Positions 1 through 64,000 of a stretch of DNA of 64,000 bases are shown one piece after another. The first letter of the stretch is position 1. The number at the start of each line of letters is the position of its first letter. Where the stretch lies: contig OZ017804.1 in the NCBI GenBank assembly GCA_963969395.1, positions 8,742,001-8,806,000 of the forward strand, written 5' to 3'. Under the pieces are notes generated by a model. That model made no database searches, was not told the DNA's origin, and worked only from the letters and a program-made list of their open reading frames with translations. Position numbers and translations under genes: made by a program. The DNA is from Pseudoscleropodium purum (lineage: Eukaryota; Streptophyta; Bryopsida; Hypnales; Brachytheciaceae).

Positions 1-445
1 ACAAGACGTGCGACCAGGGCTCGCTGGGAGCATTACGGCACGCAACCCGAGTGCCGGAATCGTCTGTACTTCCCACCAAACTTAAATCTGGCAAGTCCTC
101 CTTCTCTGTACTCCAAAATTTCACATCGAAATTCACCCTCAAAACCTTATCAGCTGCTCTGCAGTCTTACTCACTCGCAGCAAAATTCCGATTTGGATTC
201 TGCCTGTTTGAGATCCGACTCCGTCTAAAACTATACCTGATTTTTTCATCGCGCCAGGAGCATCCTCTGGTCATCGCCGAGCAGAAGACGTGCGACCAGC
301 GCTCGCCGGGAGGATTACGGCACGCAACCAGAGTACCCGAAATCCTCTGTACTTCCAACTAAACCCTAATCTGGCAAGTGCACCTTCTCTGTACTCCAGT
401 TTCTCGTTGAAATTTCACTCTCAAATCCTTAACAGCAGCTCTGCA
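1..445. repeat. diverged direct tandem duplication (two units)
   Basis: Unit 1 (about 1-165) and unit 2 (about 284-445) share the same order of words: gacgtgcgaccag, a tacggcacgcaac block, tctgtacttcc, tctggcaagt and ccttctctgtactcc. The spacing is about 282 bp. Both strands are open over short distances, but the reading frames are not conserved between units and I see no gene. The left unit begins at the window edge, so the array may extend further left. Confidence 0.75.
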
Positions 446-1040
446 CAGTCTGCAGTCTGCAGCTTTTCCAGAGCAAGTCGTATGTCAGGGTCAAACTCAC
501 ATTCCTGTTCAGGTGTCCGGCACATCCTGCAAATCCTGCAAATGAGAAGGCCGGGAGATACATTGGGATTGCCGGTCTATTCGATTGAAAAACGAAATCA
601 CTCCAGGTACATGCGTCGATTCAGAGCCTATCGATTTTCAACATCAGTAGCAAAACCGCTTCGGTTTTAGGTCTCTGTTACGGAAACTGCAATGGAATCA
701 TGCCTTTGTTTCTAAGCTACCACGCTCACTTATTTACCAAAATGATATGATTCGATCAAATCTTTACGGCGTTGATGAGACTGTGGGGTGATCCGATCTC
801 GTCCAAAGTCGGCAAGTTGACGCGAAGTTTGCTTTTGACACTGTCTCGATCTCTTTATCTTGCACTTCAATTCAGCAACTGCTCGTCGTTGTGAATGCAT
901 CCTAATGCTGATGAGCTCTTGCAGATCTTGATTTCTACCACATAAATTACCGCATCACTTCAACATTGACAATTATAAACAAAAATTCATGAATGAGGGA
1001 TGCAAATGAGGTGAAGGAAATGTTGTTTTGGACCAACCTA
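446..1040. other. intergenic, nothing recognised
   Basis: There is moderately AT-rich sequence without a supported exon. The open frame across 290-670 lacks any recognisable domain and overlaps the duplicated units. Confidence 0.4.
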
Positions 1041-2106
1041 TGTGCAGGTGAATGCAAGAAACACTTGAAGCGTTTGGTCGCACCCTAGTTTTTTATTTGT
1101 TTTTGGCCATAACTTCTGTGTTTTAGCTCCAAATGACTCAAAATTTATAGGGAAGCTACTCATAACCATTGTACACCTTTTCCAAATTTTCAGGATTTTT
1201 CAAAAACAATTTACTATTTTAAAGCAACCTCAAGAATTTCTCACAATGGCTTATTTAGGGGGGTTTTGCACTCTTTTTAACCCCCCAAAACGAATTTTGA
1301 GCTGAAATTTGGAGAGAATGGTCTTCTAGTAGACTTATAGCTATTGTCCAAATGAACTTGAAATATACTTATTTTTATGTGGTGTACAATTCCACAAAGA
1401 GACCTCCTTTCTACATTTTTTCTCAAAGGTATGAAACATTATTTCAGTGCTTTTTTTGGTCAAAACCCATTACCAAAAAGTTTTCTCAAATGGACAATTT
1501 TTAGATTTTAAAAAAAAAATCCTATTTTTTACAAATTAAAATGTCAGATGTGGTGAATTTTGTGTCCAAAAAAACCAGTGAAGAAATACCACTTTTGACA
1601 TTTTAATGTGTAAAAAATAGGATTTTTTTTTTAAATCTAAAAATTGTCTATTTGAGAAAACTTTTTGGTGATGGGCTTTGATTAAAATATGCACCAAAAT
1701 AGTGTTTCATACCTTTGAGAAAAAATGTAGAAAGGAGCTCTCTTTGTGGACTTGTAAACCACATAAAAATAAGTATTTTTCAAATTCATTTGGATAGTAG
1801 CTATAAGTCTACTAGAAGACCATTTTCTCCAAATTTCAGCTCAAAATTCGTTTTTTGGGGTTAAAAAGAGTGCAAAACCCCCCTAAATCAACCATTGTGA
1901 GAAATTCTTGGGGTTGTTTAAAAATAGTAAATTATTTTTGAAAAATCCTGAAAATTTGGAAAAGGTGTATAATGGTTATTAGTAGCTTCCCTATAAATTG
2001 AGTCATTTGGAACTAAAACACAAAAGTTATGGCCAAAAAAAAATCAAAAACTAGGATGTGACAAAACGCAACAAATAGTACAAGTATTTCTTGCATTCAC
2101 CCGTGC
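1041..2106. mobile_element. foldback (long inverted repeat) element
   Basis: Two arms of roughly 500 bp are near-perfect reverse complements around a centre at about 1545-1595. The left arm starts tgtgcaggtgaatgcaagaa and the right arm ends with its complement, cttgcattcacccgtgca. Matching internal blocks include ttggccataactt, gtctactagaagacca and ctcaaaggtatgaaac. No coding capacity is visible. The form is that of a foldback or long-TIR non-autonomous DNA element. The superfamily is unknown and no clear target-site duplication was found. Confidence 0.9.
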
Positions 2107-5100
2107 ATTCTTTATAAGCCATTTTCTCCAGAATGTTTTGTGAATCTTGGCCAAGGTATTCCCCAAGTGTGCCTTACGAGGATTGTTCAATTGCCCAAGT
2201 TGTGAATTTCCGCCAATGAAATTGACGTTACCTACTCACTCTCCATCCTTCATTTGTGGCAGATTGTTCCTCTGTATTGAATTAGATGGGTCTAAGGGAC
2301 TTCATCAACGTTCTTGAGCATCATATCAAGAGAACAGAAACCATGTACAAAGTGTCATCAGTACTCGTTTTTACCTGTGTTACATACATTGAATCCATAC
2401 CTGCCGGAGTTGCGCTCTAAAATTCTTCATTTCCTCCAGTGTGTCAATTATCCGTGTCAGGTTGCAAGGCAAAGCAGGTAGTTCAAAATGCTTCACACAG
2501 ACAAGGGGATTTGCCAAAATCATTTGCAAATTCTTAAAATGACAGAATCCTAGATTTCTTGTGGGTCTGCATGTCTGCTGGACAGAGCTCATTCACATGA
2601 AGCTCATTTATAAACACTTGAATGATCTTCGTATGGCACGCTTGTGAAGACCTTGGCCAAGATTCATAGAGGCTCCAAATGTGGGATTGGGTAATCCATA
2701 CTGATATTCATGAGCCATCCAAGCTGAGAGAGCTGGAATCCACTTCCAAAACGCTCTCCATCTCCATAACGCACATTACTTGAATGCACACACTATAGCT
2801 TGCTGCAGGCTAAGATGCTGCCACTGGCGATGATCTCCATGATCAAATGCACAATTATCACTTCATTTTTGTGAAATTCAAGCTTGCCTAGCTGGTCCAT
2901 TCGTTGTTAGATCTGGTGGAAATTGAAGAATGTCACAAAATAGTACAGCACTAATAGTAATACTCACAAGTTCTCTGGCAGATATACAGTTGAGCAGTAG
3001 TGACAAGGAAGATGAACAATCTTTTCAAGTTGGGAAGTTGCCATGATCAGAACTTCTGAACTCAATGACTAGCCCAATCACTGCAAGGAGATATCCAACT
3101 CTAATTCCGGCAGATGAATAAATTCCTTTTTGAGTAGCAGAATGCGGCAACTGGCATCTTTGCCTGGTATCAAAAATAAAATCCTAGTAAAATAATCAAC
3201 CTACACTCACAAATCTGAAGCTACTGCACACGTTCATGACAATGACATTTTCTACGTTGTTGCTGGATCTGAGTGGAATACGTCTCTTTTCATAAGATCT
3301 TTAGTCCAATCCTCTATTTGATTGTTATATAAAAATCCCTATATGACAATCTTTGAATGCTACTGCTCCTAAATATCCAAATATCACAATTCTACTAAAA
3401 AGAAGAAATGAATTCTTTAGAATTATGAATCCCAACTTGCCACTATTACTTTTAAAACAAGTTTCATTTTCATTTGCCTTCATAAATTTTGAACTTTCAC
3501 ACCAACTAGTGTGCCCCGTGCTATTGCCATAGTCAAAACAAAAGAAAAAATAATTTTCTAATTTTTTTAATTCGTAGAACTTCAAAATTCAATAACTTTC
3601 ACACCCTAGGTTGGAATGCCATGAAACCAAGCCCATACACCCCTTCTTGCCGAGGGCTTTCTGACGATACCAAGAACGCGACCATGGGACACATGGTCTG
3701 GGAGATCTCAATGTAACAAACAAAACAAAACAAATAGCCTAACTTAATAGGAGGATGTGCACCATTACTATATCTCTCCCTATGGGTAGAGGTAATAAAG
3801 AGAGAAACAAAATGGAATCAATTGAGAATAGAAGAAGATGCCAAAACACCCCGTTATTTTAAAATGGAGAAAGACACATCACACAATTCAGAGGAAGGAA
3901 TGCACACCATAATTCCTTAGTCATAGGCAGAAGCAGCAACAAGCGGAGTGGTGGAGTTTAGGGTTGAATTCTCATCTTCAGTAGAGGTCAGCTCTCTGTC
4001 TGCACTAAAACAGGAATAGCGGTTGCGTACTTTGCCTTGCTCTCAGGGTCTATTGCAAACCATTGCAAAGTGTTCAAAATTTGCTACAAAAGTCCTGAGC
4101 ATGGAATCAATCCATCTCTGTGCGAAAACTGTGTTGCAAACAATATTGCAATCTCAAATACCGGTAGTTGCAAATACATTTGCATAAATCCACTGAATCA
4201 TTGCAAAATTGTCGTTAATAAATTCTTGGCAGCCATTGCAAAACTGCTGCAAAAACTATTGCAATCTCAGCCTTCTGTGCTAGTGCTGGAGTCAGACTTT
4301 TTCTCTTCCAGGAGCCAGACCACGGCCTTGACATCACTTGGAATTCTTGACATCGCTGGAAAGGTGATGGCGATAGAGCGGTTGCTGTATCTGAAAGTGT
4401 CATTTCTCTAAACGCGTTTGCTTCATCTTGCTACCGATGAATTGGGCATTTAAATAGCCGGAACAATGACGGACCAGTAACGCACGAACAAGGAGAGACT
4501 AAGACAAGGTTGCCTTCTGTGGGTGTGTACTTGGAGGGTGCGTGTACGTGTGCTGGGGTTGTGATTGATCTTAGAATTTCTAGGCATATTCAGAGCCTTA
4601 AATAGGGGTACCACTCGGCACATATCAGAAGTTCATCTACTCCGCCTTAAGGATTGTACATTGTGGGTATAATTCTTTGTACTTTAAATAGTTGTTGTGA
4701 TGTAGAAATGTGGTAGAAAGAAGGCATGTAATGGAAGGTGTATAAGTAGGATTGGCTTAGTTGTTTCATTTTTTTGTTATTGCTTCAATTAGGTGTTGCA
4801 AATTGAAACCAAAGATTGACTTTATTCACCCAATTCTCAGAAAATGGTAGATGTAGACTTATATACTATTGTCTTTTAGCAATTGAAAATGAGAAAAAAT
4901 CACTATAGAAGTATGTTCACCTGAAATCAACAACATTGTGGGACTTGCAAGAATCATGGTGGATAAGTAGTATAATGTTTATAACTTCACATTGAACATT
5001 TTGGTTTACCCCTTAAAGATGGAGCCTGTGATTGTGTAGTCAAACTTGAAAGTTCCTCACTCTATATTGTCCATTTTTTCTCTATTTATAAGTAAAATAT

Positions 5101-8100
5101 TTTGTTTATATTCATTAAAGATGAAGTCAGAAGTTCAATATTTGTTATAAAATCTTTAGAATTTTTTGTGAAAATTTTCAAATTACCATGATTTTTTGAA
5201 GGAAAAGTGAAGAAAATTCTTATGAAATACCAATCATGCTTAAAAAATCTAATTTTTTTAGAATAGAAGTACATTACAGTTAGTATAAAACATTGTCATT
5301 AAAAAAAATCCGTATCACTTCATATTTAAAAATGTAGTTATAGATTCTCAACTTCAAAGTTCACTGAATGCTTATTTTAATTTTAAGAAAATTTTCAAAT
5401 TTTCCAAATGGTGTACAAATTGCACTTTAGAAGCTTTATTTTCTTAAGTGTGCTCAAAAGCAATAGAAATCATTTTGAGAGTTGATACCAAGCTTTGAGG
5501 GAAAAAAACTAAAAAAATCATTGAAATGAACTAGATTCATACTAATCCATATATATTCATAAACACCCACCACCTCCATTAAAAACACAAAAGTAACCAA
5601 TTATAATGTCTTGAATTTAAATCAAGGATGTAGGTTACAACATCATTTAAGTTGTGCACCCAAAATTAGATGAAAATCATCCATTCACCAATATGCACAA
5701 AGCCTAGTTGCCCCTCCAATGGATACAAAACATCATCAACTGTCTTTTAGGGTTAATCCCTAAAGGACCAACATGTTTTTTTTGGCAACATAGCAATTTT
5801 GATATGAATGAGGATTTTCATATTTTAGGATGCATCAGCATAAATTAATCCTTAAATGACACTAAGGCCGAAAAACATGTCATGAATGATTTGATTGTTT
5901 ACTATAAGAATAAAAAATGTACCAATTGGTTCAATAATTAAAGCATTTTGATGACTACCTTGATCATGGGGGCCGCATCTTTTAAGGTTAATATATGACA
6001 ATGAGTCTCATCATATCACATTGAACAAAACTCGCAAACTTGGAACAAGTTGACATGTGTTTATACTTGCATCTACACTTTAATTAGCAAGTAGGCAGCA
6101 TTGCGGTATCACGGTGGATTGTAAGTAACTTTATTATCTGTAGCCATCAAGACTTTTAGGGGGTATTATAGTACTAGATTGCACCAAAAAAACTAATTTG
6201 GCTAAAAAATGACAACAAGGCATGAAGTTTTTCACCAAAAAACTTCAAACGTAAGAATAAAATTTTGGATGAAATTGTTAAATTGTAGATCAAAACATAA
6301 TTATAGACATGTGATATGTGCTAATGTGATATTTTCTATTCAATATGTGGATGAAAGTTGAAATTTGGAGCACCACTATAACATTTTATATCACCACTTT
6401 GGCACTTCATAAAAATGAAAAAAAAAAGCAAAAAAAAAAAGCCCTAGTAGTGATGCTCCTTGTATGATATAATCTGAAACCTTTTTTTATCCATGAAAAA
6501 TGCTCAAATATGTGTTTTTTTGGTTGAAATAAAGTAATTGAGACTATGGTAGGTAAAATTGTAATGGTGGTGTACATTCAAGTTTTGAAATGTATGCCAC
6601 TTTTATAATTTTGCCTGCAATGGGCTTACTCCCATTTAGTCTGCAATAGGCTCACTTATCTTAAGGGTTTATTGCATGTAAAGCCAAATCATTCTATTCG
6701 ATGGAGAAACACCCAAATTCATATTTTTGGGTTAATGTAAAGGTTTTCACTATGATGAGAAGGATTTTGGCTTTTATATCTATGTTCTAATTCTTCAAAA
6801 CAAAAAAATTAATAGTTTTATTTGCATAAAACTTGAATTTGAGAGTATCTTCATTGGAAAACAAACAAAGAATCACATAAAGTAGATACAAAAAAATTAG
6901 AATTAGATATTGGTCAACGAAAATACCCTTAAATATCCTATTGTAAGATAAAGGAATGAATTAGGATTTATACACTAATTATTAGACTTTTTTGAGGATT
7001 ATGGAAATTTCATTTATTGATAATTATGTTTTATCATCTTCTATGGTGTATATTTTATGTTGGAGACTGTCCTTCTTATTGGCTACTCCCCAAAATAAAG
7101 GCCTTACTTGTTGGGATTGGCCTCCTCAACCCCTCATTGTTGAAGCTCTCATGATGCCCTTTTAGTAAATTTAGCAAAAATAATCCAATAAATTTGAATT
7201 TTTTTTTCAAGAAACACAAGTAGCAATGGAGATTAAATGAAAAATTTTCAATTAATTATTTCATTTTTTACATCCAAAACACCCTCAACAATGACCTTCA
7301 TTGACATAAATTTTTTGATATTTTTTCTCTTGCGAATAAATGAATTTTTTCTTGATATTAATTTTTCAGAATTTTGGGTGGAAACATCAAGTTTTTATGA
7401 TTTTTAAAAAGAAAACAGTGAAATACAATTCATACAATTATATCAATTCTAATATATATTAGAATAATCTGTAATTTTTACCACAAATGAAGGATACTAA
7501 CAATGAAAAATATAATTTCTTAATTAAAATCAGAAAATCATTTTTAAAAAGAAAAAAAAGAATGAAAACCAGTCAATCTTGTACTCACAATAATTCTTTT
7601 ATTTTTTTGAATTTTTTTTAAATTTCAAAGATTGATAAGAGAGAGAACTTGTCCATCTTCATTTTCTTAGTTTAAATCAAACATTAAAAATGATTATTTT
7701 AACTTCTAAAGTTCTTTTGCATTTTGATCCCCCCAAATACTGAAAATGGTCACTTTTGTGTCATGATTTTTCAATGAAAAAAAAAATATAAACTCTGAAA
7801 AATTAAAACCTTAAAATCTTAATCTCAACTTCATATAGAATACATGCAAAAAGTTTAAAAGTCAAATTCCTTACCATTTGTGAGATCTATAAGCACAAAG
7901 AATATTTTTTTTTCACCTGGTCATCTCAACTTCAAAATTCAATAAGAATTAAAGAATATTGAATTTAGTTTGCATCTTTTATAAATGATATAAATGCTAG
8001 GTTGGAAAATGGTACATTCAAGATAAGAACTTGAATTTACTTTGGTATAAATTATGTACCTTGCATTACTATCATTCCATTGAAAAGAATAAAATATCCA

Positions 8101-8880
8101 TAAACATCAATAAATTCATCAAAATTTCAAAAAATAATCCTTTTTCTACAATCCAAACAAGGAATTGTTGTATTGTTACACAAAGAGTGAGGGGAAAAAA
8201 TTGAAAAAAAGCTTTAAAAAATAATTTGGGGGGTTGAAAAGATGGTTTTTTATACTATCATTCTCCAGGTAGAATATCCTTGAGTGTCAAAAAAATTGCC
8301 AAGTGGCAATTCTTTACGAGTCCTTTAATAATTATAGAGATTGAATGTTTGAGACAAAATGACTTTGAAATTTTTGTAAAATGCATTTGAACTTGCATAA
8401 GTGTGCAAATTAAATTTTTTGATTTGAATAGAAAATGTACATCTAAAAATATAAATTATGCACTTAAACAATTCAAAAGTTAATCTATAGCAGTTGACCC
8501 AAACTTTGAAAACTACAATTCTAATAGAAGGAATTTTAGGGGTTAAAAGTTATGATGAAGGTTGACCAAGGTGCATCCACTTTTAGAATGCGTAGACCTT
8601 TAGGGTTTAAAAGGTATGTGCACCCCATAAACCCTACAAATTCAAAGAATTGAAATGGATATTTAAAGATCTTAAATACATGGGCCTATAATGCCAAAAA
8701 ATTTTGTGATTTTTTGGAATTTTTTTAAAAGATAAGGAAATGTACTAGATTTCTAAGTGTATAATTTTTACTTCAATTAGTAATTGGTAGAAAAAATAAT
8801 GCTTTTCTAAATACAAAATGCTCAAGTTCTAGGAACAAAAAAGAAATATAAAAACTCAAATAATTTTTTTGTTCTTCTCA
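2107..8880. other. AT-rich gene-free intergenic DNA
   Basis: There are long poly-A/T runs and stops in all frames. A small sub-region at about 4040-4275 is rich in the word TGCAAA/TTGCAA, and a similar TGCAA-rich stretch sits at 38285-38480, so both may be pieces of one dispersed repeat. The stretch from about 4430 to 4780 has a TATA-like ttaaataggggt and could be a decayed LTR or promoter, but I cannot show paired LTRs. No RNA gene was recognised. Confidence 0.45.
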
Positions 8881-8899
8881 TAGAGAAGATTTATATTTT

Positions 8900-9860
8900 C
8901 ATAGAAAGTCTTGATTCATTCTATTTAAATTAGTGATGTGAAAGTTGCAAAGAGTCTTATTTTTTGGACAATCAAGGATGCTTTTTTGAAAAAATAACTT
9001 ACTAGATTTGTTTTGAATTCAATTTTCTCAAATTTTTCAAACAAAAAGGTCTATAAGATATAGATTAGTTTTACAACAATCTTACTATTAGAATTGGCAT
9101 GTTGTGATTTTCTTTTAAAGCTATTAATGATATGGCAAATTTTGTTAAAATGATAGTATTCCAAATGCCATTTTCACATCTTGACATCTAAGACAAGTAT
9201 ACATTGTTTACATCTAGGTCAATTTTAGATTTAGAACTCTAGGATTAACATAGATATCAGACCAAGCAATCTAAAAAATCTAGGACTAATATAGATTTTA
9301 TATATCTAGGAGGTTTGTAGATTTAAAAAATCTAGTACTATTATAGATTCTAGTACAAAAAAAACACTTCAAACTGCATGGTTTGAACTACTAAGACCAC
9401 TAATTTAATGAAATGGCGCCATTTTAATGAAATTTCCCTTCGAATTAATTTTTTCCTTTCACTTTCAATTGTAATTACATCTTCTAAACAATTTTTATTT
9501 GAATGAAAATGAATTTAAAAATAACTAAGTCTTTGTTTTGCATTTCAACTCAACTCTCCACTGTAAAGTTATAAACCTGAAAACTACATAGTACAATTTT
9601 TTTAAGCTAGGAAAGTTCAAAATGAAATAGTTCAATGGCAAAGTATAAAAATTACAATCTTCACTTTGAATACTAACATCTTACAATCTGCTTGATCAAA
9701 AAAGAATTCCCACATATTCTTCTTCAAGTTTATTGCAAGATCATGCAGTTGGACATGTAACAAATATAGTTAATTTTTATTGTAGCTCTTTGCATGAGAA
9801 AAAATAATTTTGGAGTGTTTTTTTAGTGAAATAGTGTTCCTAAACTCTTAGGGGCTTATC
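8900..9860 (+). repeat. dispersed repeat, copy A (interrupted by a MITE)
   Basis: This AT-rich non-coding repeat shares ordered blocks with 16080-16770 and 61250-61830. The blocks are a ttgaaaaaataactt word, acaatctcactatt, an agctattaa segment, a run about cttcaattt and acaattttt, and a closing block of the type 'tttaggagttaa'. Copy A is longer because a roughly 300-bp TIR element (9132-9438) sits inside it. Confidence 0.65.
9132..9438 (+). mobile_element. MITE, copy 1
   Basis: The segment is bounded by imperfect inverted ends (tggcaaattttgttaaaatg on the left; the right end reads cattttaatgaaatttcc). It carries the internal blocks cttgacatctaaga and gtcaattttagatt. A reverse-complement copy with the same block order is at 39592-39900. 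It has no coding capacity. It is inserted in dispersed repeat copy A, which lacks it in the two other copies of that repeat. Confidence 0.65.
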
Positions 9861-10560
9861 ATCATTGACCAATGAATGACACCTACATCTAAACAAGAAG
9901 CGATTCTAAAACTTAGATATACATTGAGCAAGATAAATACAATTAGACTAGAAGAGTGTAGGGTCAATTTTTGGTACACCCATAGGCAATACTTTAAAAA
10001 TTTATAACTCATAAATACTAAATCCAAATAATGCATGCAAAAGTGCATTTAGATCCTCATTTACTTGTTAATAAGATCCAATTTATTTATAATAATAGAA
10101 TTTATATTCAGTCCCTATAACTAGCAACTATAGGTAAGGTAGACCAATCTATCTTTGCTATCTACCTATTTCTTCCATTTGACTTTTGGCCCCATTTCTA
10201 CCATAAAACTCATCCAAATCCATTTACTTTTTTGATGAAATCAAAGGGTTAATGCCAACAAGGGTAATGTGTTTGGCCCTTTATTGGTAGATACTTAAGT
10301 GCTAATAGATACATGAAATGGTGGTTATAAATTGTTTATAGAACGTTTATGACTCCATTATGAATGGTTTTGTAATTTCAGGGTAGACAACTTCACAAAT
10401 TCATAGAAATTAGAATTTTAATTAGAAAATTATAATTCCACTTGGGTCTGATTTGTGAAACAAGCGCACACCTCTGAAAAATATGTGCCCATCCTACTTT
10501 TGGCTCCAAGATATTCAGATTGGAAATCGGGTGGTAATACGCTTCTCTACCTTAGTGGCG
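9861..10560. other. AT-rich intergenic, nothing recognised
   Basis: There is no supported exon. Short frames here use non-ATG starts and show no domain. Confidence 0.4.
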
Positions 10561-10599
10561 ATTATGGGTGCACTTACCTTAGGATGCTGCTAAGTCAGA

Positions 10600-12704
10600 A
10601 TGATTTTTGAAAAACACAACTGACAGCACAGCTTGAAATCAAAAGGTGGCAAATGAATCGAGGTTGCGAAGCCTGGTATTCGGGAGGCCGGGGGTCGGGT
10701 CAAGTGAGGGTTTAACTGAGCCGGGCCGGTCTGGGAGGACCCAGCCCAGCCCGACTCGTCTCTCTCGGAATGGCAATGGCCAATTTGTAGCCATAGCGCT
10801 TCGCCGCATTTTCTAACCTTCCAGCATCCTTCATCGCATTTCAGCATGAATCTCTCTATTCCATCTTTCTGCTTCCGTCTCTCTGCGTAGTCCGCTTTGT
10901 GTTTTTCCCGAATTTTTTGGAGAATTTTCTCGCGTCGTTTGAGGCGGGGCAGAGCTCGTTTGAAGGCTAGACGGGAGATTATATTTTTCTGACGTGGTTT
11001 TTCGTTGCGGTGGAGATCAAGCGAATCTTGAACGAGAGTAGTGCGTGGTTGCGTTGGAATCGTAAAAGGAGTGAGGTGATGGTATTTCTATTTTATTTTG
11101 GTGAAGGAAAAGAGTACAAGGAATATTGTGTCCCAACCTGGAGTAGATATTAGTTTATTCAGTTTGAGGTCTCTGGATTGTGGTAATAATGCCTGGTGCT
11201 GTGAGGTACGCTGTTCGGTAAGAGTGGAAGATTCTGGACTGCATTGGAGTATGGAAGCCGAGGAGTGAGAATCTAGGCGGGAATTTTTTATTGCTGTTTT
11301 TTAACGAGCTAGCAATGCTCGTGGTGGTGCTCGTGTCGTACTGCTGGAAAAGCACGCCAGGCGGTGCGAGGGTTTAGCACCGGCGGCGAGAAGCTCCTGT
11401 AGCCGGAGGTTTGGAGTCGAGAAGATATTGGCGAGATGCTTCTCGCTCCTGTTTCTAGTCGTCGTTGATTAAACCTGCATTGCTGAGAAGGTTTGTACTC
11501 ATCTTAGGTGGACGACAATATTTCTTTGACTACAGCGCCACAAATGTCTTAGGATTAAGCGAGATCGTCTAGAATTGAACCAGATCAAACGAGAATGTCC
11601 AGCAGCCTTCCTGATAATGCTTGAATCTTCGTGGTTGGCTTTAAGGAGAAGCTGACGGTCGTGTTCAAGTTTATATAAGCTATTTTACATGTGGTACTCT
11701 CCTAAATTTGGCACTGGAGTGAATGTGCGACGCATATATTCGTCTTGCGAAGTTGTTGTATTCTTGATACTAGTTTAGTTCCTATTCAAATTCCCATTTG
11801 TTATGAGAGTTTTCTTGATTCTGAAGGAGACGATTGTAATTAAGAACTTTGTATTCGTTGATTTTAGATTTTCTACTTCTAACGAGTTTCTTTGTCACAA
11901 ATTCTTGATTCGCTACTAAATTTTATCCCGTTTGTCTCTCACCTTCCTCACGAGGTTTAATTATCTTTTGAGGTGTTTATATCGGTTAGTAGATGGTATA
12001 CTACGGAATTTGCGCATGTTCTGGTTGGGAGGTTAGGTCTGGTTAAATTTTAGGTCTCATTTTATGATTAAATCGGAATTAGCCATGGCGGCATTTTATG
12101 AATGAAGCATATATTGAAATTGATTTCCTTTGCCACAGCTCAATCATCCTCATGACAGCTGATTTTAACACATGCAGAGATTTTCCACAAGCTTGATAGG
12201 AAACCAATAAATGAGAGCTGTACGCTATCATTTGCTGGTGAGGAGACCACACTAAAGCAACGAGTCTGATGTAATCTCGTTTCTTGGTTCGTTCATTACT
12301 CCCTTTTGAAATGACTCCACGAGTATTCTTAGTGAATTTAAATTCCATTTATTCCTTCAGTGTATCATTTAATTAAAGAGTCGAATTGATTGGATAACAC
12401 TACGGATATCTCTTTTTCTGATCTGTTTTGTTTATCCTTGTGGTGATTACTTGCATCGCCCTAGTTCATTCAGACAGAGAATGATAGAGTATTTCATGTT
12501 TGAAAAGTCTACTCTCTTTTGATCCCTTCTACGACACAGCCTATCGTAAAAATCAGTACATTGTGTTATCCTAGGGGCAGCGTCGCTAGTATGTAGCTCA
12601 TGCTTGAACTATAATGGTTCTTTGTTGACTGAGGGGAGATTGATGGATCGTACTGCAGGCTGAGGCTTCCAGTATTGGACGTCAATCGCTGCAGTGAGGG
12701 CAAT
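10600..12704 (+). promoter_or_regulatory. probable promoter and 5' UTR region of the ceramide synthase gene
   Basis: Base composition changes from AT-rich to GC-rich and pyrimidine-rich at about 10640-11500, directly upstream of the LAG1-like coding start at 12705. A pyrimidine tract at about 10845-10885 (tctctctattccatctttct) is a plausible transcription-start region. The 1.2 kb between this GC-rich part and the ATG probably contains untranslated exon(s) and an intron, but I could not fix their borders. The open frame on the - strand at 10590-10847 shows no known domain. Confidence 0.4.
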
Positions 12705-14998
12705 ATGGGTTCAATCTGGGAGATTGAGAGTTTCCCATCGGTGCAAGACTACTACGGAGTGTGCTACTTTGCTGTTGCCTTTCCAGTAGCGCGGTTTCTA
12801 CTGGACTGCTGCTTCTTTCAGGTACTATATATGCTGTAGTATTAACAACCAACCATAATGTTTTGAATATTCGATTATCTCGTTTCTGCCGGGTAGAATT
12901 TGTTGGTAGATGTTTCAGGTTGCTTCTGCTTTTGCTATAGTAGCCCACTTTATGCTTTCGGTTCAAGCGCGTTGTCAATTAGAACTCAAATTGGAACATT
13001 TGTCTATGAAATGTATAGGGAAGTCGCGTTTCGTTGAGCGCTCTGCGTATCTTTGCACACATTTGGTGGAAGGGGTGTTCGCACCTTAAGATTATGAATA
13101 TGGGCGTTCAATATCCTTTTGTCTCTAATGTCTCTCGATTTTGAAGATGAATCCTGACGTATTTTTGAATGACAGAAACTTGCACGCTGGTGCATTTTCC
13201 CAAATGGAGTGAAGGACTTGAAGAATGGTGCGAGAGAAGCTGGAGAGAAGAAGATCTCTAAATTCACAGAATCTGCTTGGAAACTTACATATTACTTGGC
13301 TACGGAAGTGTTTGTTGTTCTGATAACCTACAATGAGCCATGGTTCGGCAACACTGCTGCGTTTTGGCATGGTTGGCCATATCAAACTGTGAAGTACGTG
13401 CCATTCTACCTTTTTCATTCCATTTTCTCACCAAGATGAACTTACGTTTTGTCTGGCAGGGCGTGTGCTCAGTGTTTCAAACTTCTCTTAGCATCCACCT
13501 TTGAACATGAGTCAGCATTTTGTACTGAAACAGTCGGTTTAGAGTATGCAATTTTTACATCTAATTCTTTTTTTGGAGTTATTCTTATAACGTCGAGAGA
13601 TGCCTACTTCTAAAGTTTAAAATTATTTTAATCTGTTTATGAACTTCTAATTGTTAATTTCTTTATGAATGGTGGAGTATAGGAGCACAAAGCTTGACAG
13701 GATGTTTGGATATACGGATTTATGTGCAGGCTTCAGCTGAAGTTGTTCTATACGTTTCAGTGTGGTTTCTACATCTACAGTGTCGCGGCATTGCTTTTCT
13801 GGGAGACCCGCAGGAAGGATTTTGACGTTATGATGACGCATCATATTGTAACTATCGGTCTTATTGCCTATTCTTATATCTCCGGGTATGTTTCTTCTCC
13901 AGTTCCACTTTGAAGGTTCTGTTTTTTATTGCATTATTCTTTTTGGACAGGCTTACATGTTCGCAATTAAATGCTTCTTGTATACTAATGGGAATAACCG
14001 AATGGAGGTTCAGACAGAAGAATGTGGTGGGAGTTTTGTCAATATTCGTGATAAATCACATTTTACGGTCTTTATTACGTAATTTGTAACTCTTCACTGA
14101 CTTCGCACGAGTTGCAGGTCCTTTCGTGTAGGGTCCATTGTGCTCGCCCTTCATGATGTAAGTGATGTTTTCATGGAGGCAGCCAAGCTCTGCAAATACA
14201 GTGGTAGCGAGGTGGGGGCTAGCGTCGCCTTTGGCCTATTTGTGCTATCCTGGGTACTCCTGCGGTTGATCTACTTTCCCTTCTGGATTATCTGGAGTAC
14301 CAGGTCTGATTCATTGCTACAGCAGTCATATTCACATTACTTGATAACATTATGCTTTGCTATCATCGTTAACGACCTTTTTTTCCTTAGACTTGTATAA
14401 TCTAATCTAGATCTGAGATGGTCACTTTAAATTCAACTTAAGATGCTGATTTTTTTATCAACCTATTTTTGTGTAAACTTTCACGTTTGTTACAATGTTC
14501 AGTTGTTCTGAAGATGATTACTTTGGGTGTATGGTTGGCAGCTATGAAGTCATCAATTATGTGGACCTTTCTCAGTTCTATGTATCATTTCAATACTATG
14601 TTTTCAACACGTTGCTCATAACACTACTGGTTATACACTATTACTGGTGGGTGTTGATTCTGAGAATGCTTGTAAAGCAATTGAAAAATTGTGGGAAAGT
14701 TGGAGACGACGTCCGATCAGGTTAGTTCCTTCGGCATTCACAAAAATATCTCCGGTTCTAAAAAGGAAATATGTATATCTCTTGTGCTCTCGCCCGGTTT
14801 AGACATAATGGCAAGCATCAGACGCTCGCCACCAGGATATGAAAAGGCGGCTATGATAACTTTTATTTGTGGTAATTACTTTTATGGCTTCTGTATTTGA
14901 AGGGAAGTATTAACCAATAATGAGCAATCGCACGGGGACTTGTATATCGATGCTGGAGTTATTGATTGTGGGGTATTGCAGATTCTGAAGATGAGTAG
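12705..14998 (+). CDS. ceramide synthase, LAG1/LOH type (TLC domain)
   Basis: Acyl-CoA-dependent sphingoid-base N-acyltransferases of this family make (dihydro)ceramide in the ER membrane. My model has six exons: 12705-12821, 13176-13393, 13730-13885, 14118-14303, 14542-14720 and 14982-14998. All borders are GT-AG with matching phases and give 290 residues, normal for plant LAG1 homologues. The start is the first in-frame ATG ([10 protein letters not shown]). The TLC core is clear. WETRRKDF lies at about 136-143, the Lag1p-motif His pair HH at 149-150, then FRVGS at 166-170, HD at 176-177 and the DVFMEAAK segment. Several hydrophobic helices are visible, with WWVL near the C terminus, which ends RSDSEDE, the acidic tail typical of plant members. 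The 3' transcribed part probably runs to about 15550. The family assignment rests on motif recall; substrate chain-length preference cannot be read from the sequence. Confidence 0.93.
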
Positions 14999-16079
14999 AC
15001 GCAATTGATGCGTAGGCGCTGTGGGAGACCCCTTAGCAGGAAGAGATTTCGGTAGTGTGTTTCTTGCAGTAGCACACGCCTTCTGCACTCATCCAAAGAG
15101 TGGGCTTAGTGAGCAGAATCGAAATGCGGTTTTGGTGCCTCATCCAGATTTACAAGATCGTCAACTTGGGGTGCAACCTGCCTACATATTTGTTCGACGA
15201 GGTGACACATTGTCACTGCTGTAAAGTCTGATTACAAAATACAGCGCGACGTGGTTGATCATTGGGTAAGCTCAAGTAAAATTGAATCCGACCTTACTAT
15301 GAGGTTCGACATCAAATTCAGCTCAATTTCTCATCAGCCGAGTCTCCTAAGTTTTCTAGCCTGCGTTGGGACTGAGTTTCTTTAGGTGCTGTTGTATGTA
15401 TATGCCCTCACTTTTATTAGTATGTCTGGAATTGTGTGGACCCTGCCCATTGGAAGTTGTATTATATTTGAGGTTATATGAATGGAATACATATAAAATT
15501 GTGTTATTTGGATGTGAACACATGGAGCTTCTAGTTGCAATAACTTGAAATTTTGAGTTTTTCCAAAGTTTTGAAATGGAGTAGAAAGACAACTTATTAG
15601 GTTACATTTTCTATGTTTGAAACTTCGACAGTTATAATCAAGTTGTAACTATTTAGATGTTTGGGACCTTTTAGGTTTTTAACGATGATCAAAATGTCCC
15701 AAATAAATCTCAGAAATGGAAAAATGAATAACCTTCTCAGATATGATGATTTTTTTCCTGTTTTCAACTGATTAATACTTCAAATCAGCTAGGGAAGAAA
15801 ATCCATACCTTTGAGTTAACCCCTAAAGTCCCATTGTCCCCTTGGGGGATAAATCAGATTTTGGGCAGGTTCTTGTGACCTTAAATTTTGAAATTTTTTT
15901 GAAACTTTTCCATAAGATAGAAGAACTGATTAGCTAAGTGGGAATATAATTTTTTTTTTCAATTGGTGCCTAGGAGCAAAAGTTATAGCACAAAAAACTT
16001 GAAATTAGATTTAGTGGGCAACACAAAAAAAATTGCAAAAAGTCAAAATAAATTCTAATTTTTTTTTTCTTTTGAAATT
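14999..16079 (+). other. ceramide synthase 3' UTR and downstream spacer
   Basis: The sequence stays moderately GC-rich until about 15240 and then becomes AT-rich. No second gene is supported. I could not identify a single decisive poly(A) signal. Confidence 0.35.
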
Positions 16080-16770
16080 TTATATTTTTGTCTACATGTG
16101 AAGTTATGATTTGTTCTATTTGGACTAATAATGAGAAGGTTATAGACAATCTTGCTTTTTGGGTAGTTTAGGAATCTTTTTGAAAAAATAACTTGTAGGA
16201 TTTATTTTTGAATGTAATTTTCACAATTTTTCACAAAGTTTTTTTTGAAAATGTTGTGTTTGTTTGCTAGAACAATCTCACTATTGGGATTATTGTGATT
16301 TAATTCCATCTTGGAGCTATTAACAATTTTAGTTTTTTTCAATTTTGGACCTACTTCTATTTAACAATTTTTTAAAGAATAAAAATCAAGTGTTTTTTTG
16401 TTTTTTTTAAATTTTTTTCCTAGACTTTCAACTTAATTCTTCAACATTAAAATTTTTTAATTCAAAGTTTGTAGTGCAAAAAAATTCTACAGTTGGTAGT
16501 CAAAGTCATCTGAAATTGCAAGTTAGTGTTTAAAAAAACTTTCTTTTTCAACTTTGAATGCTAATATCTTCCAATCTATATGGTCAAATTTCATGAAATT
16601 TTTACGACATGAACTTAAACAAGTGAAGTACAAGATCCTATAGTTAGATTCTAAAAAAATGATTTTTTTTGTTTTCTTGAGTGAATGTAGCAAAAATGGC
16701 AGTTTTAAGTGTTTTTTGATAGAAAAATGGCCTTGGGACTTTAGGAGTTAAGGTTATTTTTTCCAATTCG
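16080..16770 (+). repeat. dispersed repeat, copy B
   Basis: It is collinear with 8900-9860 and 61250-61830. Shared words include tttttgaaaaaataactt, agaacaatctcac, cttctatttaacaatttttt, a 'caatct' segment before tggtcaaa and ggccttgg followed by aggagtta. It is non-coding and of unknown class. Confidence 0.65.
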
Positions 16771-16774
16771 TTTC

Positions 16775-18445
16775 TTCATTACGGTGAGATCTCCTCAACT
16801 ATGCATCTTCCAGTTGCATTCTTGGTATTGTCTGAAAGCTCTCCATGGTGCATAAGTTGTGTTTTGTGGTGTGTTTAGACTTATCGTGTTAAAGTTATTG
16901 AATTTCAAAGTTTTTATGAATCATAAAATTATTTTTCTTTTTGTTTTTTTAATATTGTGGCAATGGCACATAGTACACTAGTAAATATCTAAAAATTGTA
17001 AATTTTATATATTATGGGCCTTCATTTTATGGTAAAATAATTGTGTTTTATTTCGAATATCTCTAATATCTATCTATCTATACCTTAAATGAAGTTGTTT
17101 GTTTGTTATATTGAGATCTTTAGAACTATGCATCCTTCAATTATGGTTTTAGTATTGTTGGAAAGCCCTTTATGAGGAGGGGTGCATGGACTTTGCTTTG
17201 TGACATTTGACCCATAGCAAAAAAATATTGAAATTTGAACTTGTTATGAATTAAAAAAAAATTAGAAGATTACTTTTATTTTTATTTTATTATATTGTGG
17301 CAATGGCACATGACATACTAGTCCATAGATTAAATTAGCTTGTTTTGGTTTGTCTATTATGGTAAGATCTTTAGAATTGTACATCCTTTTGAGAAAGTTC
17401 TTTGTGAGGAGGGGTGCATGGACTTGTTTTGTGGTATTTGGACCTATGAAGTGAAAATTATGAATTGTTGAATTATTTTTGAATTAAAAAATTAGAAATT
17501 TACTTTTATTTTTATTTTGACTATGGCAATGACATAGTGCATTCTAGTCTATACATTAGGGTAGGTTGTTTATTTGTTTGTTTTGTTATGTTGAGATCTT
17601 TGGCATTGTGTGTCCTCCAATAGTATTCTAAATATCATCAGAAAGCCCTTAGTTAGGAGGGGTGGATAAACTTTGTTTTATAGTATTCCAAATCATGGTA
17701 GAAAACTTATTGAATTTCAAAAAAATTAGAAAATTATTTTTACTTTTATTTTATTATATTGTGGTATCAGCATAAGGCACATTAGTCCATATAGAAAATT
17801 TAATAGGCTGTTTGTTTGTTTTGTTTATTAGATTGAGATCTTCAAAATTGTATATTTCACTTGGTTGTATTCTTGGTATTGTGGGAAAGCTCTCTATAAT
17901 GAGTGCATGGGCTTTGTATTGTGGTGTTTAGACATGCAGTGTGAAAGTTACAAATTTTTTAGTTATTTTTAAAAAAATTAGGAAATTACTTTTACGTCTA
18001 TTTTGATTGCATGTGGCAATGCCATGGGGCACACTAGAGCATACATTACATTAGGATGCTTATTTTTTTTGTTTGTTATGGTGAAATTTCTAAAACAGTG
18101 CACCTTCCAATCATGTTCTTGGTATTGTTGAAAAGCTCTTTGCAAGGAGTGCATGGGCTTTGTTTCATGGCATTTGGACCTATAGTGTAAAAGTTACAAA
18201 TTTTTGAGTTATTTTTGGATATTTATTTATTCTAAACTATGGATCTTTTTGACTATACATTGCTTGGTCATGTTCTTAGTACCATTAGAGAACTCTTTAT
18301 GTTGAAGGGTGCACAATTGACTTTGTTTCATTGCCTTTGGACCTACGATGTCAAAGTTATTGAATTTTGAAATTTTTATGAATTAAAAAATTAGAAATTT
18401 ATTTTTATTTTGATTGTTGCAATAGCACATGGCACATTAGTTCTT
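16775..18445 (+). repeat. diverged tandem array, about seven units of about 240 bp
   Basis: The unit contains, in order: gttatggtgagatctt, a 'gcatcttcca' segment, cttggtattgttggaaagc, a gaggggtgcatgg-type block, ctttgttttgtgg, a 'tttggacc' block, and tggcaatggcaca. Anchors of successive units lie at about 16804, 17131, 17381, 17611, 17852, 18100 and 18257. Units differ by substitutions and indels, so the array is old. No coding frame is maintained. Confidence 0.8.
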
Positions 18446-19733
18446 TTCTAAAATCAGTCAAGTTTTAGAATTAATCCCTAATGATTGGGAAGCCTGTATT
18501 GGGCATTTCCATCTTTTGTGTAGGCCATTATAAATTGTTTTTAGGGGAATATGTGTTGTGATACTAGCATTCTTGTGCTCTAATTTGTGTCCAATTCAAC
18601 CAAGTAGATATTGAAGTAATAGGTAAAATTTGTTTTGGATCTCAACACAAGCAACTAAAGACAATGTATTTTGATCATTTTTTTTAATCCAACTATAACA
18701 TCATATAGCTAATTCATTGAAGCATATTGTATTGAAATTTCAAAGAAGCAAAGTTCATTGATTATAAAATATTTACTTTGAGATTTTGAGACTTTTTTTT
18801 AATACCATTTTACTTGCATAATTCATCTTTCAAATTTTTTGTAGTAGATTGCATGTCTCTAACAACTTGTGCAAGTTGATGAATTGATTTAAAAATTAGT
18901 TGAAAATCCACGGTGAGAATTAAAAGGATGAAATTAGACATAACTTTGTAATCACTTATCCAAATTTTATAAAATTTGGCTTGCATTCCACTCTGTAGTG
19001 GGAAGAATTTTTTGGGGGTTCCTTGTTCAAATGTTGAGTTGTCCTTAGATGAAGTTCATCTTTATTAAAATCAGCACCCAACTTAAATCCTTTTAAATAT
19101 GTATAGTAGTTTGTTGATGACATGAATGCTCAGATATAGTCATCTATAAGTGCAACATACAAGTTAGAACGTCAACTTTCTGAACATTTGGAGCCACTTA
19201 TTGTAGATTGTTTAAGCAAGATTATAAGAAGGTATCTTTGTGAATTTGTCCAAGTTTAGGTCTTGAAATTAGACAAGGCAATGAGTGGTGAATAGGAATG
19301 TATTAGATGATGTGAAGATGTGAATGAAGTCAACAATGTTCAAAGGATCTTTGAAATTTAGTGGTAATTTGAGAATCCTATATTTTCAAAAACCTAGGAT
19401 TTCAAAACTTCAATTCAATTTTGCAACCATTTACACAATTTTAGAGAAAAATCATAGGAACTCCTTGGCATTGAGGAGCCTTTATTTTACTAATACTCGC
19501 ACTTGATTTTACCCTAAAGAAACAATTATGAACACTTTTTATAATATTTGATAGATATATCATCTCCTTCTTCTACAAAGAGAAAAAGCTCTTTGAAAAT
19601 GGCTGATTGTCTTGATTTATCAACTTAGAAGTGGTAGAGGTTTGAACATTTAGGATTGTAGTATTTGTTTTGCTTTAATTGCATTACAATTTTCAAATTT
19701 TCAGTTAGTAAGTAGAGCTGATGCTAAAAACTG
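18446..19733. other. AT-rich spacer left of the TIR element
   Basis: No supported exon or RNA gene was seen. The 60-codon frame at 19324-19506 shows no domain. Confidence 0.4.
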
Positions 19734-19755
19734 ATATTTAACTAATTATGGACAA
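19734..19755 (+). repeat. left terminal inverted repeat
   Basis: It begins atatttaactaattatgg and matches the reverse complement of 32808-32829 over 22 bases. Just inside it, tatggacaaatccatagtcc forms a small hairpin-like motif. A related copy of that motif (tatggacaaattcatagtcc, read from the right end inward) follows the right terminal repeat. Confidence 0.85.
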
Positions 19756-19935
19756 ATCCATAGTCCAGAAATAAATCGGCCATCAGCCGATATAGTCGAA
19801 TGCATAGATTTGTGTGTCATAAGCAATGAACAGAAATGGACGCAACCACTAAACAAACCAAAGTACCACAACACACGGCAAGTTATTGAGTTCAGAGCCT
19901 ACAATTAGTAGTTAAATGAATAATTTCATAAGCTC

Positions 19936-21016
19936 CTATGCTGTGTCCAAATTTGGAACAAAGTATCGGTTGGCGCCTGATACTGCCAACCGATTCCTAA
20001 CATCATTCTCTAAAGCACCTAGATCTATGAAAGTGTTTGCACTACGTAAACTATGAAAATCGACTATGGCAGCCATCTGTAAGATGAAGAGCAACGAATG
20101 CTCCTCCTTAAACCCTAAACCCTGAGTCCATCCGATCCAATGAACTGAATTGCTCATATCAGCTGGCAGCCGATATCCCCCCCAGAAAACTCCAGAGAAC
20201 AGGTCTTGAAGTGAAAAGGCAGTCGATTCGATAATACTGGCGTTGACAATAAAGCCGTTCAAATTTGTGAATAAGGTAAAGGGGACGAGATTGGAAGGTA
20301 TTTAAGCCCCCCCCGATTCCACTCTGTAAGGGTATCGGCTAGCGGCCGACACCATGTAGGGCAAATCACCAGAATATCCCATTCCAGTTTGGCTTCCCGT
20401 ACTTGATTGACTATGCAACCTCATAGTGTAATTGTCCCGGTCTGATTGCGCCTTTCATGTATTCCGAGACTGACTCATGCTCGTGCATGGGATAAATGAA
20501 TGGAATAATATCCGTTGAAATGTTCGGAATAACTCTACTAATATTCGGGAAATTGAGATCCCCCGTAAATGGTAGTGGAATATAGCACGCCGGATCCAGC
20601 GTCCTCCTGAGCGAAAGCGGGCACACATCGACCATGAGCACTTGGTCCGTGAAGCATGTCATCCTGGATGGTCTCTTAGTGTGAAGTATTGAGAGCATTT
20701 TGTAGCACCACGGGAAATTCTGGCTATCTACACAGTACTCTCTGCCATAAACGAACGCTAGGTTGTCTCTGACATGTTTTGGAAGCAAGTGCGCAAGTAG
20801 AGGCCTAAGATCCACTATTGGCATCCTGGACCAAATTCCTACGTGGAACTTTTCAAACAGTGTCATGAACATTGCAACTAGCCCTGGCCTTTTAATGACA
20901 TTTTTGTGCGGGTCCGACTTGTCCACCTCGATATTCGGGTCGAGATAACAAAGTAGTCCCGTGACGCATAGAACCACACATTTCTTGAACGACTGTGGAT
21001 GGCCCACGTTGGACTC
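19936..21016 (-). pseudogene. transposon-borne FCP1/NIF-phosphatase-like protein, downstream member
   Basis: The better exon is 21016-20420 (199 codons), entered through an acceptor after ttctgttcag. It contains segments in the order of the FCP1/NIF HAD phosphatase fold: KKCVVLCVTGLLCYL, where the DxDGT nucleophile motif would be, then IKRPGL, FHVGIWSRM, YKMLSILH and FTDQVLMVD. Both catalytic Asp positions look replaced (CVTGL), so activity is unlikely. A donor after tatgag and an acceptor before ATGGCTGCC would add exon 20076-19936 (47 codons, ending TAG); that intron holds two palindromes. The start is unresolved: upstream translation runs through the palindrome at 21091. It may be a 3' continuation of the neighbouring gene or a separate paralogue. 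The assignment rests on motif order only. Confidence 0.5.
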
Positions 21017-24000
21017 CTGAACAGAACATGAGTTAGTAGCTACAAGATTATACAACATCAACATCCATTGAAAGAAGACAAGCCAATTGATATCGGCTGG
21101 CAGCCGATACTGCGGCCTGACACACGACAACAGCCAATAATTCATATTGAGAAACAAACAAAAGGTGCCAAATAGATTGTGCACAGATGAGTGAATGCCT
21201 GCACCTACATTATTGCGATCACTTGATTAGAATGACCAAGACCTAATGCTGAAACTCTCAAAGGAAACATTTGAATGCTTTGAGAGAGTGTTCCATGCGC
21301 AAGCTTTAGGAAAAATCGGACTGAAATGCCTTCATTACAAGAAAATTGATTAATCAATACAAAAGAAAATAATGTACACAAAAGATTTAGTCTCTAGACG
21401 TCCTCCTTTATCTACAGAGAATATATACAATCTACAGAAATATGTGTCGGCTGGCAGCCGATACACTACGCCTCCTCCATTAGGTCCCGTGGGCTAGGAA
21501 CTCCCATGGCCTGCAGCTCCTCCAGTGAATATGGCACCTCGAATCCCTTTTGATATGGCGGTGTCACATTCACGAACTGATTATGAAGAGGAGAGCCCGG
21601 CATACAGTGTGCAATCCCAACTAAAGAGTTCTTTTGACAGAACTCTGGGACCTTGAGTCCCGAAGACAAAAACCGTTCAATGAACGGGATGAGCGTCGCC
21701 TGGAGATAAGGCAGTTTTCCACCCTTCAGCGAACTCTCCGAATACATAGTAACCGGGAGTGGATGAATCGCACTATATGGCTGATTCAAAATGTTCCGAT
21801 AGGGCTCGTGATCCACGATCAATGAGTTGTTGATCGTGGCCCCATTATCGTACAAGGAGGATGACCCGAGAATCCTTGCGAGACGCTTCAGAAAAATTGG
21901 TCGTGTGGGATTCTGAGGGTCTCTATAAGCACTCTCGTCATAGTACTCCTGTCCAAAAGCCAGGTAATCGTCTCCGATATCCGGCGCCATCCATTTCAGG
22001 TTATGAAGACGTTGCTCAAGAGTCTGCTTGGGTAAATGCGACCAATAAACGATCTGAATGTCCTGACCCTTACAGAACCTGATGAACTCCTGAAGACCTG
22101 GTCGAGGTCTTACTTGCGACCTCTAATGCATACTTTTCCCTTTAAAAATGAGGGGCTCATAGAAGAGCAGAGTTCCCTGAACCTCAAGGAAAAGAAACAA
22201 CTTCGGAGTTGCTACCTGAGATGGGCCAGCACTAGACGTTTTCCCTGCCCTTTCTTCTAGAGCTGGTTTGTCACACTCCTGCCCACCTTCAGACGTGGTG
22301 GCGGGGAATTTCTCAGAAGATTTGGAGTCATCATCTGCATTGCAAAACGAAATACATAGAGCATGAGAAGCAATGAACTTAGGTACATGACAAAACATTC
22401 GTCCACCGTATCGGCTGGCAGCCGACACAGTCCATAAGTACTCTAGTCTGCCGAGATGAAGGCTCCTATTGACAAGTCTACGCACAAGTCTGAGCCAGGC
22501 AGTGCTACGTATACATGAGCTATTTTAGATACTCCACAAACATCGCAGAGCATGTCTATCGCCTACGAACCTCCAGTCTGAGCCTGCCTCTGAGATCGAG
22601 CGGGAGACATCGCTTCATTTGGGAAGTCCTGTTCCCGGGCCGCCGCGCCACCGTCTTCCTCGTCACTCGGTCGTTTCCGCTTTTGCTGAACCCGAGTTGA
22701 CCTTCGCAAGTCCGCCGACTCCGACTCCTTTTCGAGCGTGGCCCCCTTGCTTCTTCCCTGTCGTGGTTCAGGCGGGGAAACCACCATGGGTGTCGGTTGG
22801 CAGCCGATACTAATGTCAGCTGCAGTAGCCAGGCGGCCCATTGCAGTGACTCCCACTTGAGGCTCTGTCGCAGGACTGACCACTAGAGCCTGTGGAATCC
22901 TGCGAATCTCCTCTGACGGTGGTTGAACGTGCAAGTCCACGATCATTGCGACCGATGAATTTCCCGGTCGGAGCATCCCGAGCGGCTCCGAATTTGGAGC
23001 CGGGGGGAGATTGAGAGAACGCCGCGGAGATGAAAGACTTCGTTGCCGCTGCCTTCAAATGAGTGTCTCTCCCGGGGGGCCATCACTGTTTGAGTCAATT
23101 AGAAACGTCTGAATTGCTGATCACTCCTGAGACTGACCATGTGGCCGTCTCGGCGCCACCGCGCCACTGGGAGTCTCCGTCAGATTGAGGGTCGAGATCG
23201 GCCGCGGTTGCTGATGTGATGCTGTAGGCGACACTTGCCCCGATCCGCTTGCGCCCCCCTGGTCTGTCAGCGCAGGCATCCCCGAAGAAGGTCCCAAGGA
23301 AGCCGAGGAGACGAGGTTCATTCCCCTCACATGTTCTGTGGCCTTCTGCAATCCGTCCTCCTCCCGAACGAACTCCATGACGGCCCGCCCATCCCTCTAC
23401 GAAGCCATGGAGTACAAGTGAGTAACATCTTGTATCGGTTGCCAGCCGACAGGATTTCACTTCCTTTGAACAATGCAAATGTGAGGAAGGGATAAGAAAA
23501 CTTACTAGAGCGATCTCCGTGATGTTCCCGCCCCCCCAAATGTTGATGACAGTGGCATCCTTGGATTTTAGGGTCGGCATCATCAGTTTCTCTAGAAGTC
23601 CATGACCAACCCCGCACATCCCGCCATTCTAGTCGACCTCGCCCTCAACGTCGACATTGAACTAGTCGGGCGCCTTGTTGATCCCAGTAAAGCGCTTGAA
23701 GACCAGGAAAATACTGGACCTGTCCTCGGGCTTCAGAAAGGTCAAGGACAGAGTGACCAAAGGCATGGATTCAATCTCCGCCTTCTGAAAGCCTCCACGG
23801 GGAGATGGTTGATAGTACACCGAATGGTAGTACCAGGAGGACGAGGACGAGTACGAGGCCGTCGAGACAGAATCTCGGAAATGCGAGTTCCCGATAAGGA
23901 GCATTGGTAGGGGGATGTACGCTTCGGTCTCTTCGATATTCGGACCGTCCACCTCAAGGATTTCAGCGGCCAATGCTAGATTGAGCAGATCATTCTTGTT

Positions 24001-24867
24001 CACTGGAATCGGTTCTTCCATATCTATATACCCAAAGAGGACAATGAATTTTTTGTCCTCAGGTTCCAGCGCCATATTCCCCTTCGATTGACGGACGAAG
24101 TCAACCACCTCAGGAATATTCTCTCCGATATAGCATTCGTATTTCAGGTCGGCGGACTTCCCACGCGTCGGAGGCATTTCGACTTTGGCGTAGTTCGCCA
24201 ACGTCGTGAAGAAGACCCCCGGCGCCTTGCCATCCGTCGACTTGTCTGTCGTTGGATTCATAGGATTCACTCGCCCCTTCAACCAGTTGTTGGCGTCCGT
24301 GAACTTCATCATGTCCTTCCAAACGTTTCGAACTACGGCCGCTGAGTACCCCTCCTTATTAGCAAGCTCCATCGAATCCTCGTCAGTATATGGGGTCTAA
24401 TTCTGGTCCTTGCAGGGAAGAGGATGCTTCTTCCTGGTCCACATGATCTCGTTCATGACGATTCTGTCCAGCTTTTTGTCCTTGCACCAGTCGAAGAGAG
24501 TGATCTTCCCCGAGGACTTGGCCTTCACGGTGTTCTTGATGCTCACGCGAAGTGCAATGATCTCCCGCCCTAGCTCGCACAGATCCGAATCCCGAAGCCC
24601 CAACGTTGGCGTGAGATCCGTTTTGGTGATGTGAGTGAGCGGCTTCCGATTGACGAGGAGATTCGACACAGTCCCATCATCTCCAATAAGCTCCCCGTTC
24701 TCCCACGCATCGAAGACCTCCATCCATAGCACCCAGGTGGTCTCCTTGATGAAGATGAGGGGCAACTTGGAGGACACCTTCTCATCCACGAAGTGCGCCA
24801 TCACCTTCAGCTTCGCATCCTGGAGGAGTTCCACCGCAATGTTTAGAACATGCGAGAATGGTATCGG

Positions 24868-24931
24868 CTGCCAGCTGATACATAATATATTAATCAAAAG
24901 GGAGAAAAAAATAAAGGTGCGTGGGAATTAC
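24868..24931 (-). other. 64-nt intron whose 3' splice site lies inside a palindrome
   Basis: The donor is GAG|gtaattccc. A T-rich tract follows, then tatcagctggcag|CCGATA, so the last 13 intron bases and the first six exon bases are one palindrome copy. The reading frame continues (CCG ATA CCA, P-I-P-F-S-H) in phase. An alternative acceptor 48 bases further on (ctcctccag|GAT) is also in phase. Confidence 0.55.
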
Positions 24932-25195
24932 CTCAAATGCTGCTGATGGCTTTCCACCTCCACGATGCGGCTCTGGGCACCCCGCCTGCACCCACGCCGC
25001 TCTTCCCATCTCTACGTAGGATCTGAAGGTCTCCTTTGCCACTTTCTCCGCGATGTTGAGATTGAGGGCATTGGAGACTCTGACGAGTGTGTCCGGGTCT
25101 CTACTGAATATCGGAATGACCTCGAACTCCAGGAGGTCGGTTTTGGCTTCAGAGCCGTCCAGATATTGCTCGGCCAATTCTCGACAGGCCGTCAC

Positions 25196-25210
25196 TGTGT
25201 GTTGCCCACC
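25196..25210 (-). other. ParB/Srx-like GGQHT box
   Basis: The translated motif GGQHT is preceded by HWYII and followed by VTACRELAEQ. This is the arrangement of the ParB/sulfiredoxin signature (a Gly-x-His-Arg/Thr turn followed by an alanine-containing helix). In this fold the box binds nucleotide. It lies at about residues 68-72 of the second exon. Confidence 0.5.
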
Positions 25211-26398
25211 AATGATATACCAGTGGACATTTGGCGCCTTCCACCACGGCATTGAGATGCCGTCGACAACAACAGTCTGTTCCTTCCCGGGACACTTGTC
25301 CATCACGGCGTCTAGCCCTTTGTCCGTTGGCAGTGGAGCTTGCTTTAGAGGAATCCCATGGATTTCCGGCTTCTTCCTGATGGACCCGTATCCCTTGTAC
25401 ATGGTCTTCACCTGAATTGAGAGAAGGCCAAAATATTAAAGACCAGCTACAGATGTCGGCTGCGAGCTGATACATTATATGGGAAGATAAAAACCAGTAA
25501 AGGATGGAAGTGATCGTTGAATTACCTGGCCAAGTCGGTCCTTTGCAATCTTCCGGTACTTCAACTCATCCAGTGCAATGTGGAATTTGTCCGAGTGAAT
25601 GACCCCCGGAAGATGCTGCTTTTTGTAAGGAAACACGTGCAGGAGCCCCGTTTCCAACGCGTGGTAAATAGCGTTCACCTCGTTCTCCTTCGTCTTGGTT
25701 GTGAGATGATTTCCATGCCGGAGTGCCTCGTCGAGTGTCAGCTTCAGCGGCTTGTTGGGGTCGTCCCTGGCCTTTGCTTTTCTCTTCGGTTTGCTGGGCG
25801 ACCCGGTCTCCTGCAGATCAGTAGCAGCGACTTCAGTCACTCTCGCCGCCACTTGCTTCCTCGCCGAGGGTACCTTTTTCTTCCCCTTTTCCAACTCACG
25901 AGCGATGAACGCATTGTGTTCATCGCGCTCTATCTTCAAGCACTCCCAGCCCTGGATGAGGTCCTCTACACTAGACGGTGTGTTTCCCTCGAACGTCATG
26001 CCCATCGACATTGACTTCTCTCCACAGACCTCCTCCGTGCACTTGTTCACTGGCAACTCCACCACGAAATAATCGGCAACTCCATCCGTGCTTCCCAGTG
26101 GCATCAAGTATATCATGACGTGCATGGAATCGCCAATAGCCATGACGGACAATACACTTCCTTTGCTAGGGGTCATGTTCCCTTTCAGCTTGAAGGAGCA
26201 TACGATCTCCACTGTCGTGTCGGGTAACTACCTCCAACACAGACCCCATTCTTGGATGGCCTCAATCGCTCGCCATGTTGCCCTCGGTGGATACCCGTCT
26301 CCCAATATCCGAGAGTTTGGGATTTGCTCACCCAGAAGGCGGGCCAAGAGAGTCGGTTTCCTACAGAACAATACAATTGAATTCTCCGTACACTTACA

Positions 26399-27955
26399 CT
26401 ATGCACCTTCACTTTGTGCATCCACTGTATCGGCTGCTAGCCGATACAACCTCTCAGTCCCTAAACCCTATCGTCGGAAGACATTTCTAGAAATTCCTAA
26501 GTCAACCGTCCCGGGATCATATCGGCTGCCAGCCGACATAGCTTAAGCTCAGGCTCCTAGTGAGTGCTGCAATGTATGTCGGCTGCCAGCCAATATAGCA
26601 AGTAATAGGTGCCTCAGAATCTCAATGGCTATCCTATATGATATAGCAAATGACAGTGTATCGGCTGGCAGCCGATACATGTAGTGAAAAGTACCTCTCA
26701 GTCGCCAAATCGGAGGATGCCATCGCCAATGGACTCTGTCGCTTATCGGCTACTAAAGATGACTTGTCGGCTGCTGAAAAAGCACGCTTGCCTCGCTCTC
26801 CTTCACTGTCGGCTGGCCAGAAATGTGTATCGGCTGCGCTAAGATGTATCGGCTGCTGCTTTGCTTTGCGAGGGGATGTCAGCTACAAGCCGGACTGAAG
26901 GAGGGAGAATTGCAGAGTGAGAGTGAGTGAGGTTGAGAGTGAGTGAGTGAGTGAGAGTGAGAGTGAGTGACAGAGAGAGAGCAGGAGACGCAAATGGCAA
27001 ATGAGAGAAAATGAAAGTGGCCAGGGGTGTATACCTCCTAAACCCTCGGCTGCCAGCCGGTAGGCGCAATCATGACAAACCGAGTCCGTTCTTCCATAAA
27101 TTTCATCCATCGCAAGTTTTCATCCGTTAGCATGTATTCCACATCCAGCAAAGTACATGGAAGTTACGAGCACTCATTGCAGAGATGCGTACGTTTCCCA
27201 ACACGATCTCCCGATGCACGGACTTGTCTCTCTTGCAATCACCACAACTTCATCCTCTTCCAGATTCAAATTTCAAGCGCCAAATTCAATTTCAGGCTTG
27301 CTCACCTAGGATCAAATCTTGGAGGACTTCCATGTTCATTTTCATTTGCCCCACACACGCACTCAGAGCGTCCAAGAACCGTCAGGGAATTGCAGTGGCT
27401 TGTTGTGGAATGTTTATGAGGGATGCAACATGATAGGGAATTCAGTAGACCTCAGTTCAGTGCAGCATTGAGTAGTCTCCGGGTTCAGGAAGCGCTCTTC
27501 GACAGTTGTTATTTGGCGTTTAGGCTTACGTAGGATTTGTAGTGGGATTTGAATTGCTCCAAGCTACATTTGAATTGCAATAGGAATCTAATTGCAGTAG
27601 TAGTCAGGAGCATTCTCGGAAATTAGTTGCTTGACAGAGGTTTAGGATTTCCTATTTGGTTGCACATGTGTTTCCATTTCATTATTTTTACTGGTCAGAG
27701 CATCTGTGGATAGTGCCTAGATCATAGAAAGCGCAAAATCTAGCTTCGTGCATGATCTCCAAAGTTCTAGCTGTACAGTCTTGCCTCTGTACTTGACCGT
27801 ACGGACAGTGGTATCAGCTGCCAGCCGATACCAATTTCTGTACCAAGAAGGTCGTGAAGCACCAGGTACACAAACATATCGGCTGCCAGCCGATAAGGTC
27901 ATCATGGGTCTGACAGAAATTCCGACATTGTGGATTCTGACTCCGATTTCAAATC
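26399..27955. promoter_or_regulatory. divergent promoter region of the transposon with clustered palindromes
   Basis: It lies between the 5' ends of the leftward and rightward genes. It holds seven full palindromes (26428, 26520, 26577, 26659, 27045, 27812, 27877) and a run of half-sites (26741-26893), the densest group in the block. This is where regulatory binding sites would be expected. A GAGTGA-type simple repeat lies at 26905-26985. Confidence 0.55.
26905..26985 (+). repeat. GAGTGA/GAGAGT simple-sequence tract
   Basis: The tract consists of repeats of gagtgagtgagagtgagagt followed by gagagagag. It is a purine-rich microsatellite inside the divergent promoter region, on the 5' side of the half-site cluster. 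Confidence 0.8.
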
Positions 27956-30900
27956 ATGAGTGGATCTGATGACTGGACATCGGGTGCGAGTCCTATTGAG
28001 GCATTCACGAAAAATGGAGGCTTGGGAAGACTGAAAATGCAGAAGGGAGTTGTTGTGGCTCTTACACTAGAAGGATTATACTACTCCAGAAGGGCGGTCG
28101 TAGAAAGGGTGGTGAGCCGCGATCCCTACCTCGTACGCGTTCATGTCCTAGACGTTCCAAATAACCTCGATATGCCTCTTCCGTTTCCTGAGGGAGACAT
28201 GGTATTCCTGCGACACTGCCTGGGAAGGTCAATCGTGTGGGAGGCAAAGAACATCTATCCCCATGCAAAGTCTGAAGGGTCTTCTTCTGCTGGTGTCGGC
28301 CGGCAGCCGATACAAGTGGTCACAGATGAAAAACCCATACAACAATTCCTGTCACTCACTGTCAATATGGATGTCTCACTATTGCAGACTATGGGCACGG
28401 ATCTACTGTATGCTGGTGTAGGTACAATTGTACAATGCTCTCCGAAGGGTTACTGGAAGGCTTTCGCGTTCCACACAGCTTCTTCCTCGTTGTGAAGCTA
28501 CTGCACATCGTCGATGATTTCCAGGATCAGAGTGCTTATTGCGAGATTCCTGAATTCATGACACTCAAACGCTGTGTTGGATTCAAAATACTTTGGAGTG
28601 GTTATAAGGTCAGACCAATCGAGACCTCCGTCCCAATAACCAAGGTTGTCGGCTGCCAACCGACAAGAGAACCTGCAACCCATTTCATGCAGGCTCAAGT
28701 CGATGGTAACTACGAGAGTGGTGGGAGTTCGAACGATGTACAGGTAGAATTATGTGATCCGGGAACACAGCGAGTACTTCCTACTGCATCAGATGAAGAC
28801 GAGCGAGATGATAGGCTCTATTCGTCCGACGATGACAGTCGCGGGTCTGCAGAGGATCACCGCGATGTTCATGGTTACAGTACCTCTGGCACTACCGTGT
28901 CCGACACAAGTGTTGCTGACAGCATGGATCATTCGGACGCGTTTAGAGCTGATACTCAAAGTGGAGATAATGGCCATCCAGATGGAATGCAAGCTGGGCT
29001 TCCAATCCCAGATAGACCGCTCTGGAGAAATCAATACTGTGAACTTCTCAATGACGACTTCTCGGTTCTCGGAAGAGCCATGATCCAAGTCTGCCTACCA
29101 GATGAGACCTGCGATGATGGCGTCCTGGGCGACACGGATGTCGGGGTCATGTTCGTATCGGACAATGACGAACTGCAAATGACAACCATGTGCTGGAGGC
29201 TCACAGACACAAGGTTGGAGGGTGGAAGGCTACTATCTGAAATTGTCATGCTCTGCTCAGAGGCTGCTCTATTGAATGAGTCGGACGATAACAGAATGCA
29301 GGGGGTACCGAGGAATCCATACCGCTTTGTGTGCAGAAGGGTGATTCCCAAGGATCACGAAAGCCAATCTAGGCTGCAAATGAAGACTTCAGAGACGGAG
29401 GTACGTAAGGTCAGCTCACAGAAGTGCTGTAAACTCAGATACTGCCAAACGTTTCCCTGGGAGGACACGAGGTCTATACGACGAAAGCTCTTCGCTTGCA
29501 CATTCGAGAGTAGGAGGGAGGTAGCGTATGCGGTGCAGAGTCAGCTTCATGCAGGGGTTATTCCAGGAAAAAAATTCATTACTCTTGCAAATACAGACGT
29601 CTGCGAGAACGCATGGTATATCATTCATGGGGTATCGAGGTCGGCCTATCATGTTTACAAGGTTGCGACCGTGGGAGGATCCGTTAACGGCTCGCATGGA
29701 AATGCGGGGGCCCGACGGCCACGGCCACAAACAATCCAAGCTCCAGCAACCCTCAAAACAATCATCGACGACAATGCCGACAAAATGCCAAACGAGTTCA
29801 GAATGGTTGGAAATAAACACGTCGACAATCTCAAGGTCCTCCCCTCTGCAATGAATTGGGATCACATGCGCGAACAAGTCAATTATGTAAGTCCATCATC
29901 TGCCTCTTCGTCTATAGTAGAAAAGTCCTTTTATCGGCTGCCAGCCGATACAATCATGTCTGGACTTTGAATGTAGAAGCCAGTGATCTTTCCTTTCTAT
30001 AGGCCGTCATTTGCAATTCTGTCGACTGCCAACCGATACAACTCTATAGTCTTCCATGAAAACTCATCCATGAAGTCATGTTCTTCAGGTCAATGGAATA
30101 TGCAATATGAAGCCGGTCTTGCAGTCTGCTATCAGCCGCCTTCGGAATGCTCATTTCAAAAATGTAGAGGTCAAGGCCGTAGGGAGCAATTTCTCAAAAT
30201 GTACAGAATGTGACTTCCTGGTAGAGTTCATTGCAAAGTATCCAAGAGGTTGTGATGAGTGGCAGGCCCTGGTCGACGACAGAGAGAGACATCTCAATTA
30301 CCAGCGCGCTTGTAGAAATGTATACAGTGGATGGACCGCGCAGTCGGTGCAAAATCCATCAGAGTTCCTCTACATTATTCATGACAAAATGGACACCACA
30401 AAGACTGCCATTCCGAGGATGTAGTGCATCACCAAGGCCACCGCAAGGCTAGGGCAAATACTAATCTCGTGTACTGGAATGCTCACACATGGACATGGAG
30501 ATGGCGCATATGCACATTACTCCACATCACTCTGGCTTGGGGATTCAAATTTCACAATTTTGTCCATTTGCAAGGTCCTCAGGGCCCTAGAACTACCACC
30601 TGTTCGGGAGTCCAAGATCCTCTTCTCGACTCCACCGCTAAACACCTTCTTCGAGGCTCTGCTTCATGGGAAATCGAGATGCAACTCGTCAATCCTGTAG
30701 GCCTCGGACATGGTGATCGACGCAGCGAGATCAAGACGACCTCAGGTCCCACTTCCGAGGAAACTATTCTTGCAACTCGACAATTCAGCAAAGGACAACA
30801 AAAATCGATTCCTCATGGCTTTCTACTCACTGCTCACTGCCAGGCGCATATTCAAGGAAGTTTCAGTGGGGTTCCTTATTGTCGGGCATACGCATGAGGA

Positions 30901-32107
30901 CATTGATGCGCACTTCAGTTATTTCTCTAAATTGATCAAAAGGAAGAACACATACGTACTTGCGGATCTCATGAAGGCGTTCATGGATTCACAGAAGACT
31001 GTAGCCTTCATTCCGGAGTTCGTGCAAGAAGTGGCAGACTTCAAATCATACTTCAAGGGCTTCCATCATGATGGGGTGAACAAAATCATCGGGCTCGGAG
31101 ATAAACACCTCTTCAAGTTCTACGTCGTGGAGGATGGTGTGGATCGTGGATGGCCGGTCATGAGGTACAAGCTCAGGGCCACAGATTCTTCGTGGCTGCC
31201 TCCTGGCGCACTTGTCAAAATGTAGACAGCGGACGAAAATGGACAACCCAATATTCCACAGGGGGACCCTCGACCTGTGCCTTTCAAGGCACTCTGGGGG
31301 AATGTGGACATTAATACCAGAAGGCGAAATGCAGAAAAAGAAGTTGCAAGGGCTACAGAGTGCAATGAGAAACAGACATTCATCAAAAACAGAATAGCAA
31401 AGTTCATTGAGTTCTGGAAATCGGGAATGGCCAGAGATAGACGGTACGCACAGGAAATGGCAGGCTGTGTGGCTTACTGGGAAAGAATTCAATCGGAGAT
31501 CAATTCGGCACTGCCTCAAACTCCTACATTGCTTCAAGAAGGATTATGGCTGCTCTCTGACTGGACAAAAGATCACACGTCGACTTTTGTAGACAAGGGG
31601 GCGGAGGAGAATTATTCAGTAGACACTACTCCGGAGGACGAAGGGGATTCCACTCCATACTGCGGACTTGCAAAAGATAGGCCGCGCTTGAGATTCAATC
31701 CATTCAGGGATGTTCTGCTCAGAGACTTTGTTCTTTATCGACCATGTCACAACAATCATCTGCCTGTCTGGCTGGGACGGGTACTCCAATGTGTGGACAT
31801 GTCTCCGGGGCCCACGTATGGTAATTTTAAAATTGAGTGGTGGACTCCGATGAAAGCCAAGAGGGAGTCAAAAGCGCTCATTGCGAGGGAGTGCTGGACC
31901 CGAAGATGGCACAAGGAACTTTGTCTTCCGCAGATGGTCCATGTCAACATTGTCTTGTACTCGCACAGAATGCCCTCGCATGCAAAGAAAGGACCTCCCA
32001 CATCTCATGTCATCCCGGAGGCATCCGTTGCTGCTGCTATTGTGAATCTGGAGGCCGCGGGGGCAGCTTTAGACAGAGATGCAGACGAGGGCGGAGAGGA
32101 TTACTAA
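27956..32107 (+). pseudogene. putative transposase-like protein (DUF7869-type motifs) of the 13.1-kb transposon
   Basis: My exons are 27956-28417, 28525-29886 and 30089-32107, phase-compatible, totalling about 1,280 codons from ATG to TAA. The first intron (107 nt) is the least certain; a frameshift is the alternative. The conserved core is in exon 3: THGHGDGAYAHY (from 30485), QLDNSAKDNKN (30773-30805), then SVGFLIVGHTHEDID (to 30907) and FKALWGN. As I remember them, these are the hallmarks of the DUF7869 family, which recurs in multicopy plant and animal proteins. The spaced D, D/N and E/D residues would suit an RNase H-like nuclease, so transposase is my inference. In-frame TAG codons stand at 30422, 30698 and 31223, with clear coding continuity on both sides of each. 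Palindromes lie in exon 1 (28294), exon 2 (28647) and intron 2 (29932, 30020). Confidence 0.7.
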
Positions 32108-32141
32108 CATATCGCCTCGGACCTATCGGCTGCCAGCCGAT

Positions 32142-32807
32142 ACAATAGTTTAGCTCTGGAGTTGTGTCACCATCACATTGCTAGACGGATCCGAGTCCTC
32201 GCTGTAGGTGTCGGCTGTCAGCCGATACTAAGGGCTTCGCTGCATGTCGATCGCATGGTTCTTGAACAAGATGTTTTCACTTCAGGATGATTACATGCAT
32301 ATCCACAATATTTACTCATTTGTGGATGTGCCTTCATATCTTTTAGGGTGTGCCTTCATATCTTATAGATTGTGACTATAAGTCTTATGACTAGTCTGTT
32401 TTGACATTTTTAATATGTATCCGTTGGCTGCTAACAAATCACATTTATTTGAATCTCCTATGGGGACCATGTTACAACTGTTTTATCTTCAGTGCACAAG
32501 CGATTTGCTCATTTCTCTATCTTTCATGTTCGTTGTCCTGCTTTTTGGTTTTGCGCACTTTACTGTGCTATCTTATCAGTTGCCAGCCTATATGTCAATG
32601 GGCACAGGATGGGTGCACAGTCATAGGCACCGGTTCTGCTATTGCATAGAAACCGGTCCAAAATACAACAATCCACTTTTTTTTTGTACCCTCGGTTCTT
32701 CTGAACAAGGTGTGGGTGGGCTACCGACACTTTTTAATCATTTGAAGCATGTTCTCTACCTTTTTTAATGTGGCTATGGACTATGAATTTGTCCATAGTT
32801 TGTGCAA
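32142..32807. other. right subterminal region of the transposon
   Basis: It is non-coding, with palindromes at 32209 and 32573 (the second decayed). Close to the end, tatggactatgaatttgtccatag is a subterminal motif shared in inverted form with the left end. Confidence 0.55.
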
Positions 32808-32829
32808 TTGTCCATAATTAGTTAAATAT
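32808..32829 (-). repeat. right terminal inverted repeat
   Basis: It is the perfect reverse complement of 19734-19755. Read inward from the right edge, the tatggacaa word occurs twice, once in the repeat and again about 20 bases further in, so the right end carries one extra subterminal unit compared with the left. Confidence 0.85.
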
Positions 32830-35800
32830 AGGTTTAAACCATTTCATTTATTAAAATCCAATTATTTTATTTGGACTTTTTGTACCTAGAAGTTACCTTT
32901 AGCACATTCTTGTCAAATAATTAAATAAAGTGATCATTTAAATTATCATTTCTAAGAAATTCAGTATCAATAGTTAAAATATCAATTTTTTTGGAAAAAT
33001 TATTCTAGTATGACAAAATGAGATCTAAAGTTTTACATTGAACACAATTCTTGGGTTTTGACAATGAGTAGTCAAGCCCTCATCTTCAAATTGCCCTATA
33101 CCCTTTAAGAATTCATAATGAATAATGGATTTCATTATTAAGATGACCTATCCATCTTTAGGATACATGTGTTGGCATCAAGTTGAATTGATATCTTTTC
33201 TAGAACTTCAAATTTTTGTACAAATAGTTTGTTTTTTATTTGGCAAGGTCACTTACTTATTAATTTTCAAAATCATTTGGCATTGAAAATTTTCATTATT
33301 TTAAATTGTAGAAGTTGACCTCTGAATAAGGTACTCATGAATGCAACTTTCTTCTATTTCAATAGTTTTTACATCAAAGCTATATTGTGTGTGAACTTAG
33401 TTTGATTAAAATTATAACAATTTTCTATCTATTGGAATCCAATTCCAAGAACTAGACTTTTCTAGAAAATACAATTAAAATGTCCCCATGTTGAATTGTG
33501 ATTAGTTGATTGTTCATTTTTTTAATTTGGGTTGCATCACTAGTCTATTAAATAGTTTTAGTGGTCTACAGATCTTTGACTTTCAAAAGTCATAGTAATT
33601 TATAATAATTCATGATTTTTAATTGCTCATACTTCATAAATATTTTTAGAAGATCCATCCTAGATACTAGTCAAAATATATTTGCCATTCATTGGTTTCT
33701 AGAATACACCCTAAACCACAGGTAGTTCGATAAGGGATAGGTCCCCTCATTTTTGTAGTTGCATACAGAAATAGTATCCATGTAAACCATTACTAACAAT
33801 GGTCTCCCTAATTCAATGGATGTAGGATTCAATTTATTGGGAATAATTTAAATAGGAACCCTTTCCCTTCAAACTCACTTGACATTTTCACGAAAATAGG
33901 TTTGACTATGCTTTCATTCATCCAAGAAATTGCCATAACTCAAATTTATTATTTTCAAAATCTGCACTTATAGGATCAAACAAAAAATAAAAATACAATA
34001 TCTATAGTTTTAACTACTTATTATTCACTTAATTACATTCCTATGCATTTTAGACAAGAATTTGTAGGGGTCTTTTTCAATACATATTGCAATCACGTAC
34101 AACTTGTTAATCTTGTAGTGTTGTGGAATATTCAAAGTGTCCAAAAATGAGAAACAATAATTTGATGTTTGAAGACCACATTGATGCATCTATTTTTTTG
34201 GGATTAATTTTAATACAATGAGCCTATCATTGAAGTAGTCATCCAAAAAATCATACTCTCACAAGATGAATAATCACATTCTTCATATCTATATGAACTC
34301 TTTGAAATTCATTCATTGGACACTTTTTGCCCTTTGCAACATTTCAAGGTTAATGATTCTCAATAGTCTCAAAGACAATAACTACATGTCTCATACTCTC
34401 ATTGCTTAATAACAATGTATGTTAGAGTTGAATTAAGAGGAAATCTAGCTTTCTTCCCTCCTAATCTTTAATGATTTGAAGATGATAAAAAATTGAGACT
34501 TTAAAATTTTGGATTTCTCAAAATCTTGCCCTACCTTTAACCACTAAGATTTTAGGGTAGAGAGATGGATCATGGATGTAAATTTTGAAATATTTGGCAA
34601 AATGTATTATAATAAGAATAGAGTACTACGAGTAGACTAGTAGAGACATCAAATCTTCAATTTTGCAAATTTTCATTTCTTTTGCATCCCTACATTAAGT
34701 CCTTTAAAACCTTGCACAATAACCATAAAGTATCAATTGACTGTTGTAATCACATTGTTAAAAAATAGACAAAACTTTTTTTTTTCAACATACGTGGATG
34801 CACTTCATCCATTTTCCATAGCTCTGGCAATATGTCAGTTCTTGAAAATATGAATAATCCACATAGTGGATGTTCGCCCTTTGAGGGGTTAAAGTTATGA
34901 ATGACCATGGAAAAATATTATTTTTTCAAATTATTGTATGTGTAGGTTTGATTCAACACTTAGGTGCTGAAATTGAATTTCTACATCAAATTCACACAGT
35001 CCACTTCGCCTCACACCATTCACAAGATGACATGTGGCACTTTTTTTTACAAAAATGACTTAATTTCTGCCAAATCTGACCTTCACGTAGAGTAGCTCAT
35101 CACTCAACTAATTTTCTGAACTGAATCATCTCATTTACTAAGCTACTCCCTGACTTCCTAAATTAAGACTGCAGCGTTGACTTCCTTAACGAGGTTCGCT
35201 TCCATTCGCCATACCAGCGCTGCTTCGGTGCTTCCTAATCCCCCCTTGCCCAAAGAGCTGTTGACTTTAGTTCCATTTCAGATAGTAACTGAAGGTCAAC
35301 TCCGATCTTTGTTAACCCCAACACGGGTGCTCAACCTTTGGCCCGACGACTCTGACGTGCAGCTGGGAAGCCGATTACCTGGGATTCGTCGTTTGGTATG
35401 AATCTGCTAAAACTAATTAAGGACTGGAGTCTAGCGTAAAAGCTACGAAAAGGCCAAGAGAAATCCCCAGTTCCGGTCCAGTTGAGGATCATTTTCTGTA
35501 AACATGCACGCATTGGTTTTAATTTTTGCAATGAAGTCTACTTTCATTTGTATAAAATTTTCATAGTACCAAGATGCCTTGCAGTGTTATACCTTGCTAC
35601 CTTGCAGTATACCTTGCAATATTATAAACGTTAATTTCGTTAAATTGACACTATTCCATGCACTAAAAAATTGTGACATACACATCTTCTCACAGGTTCA
35701 ATTTCAGGCCACAAACTACTGCAGGTATAGATTTTGTGTTCAGGCTGCGCGTTCTGCATTGCGTCAAACTAATGGAACATCGCCAATTTAATGAAATTGA

Positions 35801-36600
35801 TGTTTGTACCTTTAGTGCAGTCAAATAGTTTGCAATATTATCACCTTTATTAATTGAGGCGGGGCGACCTACACAACCACCAAGTAGAGGATGCTGAGAC
35901 AGCTGTCCTCCTCTGTATCGAATTCTACAGTCAACGGACAACCCAGACAAATCCATCATACAACTGTGCTTGACACACTCAGTTTTATAACACCGACATT
36001 TGAAGAAACAGAGTAGCCAACCTGTCATGTCCTTCAAATGTTCAGTTTTAACACCAAGTCACCAACCGGCCGTCGACTGGTAGAATAAGTCGCAACGTTC
36101 TGCATTAGTCTTTGACTTGAGCCGTCTCTGCCAGAACTCCCAGAAGCCTTGAAAGTCAAATACTAAGACACAATACTCCACAAGCTTATCTGACAAACAA
36201 CCAATCCTTAATGGCACAAGCGACCCCAAAGTCCACCGCCATCCAAATTTCTGAAATCTCTGAAATCTCTGAAATTTTTGAAAATCTCTGAAATCTCCGA
36301 AATCATCGAAATCTTTGAAGTGCCACCCCACTGGACACCATCCTCGTCAGGCGAAGCCCAAAGTCAACTGACCACAGAGGCAGCCCCACCGAACAAGTCA
36401 GAGCCCCTCTCCCTTATGAATAGACCAAGCTTCGTCCATTTAGTCACCAGTCTTCCGCCGTCAGTTCGATCACTGTCATCTTCGACCAGGAGCTCCAACC
36501 GAGGCTGCAACGAAGTTACAGCAACTCTTAGTACTTCTTGCTAGCTCAGACTGTGAATTGAAGCGTTCAATCTTTGGACCTGGTGCTGTGTGATTTTGGA
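32830..36600. other. intergenic region, mostly AT-rich
   Basis: 32830-35100 is AT-rich with no supported exon. From about 35160 the composition is more balanced, but the frames there begin at non-ATG codons and show no domain; this part may belong to the upstream region of the S1-like gene. A small repetition of taccttgcagtat occurs near 35590-35620. Confidence 0.4.
36247..36318 (+). repeat. short tandem repeat of TCTGAAATC-type 9-mers
   Basis: About eight imperfect copies of ctgaaatct occur in a row. The low-complexity peptide on the - strand (FQRFQKF) is a by-product of the repeat. Confidence 0.75.
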
Positions 36601-36684
36601 GATTGACACGTTCCTGCATTGCGCGCTCTAGCTCAAATCCTTGTCGATTGATCCGGCGTCGAGCATTGTACGTCCGATCGGAAG

Positions 36685-37393
36685 GTAAGCGATCGATTTT
36701 TTTGTAAATCTCGTTTCAATGCGTTGCTTTGCTCGGTCTGTGCTTGTGTCTTTAAAAATTGACTGTACGTCTTGGAAGGGGCTCCCAGTTTGGTGCTGCG
36801 CGCGGTCTCTAAATTGCGCCAAGTGAAACTGCGACCTCCCTAGCCTGCATGTCGCGGTTTTGTTGTCTGGAATTAATGTAAAGAATTCAACATGTAGTAT
36901 CCAAATGCATGCATTGGGCCGATCGGCTCTAGCTGATTCAAAATTTGAATTGGTTAATGTCCAAGAGTGTGTTGGAAAGGGCCCGATCCATTCACTCAAC
37001 GTCGGTCAATTCAACTTTTGGTTAGTTTCTGTCTCTGGATAGGGCTCCAGCTTTCTTCGGTACTTCGGTACCTGAATTACGCTCAAAGTAAAGCCCGCTG
37101 TCGCAGTTTAAGAGTTCGGAAGCTCGTAAATTCATCAATTGGAACTCACTGTCTTTCTTAAATTTAGTGACAGCTTTAGAATGGCCAGTGTTCCGATCCC
37201 TAGTAACTTAAATCGCCTTCAAAGTTTCCCCATCGCATACAATTTACCAGCCCCAAAGTTAAGCTATCTAACTATCTAGTAAACCCAATCATGTAACATC
37301 CAAATTTGCACGCGCTCTCACAGACTGTTCAAATTGAGTGTTGCACCATCGCTAAATGTTACCATGTACGTGTGTTGTTACTATTGTGTGCAG
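36685..37393 (+). other. probable 5' UTR intron of the S1-like gene
   Basis: A strong donor (gaag|gtaagcg) at 36685 and an acceptor (tgtgtgcag|gatatc) ending at 37393 lie directly upstream of the ATG at 37416. If used, they remove the short upstream ATG frame that starts at 37356. This is inferred from splice-site quality alone. Confidence 0.5.
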
Positions 37394-37415
37394 GATATCT
37401 ATCCATCTACAGACC

Positions 37416-37862
37416 ATGAGGTCTCAGGCGATGGTAGCAGTAGCAGCCCTCGTGCTCCTGGTTCTCGCAACCACTGCAAAAGCTGACTTAACTGTCCAAC
37501 AAACGGTGCTGAACTCATGCACAGGCGACTTGGATATGCAGTGCAAGATGACTCTGGGCAAAGACTATGGCCTGCAGACCCTCCTCCCAGGCGGCACCTT
37601 CCTCATGTCCGTCACCAGCACTCTCCAAGATTCCGACCTTACCTGCACCTTCACCTCCAAAGTGCTCGAAGTTTTGAAGACGCCAAGGTCGTACAAGATC
37701 TGGCAGTATTTGAAGTCGGGATTCACGGATTTCCCCGAGATGACTTGCACCGACGGATGCTTCTGGAAGACCCAAGACGATGGACTGTACTTTGGCAAGG
37801 GAGCGGAGAACTATGTTTTGCTCGTCTTGTGGGCCGATATACTTCCCGGTGTCATTGTTTAA
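37416..37862 (+). CDS. secreted protein of the plant self-incompatibility S1 (SPH) family
   Basis: The 148-residue protein has an N-terminal signal peptide (MRSQAMVAVAALVLLVLATT, cleavage probably after AKA at residue 23). The mature part follows the S1 pattern: an NSCTGDLDMQCK strand with a Cys, LPGGTFLMSV in the place of the 'LPPG..f.f' strand, LTCTF with a second Cys, and the C-terminal MTCTDGCFWKTQDDG block, matching the family's C-x3-C-W-x-I-x-x-DG ending. The length is typical (120-150). S1 proteins are small secreted beta-sandwich proteins; the poppy S1 is the pistil self-incompatibility ligand, but most homologues have no known role. The start at 37416 was preferred to 37356 because the earlier ATG lies in a probable 5' UTR intron and would bury the signal peptide. 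The coding part is intronless, as usual for the family. Confidence 0.85.
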   Translation: MRSQAMVAVAALVLLVLATTAKADLTVQQTVLNSCTGDLDMQCKMTLGKDYGLQTLLPGGTFLMSVTSTLQDSDLTCTFTSKVLEVLKTPRSYKIWQYLKSGFTDFPEMTCTDGCFWKTQDDGLYFGKGAENYVLLVLWADILPGVIV

Positions 37863-38026
37863 GCGTCCTCCAATTGCAAGCATCTTCAAGCTCTTTCAAT
37901 TGTTGGAAGAGTTCGAGGGGGTGGTAGTGGTAGATAGATAGTTCTGGTGTTGGGACAGAGTGAAAGGTCGATAGCATCGGAGTGAACTTTTAAGGATTTA
38001 CGTGCCGTGAAGCAACTGCAACATGG

Positions 38027-38032
38027 AATAAA
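38027..38032 (+). other. poly(A) signal of the S1-like gene
   Basis: A canonical AATAAA lies 165 bases after the stop codon, followed by T-rich sequence. Confidence 0.6.
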
Positions 38033-38049
38033 AGGTTCAATATGCGGTA

Positions 38050-39591
38050 TTGAACTCTGTTTTGTTCGATCTGATTCTAGGTGGACTGTAACTTGTGAGC
38101 TTGGGTATCAGGAAGTCTTTGTTTGATTTTTTGCGTTCTTGCGGTTTCGTGACCAGGCTCTAGCCATTTGTTTGAGTGTTTGGAGAAAGGAATTCTCACT
38201 AGCAAGGAAGGCCGATATTGCAAAGGATTTTGTAGTCTGTAGATCTGTAATAAACGGCAGAAATCAATTATAAAGATATTTTTGGTATGGTTTAGTGTAC
38301 CACTATGCAATGTTTTTGCACCTATTTTGAGGTTGCAACAGTGAGTGTAGACATCGATGTGCATTTGGTTCCGTGCCCAAGACTTTTGCAGTACTTTTGC
38401 AATGGTTCGCAACAGAGCATAAGTTTTCAGGAAGATTACAGAACCGCTATAAACCATTGCAAAATCATTGATGATCTGTTGCAATTCAGCAGCGACTTCC
38501 TGTTGTCAGTAGACAGTGTGATCTATCGCAGACTCGGGAGGTTCTTGGATTGCCATTCCCGGTTGACAGTATTGCCAACTGAGAAGATTTGTGTACGTCA
38601 ATGACTTTCCCTGTTGCTTCTTTTCTCTGATTCACCCATTCCTGGAGCAAAATCGTCTGGGAAACTCCTGGTATTCTGTTAAGGGAAACAAGGATAACCT
38701 CCGTTACTTCGTACAGAACAGCGTACTTTGTACGTGATCTCTAATACAGGTATGCATAGGCTCCAAAGTGTAAATTTACTCCCTATTTTGTAGTTGAATA
38801 AGTCGCCTACTTTTAACCATTTTCCATAAATGCTCATAGAAAGTACAAACATTGAAAATTCAGCTGGAGGATTGTCGTTCAGTTGTGGATGGTTTTGGGG
38901 GTTGGTTGGGTGTAGTTGAGAAGAAGTAACGTACCTAGTGGTTGGCTGTAAGTTAATGGGGGGTCATCAACTTCAATGGCAAGTTGGATGTTTTGCAGTC
39001 AAACTGGGCAGGAAAGTGAATGTCTTCAGTTGTCAGTCTGCTTCGGACTTAGTGTTCAGAGGACTTATCATTACAGTATCAATGCCCCTCAATCTATGAT
39101 AGAGCTTTCACTGTTGTATTTTACTCTTTGCAGTGAAATCCCTTTCATTTGTGTCAGAAAAGACAAGAGCTTTCGTTGGATCAAAAAGTGATGTTTTTCA
39201 TCTGAAATTGGTCAAATTGTAGGTATAATGCCTGAATGATATTACGGTTTAGGGTTTAGGGTTTAGATAAATAGACACCCTCAAGCATGGGGATGCAACT
39301 CCCATGTTATATTGTCTTGGTTATAATCACTTATAATGCATTTTAGTTCAATTTCAAGGGATAGAATTTGTTTCAATGTAAAAAATTCTTGTAGCCCTTT
39401 TAAGAAGGAATCCAAAAATGTAATTATATACATGAAATGAGTAATTTTGAGAATAACAATAGCATTCAAAACCTAATTATATGAGCTTTTTAATACATGT
39501 ATCATAGGCAAAGCCGTCCATCTTAAGGGGCTTTCCAATAAAAATTTAATTTTAATTGAAAGGAACTTTTTGTATAAATTTTTAAAAACTA
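38050..39591. other. intergenic spacer
   Basis: It holds a TGCAA-rich stretch (38285-38480) like that at 4040-4275 and the short telomere-type tract at 39246. No gene is supported; the 99-codon frame at 38305-38604 and its antisense partner have no domain. Confidence 0.4.
39246..39266 (+). repeat. short interstitial TTTAGGG tract
   Basis: There are nearly three units of the plant telomeric heptamer (ggtttagggtttagggttta). It is too short to be an old telomere; a telo-box-like element or chance is more likely. Confidence 0.7.
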
Positions 39592-39900
39592 TATGGCCAA
39601 TTTCATTAAAATGACAGTATTATATTAATTTGGCACTTTTAACAATTTAGACTGCATAGTCTAAACAATTTTTTCTATACAAGAATCTATGCCAATACAA
39701 GATTTTTGAAATCTACATATATTCTAAATATTTGAAATCTATACCAATTCTAGATTTTTTAGATTGTTCAATTTGATATCTATACTATTTCTAGATTTTT
39801 GGAATCTAAAATTGACTTAAATGTTAGAAATGTATGCTTATCTTAGATGTCAAGGTGTGGAAATGGTACATGGAATACTACCATTGTAATTAAATTCATC
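39592..39900 (-). mobile_element. MITE, copy 2
   Basis: Its reverse complement repeats the block order of 9132-9438: cttgacatctaaga, gtcaattttagatt, repeated 'tctaga' words, and a TTAAAATG-type end. It is non-coding. The two copies have diverged considerably, so neither is recent. Confidence 0.6.
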
Positions 39901-41022
39901 ATCTATGCAAGTATGCATAAGTGTTTGAATTCTTCATATATATTGTGAGTTTATTTAGGATTTAGGGTGCTTTCCAACATTTTCTACATTTTATTTATTT
40001 TGAATTTGATCTTCACCTAACTTTTTGGTTTCTTAATTTGATATGATTTTTATAAAACCATCCTTTAAGCCTTATTAATGCAAATGACCCCTACATATGA
40101 TACAAGGGTTTGCATACTTTGGCCCTTAAGTTGATTGTTTTCCGTAAGTGTCACAAAGAAGCGACTAATAAGTTTGTTGGAAATAAATTACAAGATTTGA
40201 TGTATCAAAAATCCTTTTATAATAAATTACAAACTTTTAAAGTTCAATCCATAGGTTTATCTACAATATAAATGATAGTATATTCTTAATCAAACATTGA
40301 AGCACAAATTACTTAAACTTTCATTGATTGCTTCAAAAATTCTTTAGTTTTCATTGTTGGAAACAACTCATTTAGTCATTCATGCTAATTTTAGGTTAGA
40401 TAGCAATTATTTTATGTATAGTATCTTGTTTAGGTTAATTACATCCAAATTTCAACAAGAATTTTCATCTAACCTCTATGTCCATAGAAAATTTAAGATA
40501 GACAAATGTGATTATTTAGTCATGTTTTATAACAAAGTTGTTGAAAACTTGTTGTAAATCACTAGAAATTGTATTAAAACTACCAAATTTACAAAATACA
40601 TGCTAAGAGAATTTAGAACCCCTCAATGTCTCCAAACAAGATCCAACAAAAATTACACTTAAAAAATAGGAACCACAAATGCTCATTTGGAGGATTTTAG
40701 GTGCTCTAATGTGAACCAAAAAAACTATTTACCAACACTGTTTCTCTGATACGTGTTTTGGTTCATGCCAAGTTGGCAATTGTAAAAGTAACTCAATATT
40801 CACACGTTGACTAACATCTTCCAAAAAGAGTGGCCTTCAATAATACACATTGCAATTACATGAAATGAAATCATTACTAAACAGTGATACAGTTCCTGGC
40901 TCTCAACCGAACCTTCAAACACTCAACAATCCACCAAAATCACAAGAAGTTGTCTGAATTGGGTTGCATGTGATAATAACCTACAACATTGCTTACGTCT
41001 GGGATCCCTGTCCGAGGTAAGA
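39901..41022. other. AT-rich spacer downstream of the first phosphatase gene
   Basis: No exon is supported. The homology with the 3' flank of the second phosphatase copy begins only at about 40998 (tctgggatccctg), next to the stop codon. Confidence 0.45.
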
Positions 41023-44000
41023 TCACTGATCAAAAGTAGATTTCTCTCTCCGTTTCACGTTTTGGTTTCTACAAACGTCAGGTTGGCGCACAATGTAAAT
41101 TTGATCGCCCACCACTTCGTCATATTTGTCTTGGTTTCGATGCCAAGTCCATAGCAAGTGTGTGCTATTCTTCACCTGTTCAGACATCATGGAGGCATGA
41201 GGCACTCACTGAATTCACATCGGAAGCAGCTAGTTGTGTTTGATCCAAGTTAACACCTAATGTCCAAATGCCCCCAGAATAGCAGCATCTATGACTCTAG
41301 GAGTTAAAAATAAATCTAGGAAGCTCATAGGAGCTCACAAAATGTACCAGTAGGAAGAAATCACATGTTTTGAAGTTTACTGTCTTGGACTCTCAGCTTC
41401 AAAAGTGAACTTTCTATTTTTTAGTTTGGGCACATAATAAAAAAGTAGACCCCTAACCGCTACAATCCTGCAACTGATTAAAAAACTTCCAAATTTTCAA
41501 TTGAAGTGAAATCGGATTACATGAGGACCCAGATCACCGATCTCAAATGTACTAAGCTACGAGGTCGATACAAAGCTCCCAACAGTGTCCTCGTCTACTA
41601 TTTCACAAAAAAGGCAAAAAAACACAAGCGGAAAGCAAATCGAAGTCTCACCTCTATGATGCCGTGTCCAAAGCTGCTATCACGCCAAGCACTCCAAAAC
41701 GGTTGCTTGTCCCAGCAGAACTTGCCATTGGTGAAGTTGAAACCACAGTAACCACTCAGGTATGCAAAACCCCTGTCAGGTGTTCTCATTGGTTGAGGGC
41801 AATTGCCCTTTGCATCAGCATGCGGTATGGCCAGTCTCTCGCCATTGCCACCATCACCAACTGTGATGTACACAGGGCCACATGGATCGTAGGTGTAATT
41901 ATATACACGATTGATTCGTTCATAAGCATGTACCTGCAACATGACAAAAAGGCGTGAACATCACAGTCAAACGATACTACCTGACACCACTCTTAGTAAG
42001 TCCTGTATCTGTAGGAGTATCTACAGGAGTTAGACCAACGACTGAGACAAGGGTCTTTAAGCCTGGTCTACTAAGGCATGTTTTCTACTAGTGAGAGGAC
42101 GGTTTATTTTTCGCATGGACACTTGAATGTCACCATAACCAAGTGAAGTGGTCTAGAAACACTGAATAGAGAGGTTCAGACGAGCATACATGGCCATGGA
42201 ACATGACATCAACTCCATACGCATACAGAAGATCTTCCATTGATTGTCGCATGCACTCAACTTCTCGATAGTGCGCCAAGTAGCTATTGTACCACGGAGG
42301 GTGGGTTAATGCAATGATCCATGGCGTCACACTCCGGTCCACCTTCGCAAGATCTTCCTGTAGCCACCGATATTGCTCACCTGTTTCCACATTCACCGTA
42401 AAAAAACATTCAGTAACGCTTAACACGAGTGCCCAAATGCCCCAAAGTGGCCAATTCCGCATCTTTAGAAGTTGACATAAATTATTTAGAAAACCCTCAA
42501 GACGTACCAATAGAAAGACGAAACCATGTCCTCCATTACGGAACAATAGAAACATGGTTTGAAAGCTAATACGATTTAAGTGTAAGCTTGCAAATAAGGT
42601 ATTCTAATAGGCACTTCATATTATAATAGATATATACTCCTTGAAAATGCACAAAGCACTAACATATTCTCCAAAGCAGAAAGATTAGCATAGAGGTACA
42701 TCAAAATCATTAATCTTGCCAGTCTAAGAAGCAGGAAATACAGTCCCACAGTGTCCAAAGTTCAAGCATTAGAAACTCAACAACAGAAACCAGAGGACTT
42801 ACCGCTCCTATTATAATTAACGTAGGCTCCAATCATGAGAAAATGGATGCCACCTGCGTTGAAAGAATAGTACATGCTGGTGTCCGAGCCACTCTCTGCA
42901 TGGGGGACCGCAAACCTGGCCTTGTACGCCACAAAGCGTTGGTGGTGGATTTGTGTTTCAACTTCATGGTTACCTTCTATGACCATAAAGGGAACTCTCG
43001 ATGCTATCGGCTGGACCATTCTGCCAACCAACACAAAAGTCAATTACACAGTATAACAAGCGGCTTAATGCACGTGTCTCCACTCCACATAGGAATGTTC
43101 ATACAACATAATACTCAGTATAATCCTCACTAGAGAAAATCTGAAAAATGCGTGTCACATGGCTCACTCTCCGTGTACGTTGTCGATTTCTACACTTTCG
43201 AACCATTGCTTACTCTCTCCCATTGGCAGTAGAGACAACAAACTCTCCTGAAGTAGCAATACCAAGCGACCATAAACTTTAGTCAAAAGAGCACTACTAC
43301 TACAAAAAGGGAGAACATGAGTACCTCTGCCACATATCCCAGCGAGGTTGATAAGTCTCGTGTATGGGAGTACTTTTCCCAAACGTTTTCCCATAGTCAT
43401 TTGTACCGGTTCCATTCGTAATGTACAGGTTTGCATAGGACATGTCCCCAACCATAAGAACAAGATCTGGATTGTTCTCAACCAGGTGGTCAAATGTCGA
43501 GGTCGAATTGTAGGTTAGTCCTAAGTCGCCCATAATGGCAATACGCTTTGGGTAACTAGACGGTCCTGGGGGTGGAAGTGTCGTAAAGGAACCCTCTTCG
43601 CTCATGGCCTTTAATGTTGGGTCCCCGCACCTGTAGTAATATTTTGTATCCGGCTTCAGTCCTGTTCCATAAACATCCACCTCAAGTTCATGAACAAACT
43701 GAAAATCCAATGCAACTGCTATTTCTCATCAACAATCAAGAAACTATCAATAAGCCACACTTTAACCCCTGTAGGACAAAGGATTCGTGGTTTAAGGAAG
43801 TCCAGTTTGATAGATCACATTGTGAAAAGATATCATTCAGACGGAGTGAAATTCTAAATCACCAGTTTCAAAGAAGAACATTGCATGAGTTGGTCCTAGA
43901 AGAAATAAGATTGAACAAAAAAGTTCCCCATATGACCTACTCAAAACTGCCAGGAAAACATTTGGGCCTCTTGGTCCATTACGAGTTAGAAAAGAAAGCA

Positions 44001-44818
44001 ACACGATAAATTTCTCAAGCAAAAATCTCTTCCAGTGTGAGAAAATCTTGCCTGAAACACTAGTGAATCTCTACAAATATTTCATACTCTTTTTCTTATT
44101 AACGAAGTTGGATTTGCCAGTGAATCTACACAAAACATTGGTACTCTTTTCTAATTAAAAAAACTTCGGCAATTTGACGCTCTCGAAATTACTGAAAGGA
44201 AGAGTAAGCATTACCAGTGATCCGGACATGATGAATAATGCCCGACGTATAATTCAGCGTATCGTGGAAAGGGTAGAGTTGGCTATAAACCTCAGCAGCC
44301 CCCTCTGCAGAACTCGAGTAATTATTCGAAGCAGTTCCATACTCGACCACACTCTTCACACTAGTGGGATCCAACGGCGTCACTGTCGGACCCATCTGCC
44401 AATCCCCTGCGCCACCAACACAGAAAAGTTCACCTTAACGACATTGTAAATTAGGGCTTCGTCTGTGCTTTCAAATTTGTGTTCACACTTGCGTAAAAAC
44501 TTGAGAGAGAGATTGTTTGCGGGCTTTACCTGAGACCCAGGACACCCACATGGCATCAGGAGTGGAGAGCGCTATGGCAATCTGCTCGGGGTAAATGGCG
44601 GGCACGCGCTTGACCACGCGCGGGTCATAAAGCGGAAGATCGTCGCTTCCAGTGCGCAAATTCACATCGAATTCCTTCGTAAATGGCTTGAACGGCCCAT
44701 CCAATGTGGTCGGAATGTCGCGCCTTGTCTCAGCCATGGTGGAAACCGCAAGCGTGCCGATCAAAAGAAAGAAACAAAACGGCGAGAACACAACCGTTCT
44801 ATTCTTCGAGAACCCCAT
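41023..44818 (-). CDS. purple acid phosphatase, AtPAP15/phytase-like, copy 1
   Basis: Secreted binuclear metallophosphoesterase of the large (55-60 kDa) plant type; AtPAP15 has phytase activity. Seven exons: 44818-44530, 44406-44215, 43661-43325, 43020-42803, 42380-42190, 41933-41652 and 41175-41023. All are GT-AG, in phase, and give 553 residues against 532 for AtPAP15. The five metal-ligand blocks are intact: GDLG (205-208), GDMSY (232-236), GNHE (289-292), IALTH (His372) and GHVH (408-411). The last of these is split exactly by intron 5 (GH|VH). The N terminus has a signal peptide (MGFSKNRTVVFSPFCFFLL), then RRDIPTTLDGPF; the C-terminal part has VGDQIYIVRQPDVC. The start at 44818 was chosen over the longer frame from 44950 because copy 2 keeps only this ATG open. 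The tandem partner is at 48597-52363. Confidence 0.94.
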
Positions 44819-44993
44819 GGCGCTCTCACTCCCTCTCCGCTTCCCCTCTTCTGAAAAAACAGGACAAAAACAGAGCAAAAACAGAGCAAAACAGAGGACC
44901 GTTATCTCAAGCACTCGCAATCTGTTCCATCGTGATGTAGAAAAAGTCAAGAAATCACGACACTACAGATTACTTAAAGAAGTGCGGACCCTC

Positions 44994-45084
44994 TTGGCGC
45001 CATTCTCATCACAAGAGTCTCGCACACGAAAGCTCGTGCCATGAAGCTCGTGCACGCCAGACGCCAGGCTGATCCGACTCTACC
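44994..45084 (-). promoter_or_regulatory. upstream repeat unit of phosphatase copy 1 (single)
   Basis: A roughly 90-bp segment (cttggcgccattctcatcac ... gaagctcgtgcacgcc ... gactctac) lies about 180 bases upstream of the start. Copy 2 has two such units in tandem at the matching place. It holds the imperfect palindromic word agctcgtgcacg. The function is unknown. Confidence 0.6.
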
Positions 45085-47769
45085 TAAACTTGGGAGGAGT
45101 TGTCACACTAAAGAACAAGAAAAAAATCCTCGAAGAATGAAAGACAGCACAGCACAGATGGGGTAATAAAAGAAGCAAGCTCAGAGTGACCTCCTCTTCA
45201 AAAACTCAAAGTTTTGCACAGTGAAAAAACACAGTGAATCTTTCGAACTGCCTGCCTGATGGAATAGGCGGGTAACTCAACAAGGAATTAAAAAATTACA
45301 AGGAGGAATGGACGAAATGAATCATTCGTTTGCAAGGGATCTTCACTCAGTTGCAAGTGAACAGTAAAGCTCCAAAAAATTGCATACAAATTAGAATCGT
45401 CGGAGTGATTGGCGAACTGGAAAAAAGGTCAGTTCTCCCCATTTGTTCCAAAAAAAAGTGTAAAATTTTTTAAAACAATAGGTGAAGTTTCGGAATTGGA
45501 TTGCGGACTGATTGAGTGGGTCAGTTAGTGATACTGACGCGGCTTTTCCGATGCTGATGCTGCTGCAGCAATCTACTGTACTCACTTCGCTTCTCTTTCG
45601 CCGCATTTTGATGGACTATTGCCAGTACCAGGATACCCACGTACGCAAGAAGATGATGCACTTTCCTTCTTTTTGTGTGGCTAACCGGCCTCAAATTCAC
45701 ACTGATTTGTCGTATTAGTGCTCTCCCACCACACTAATAAATAGTAAAATTAGGTCGCCCAAACTAATTTCTCGACATTCTACACTACATGAATATGTAT
45801 ATGTATTGTTATTGTAGAAGGATGTGGTAATGTAGGAACCATGTGTGTTGCATAGGTTGCGTTGGTGCACTGATTCATTGTTTAAGTTTAGAAAGTGGCA
45901 TGTGCTTCTATGTGGTGGACAAGTAGTGAGTTGTGAGGTACTTTTTTTAGGTAAGGCAACCTAATTGTTAAGGCAACCCAATTTCACTATTTAGTGTAGT
46001 TCACTACAATCACACTATTTTTTATGTACTAGAAAGTGTTGTGATGCATCATTTGCAAAAGCAAGCCCTTGGGTGAGTCCCACATGGTGAATTCATTAGC
46101 AGAATGCGCCCTACACAATGTGTTTATTAGCATTAAGAGTAGTTTTGAAAAGTCCTGCAATGTTCCTATAGAAGAATTCCCCCTCCCCTATAGAAGAATT
46201 TTTCCTATTGCTCATTTTGCATTCTATTCATCCCTTGCAAAATATTTGAATTAGCAAGGTTAGGTCTTAACTAGTATAGGACACCCATTAAGGGTAATTG
46301 CCCGTTAGAGCATTTGCATAGCAACTCAACAAGTGGTGCAAAACTGGTGCACGGCTGAACTTGGCCATTGTAAGTGCCCTACTATAAACTTAGGAAGGAT
46401 TAAAAAACAACTAGCTATGGCCAAGTTTTTAGATACACAACCAAATATTGAGTCACGTGTGGTGTGGTATGTGCTGCAACTCGATCTTTAAAGTACGGAG
46501 CATAGAGTTTGAAGTAGGTTTTCAAGTATGGCTAATACCATGGAAACATTTGACAACACTCTATAAACCTAATCTAAAATGGTTGGAAGGCAAGGACCTC
46601 TTCATGGAAGAAGATTCAATAACAATGATATAGTGTCAATTGCTACAATGCTTAGAAGGGGCACTTATTGATAGCAAACATTCTATGAATGATTGTTGTA
46701 TTTATAATGTCTGAGTTTATATTATCCAATCTCATCTTGTATGGTTGTACCAAGTAGTCATTTCTTTCTCATGCATTGTGAGTAGTAGAACAAGAATCAA
46801 GCTTAGGTAAAAGAAGATTTGCAAAATTAGGATTTTTCAATAAAATTTGGTTTTGAGGTTTTAGCAAATAGGACAGCAATACACAATGGCAAGACAATCT
46901 TATGCAAACTCATTAAAGGATAGACTAGAGCATGCATCAACATCATCTTATATTGCTAGAGGCAATTACAGAAGAAAGGTAGCAAGAAATGAAGATGTAA
47001 TCAAGTTGGAATTGGTTTAAGTCATCTCAAGTACATGCAAAAACACAAAGTTTTACCCAACAAAAGCCACCCTTCATGAGAATCTCCTTGAGGATTTTGC
47101 ATATAGTGTTTCTAGGTTTCTCATTTGCAACAATACATCAGAAGTGAATGTGTCTAGGAGATTATTAGAAAGGAAATAGAGTGCCTCCAAAAACACGTAA
47201 TAGTCTTTTACTTCATTGAAAGGAGACCCATTCTTAGCATAGTAGATTACAATTGTGCAATCCTAAATCAGAGATTGGATTGGCTTTGGAGAGAACTTAG
47301 AAAGAGGATTCTTCCACGTGCTTACAACACCAAATTACCACCACCTAAAAACTTCTCATTTTATTTCCACACCACTCTAAGTAGGGCACCTACATACACT
47401 CTACAAACGTGGACCTTGATCAAGACTCAATGCTAACAAGTCATTTCTCCTTGAGGTTGATTGTACAAAACCTAATGGATGTGATTCAAAGATAAAAATA
47501 ATATTTTATAAGAAAAGATTTTTTAATTGAAATTCAACATTGGCCTCAAGGCAAGAATTTGCCTCCTATTTTTGGTGCATCTAATTCAACAAGCTCAAGC
47601 CATATCAAATTATGTCTTTCTTGAATAAAAAATTCATTCCACCAAATTGGCCTAGCCTCTAGGTGTAAACCAAAGGTTCAGACCAATTTCAACCTTTTGT
47701 CCAATCACAAGTGAGGATTTTGGACCTCTAACAAAGCAAATTGGCCTACCCTCTAGATGTGAAGCAACC
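45085..47769. other. spacer between the phosphatase genes, nothing recognised
   Basis: The proximal part (45085-45720) is the upstream region of copy 1. The remainder is AT-rich, with only short frames. A brief direct repeat of cctatagaagaatt lies near 46168-46205. No RNA gene or mobile-element terminus was identified. Confidence 0.4.
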
Positions 47770-48568
47770 TTAAGTTATCAATTATCACATAATTGAAGTA
47801 ACATCTATTGAAAATAAATTAAATCCAAAATTTCTACTCAAGCTACATAATCCACTTCTATGTAAGGAATGCTTGCAATAGTTCTTTTACAGATATCTTG
47901 TGCACATTTCATTTCCCCCCCAAAAAATGGATCATGTTATCAAAAGGGTGATACAAATCCAAGGATGCATGGCACAAAATATTTAGATTGGTTGTGAAAA
48001 ACCCTTAGAAAACATAATTTACAATACAAGGACCCTTCCTTGCAAGTACTCCCTACTCAACAATGGAAGAGACTAGTTAGAAAACATAATCAAAAGTATC
48101 CTATGAGGCTCATTGTTTCTAAGCTTGAATTATATCCAAGTTGCAACAACAGCACATGAGTCTTAACAATTTTCTCTTCCCACATGTTTCATCACTTGCC
48201 TGCATCTTACCGTAATGATTTCCACTAAACTGTAATAAGAGGGGCTAACATGCCTAACAATCCAGCATGCCTCAGACGTGACGGCACCAACTAAGGTTTA
48301 CTTCACAACAACACAAAAGGGCTTGGGAATGAAAATTGATCCTTTCAAAATACAAGTCTGAGGCTAAAGGCTTGGGGTCTTCAAAATCACCTCACAATGA
48401 GAAGCATGATGTCGTTAAAGACAAGCTTCAAATTCTGGTCGAGATCTTCAATGGCACTGCCATATGATGTTGCCCATTAGGCTATTTCAGTGAAGAGATG
48501 TTGCCATTACTGGTATTACTTATTCGTCATCACTGTCATCAATGTTTACAGGGTCACAGCATTTGCAG
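47770..48568 (-). repeat. duplicated NSE2 3' flank (partner of 54350-55880)
   Basis: Collinear matching blocks with 54350-55880 include cacataattg.agtaacatct, gatatcttgt, gatcatgttnt, cttgcctgcatcttacc, aatgatttccactaaa and cgtcatcactgtcatcaatg. The copy at 54350-55880 is longer because of extra sequence. Homology ends at the junction with the 3' flank of phosphatase copy 2 (48572 onward). Confidence 0.75.
48520..48565 (-). pseudogene. terminal fragment of an NSE2-like last exon
   Basis: Reading the - strand, the last codons (VNIDDSDDE, then TAA) match the C terminus of the NSE2-like gene (VNIDDSDDD, then TAA, 55865-55891), with recognisable 3' flank after it. No SP-RING sequence precedes it; the phosphatase 3' flank starts instead. 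It is therefore a truncated duplicate and not a gene. Confidence 0.75.
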
Positions 48569-48596
48569 ACTTCTGGGATCCCTGCCCGAGGTAGGA

Positions 48597-51500
48597 TCAC
48601 TGATAATAAGTAGATTTCTCTCCATGTTTCACGTTTTGGTTTCTACAAACGTCAGGTTGGCGCACAATGTAAATTTGATCGCCCACCACTTCGTCATATT
48701 GGTCTTGGTTTCGATGCCAAGTCCATAGCAAGTGTGTGCTATTCTTCACCTGTTCATACAACATAGAGGCATGAGGCACTCACTGAATTCATGTCGGAAG
48801 CAGCCAGTTGAGTTGGATCCAAATTTAACCGCCAAGCGCCCAAATCTCTAGGAGTTAAAATGAAATCATCTAGGAAGCTCAAGGAGCTCACAAAATGTAC
48901 CAGCAGGAAGAAATCAAATGGTCTGACTCAACTTCGAAAGTGGCCTTTCTATTTTTTAGTTTGGGCACATAATTAAAAAGTAGACCCCTAACTGCTACAA
49001 TCCTGCAACTGATCGAAAAACTTCCAAATTTTCAAAGTTTCGAAGTGAAATCGGATAACGTAAGGACTCAGATCACTGATCTCAAATGTACTAAGCTACG
49101 AGGTCAATACAAAGCTCTTACAGTGTCCTCGTCTACTATTTCACAAAAAAGGCAAAAAACACAAGCGGAAAGCACCAAGCACACATCGAAGTCTCACCTC
49201 TACGATGCCGTGTCCAAAGCTGCTATCACGCCAGGCACTCCAAAACGGTTGCTTGTCCCAGCAGAACTTGCCATTGGTGAAGTTGAAACCACAGTAACCA
49301 CTCAGGTAAGTAAAATTTGGGTCCAGTGTTTTCATTGGTTCAGGGCATTCACCCTCTGTATCAGCATGCGGTACAGCCAATCTCTCACCATTGCCACCAT
49401 CTCCAACTGTGATGTACACAGGGCCACATGGATCGTGGGTGTAATTATATACACGATTGATTCGTTCATAAGCATGTACCTGCAACATGACAAAAAGGTG
49501 TGAACATCACAATCAAACAATACTACCTAACACCACTCTTAGTAAGTCCTGTATCTGTAGGAGTATCTACAGGAGTTAGACCAACAACTGAGACAAGAGT
49601 CTTGAAGCTTGGTCTACTGAGGCAAGTTTTCTACTAGTGAGAGGACGGTTTATTTTTCGCATGGACACTTGACTGTCACCATAACCAAGTGAAGTGGTCT
49701 AGAAACACTGATTAGAGAGGTTCAGACGAGCATACATGGCCATGGAACATGACATCAACTCCATATGCATATACAAGGTCTTCCATTGATTGCCGCATGC
49801 ACTCAAATTCTCGATAGTGCGCCTTATAGCTGCTGTACCATGGAGCGTGCGATAATGCAATGATCCATGGCGTCACACTCCGGTCCACCTTCGCAAGATC
49901 TTCCTGTAGCCACCGATATTGCTCACCTGTTTCCACATTCACCGTAAAAAAACAATCAGTAACGCTTAACACGAGTGCCCAAATGCCCAAAAGTGACCAC
50001 TTCCGCACTTTAGAAGTTGACATAAATTATTTAGAAAACCCTCAAGAAGTACCAATAGAAAGACGAAATCATGTCTCCATCTTGGAACAATATTCCATTC
50101 CATTCCATTCGAATAGGCACTTCACATTATAATATGTATAAGCTATTTGAAAATGCACAAAGTACTAACATATTCTCCAAAGCAGAAAGATTAGCATAGA
50201 GGTACATCAAAATCATTAATCTTGCCAGTCTAAGAAGCAGGAAATACAGTCCCACAGTGTCCAAAGTTCAAGCATTAGAAACTCAACAACAGAAACCGGA
50301 GGACTTACCGGTCCTATTATAATTCTCGTAGGACCCAATCATGACAAAATGGATGCCACCTGTGTTGAAAGAATAGTACATGCTGGTGTCGGAGCCACTC
50401 TCTGCATGGGGGACCGCAAACCTGGCCTTGTACGCCACAAAGCTTTGGTCGTGGATTTGTGGTTCATATTCATGATTACCTTCTATGACCATAAAGGGAA
50501 CTCTCGATGCTATCGGCTGGACCATTCTGCCAACCAACACAAAAGTCAATTACACAGTATAACAAGCGGCTTAATGCACGTGTCTCCACCCCACATAGAA
50601 ATGTTCATGAGTCTTACAACATAATCCTCACTAAAGAAAATCTGAAAAATATTATACAGTCTTCAAATGCAACTATTCCTATAAACACGTGTCACATGGC
50701 TCATTCTCCGTGTACATTTCTGCACTTTCGAACCATTTGTTTATTCTCTCCCATTGGCAGTAGAGACAACAAACTCTCCTGAAGTAGCAATACCAAGCGA
50801 CCATAAACTTTAGTTAAAAGAGCACTACTACAAAAAGGGAGAACATGAGTACCTCTGCCACATATCCCAGCGAGGTTGATAAGTCTCGTGTATGGGAGTA
50901 CTTTTCCCAAACGTTTTCCCATAGTCATTTGTACCGGTTCCATTCGTAATGTACAGGTTTGCATAGGACATGTCCCCAACCATAAGAACAAGATCTGGAT
51001 TGTTCTCAACCAGGTGGTCAAATGTCGAGGTCGAATTGTAGGTTTGTCCTAAGTCGCCAACAATGGCAATACGCTTTGGGTAACTAGACGGTCCTGGGGG
51101 TGGAAGTGTCGTAAAGGAACCCTCTTCGCTCATGGCCTTTAATGTTGGGTCCCCGCACCTGTAGTAATATTTTGTATCCGGCTTCAGTCCTGTTCCATAA
51201 ACATCCACCTCAAGTTCATGAACAAACTGAAAATCCAATGCAACTGCTAATTCTCATCATCAATTGACAAACTATGAACAAGCCACACTTTAGCCCCTGT
51301 AGGACAAAGCATTCATGGTTTAAAGAAGTTCAGTGTGACGGATCACATTGTGAAAAGATATCATTCAGACGGAGTGAAATTCTAAATCACCAGAACCAAA
51401 GAAGAATATTGCATGAGCTGGTCCTAAAATAAACACGGAGTAAGATTGAACAAAAAAGTTCCCCATATGACCTACTCAAAACTGCCAGGAAAACATTTGG

Positions 51501-52363
51501 GCCTCTTGGTCCATTACGAGTTAGAAAAGAAAGCAACACGATAAATTTCTCAAGCAAAAATCTCTTCCAGTGAAAGAGCGTCAAAGAGACACACTTGCCT
51601 GTAACACTAGTGAATCTCTACAAATATTTCATACTCTTTTTCTTATTAACGAAGTTGGATTTGCCAGTGAATATACACAAGACATTGGTACTCTTTTCTA
51701 ATAAAAACACTTTCGCAATTTGACGCTCTCGAAATCACTGAAAGGAAGAGTAAGCATTACCAGTGATCCGAACATGATGAATAATGCCCGACGTATAATT
51801 CAGCGTATCGTGGAAAGGGTAGAGTTGGCTATAAACCTCAGCAGCCCCCTCTGCAGAACTCGAGTAATTATTCGAAGCAGTTCCATACTCGACCACACTC
51901 TTCACACTGGTGGGATCCAACGGCGTCACTGTCGGACCCATCTGCCAATCCCCTGCACCACCAACACAGCAAAATCCAACTTAAGACACTGCAAATGATG
52001 GTTTCCTCTGTGCTTTCAAACTTGTGTTCACACTTGCGTAGAAACTTGAGAGAGAGATTGTTTGCGGGCTTTACCTGAGACCCAGGACACCCACATTGCA
52101 TCAGGAGTGGAGAGCGCTATGGCAATCTGCTCGGGGTAAATGGCGGGCACGCGCTTGACCACGCGCGGGTCGTACATCGGGATATCATCGCTTCCAATGC
52201 GATAATTCACATCGTATTCCTTCGTAAAAGGCTTGAACGGCCCATCCAATGTGGTCGGAATGTCGCGCCTGGTTTCAGCCGTGGTGGAAACCGCAAGCAT
52301 ACCGATCAAAAGAAAGAAACAGAACGGCAAGAACACAACCGTTCTATTCCTCGAGAACCCCAT
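48597..52363 (-). CDS. purple acid phosphatase, AtPAP15/phytase-like, copy 2
   Basis: The exon layout is identical to copy 1: 52363-52075, 51952-51761, 51189-50853, 50526-50309, 49926-49736, 49479-49198 and 48749-48597. Every exon length equals its partner, giving 553 residues. The metal-binding blocks are intact: GDLG, GDMSY, GNHE, IALSH and GHVH, the last again split by intron 5. Protein differences from copy 1 are few (for example GDLGQTYN for GDLGLTYN, GNHEYEP for GNHEVET, SHAPW for THPPW). Intron sequences are also closely similar, so the duplication is recent. The signal peptide (MGFSRNRTVVFLPFCFFLL) is kept. The upstream region carries two copies of a roughly 94-bp unit against one in copy 1, so expression may differ. 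Directly downstream lies the truncated NSE2 fragment. Confidence 0.94.
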
Positions 52364-52520
52364 GGCGCTCTCGCTCCCTTTCCGCTTCCCCTCTTCTGAA
52401 AAAAACAGAGCACCGTGATCTCAAACACTCGCATTCTCTTCCATCGTGAGGTGTAGAAATTCAAGAAACCACGATACCACAGCTCAATCAAAGAAGTGCG
52501 GATCCTTAAATTCGTGGTGT

Positions 52521-52705
52521 CTTGGCCCTGATCTCGTCACGAGAGTCTCGCTCACGAATGCTCGTGCCATTGAAGCTCGTGCACGTCAGACACCAAACTG
52601 ATACAGCTCTCCTGTTGGCCCTGTTCTCGTCACGCGAGCCTTGCGAAAGGAAGCTCATACCACTGAAGCTCGTCCACGCCAGGCGCCAGACTGATTCGGT
52701 TCTAC
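52521..52705 (-). promoter_or_regulatory. upstream repeat of phosphatase copy 2 (two tandem units)
   Basis: Two units of about 94 bp (52521-52614 and 52612-52705) share ttggccctg, tctcgtcacg, gaagctcgt, cacg and a 'ccagactgat' ending. They correspond to the single unit at 44994-45084. Confidence 0.7.
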
Positions 52706-54349
52706 TGTACCGAAACTTTCAGGAGTTGTCGCATTAAGAAAATCCCCGAAAAGCAGCAGATGTGGGGTACGAGCTTTTTTTGTTTTTAAGCATGTTATGT
52801 ATTTGATGTGAAATATTTTCATTTGTTGTTCAAAAAGTAATAATAAATTCAAATTTCCACAAAAGTCTGAAATTTTTGTGACTTACAAAAGACATGTGGC
52901 TACATCTTTAAAAAATAACTTTAAAATCTCATTCTTATACAGTTGTAAAATGGGAGTATATAGAGAAAGGAACTTTGAAGTTTGAAATCATTCTTTAGGT
53001 TCATCCTTTCACACATAATAATTACACTATACATGTTTGGGAACACCAATTTTCAAGGAGAACCGCAAGTGAGTTCATTGTTAGCGATTAGAATTGGGAA
53101 AAAAAACAAATTTCGTAATTGAAAAACTAATTCAATATGTAAATCAATGTAAAATAGCTAATAAAACTCAAGAAAATATCTTGAATGCTCAAGGACACTC
53201 TTATCTATACAAGATGAAATTTTGTTGACATTTTGAGAGCTCTCATGTCAACATGTGCTATATTGTATGATTTAGATGGATAGATAAACACTCTAGTCTT
53301 CATAGAAGGCTAGCGTGAATAAAATGTTTGTTTGTAATGACAATGAACCAATGTCCAACGGATCAAGGGCTTATTAATGCAAAATGTATGATTTGAATAT
53401 AAGGTAGTTTGTTTTGAAAGCAATCATGACACAAGGGTACATTTTGCTTTCTTCAATGTATCAATACTATACACTTCAAGAGATAGTTGCATTTAGTGAC
53501 CATTGCATTTCAACTTCAAAAATTTGTAACTAATTCTACAAAGGACCAAAAAATATGAAGCAACTTGGGTTAGATGCCAATTCCATTTTTCCTCCTACAA
53601 AAATCTACTGAAAATTGTTTTAGGGAGTTTAGTTTCCCCCCAAAGGCCATCACCTCTTAAATGATCGCTTCAAGAGCAAACTACCTCACCATACACTCAG
53701 GTCCAGTTCATTTATGAGGCTTGTGTGTACTCAAATATGAATGGAATTGCAAATTGCACTGGAATCACATTGAAGTCTACTTTACCATCATTACAAATAC
53801 ACATATGTAATTGAAAATCATACAAAGAATTTGATGTTCTTTATATATTATCTTCCATTTGGTGTTACCACCATTTGTGAAAATTACAACTTATAATTTA
53901 AGGTACATATTAAAAATGAATCTTCACAATTGCTTTTGAAACACTTGATCACATGCCACTTGAAAATTTTGTATCACTTTTTGTTTTTTCTTCACCCTAA
54001 TGCAAGCAAAATGCAAGAAGTCTTTCACTATAGTCTATGAAATGGGAGATAGTGTGTAAAATCAATCCAACTTGTAATATGATTTTACATTATTCATTTT
54101 TCACTTGTTTTTAAGTTGAAGTAGACTTCAATGTGATTCCAATGCAATTTGAAATTTCAAAATTGATTCATTTTTGAGTACACTAGAGCTTCTTGAAGTT
54201 GCTGAAATTTCTAGTGAGCCTGGTCTGAAAAATTCGTAAATGAACTGGACCTGACTGTACAGTACTGGTACATCTGCCTTTTGGGGGATACACGGTTTGT
54301 GTGGTTTCTGCATTCAGTCCTTCCGGCTTTCCTCACGAGAAGGAAACAA
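52706..54349. other. AT-rich spacer, nothing recognised
   Basis: No supported exon. The short frames show no domain. Confidence 0.4.
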
Positions 54350-55864
54350 TTAAGTAACCACATAATTGGAGTAACATCTACTGAAAACTAGATTCAGAAT
54401 TTTTACACAAGCTGCACAATACACTTTTGAAATAAGGTGGGTACTCCCAAAACCGCCACTTTTTGCTACTGAGCCTATTTTCTATTCTTAGACTAGTCAG
54501 ATTTTCATATGTTCTTATTGGCAAGTGAAAGGAGGTTTCAATACATCAGAAGAACATGGCATTTGGATACTATATGCAAAAGTTATTAAAGAATAAAGTT
54601 TGGTTTTAAAAGCATTTCTTCCATATTGGTACAGAATTGACTTTGGAGATGTAACACACAGTGGCACATTTGGGTGTACCTACCTTAGTGCTTTTGTAGA
54701 TATCTTGTATACAAGAGAACTTTGCATATTTCATTTTCCAAAAAATTGATCATGTTGTTCAAAGGATACATAACATTTTTAACCAATTCTAGGGGTCTTC
54801 TTTTGTTTCCACAAGAAGTAGGAGCTTCCAGACAACCTATGACTCTCTTGCAACTTCCCACTCATCTAATGATACTAACTTAGCATTACATCTTTCTAGC
54901 CAACCAATGTTTCTCATGCAATTTCCCACTCATCCAATGACATGAGTGTTGCAAATTCCCAGTGAATCAATGATTCGTTACAAATTATAACTAAGTTCAC
55001 TCCCAAGCATATAAGGAGGCATTATCCCTCCTCCAAACCGAGGGGAGTGGTTTAGGTTGGTTAGCAATGATATGTAGTATAATCCCATGAATGCCTGGCA
55101 CAAAATATTTAAAACTAGATAAGAAAAATCCTTAGTAAAAGACCCTTCCTTACAATTTTTATAACATTTAGTAGCATGCACTATCATTGCCTTAACTCTA
55201 TAATAGATAGTATGGAATATTTCACATTCAACAATACTTCATCAATAGCTAAGTGGACAAGTGGAGGCTAAATGTGATGAACAAGGTGCATGAAGGCTAG
55301 TGAATGTTATATATATATGTGAGGATGGAAGACACAAGTTAAAAAGCATAATATAAAAGATCCTATGAGGCTCAATTGTTTCTAAGCTTGACTATTATAT
55401 CCAGGTTGTTGCAACAACAATATATGAATCTCAACAATTTTTTCTTCCCACACGTTGCATCACTTGCCTGCATCTTACCCTAATGATTTCCACTAAATTG
55501 TAATAAGAGGAGCTAACTCCTTCAATGAGATCCTTCAATTCAACATGGCTAAGACCTGATGGCATCTAGCATTTTATTATTATGCCATTTAAAGACTATT
55601 CTCCCCAACTAAGCTATGGGTCAAAGTTCGCTTGATACCACCAACCAACTAAAGGTTATCTTCACAATAATACAAGGCTTGGAAATGAAAATTTCTCCTT
55701 TCAAAATACAAGCCTTAGGTTGAAGGCTTGGGGTCTTCAAATTCACCTCACAATGGGAAGCATGATGAAGCTTCAAATTCTGGTAGAGATCTTTATTTGC
55801 ACCGCTACATAATGTTGCCCATTTGGCCATTACATTGAAGAGGTATTGCCATTACTCATATTAT
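54350..55864 (-). repeat. NSE2 3' flank (source of the copy at 47770)
   Basis: This is the downstream region of the NSE2-like gene; see the partner entry at 47770-48568 for matching blocks. It includes ttatatatatatgtg near 55310 and no coding sequence. Confidence 0.65.
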
Positions 55865-58546
55865 TTAGTCGTCATCACTGTCATCAATGTTCACAAGGTC
55901 TTGCAACATGCGGTTTTCCCACATGGTTGCTTTGATCTGGCGGAGCTCTTCTATGTCTTGCCAAAGGCGATTGTCAGTGACTAGTTTATTCTCTGCTAGT
56001 AGTGCCCGGCACCCTACACACCACCACGACTAGAGCATTATGGACAAAGTATGGTTTTCTTGTGAGGACAAAAGACAACGTTGTCTTCATTGTGGCATAT
56101 GCTTTTGTTCCAAAAATCCCTTCAGAAGAACCCCCAATAAGACTCACAAAGTTTTTAATGTTAGCATTAATCTAAAAGGAATGTTTGAGAGTCTTAGGAA
56201 TGAATAATAGTATACTTTTGCTAACATAGTGTTGACATATATACCATTAATACCATTTGCATTAACATCAACTCAAACTCTCAAAGTGAGGACTACAAAT
56301 CTAATATCTATTAGCTTGTCATTTATAACTTTGTCAAACTAAATGATAGGGCTTTTGAGATGATGATGGTGTGAATAAGGTCGGTGTACCTGGAGATGCA
56401 CACAGGCAGAATCCGTCTTTTGCCATGCTTGATATGAAGTTCAGAGCTGATGATCGGTCGTATATATGTTCACATTCTTCACTGCATCAAAATCAAACTG
56501 AGATTCTGTCAAGTGTCTGAAATCTTTCCACAAGTCTTACCTCTGTCAGTCAAAATAAACTAGCATTTAAAAGGATATTAAGCATGATGATCTCTTTTAC
56601 AAAAAACTTGAGTAGAATAAAAATCTACAATAATCTTCTATGGAGTTGCCATCATCTAAGGCTTAAAATCATGTCCCTTTAAAGTTTCGGCTTTGTTTGT
56701 AGAAGTGAACAACTGCTCCTTATGAAGGTTTGCATTTGCATAACTAGAGATCAAACGCAACCTTTGCTGCATTGGAAGTAATGAGGAAAGGAACAAAAAG
56801 CACAGAAAAAATGCAACCTGCGAACTGGGTCTTCAAGATCAACCACTGGAATCCCGCTGACAGGACAAACAACATTAAGCACCGAATATGAAGAGTGTGT
56901 CATATAAACATCATTTTCGTCCCCTTCGTCTATTTGTTTTCCTGCTTTCCGGCAACAACACTACACCCCAAAAAAATATTCAATTGTTGTCCTGAAGAAC
57001 TTAGATCTTTTCATGAACAATTTCCACAATTCATTCGATTATGAACATCTGTAAACAGTCAACTCAAGTTACTTCCTAAAACATGACACAACAAAGATGA
57101 TAGGTAGCGCTTGATGAATCCAAGCAACACCTGCCAATGTAGGAGGGTCTAGTATCAGAAGATAATGCTTTATAGATGAAGAGAGCTGTCAAGAGATGAC
57201 TTCATATACAAGCGCCAAATATGTTGAGATCAAACTTTATCACGATGTATGAATTTCTTCAGCAATCATTCAAAATGAGAGATTGTAGATCACTATTTCC
57301 ATTAAAAAGGGACAATAAATCCCATTTCCATTAAAAATAATTAGTAGCCATAGACAGTTAGAGAAGTCAAGTTTACACCTAACTAGCTAATAAACCCAAC
57401 CAAGTGTAAAAACAAATTCGTTGGTGGTGGTGCCAGGGTCAGAATGGGAGACGAGATCAAATCCCCAATCATTTTATTATCCTCTACGCTACATGAGAAA
57501 CCAAGCCATACCTGGCACCCAATGCTACCCTCACGATTAGTGTACTCTTGAAGCTCCGACAATCCCTCGTCATCGTAAGCCAAGTCCTTCATTGCGTTTC
57601 TCACATTTGGGGGTCGAAGTTGCGACTTCACATCCTCGTCAAGACTTGAATCACCTGGGCTGCAAATGGAAACTTCGCCAAGGCTGTTGATAACTCCATC
57701 TATGGTGGTTCTCGCTGCACTAGTCGAGGAGTCGATGGTATCCTCATTAGCAACATTATGCGTTGCTGTTACATTTCTTGCTATAACGGTGGCGCTGCGA
57801 TCGACGTCTTTACCACCATCATAGCTATTTCCAACTGTTTCCCCTTGTTCCATCTGATATTTGATGTCACTCCCATCAGTGATATCAGATGCCTCCCCTA
57901 ATGCACAACCCGCATACATCTTCTCTTCCTCCTCCAGCCGCTTCTTCAACTCGACAAATTCAGAATGCTTCCTTGCCCTACTTTCATCATTTTCTTCCAC
58001 ATTGACACCTTCTAGCACAAACTTGACGTGAAAATCCTGGAGAATCTTCTGTTGTCGCTCGGTCAACCTGTCCTGAATCTCTCCCACTTCCTTCTTCACC
58101 AGGGCCGGTTTCACTAGAGCTCCTTCCACGCCCTTGCGTTTCAGAGCAATTCTACTAATGGACACGTCTTGCTCTACGTTTGTTTTCAGATTTTCATTAG
58201 ACTCGGCTTCTTCTGCTACAATGTCAACTTTGGGCTTCTCCAAGGGACTATCATCCTCTCGGATCACCGACTTGGAAACTCGGAAAATTTTGACCTCATC
58301 ATCAACGGGATCCTCGACAAGAGTCGGTCGGTCTATGGATTCATCAGATACCACTGGCAAAATATCTTTCCTAAGCAAGCTCTTGTCTTCCTCCTGGGGC
58401 AACCGTAACATCTGAAGTCCATCCAGATCCTCTGACTTCGTATTGTCGATCTTCGTCTTTGTATCTTTCTGATTTTGGTCTGTAATCGAGTCCTCCATCT
58501 CACCGCTTAAGTTGCCCATTTCTCCACCCAAATCCTCCATTGACAT
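55865..58546 (-). CDS. SP-RING SUMO E3 ligase, NSE2/MMS21 (HPY2) type
   Basis: NSE2/MMS21 is the SUMO ligase subunit of the SMC5/6 genome-maintenance complex. My exons are 58546-57512, 56960-56818, 56481-56390 and 56013-55865, all GT-AG and in phase, giving 472 residues. The SP-RING is assembled only after splicing: VCPVSGIPVVDLEDPVR (376-392), CEHIYDRSS (Cys396, His398) and CLCASPGC (Cys420, Cys425, the C-x4-C pair of MMS21). It is followed by LLAENKLVTD and an acidic end, IDDSDDD. Exon 1 (345 codons) is acidic and unfamiliar, with a probable coiled coil around RQQKILQDFHVK to LKKRLEEEEK (about 165-215). Plant HPY2 is only about 250 residues, so this N terminus is unusually long. Exon 1 could instead belong to another gene. 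A spliced 5' leader is likely (59925 donor, 58640 acceptor). Confidence 0.75.
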
Positions 58547-60150
58547 TCTCTGGGTCGCAAAAGTTACAGTCTTGTTGCAAGCAACTCCTTCATAGCCAGG
58601 TAACCCGGATGCTTGTAGTTACAGTGAGTGCATGCTTAAACTGCAAAACGAACATGTAATGTGTTAATACCTGGCGAGGTTACTTGAAACTCATAACACA
58701 GAGCGGTTATATTACAAAAAACAGAGTAAAATATGCTCGAAGCAATGAGTTGGTGCAACACTTGGTAACAAATTTAAGACGAGAGTTATTTTGTGGAAAA
58801 AAACAATTGCAAGAGATTACCAATATGGTTACGACAAGCTAGAACAACGCAAGCTGTTAACCTATTTTCATAAGTAATATGCCTTCTGAAGCCAAGAGTG
58901 ACAAAAAAACATTTGCTTCACACAAAAATTCAAACTCAGATTTGTAAAAAGTATCACATCATAAAAGAAATCGAAGAATCTCACAATGAGATGGGTCTTT
59001 ATGGCACTTCGAAAGTGATAAAAATCACAAAATTGGCAGGTGAATTGCAATGTGACCGCGGATTCTAAGAAAGATGAGTGAATTGTAGAAGTAGGGAGGA
59101 AGTAAAGGTCGAGGCAGATTCAAAAGGACGTCAAGGTTCAAAACTTTTAATGGGAAGAAACTCATTGCAAGCCTTTGAGTAGTGTCTATTGGAACCCAAG
59201 GGGCAATCAGTCACAACCCCTACACATACAGAATAGGAAAAACAACAACAATAGTTCCATAGTGTCCTATCCCCTACCTAGACAATCTAGACTGATGGTC
59301 TATAATGCACAATTTCTTCTCAAAATTAACCCCAATGCATCAACATACACTATGAATTTCAATAATTTCTCTCCTATGCATCTTCTAACCCTAGAGACAA
59401 TCTCTCCAGTCCTTCCAAAGGATAACCACATAAACATTGCCTCCATGAAGTACATAAATAGAAGAGATTCCAATTCAGCAATTTCGCTGAACAATTTTGA
59501 GCAACAGTTGTGACATGAGAGAGAAATTATTCCAGAGTTGGCTAACCCTTTCGGAGGAGAGGAATGGGGGGTGGACTTCATAAAATTCCTCCTCCTCCTT
59601 CTCCTCTTCTTCATTCTTCAATGCTTGCGCGTTTTTGAGGAAATGCTCTTACCGTTGCTAGTCCGTTGACAAGATGCAAAATTTCTCATTTCCAGCATGA
59701 CCCAAACCCAAACCCTACTTGCAAACATTTGCGAATATAAAGAAACTTGCACCGGTTTATAATTTCCATGGACTTAAGCAATTACAATCTCAGACCTGGT
59801 CTAAGTATCCAAACATGATCGAATCTCACGACTTGCGGAAAGCAAAACTCCTTCCAGCAAGATGTCAACAAAACCCTAACAACAATTTAAAAACCCTCGA
59901 ATGAGAAATTGAGCATCGCAGTACCTCAGATGTTGCAGTAAGTCTTTCGTGTAGAAGCCATTGCTGCTCTTGAATCACAACTCCGTTGCCACAATCAAAG
60001 GCACGTCTCATCCTGCACTCCTTTCTCAAATTCTACATTAAAATCTCTTTGCAGCTCCGCTAGATACTTGGTTACTAAACCGTCAATCCTTAATTTCTCT
60101 CAAATTCTCTCAATCTCTATCAATTTTGATCAGCTTTGTTTCTGATGCAC
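58547..60150 (-). promoter_or_regulatory. 5' leader and promoter region of the NSE2-like gene
   Basis: A candidate untranslated first exon ends at 59925 (tctgag|gtactg). The acceptor ttttgcag|ttt at 58640 precedes the ATG at 58546, so a 5' UTR intron of about 1.28 kb is plausible. All three frames from that acceptor meet stops before 58546, which supports 58546 as the start. A frame beginning ATGAGACGTGCC near 60010 could be an upstream frame. Confidence 0.45.
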
Positions 60151-61249
60151 AACTTGAGTGCAAATTCAGGCACTCCGTCCCAAACAACTTCGTTACTTGA
60201 GCTGAGAGAGCTTGGAGCTGCTTTTGTTGCATGGGAGTGAGACTTTGCAAATATCAATGATTAAATGACTTCCACGGTGTGTCTTTGGATTTGGGTTGTG
60301 CAGACTTGATTTGAGGGACCCTCTCTAAAGTCGAGGTGGCAACGTAGATGAGTGTCGGTGATGGGAGACTTCAAAAGACTAGTCTTCATATCTCAATATA
60401 AATGGGAATTTGTAAGCACCGCTCTTGACCCAATTTCATGAACGGCCTGTACACTCAACCCTCTCTAATTGCACAGTTTGTAATTGCTCATGGCCTAAAT
60501 ATCATTTGTATAGTATTCAACCCATTTCAGACCACTAAGGTATTACACGTATCCAAAGCACAAGATTCTTGAGTGGAGAAATTTTTCCATGTACAAAAAT
60601 AGAGTTTAGAAGGATTCCATATTTTTTTTAGAATTTTCATTCTCAATACATAATTTTTATGTATTTTTCAGTTGAAGATTTTGTTCCATCTATTCTTGGC
60701 ATATAGGTCTTCCTATTTCTAACCATGGGTTGATTGCAAAAGCAACCAAGATTGCAACCAATTGTAATGTGCCACAATTACATTGGGAATTGTGCCATAA
60801 TGAATCACTGCTTTTTTCCTACTTTCTTTTGTTGATTGGAAAGAAAGTAGCCTATATAATGGGAATAGGTCCTAGTTAAAAATGGGTTGGCTACCATATA
60901 CAAATTTGATTGTATCTCCTATAGCACTCTTCAAAGACATAAAATTATAGACTACGATAATGTTGTTGATCTTAAAACCAAAGTGAATGAATAATCTATT
61001 GGGTTGGAGATATATAATTTAAATATCCATGTCTTATGGATATGGATAAGTAAGGGCTATCATTGTTTTTTCATTTAGAGGTGAACTTTCAAGTTGCAAA
61101 CATGCATTAAGATGCATTTGGAAGTTTGTTTTATTGCTTCAAAGAGTATATTTAGAAAAGGTTGAGTATAGACCATCTTCTTGAATATTTATCTTTGTGT
61201 ATAAAATATAAGAGTCTACTTTTACTAGTATATATGTCAATATATTTAT
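60151..61249. other. AT-rich spacer, nothing recognised
   Basis: No supported exon or RNA gene. Confidence 0.4.
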
Positions 61250-61830
61250 TCAAGTAATCTAAGCATCTTCTTGAAAAAATAACTTATAGGATTCAAAATC
61301 CAATTTTGGTAATTTGAAAAAACAAACTTTGCAAGGTTAAGATTTTTTGTAGAACAATCTCACCATTGATATTAGTTTGTTTCAATTCCATGTTAGAACT
61401 CTTTGAAAGTTTAGTTTTCCCTTCAATTTTCAATCTACTTCTACTTAACAATTTTTTAATGAGTGAAAATTAAAGGGGGTTGAATTTTTTCCTAGACTCT
61501 CAATTTAATTTTTTTAAACAAAAAATTAGAAATTCAATGTTATAAGTGCAAAAACTTTAAGCTAAGAAGATTTCAAAGTCAAAAAATCTAGTCAAGCAAG
61601 GTGTAAAAAAACTTGTTCTCTTCACTTCAAATGAAATATCTTGCAATCTACAAAGCCAAAGTTTTAAAATTTCTTACACACATTCTTACACTAGTCTAAT
61701 ACAATCCCAAGGTTAGATATGCAAAAAGAAAACAATTCCTTAAATTTTTTACTCTTTGAAATAGAAATGGCAATTAATTTGAGTTGTTTTTGATGGAAAA
61801 AGGCCTTGGAATTATAAGAGTTAGATATAG
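61250..61830 (+). repeat. dispersed repeat, copy C
   Basis: It is collinear with 16080-16770 and with 8900-9860. Shared blocks include cttgaaaaaataactta, agaacaatctcaccatt, caattccatgttagaact, cttctacttaacaatttttt, tcttgcaatct, and aaaaaggccttgg before agagtta. Non-coding. Confidence 0.65.
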
Positions 61831-61904
61831 AAAAGCACCTTATAACCTCAATTTAGATTTATTGATCTAAAAATTATTTCAAAATGATCTACATGAAGAT
61901 TATT

Positions 61905-62060
61905 AAATAATTGTCCAACAACTCTTTGGGGGTGGTCAATAGACACACACACACACACAAATATAAATAAATAAATAAATATTTTATTTATTTATTTATT
62001 TATTTATATCTGTGTGTGTGTCTATTGACCACCCTCATAAGAGTTGTTGGACAATTATTT
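61905..62060. mobile_element. small hairpin MITE with (CA)n(TAAA)n arms
   Basis: The whole 156-bp segment is a nearly perfect inverted repeat. It starts aaataattgtccaacaactc and ends with the complement gagttgttggacaattattt. The inner arms read ggtggtcaatagacacacac, then taaataaataaat, about a centre near 61985. Non-coding. It would fold into a long stable hairpin if transcribed. Confidence 0.85.
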
Positions 62061-63487
62061 ACAAGAAGTTATCTAAGCAACCACAACAAGTTAGTTGAAT
62101 GTCTACATTATATGCCGCCTTGTTTGAAAATAAAAAAAATTCTAAGTTACTTCTATAGGTACTTTTTTCATTATGCTTTCTTATCATAAAGAATTATTTT
62201 TGGCTCTTACAAGTATTTTTCTATTTTCTCATTGTTCCCCTCTTCTATCCATATTTTTTATAGTTTGTTAAATGATTTATTTTGAAAAAAGATGGTCTTC
62301 CAACTATAGGTCAAGAATTTATAAACCTCTTGATGCCTAGGAAGCCTTCTAGGATATGGTCACTTGTAAGCAATGTATCACTTTTAGAGGTTGAAAGATT
62401 TTTTTTAACTATTAAACTCACTTTGTATCAATGTTGTCCAAAGGTTTTTAATTCAAGGATGTATAACATTAGTCTATTCAAGAAAATAAATTTTGCATCA
62501 ATTTTATGAATTCTAATTAAGCTTTTGTTTGTAAGATTTCAAAAACAAGATTTCAAATATCCCCTTTTCTCCTAAAAAATTCTAATACATGAAATCATTA
62601 CATCATTTTTAACACAATAATACTTTAGTTATGTATTTAAATTAATTTACAAAAGTTTTGACTATTTGAATTGGGCCTTTAAACTACATCAATTTGAACC
62701 CAAATAAACACCACAATAAAACAATACATTTATTGAAAAAGTTGATAATTCTTATTTTTCAAAATATTGTATTCACCTCTTTGAACATTTCCAATTTCTT
62801 TTGTAAAAATTAAAAAAATAAAATCTTTCTCTCAATACATACTTTTTAATTTTTCACTCCATTAATTCAATTCCTATTTCTATAAATACAAATTAATGAA
62901 CTTGTTGTTTGACCACGGTCTATGTAACAAAGTATCAAAAATTTGATTTTTTGAATGTATTACAAAATATGACATAAATTAGAACTTTCCTACTTATTCT
63001 CTAAAAATTTATTGATTACAAGACAATGTTTTGTATTTTAATTTTGAGCTCATTCAACTTTTGTATTATTTGTATTAACTAAAATAGAAAATTTCTAAAA
63101 TTTCTAAAAATAATTATTTAACTATAAAATTAAAATCTTGAATAAATTTATTCATTATAATTTAATCGAAACATCAATTATAGACAATATTTGAATTTTT
63201 TTGTAGTTGATTTTAGATATAAAAGCTCTTATGACTTTGAATTATTCAAAATGTTGTTTTGATTTTAGAAGAGCTGGTTTTGAACCAACAAATTATGAAT
63301 TTCAAACTTGGATTGCTTCATATTAATTGCCTATATTGATGATTTAATAAAATAATTTAGAAAAAATGAAACAATGAAAAAAACTAAAGTCTAGTAGTCA
63401 TGAAAGAGAAATGTTTTTATTTATACATCATCTACACTTTTGAAGTGAGAATTTCTAAGAATAAAATCTTGTATAGTTGCTACATTT
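62061..63487. other. AT-rich region upstream of the CDPK-like exon
   Basis: Very AT-rich, with stops in all frames. If the kinase gene is functional, its promoter, 5' UTR and possibly a first coding exon should be here, but I cannot define them. Confidence 0.4.
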
Positions 63488-63902
63488 TTGTATTTAATAA
63501 ATAATTGGTTTTGCGATTCATGGCTAGGTTCAAGTTATTGTTCAAGTCTAATTAAAACACCACGAATAACAATTGATGATAAAGGTAAGTATATAACTCA
63601 AAAATCACATCAAGTTGATCAAGTAGTTCAAGCTATAAAAGCTCAAGATAATAAGAAGGATGGCAATAAAACCAAGGGAAAACTAACAGCGTGTGTATTG
63701 GGGCACCAAACTAAAAATGTGAAAGATGTTTATGATTTGGGAAAAAAATTAGGAGCTGGGACTTTTGGTGTTACATATTTGTGTGTTGAAAAGGCCACTG
63801 GTATTGAATATGCATGCAAAACTATTTCTAAGAAGAAACTTTTGTTTGAAGCTGATGTTAGTGATGTTCGTAAAGAACTTCAAATTATGCATCATTTATC
63901 AG
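63488..63902 (+). CDS. calcium-dependent protein kinase-like gene, 5' kinase exon (partial)
   Basis: The open frame runs to a good donor (ttatcag|gtaagatcc) at 63902 and the gene continues past the window. It encodes the start of a CDPK-type kinase domain: [19 protein letters not shown] with the Gly-rich loop (kinase subdomain I), [11 protein letters not shown] with the ATP-binding Lys (II), and [14 protein letters not shown] with the alpha-C Glu (III). The upstream linker [16 protein letters not shown] resembles the CDPK 'VLGR.T' segment. No in-frame ATG precedes the kinase motifs. The frame just before reads [11 protein letters not shown], where an N-myristoylation start (M-G-S-S-x-C) would be expected. 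Either an upstream exon supplies the Met (acceptor gctag|gt at 63527/63528) or the start is lost. The AT-rich codons are unlike the other genes here. Confidence 0.7.
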
Positions 63903-64000
63903 GTAAGATCCTTATTGAATATTTAATGATATGCATTTTCAATTTTTATAGTACATAAGATGGATAATTTTGGTATTTCTTAGCAAAATAAATACATCAT

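What the first reader, a model, noticed from the sequence alone, without database searches (positions are those of the whole stretch)
19776..32591. About 25 copies of one 19-bp palindrome confined to the transposon
TRTCGGCTGSCAGCCGAYA recurs on average every 500 bp inside the block and I noticed none in the other 51 kb. It is densest in the divergent promoter (26428-27062) and also lies near both ends. Such density of an odd palindrome is far beyond chance and suggests a binding site for an element-encoded protein, analogous to the subterminal TNPA sites of CACTA elements but spread over the whole element.
Basis: partly seen in the sequence, partly recalled or inferred. Interest (0 to 1): 0.9.

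Follow-up and report, generated by a model that had tools for sequence, protein, structure and literature searches.

The report
Family-specific palindromes in related transposons
A 13-kb plant jumping gene carries about 25 copies of one 19-letter DNA palindrome, and three of four related jumping-gene families sampled in the same genome carry their own differently spelled version in the same layout, which suggests that each family makes a protein that recognises its own DNA.

Summary
Confirmed. TRTCGGCTGSCAGCCGAYA occurs 23 times (<=3 mismatches), all inside one DNA transposon and not elsewhere in the window. The element spans 19729-32834, with 27-bp inverted ends, a 4-bp target duplication and a DUF7869 transposase. 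The 313-Mb host genome holds 1074 exact palindromes; the reversed control holds none. The 50 places listed lie in copies (48) or short fragments (2) of this element. Positions are conserved between copies, and a majority vote gives 17 of 26 sites exact against 8 in the window itself.

The decisive result is comparative. Of four other DUF7869 families read (7 kb of one locus each) in the same genome, three carry their own repeated 19-bp palindrome in the same frame, TATC-N5-S-N5'-GATA; one shows none. Read-through ORFs of relatives elsewhere, one a named moss, fit the signature in 66 of 250 proteins.

Best reading: binding sites of an element-encoded, family-specific DNA-binding protein, working like VANC/VANDAL or TNPA sites. 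Binding, the protein's identity and any effect on silencing are not shown. New variant of a known kind.

The parts
19729..32834 (.). whole DNA transposon, 13.1 kb
   Evidence: ends set by alignment of genomic copies and TSDs
19729..19755 (+). left terminal inverted repeat, 27 bp
   Evidence: shared by copies; its 18-bp core occurs 123 + 120 times in the genome
32808..32834 (-). right terminal inverted repeat, 27 bp (differs from the left at two positions)
19725..19728 (+). target-site duplication TAAA, left
32835..32838 (+). target-site duplication TAAA, right
19774..20351 (.). palindromes at 19774 and 19964 (4 mismatches each), 20157, 20333
21091..22809 (.). palindromes at 21091, 21445, 22409, 22791
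23433..25472 (.). palindromes at 23433, 24862, 25454 (the last two in putative introns of the minus-strand gene)
26428..26677 (.). palindrome cluster 26428, 26520, 26577, 26659 in the divergent promoter region
27044..27895 (.). palindromes at 27044 (3 mismatches), 27812, 27877
28294..28665 (.). palindromes at 28294 and 28647 inside transposase linker coding sequence, read as VG..P[IT]; [IV]G..P[IT] recurs in relatives
29932..30038 (.). palindromes at 29932 and 30020 in the putative transposase intron
32124..32592 (.). palindromes at 32124, 32209, 32574 near the right end
27956..32107 (+). transposase gene (limits putative); this copy carries internal stops and a frame change
   Evidence: tblastn with relatives; stops
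30704..31222 (+). DUF7869 (PF25273) region of the transposase
   Evidence: Pfam E 5.4e-35
24905..26212 (-). accessory gene (limits putative) with conserved WYIxGGQHT motif, ParB-like by eye only
   Evidence: 64 relatives, alignment; Pfam did not confirm ParB
21466..22380 (-). FCP1-like (NIF) phosphatase-like ORF A
   Evidence: Pfam NIF E 0.0098, below the curated cut-off
20411..21059 (-). FCP1-like (NIF) phosphatase-like ORF B
   Evidence: Pfam NIF E 6.5e-5, 23.1 bits against cut-off 21.8

Best explanation
The palindromes are binding sites for a dimeric DNA-binding protein that the transposon itself encodes. Each transposon family has its own version of the site (near-constant TATC...GATA flanks, usually an S centre, family-specific five-base half-site) and presumably its own version of the protein. 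By occupying dispersed, mostly non-coding sites along the whole element the protein marks only its own family. The likeliest purpose is to lift host silencing and drive element genes, as VANC does for VANDAL elements in Arabidopsis; help in transposition is the main alternative. Shown: the sites, their confinement among the places listed, conserved positions, family-specific spelling in the loci read, and a bias away from coding DNA. Inferred: protein binding, which protein binds, and anti-silencing.
For: Confinement: 50 of 50 listed places (of 1074) in copies or short pieces of the element; reversed control 0. A rarer spelling has 59 places: of the 21 listed places that fall in the range covered by the TIR listing, 19 lie inside TIR pairs and 2 beside an unpaired TIR, all 21 within about 300 bp of the offset of window site 28647. 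Majority of the copies: 17 of 26 sites exact and 5 with one mismatch; the 22 best show independent R/Y half-site freedom, a weak CAA extension and otherwise unrelated flanks, i.e. a binding-site profile rather than a copied repeat. Only 2 of 25 sites fall in putative coding DNA that makes up 59% of the element, P 1.4e-7 with a hand-set mask. Families B, C and E have their own palindromes: 9, 6 and 7 sites at <=3 mismatches, shuffled mean 0. Frame TATC-N5-N-N5'-GATA at <=3 mismatches: 10, 7 and 12 against shuffled 1.3, 1.5 and 1.7. Translated signature in 66 of 250 relatives against a shuffled mean of 0.3, maximum 2, of 100. Precedent: VANC21 binds YAGTATTAY in non-coding VANDAL21 DNA and VANC6 is linked to different motifs (PMC5735166, passages).
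Against: Family D, the closest of the four to the window's element in tblastx, shows no such palindromes in the 7 kb read (2 weak frame matches, shuffled 0.9). Only one locus per related family was read, the motifs scored were taken from those same loci, and motifs B and E cross-match (9 E-type matches in B, 3 B-type and 3 C-type in E, at <=3 mismatches). If coding DNA is taken from protein similarity instead of the hand-set mask, 5 of 26 sites lie in the 40% of the element so covered, a much weaker bias. No known DNA-binding domain in the ORFs scanned. The two structure models are poor and the fold searches of one gave nothing usable. All seven rows examined carry an internal stop or frame change in the part of the last transposase exon that they hold, so nothing shows present function. 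Substitutions are more frequent inside sites than outside (3.9% against 2.2%), and at CpGs about equal (5.7% against 6.4%), so nothing protects the sites in the present copies. The 66 translated hits are not independent, most of the later 35 being one coding peptide.
Confidence: 0.72

Rival explanations
1. Transposition role: the sites are bound by the transposase or a TNPA-like partner to assemble the transposition complex, so that internal DNA is needed in cis. (Overlaps with the best explanation as to binding; differs in purpose.)
For: Of 43 TIR pairs among the 100 listed rows none is shorter than 12 kb (33 of 12.2-13.7 kb, 10 longer), i.e. no internally deleted derivative was seen. TNPA recognises subterminal repeats that are cis-determinants in Spm/En (PMC2613891, passages).
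Against: Sites are spread over the element, not concentrated next to the ends; the site nearest the left end is poor (3 mismatches in the majority). A young burst would also lack deletion derivatives.
Confidence: 0.2
2. Host transcription factor sites: the arms contain GCCGAY, resembling DRE/AP2-ERF cores (recalled), so host factors may drive the element.
For: TGTCGGC/GCCGACA arms at some sites of this family.
Against: The motifs of families B, C and E lack that core; the 50 listed palindromes all belong to one element family.
Confidence: 0.06
3. RNA-level role: the palindromes act as hairpins in introns or untranslated regions.
For: Several sites lie in putative introns.
Against: Sites also lie in the divergent promoter region and outside the genes. 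R/Y combinations at positions 2 and 18 of 22 sites, (A,T) 10, (G,T) 7, (A,C) 4, (G,C) 1 (tallied by eye from the list), show no clear preference for RNA pairing. The palindrome is odd with a one-base centre.
Confidence: 0.02
4. An independent small mobile repeat that accumulated in the element.
For: About 25 near-identical units per copy. Two listed places are short pieces matching the element over 59-77 bp at a time around the 28294 site, away from any full copy.
Against: 48 of 50 listed places are in large copies and the other 2 match the element beyond the 19 bp; no shared flanks around the units; other families have other spellings in the same frame.
Confidence: 0.02

Closest known systems
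VANC proteins and their motifs in VANDAL elements, Arabidopsis (PMC5735166 passages, PMC10398659 abstract)
   Same: Short motifs over-represented in introns and other non-coding parts of one TE family; related families have different motifs; one related family here (B) carries most of its sites in an ~86-bp tandem array, as VANC targets often do.
   Different: VANDALs are Mutator-like (recalled); here DUF7869 transposase, 4-bp TSD, a longer strict palindrome, and sites dispersed singly in the window's family. No VANC sequence was compared and there are no methylation data.
Spm/En TNPA and subterminal repeats of CACTA elements (PMC2613891 passages)
   Same: Repeated element-specific motif, presumably read by an element-encoded protein; motifs diverge between subfamilies.
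   Different: No CACTA ends, TSD of 4 not 3 bp, sites over the whole element rather than subterminal, palindromic.
Bacterial ParB-parS (recalled)
   Same: Palindromic sites; one element protein has a GGQHT motif that resembles ParB by eye.
   Different: Profile, PDB-sequence and fold searches did not establish ParB homology.

Membership tests
PF25273 DUF7869 | domain match above the curated cut-off | tested here: met
   121.2 bits against cut-off 26, E 5.4e-35
CACTA/EnSpm | ends 5'-CACTA and 3-bp TSD | tested here: not met
   ends AAC(C/T)..., TSD of 4 bp in 14 of 15 copies, 3 bp in 1 (5 by eye, 10)
CACTA/EnSpm | motif array confined to subterminal regions | tested here: not met
   sites spread from 19774 to 32592
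VANDAL/VANC system | Mutator-like transposase | tested here: not met
   no MULE domain reported in the ORFs scanned against Pfam; DUF7869 instead
VANDAL/VANC system | VANC protein homologue | not tested
   no VANC sequence was compared
VANDAL/VANC system | short motif over-represented in non-coding DNA of its own family | tested here: met
   non-coding bias strong with a hand-set mask, weaker with a similarity mask
VANDAL/VANC system | related families carry different motifs | tested here: met
   3 of 4 related families read carry their own motif; family D shows none
VANDAL/VANC system | protein binding and loss of DNA methylation | not testable with these tools
   needs binding assays and bisulfite data
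ParB/parS | ParB-type domain in an element protein | tested here: inconclusive
   no ParBc hit in 24 relatives; PHROG 'ParB-like partition protein' in 1 of 24 at E 0.14; fold search inconclusive

The most novel reading that the evidence does not exclude
A diversified self-recognition system: a clade of DUF7869 transposons, probably in mosses, in which nearly every family pairs its own DNA-binding protein with its own palindrome in a fixed TATC-N5-S-N5'-GATA frame, used to un-silence only itself. It would have evolved independently of VANC and would be a readable protein-DNA recognition code.
Probability: 0.42. Interest if true: 0.87.

Novelty: new variant of a known kind. Interest (0 to 1): 0.74.

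Why it matters
Family-specific sites dispersed along a whole transposon are known to me only from the VANC/VANDAL system of Arabidopsis (recalled, and PMC5735166). An independent case in another kind of transposon, with a strict palindromic frame and several spellings side by side in one genome, would show that sequence-specific self-marking by transposons is a recurrent strategy. It would also offer a natural series for working out which residues read which bases, and possible tools for sequence-specific epigenome editing. DUF7869 is a Pfam domain of unknown function, and no paper in the library searched names it.
Full report
OBSERVATION. The motif TRTCGGCTGSCAGCCGAYA matches the window 23 times with up to 3 mismatches, all at 20157-32592; the mean of 100 dinucleotide shuffles is 0. 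At up to 4 mismatches there are 25 sites, from 19774 to 32592, none elsewhere in 64 kb. The spacing is irregular (mean 533 bp, CV 0.96, as for random placement).

THE ELEMENT. Copies elsewhere in the same 313-Mb assembly align to it at 95.0-96.5% pairwise identity. The ends are 27-bp inverted repeats, AAC(C/T)(T/G)ATATTTAACTAATTATGGACAA, at 19729 and 32834. The target duplication is 4 bp: the window's TAAA and four copies by eye, and 9 of 10 further copies (the tenth 3 bp), so 14 of 15; copy E13.25M, whose left end was not in the stretch fetched, was left out. The plus-strand gene matches DUF7869 (PF25273, E 5.4e-35). A 926-residue relative, P0225, is recorded from the moss Ceratodon purpureus. 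The host is therefore probably a moss; this is inference. Minus-strand genes include one with a conserved WYIxGGQHT motif, ParB-like only by eye, and two FCP1/NIF-like ORFs, one above and one below Pfam's cut-off. The window's copy has internal stops and a frame change in the transposase, and all seven rows of the alignment have an internal stop or frame change in the part of the last exon that they hold.

CONFINEMENT. The exact pattern occurs at 1074 places in the genome; its reversed control at none. The tool lists the first 50: 48 lie in six aligned element copies and 2 in short pieces that match the element's 28062-28335 region over 59-77 bp at a time. The rarer spelling TGTC...GACA occurs at 59 places. 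Of the 50 listed, 21 fall in the range covered by the TIR listing; 19 of these are inside TIR pairs and 2 beside an unpaired TIR, all 21 within about 300 bp of the offset of window site 28647. The other 29 listed, and all unlisted places, were not tested. The loose pattern TRTCGGCNNNNNGCCGAYA occurs 1437 times against 1 for the control.

COPY STRUCTURE. The TIR core occurs 123 and 120 times on the two strands. The first 100 rows form 43 convergent pairs, 33 of 12.2-13.7 kb, 10 longer and none shorter, with 14 unpaired. So no internally deleted short derivative was seen among those listed, unusual for plant DNA transposons (recalled) and compatible with a need for internal sequence or with a young burst. 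Differences among copies are mostly C>T and G>A, as expected of methylated DNA.

THE SITES. Of six copies scanned, four complete ones each hold 27 sites at <=4 mismatches, one that is incomplete on the left in the stretch fetched holds 21 and a partial one 12; the aligned positions match those of the window, with decay differing from copy to copy. By majority, 17 of 26 sites fit the motif exactly, 5 have one mismatch, 3 have three and 1 has four; the window itself has 8 exact. For the profile the 4 poor sites (19774, 19964, 27044, 32418) were dropped: in the remaining 22, 42-44 of 44 half-sites agree at every position except position 2/18 (A 31, G 13) and the centre (C or G), and beyond a weak CAA extension the flanks are unrelated. 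Substitutions are more frequent inside sites than outside (3.9% against 2.2%), at CpGs about equal (5.7% against 6.4%), so nothing maintains the sites in the present copies. With a hand-set coding mask covering 59% of the element, 2 of 25 sites are in coding DNA (P 1.4e-7; the mask leaves out the weak ORF around 22791). With a mask from protein similarity (40% of the element) it is 5 of 26, three of them in what I read as introns. The two clear coding sites lie in transposase linkers and encode VG..P[IT]; relatives keep [IV]G..P[IT] there (31 of 39 sequences covering the first place; the second place aligned poorly, 8 of 18, though many relatives show a second copy of the peptide).

OTHER FAMILIES, DNA LEVEL. 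A degenerate DUF7869 signature finds 155 places in the genome (78 + 77) in several sequence classes. None of the four contains the window's palindrome (<=3 mismatches). Three contain their own: family B TATCGTTGASTCAACGATA (9 sites at <=3 mismatches, 8 of them in an array of 85-86-bp spacing), family C TATCCTCGASTCGAGGATA (6), family E TATCTTTGASTCAAAGATA (7); the shuffled mean is 0. The motifs were taken from these same loci. B and E differ by one base per half-site and cross-match at 3 mismatches (9 E-type matches in B, 3 B-type in E), and 3 C-type matches occur in E. All keep the frame TATC-N5-S-N5'-GATA, with a few non-S centres. A scan for that frame without fixing the half-site gives 15 (window), 10 (B), 7 (C), 2 (D) and 12 (E) against shuffled means of 0.7, 1.3, 1.5, 0.9 and 1.7. 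Family D, closest to the window's element of the four, is negative.

OTHER GENOMES, TRANSLATED LEVEL. DNA of relatives elsewhere was not available, but many database proteins seem to read through introns. The 250 proteins are those listed by three searches (120 listed of 307, 64 and 66). Asking which peptides are compatible with a palindrome TRTCGGC-n1-n2-N-n2'-n1'-GCCGAYA gives 66 of 250, against 0.3 on average and at most 2 in 100 shuffles, 0 reversed and 0 for each of five permuted arms. The first 184 alone gave 31: n2 must be G in 18, is G or C in 12 and A in 1, while n1 is T, C, A or G by lineage. Most of the later 35 are one coding peptide, IGGPPI. These hits are not independent, and compatibility is not proof of the DNA.

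MECHANISM. A motif in many single dispersed positions, symmetric, with independent half-site freedom, family-specific in spelling but constant in frame, is what a diverging dimeric DNA-binding protein would leave. The sites recur through several families while flanks and half-sites change, which argues for selection before each burst. The closest worked example is VANC: VANC21 binds YAGTATTAY in non-coding VANDAL21 DNA, motif regions include introns of VANC21 and VANB21, VANC6 is linked to other motifs, and VANC causes loss of methylation (PMC5735166, passages read; PMC10398659, abstract). I therefore favour an anti-silencing or self-activating role (about 0.45 on its own), with a transposition role next (about 0.2-0.25). 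Which element protein binds is unknown; no known DNA-binding domain was found in the ORFs scanned, and the accessory GGQHT protein and the transposase N-terminus are my candidates.

VERDICT.

Noticed in passing
20411-22380: Two FCP1/NIF phosphatase-like ORFs inside the transposon, unexpected cargo for a DNA transposon; only ORF B passes the Pfam cut-off.
   Followed up: partly
20157-32592: The centre base of the palindromes is not randomly arranged: G in the six sites 20157-22791, C in most others (6 runs against 11.1 expected, P about 0.014).
   Followed up: partly
genome G000, TIR pairs: No internally deleted derivative among the 43 TIR pairs in the 100 rows listed.
   Followed up: partly
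26914-26981: GAGTGA-type microsatellite in the divergent promoter region.
   Followed up: no
L046:2152-2771: Family B carries eight palindromes in an array of 85-86-bp spacing upstream of the transposase similarity, recalling VANC target repeats.
   Followed up: partly
57383-58546: A 387-aa ORF on the minus strand outside the element, not examined.
   Followed up: no
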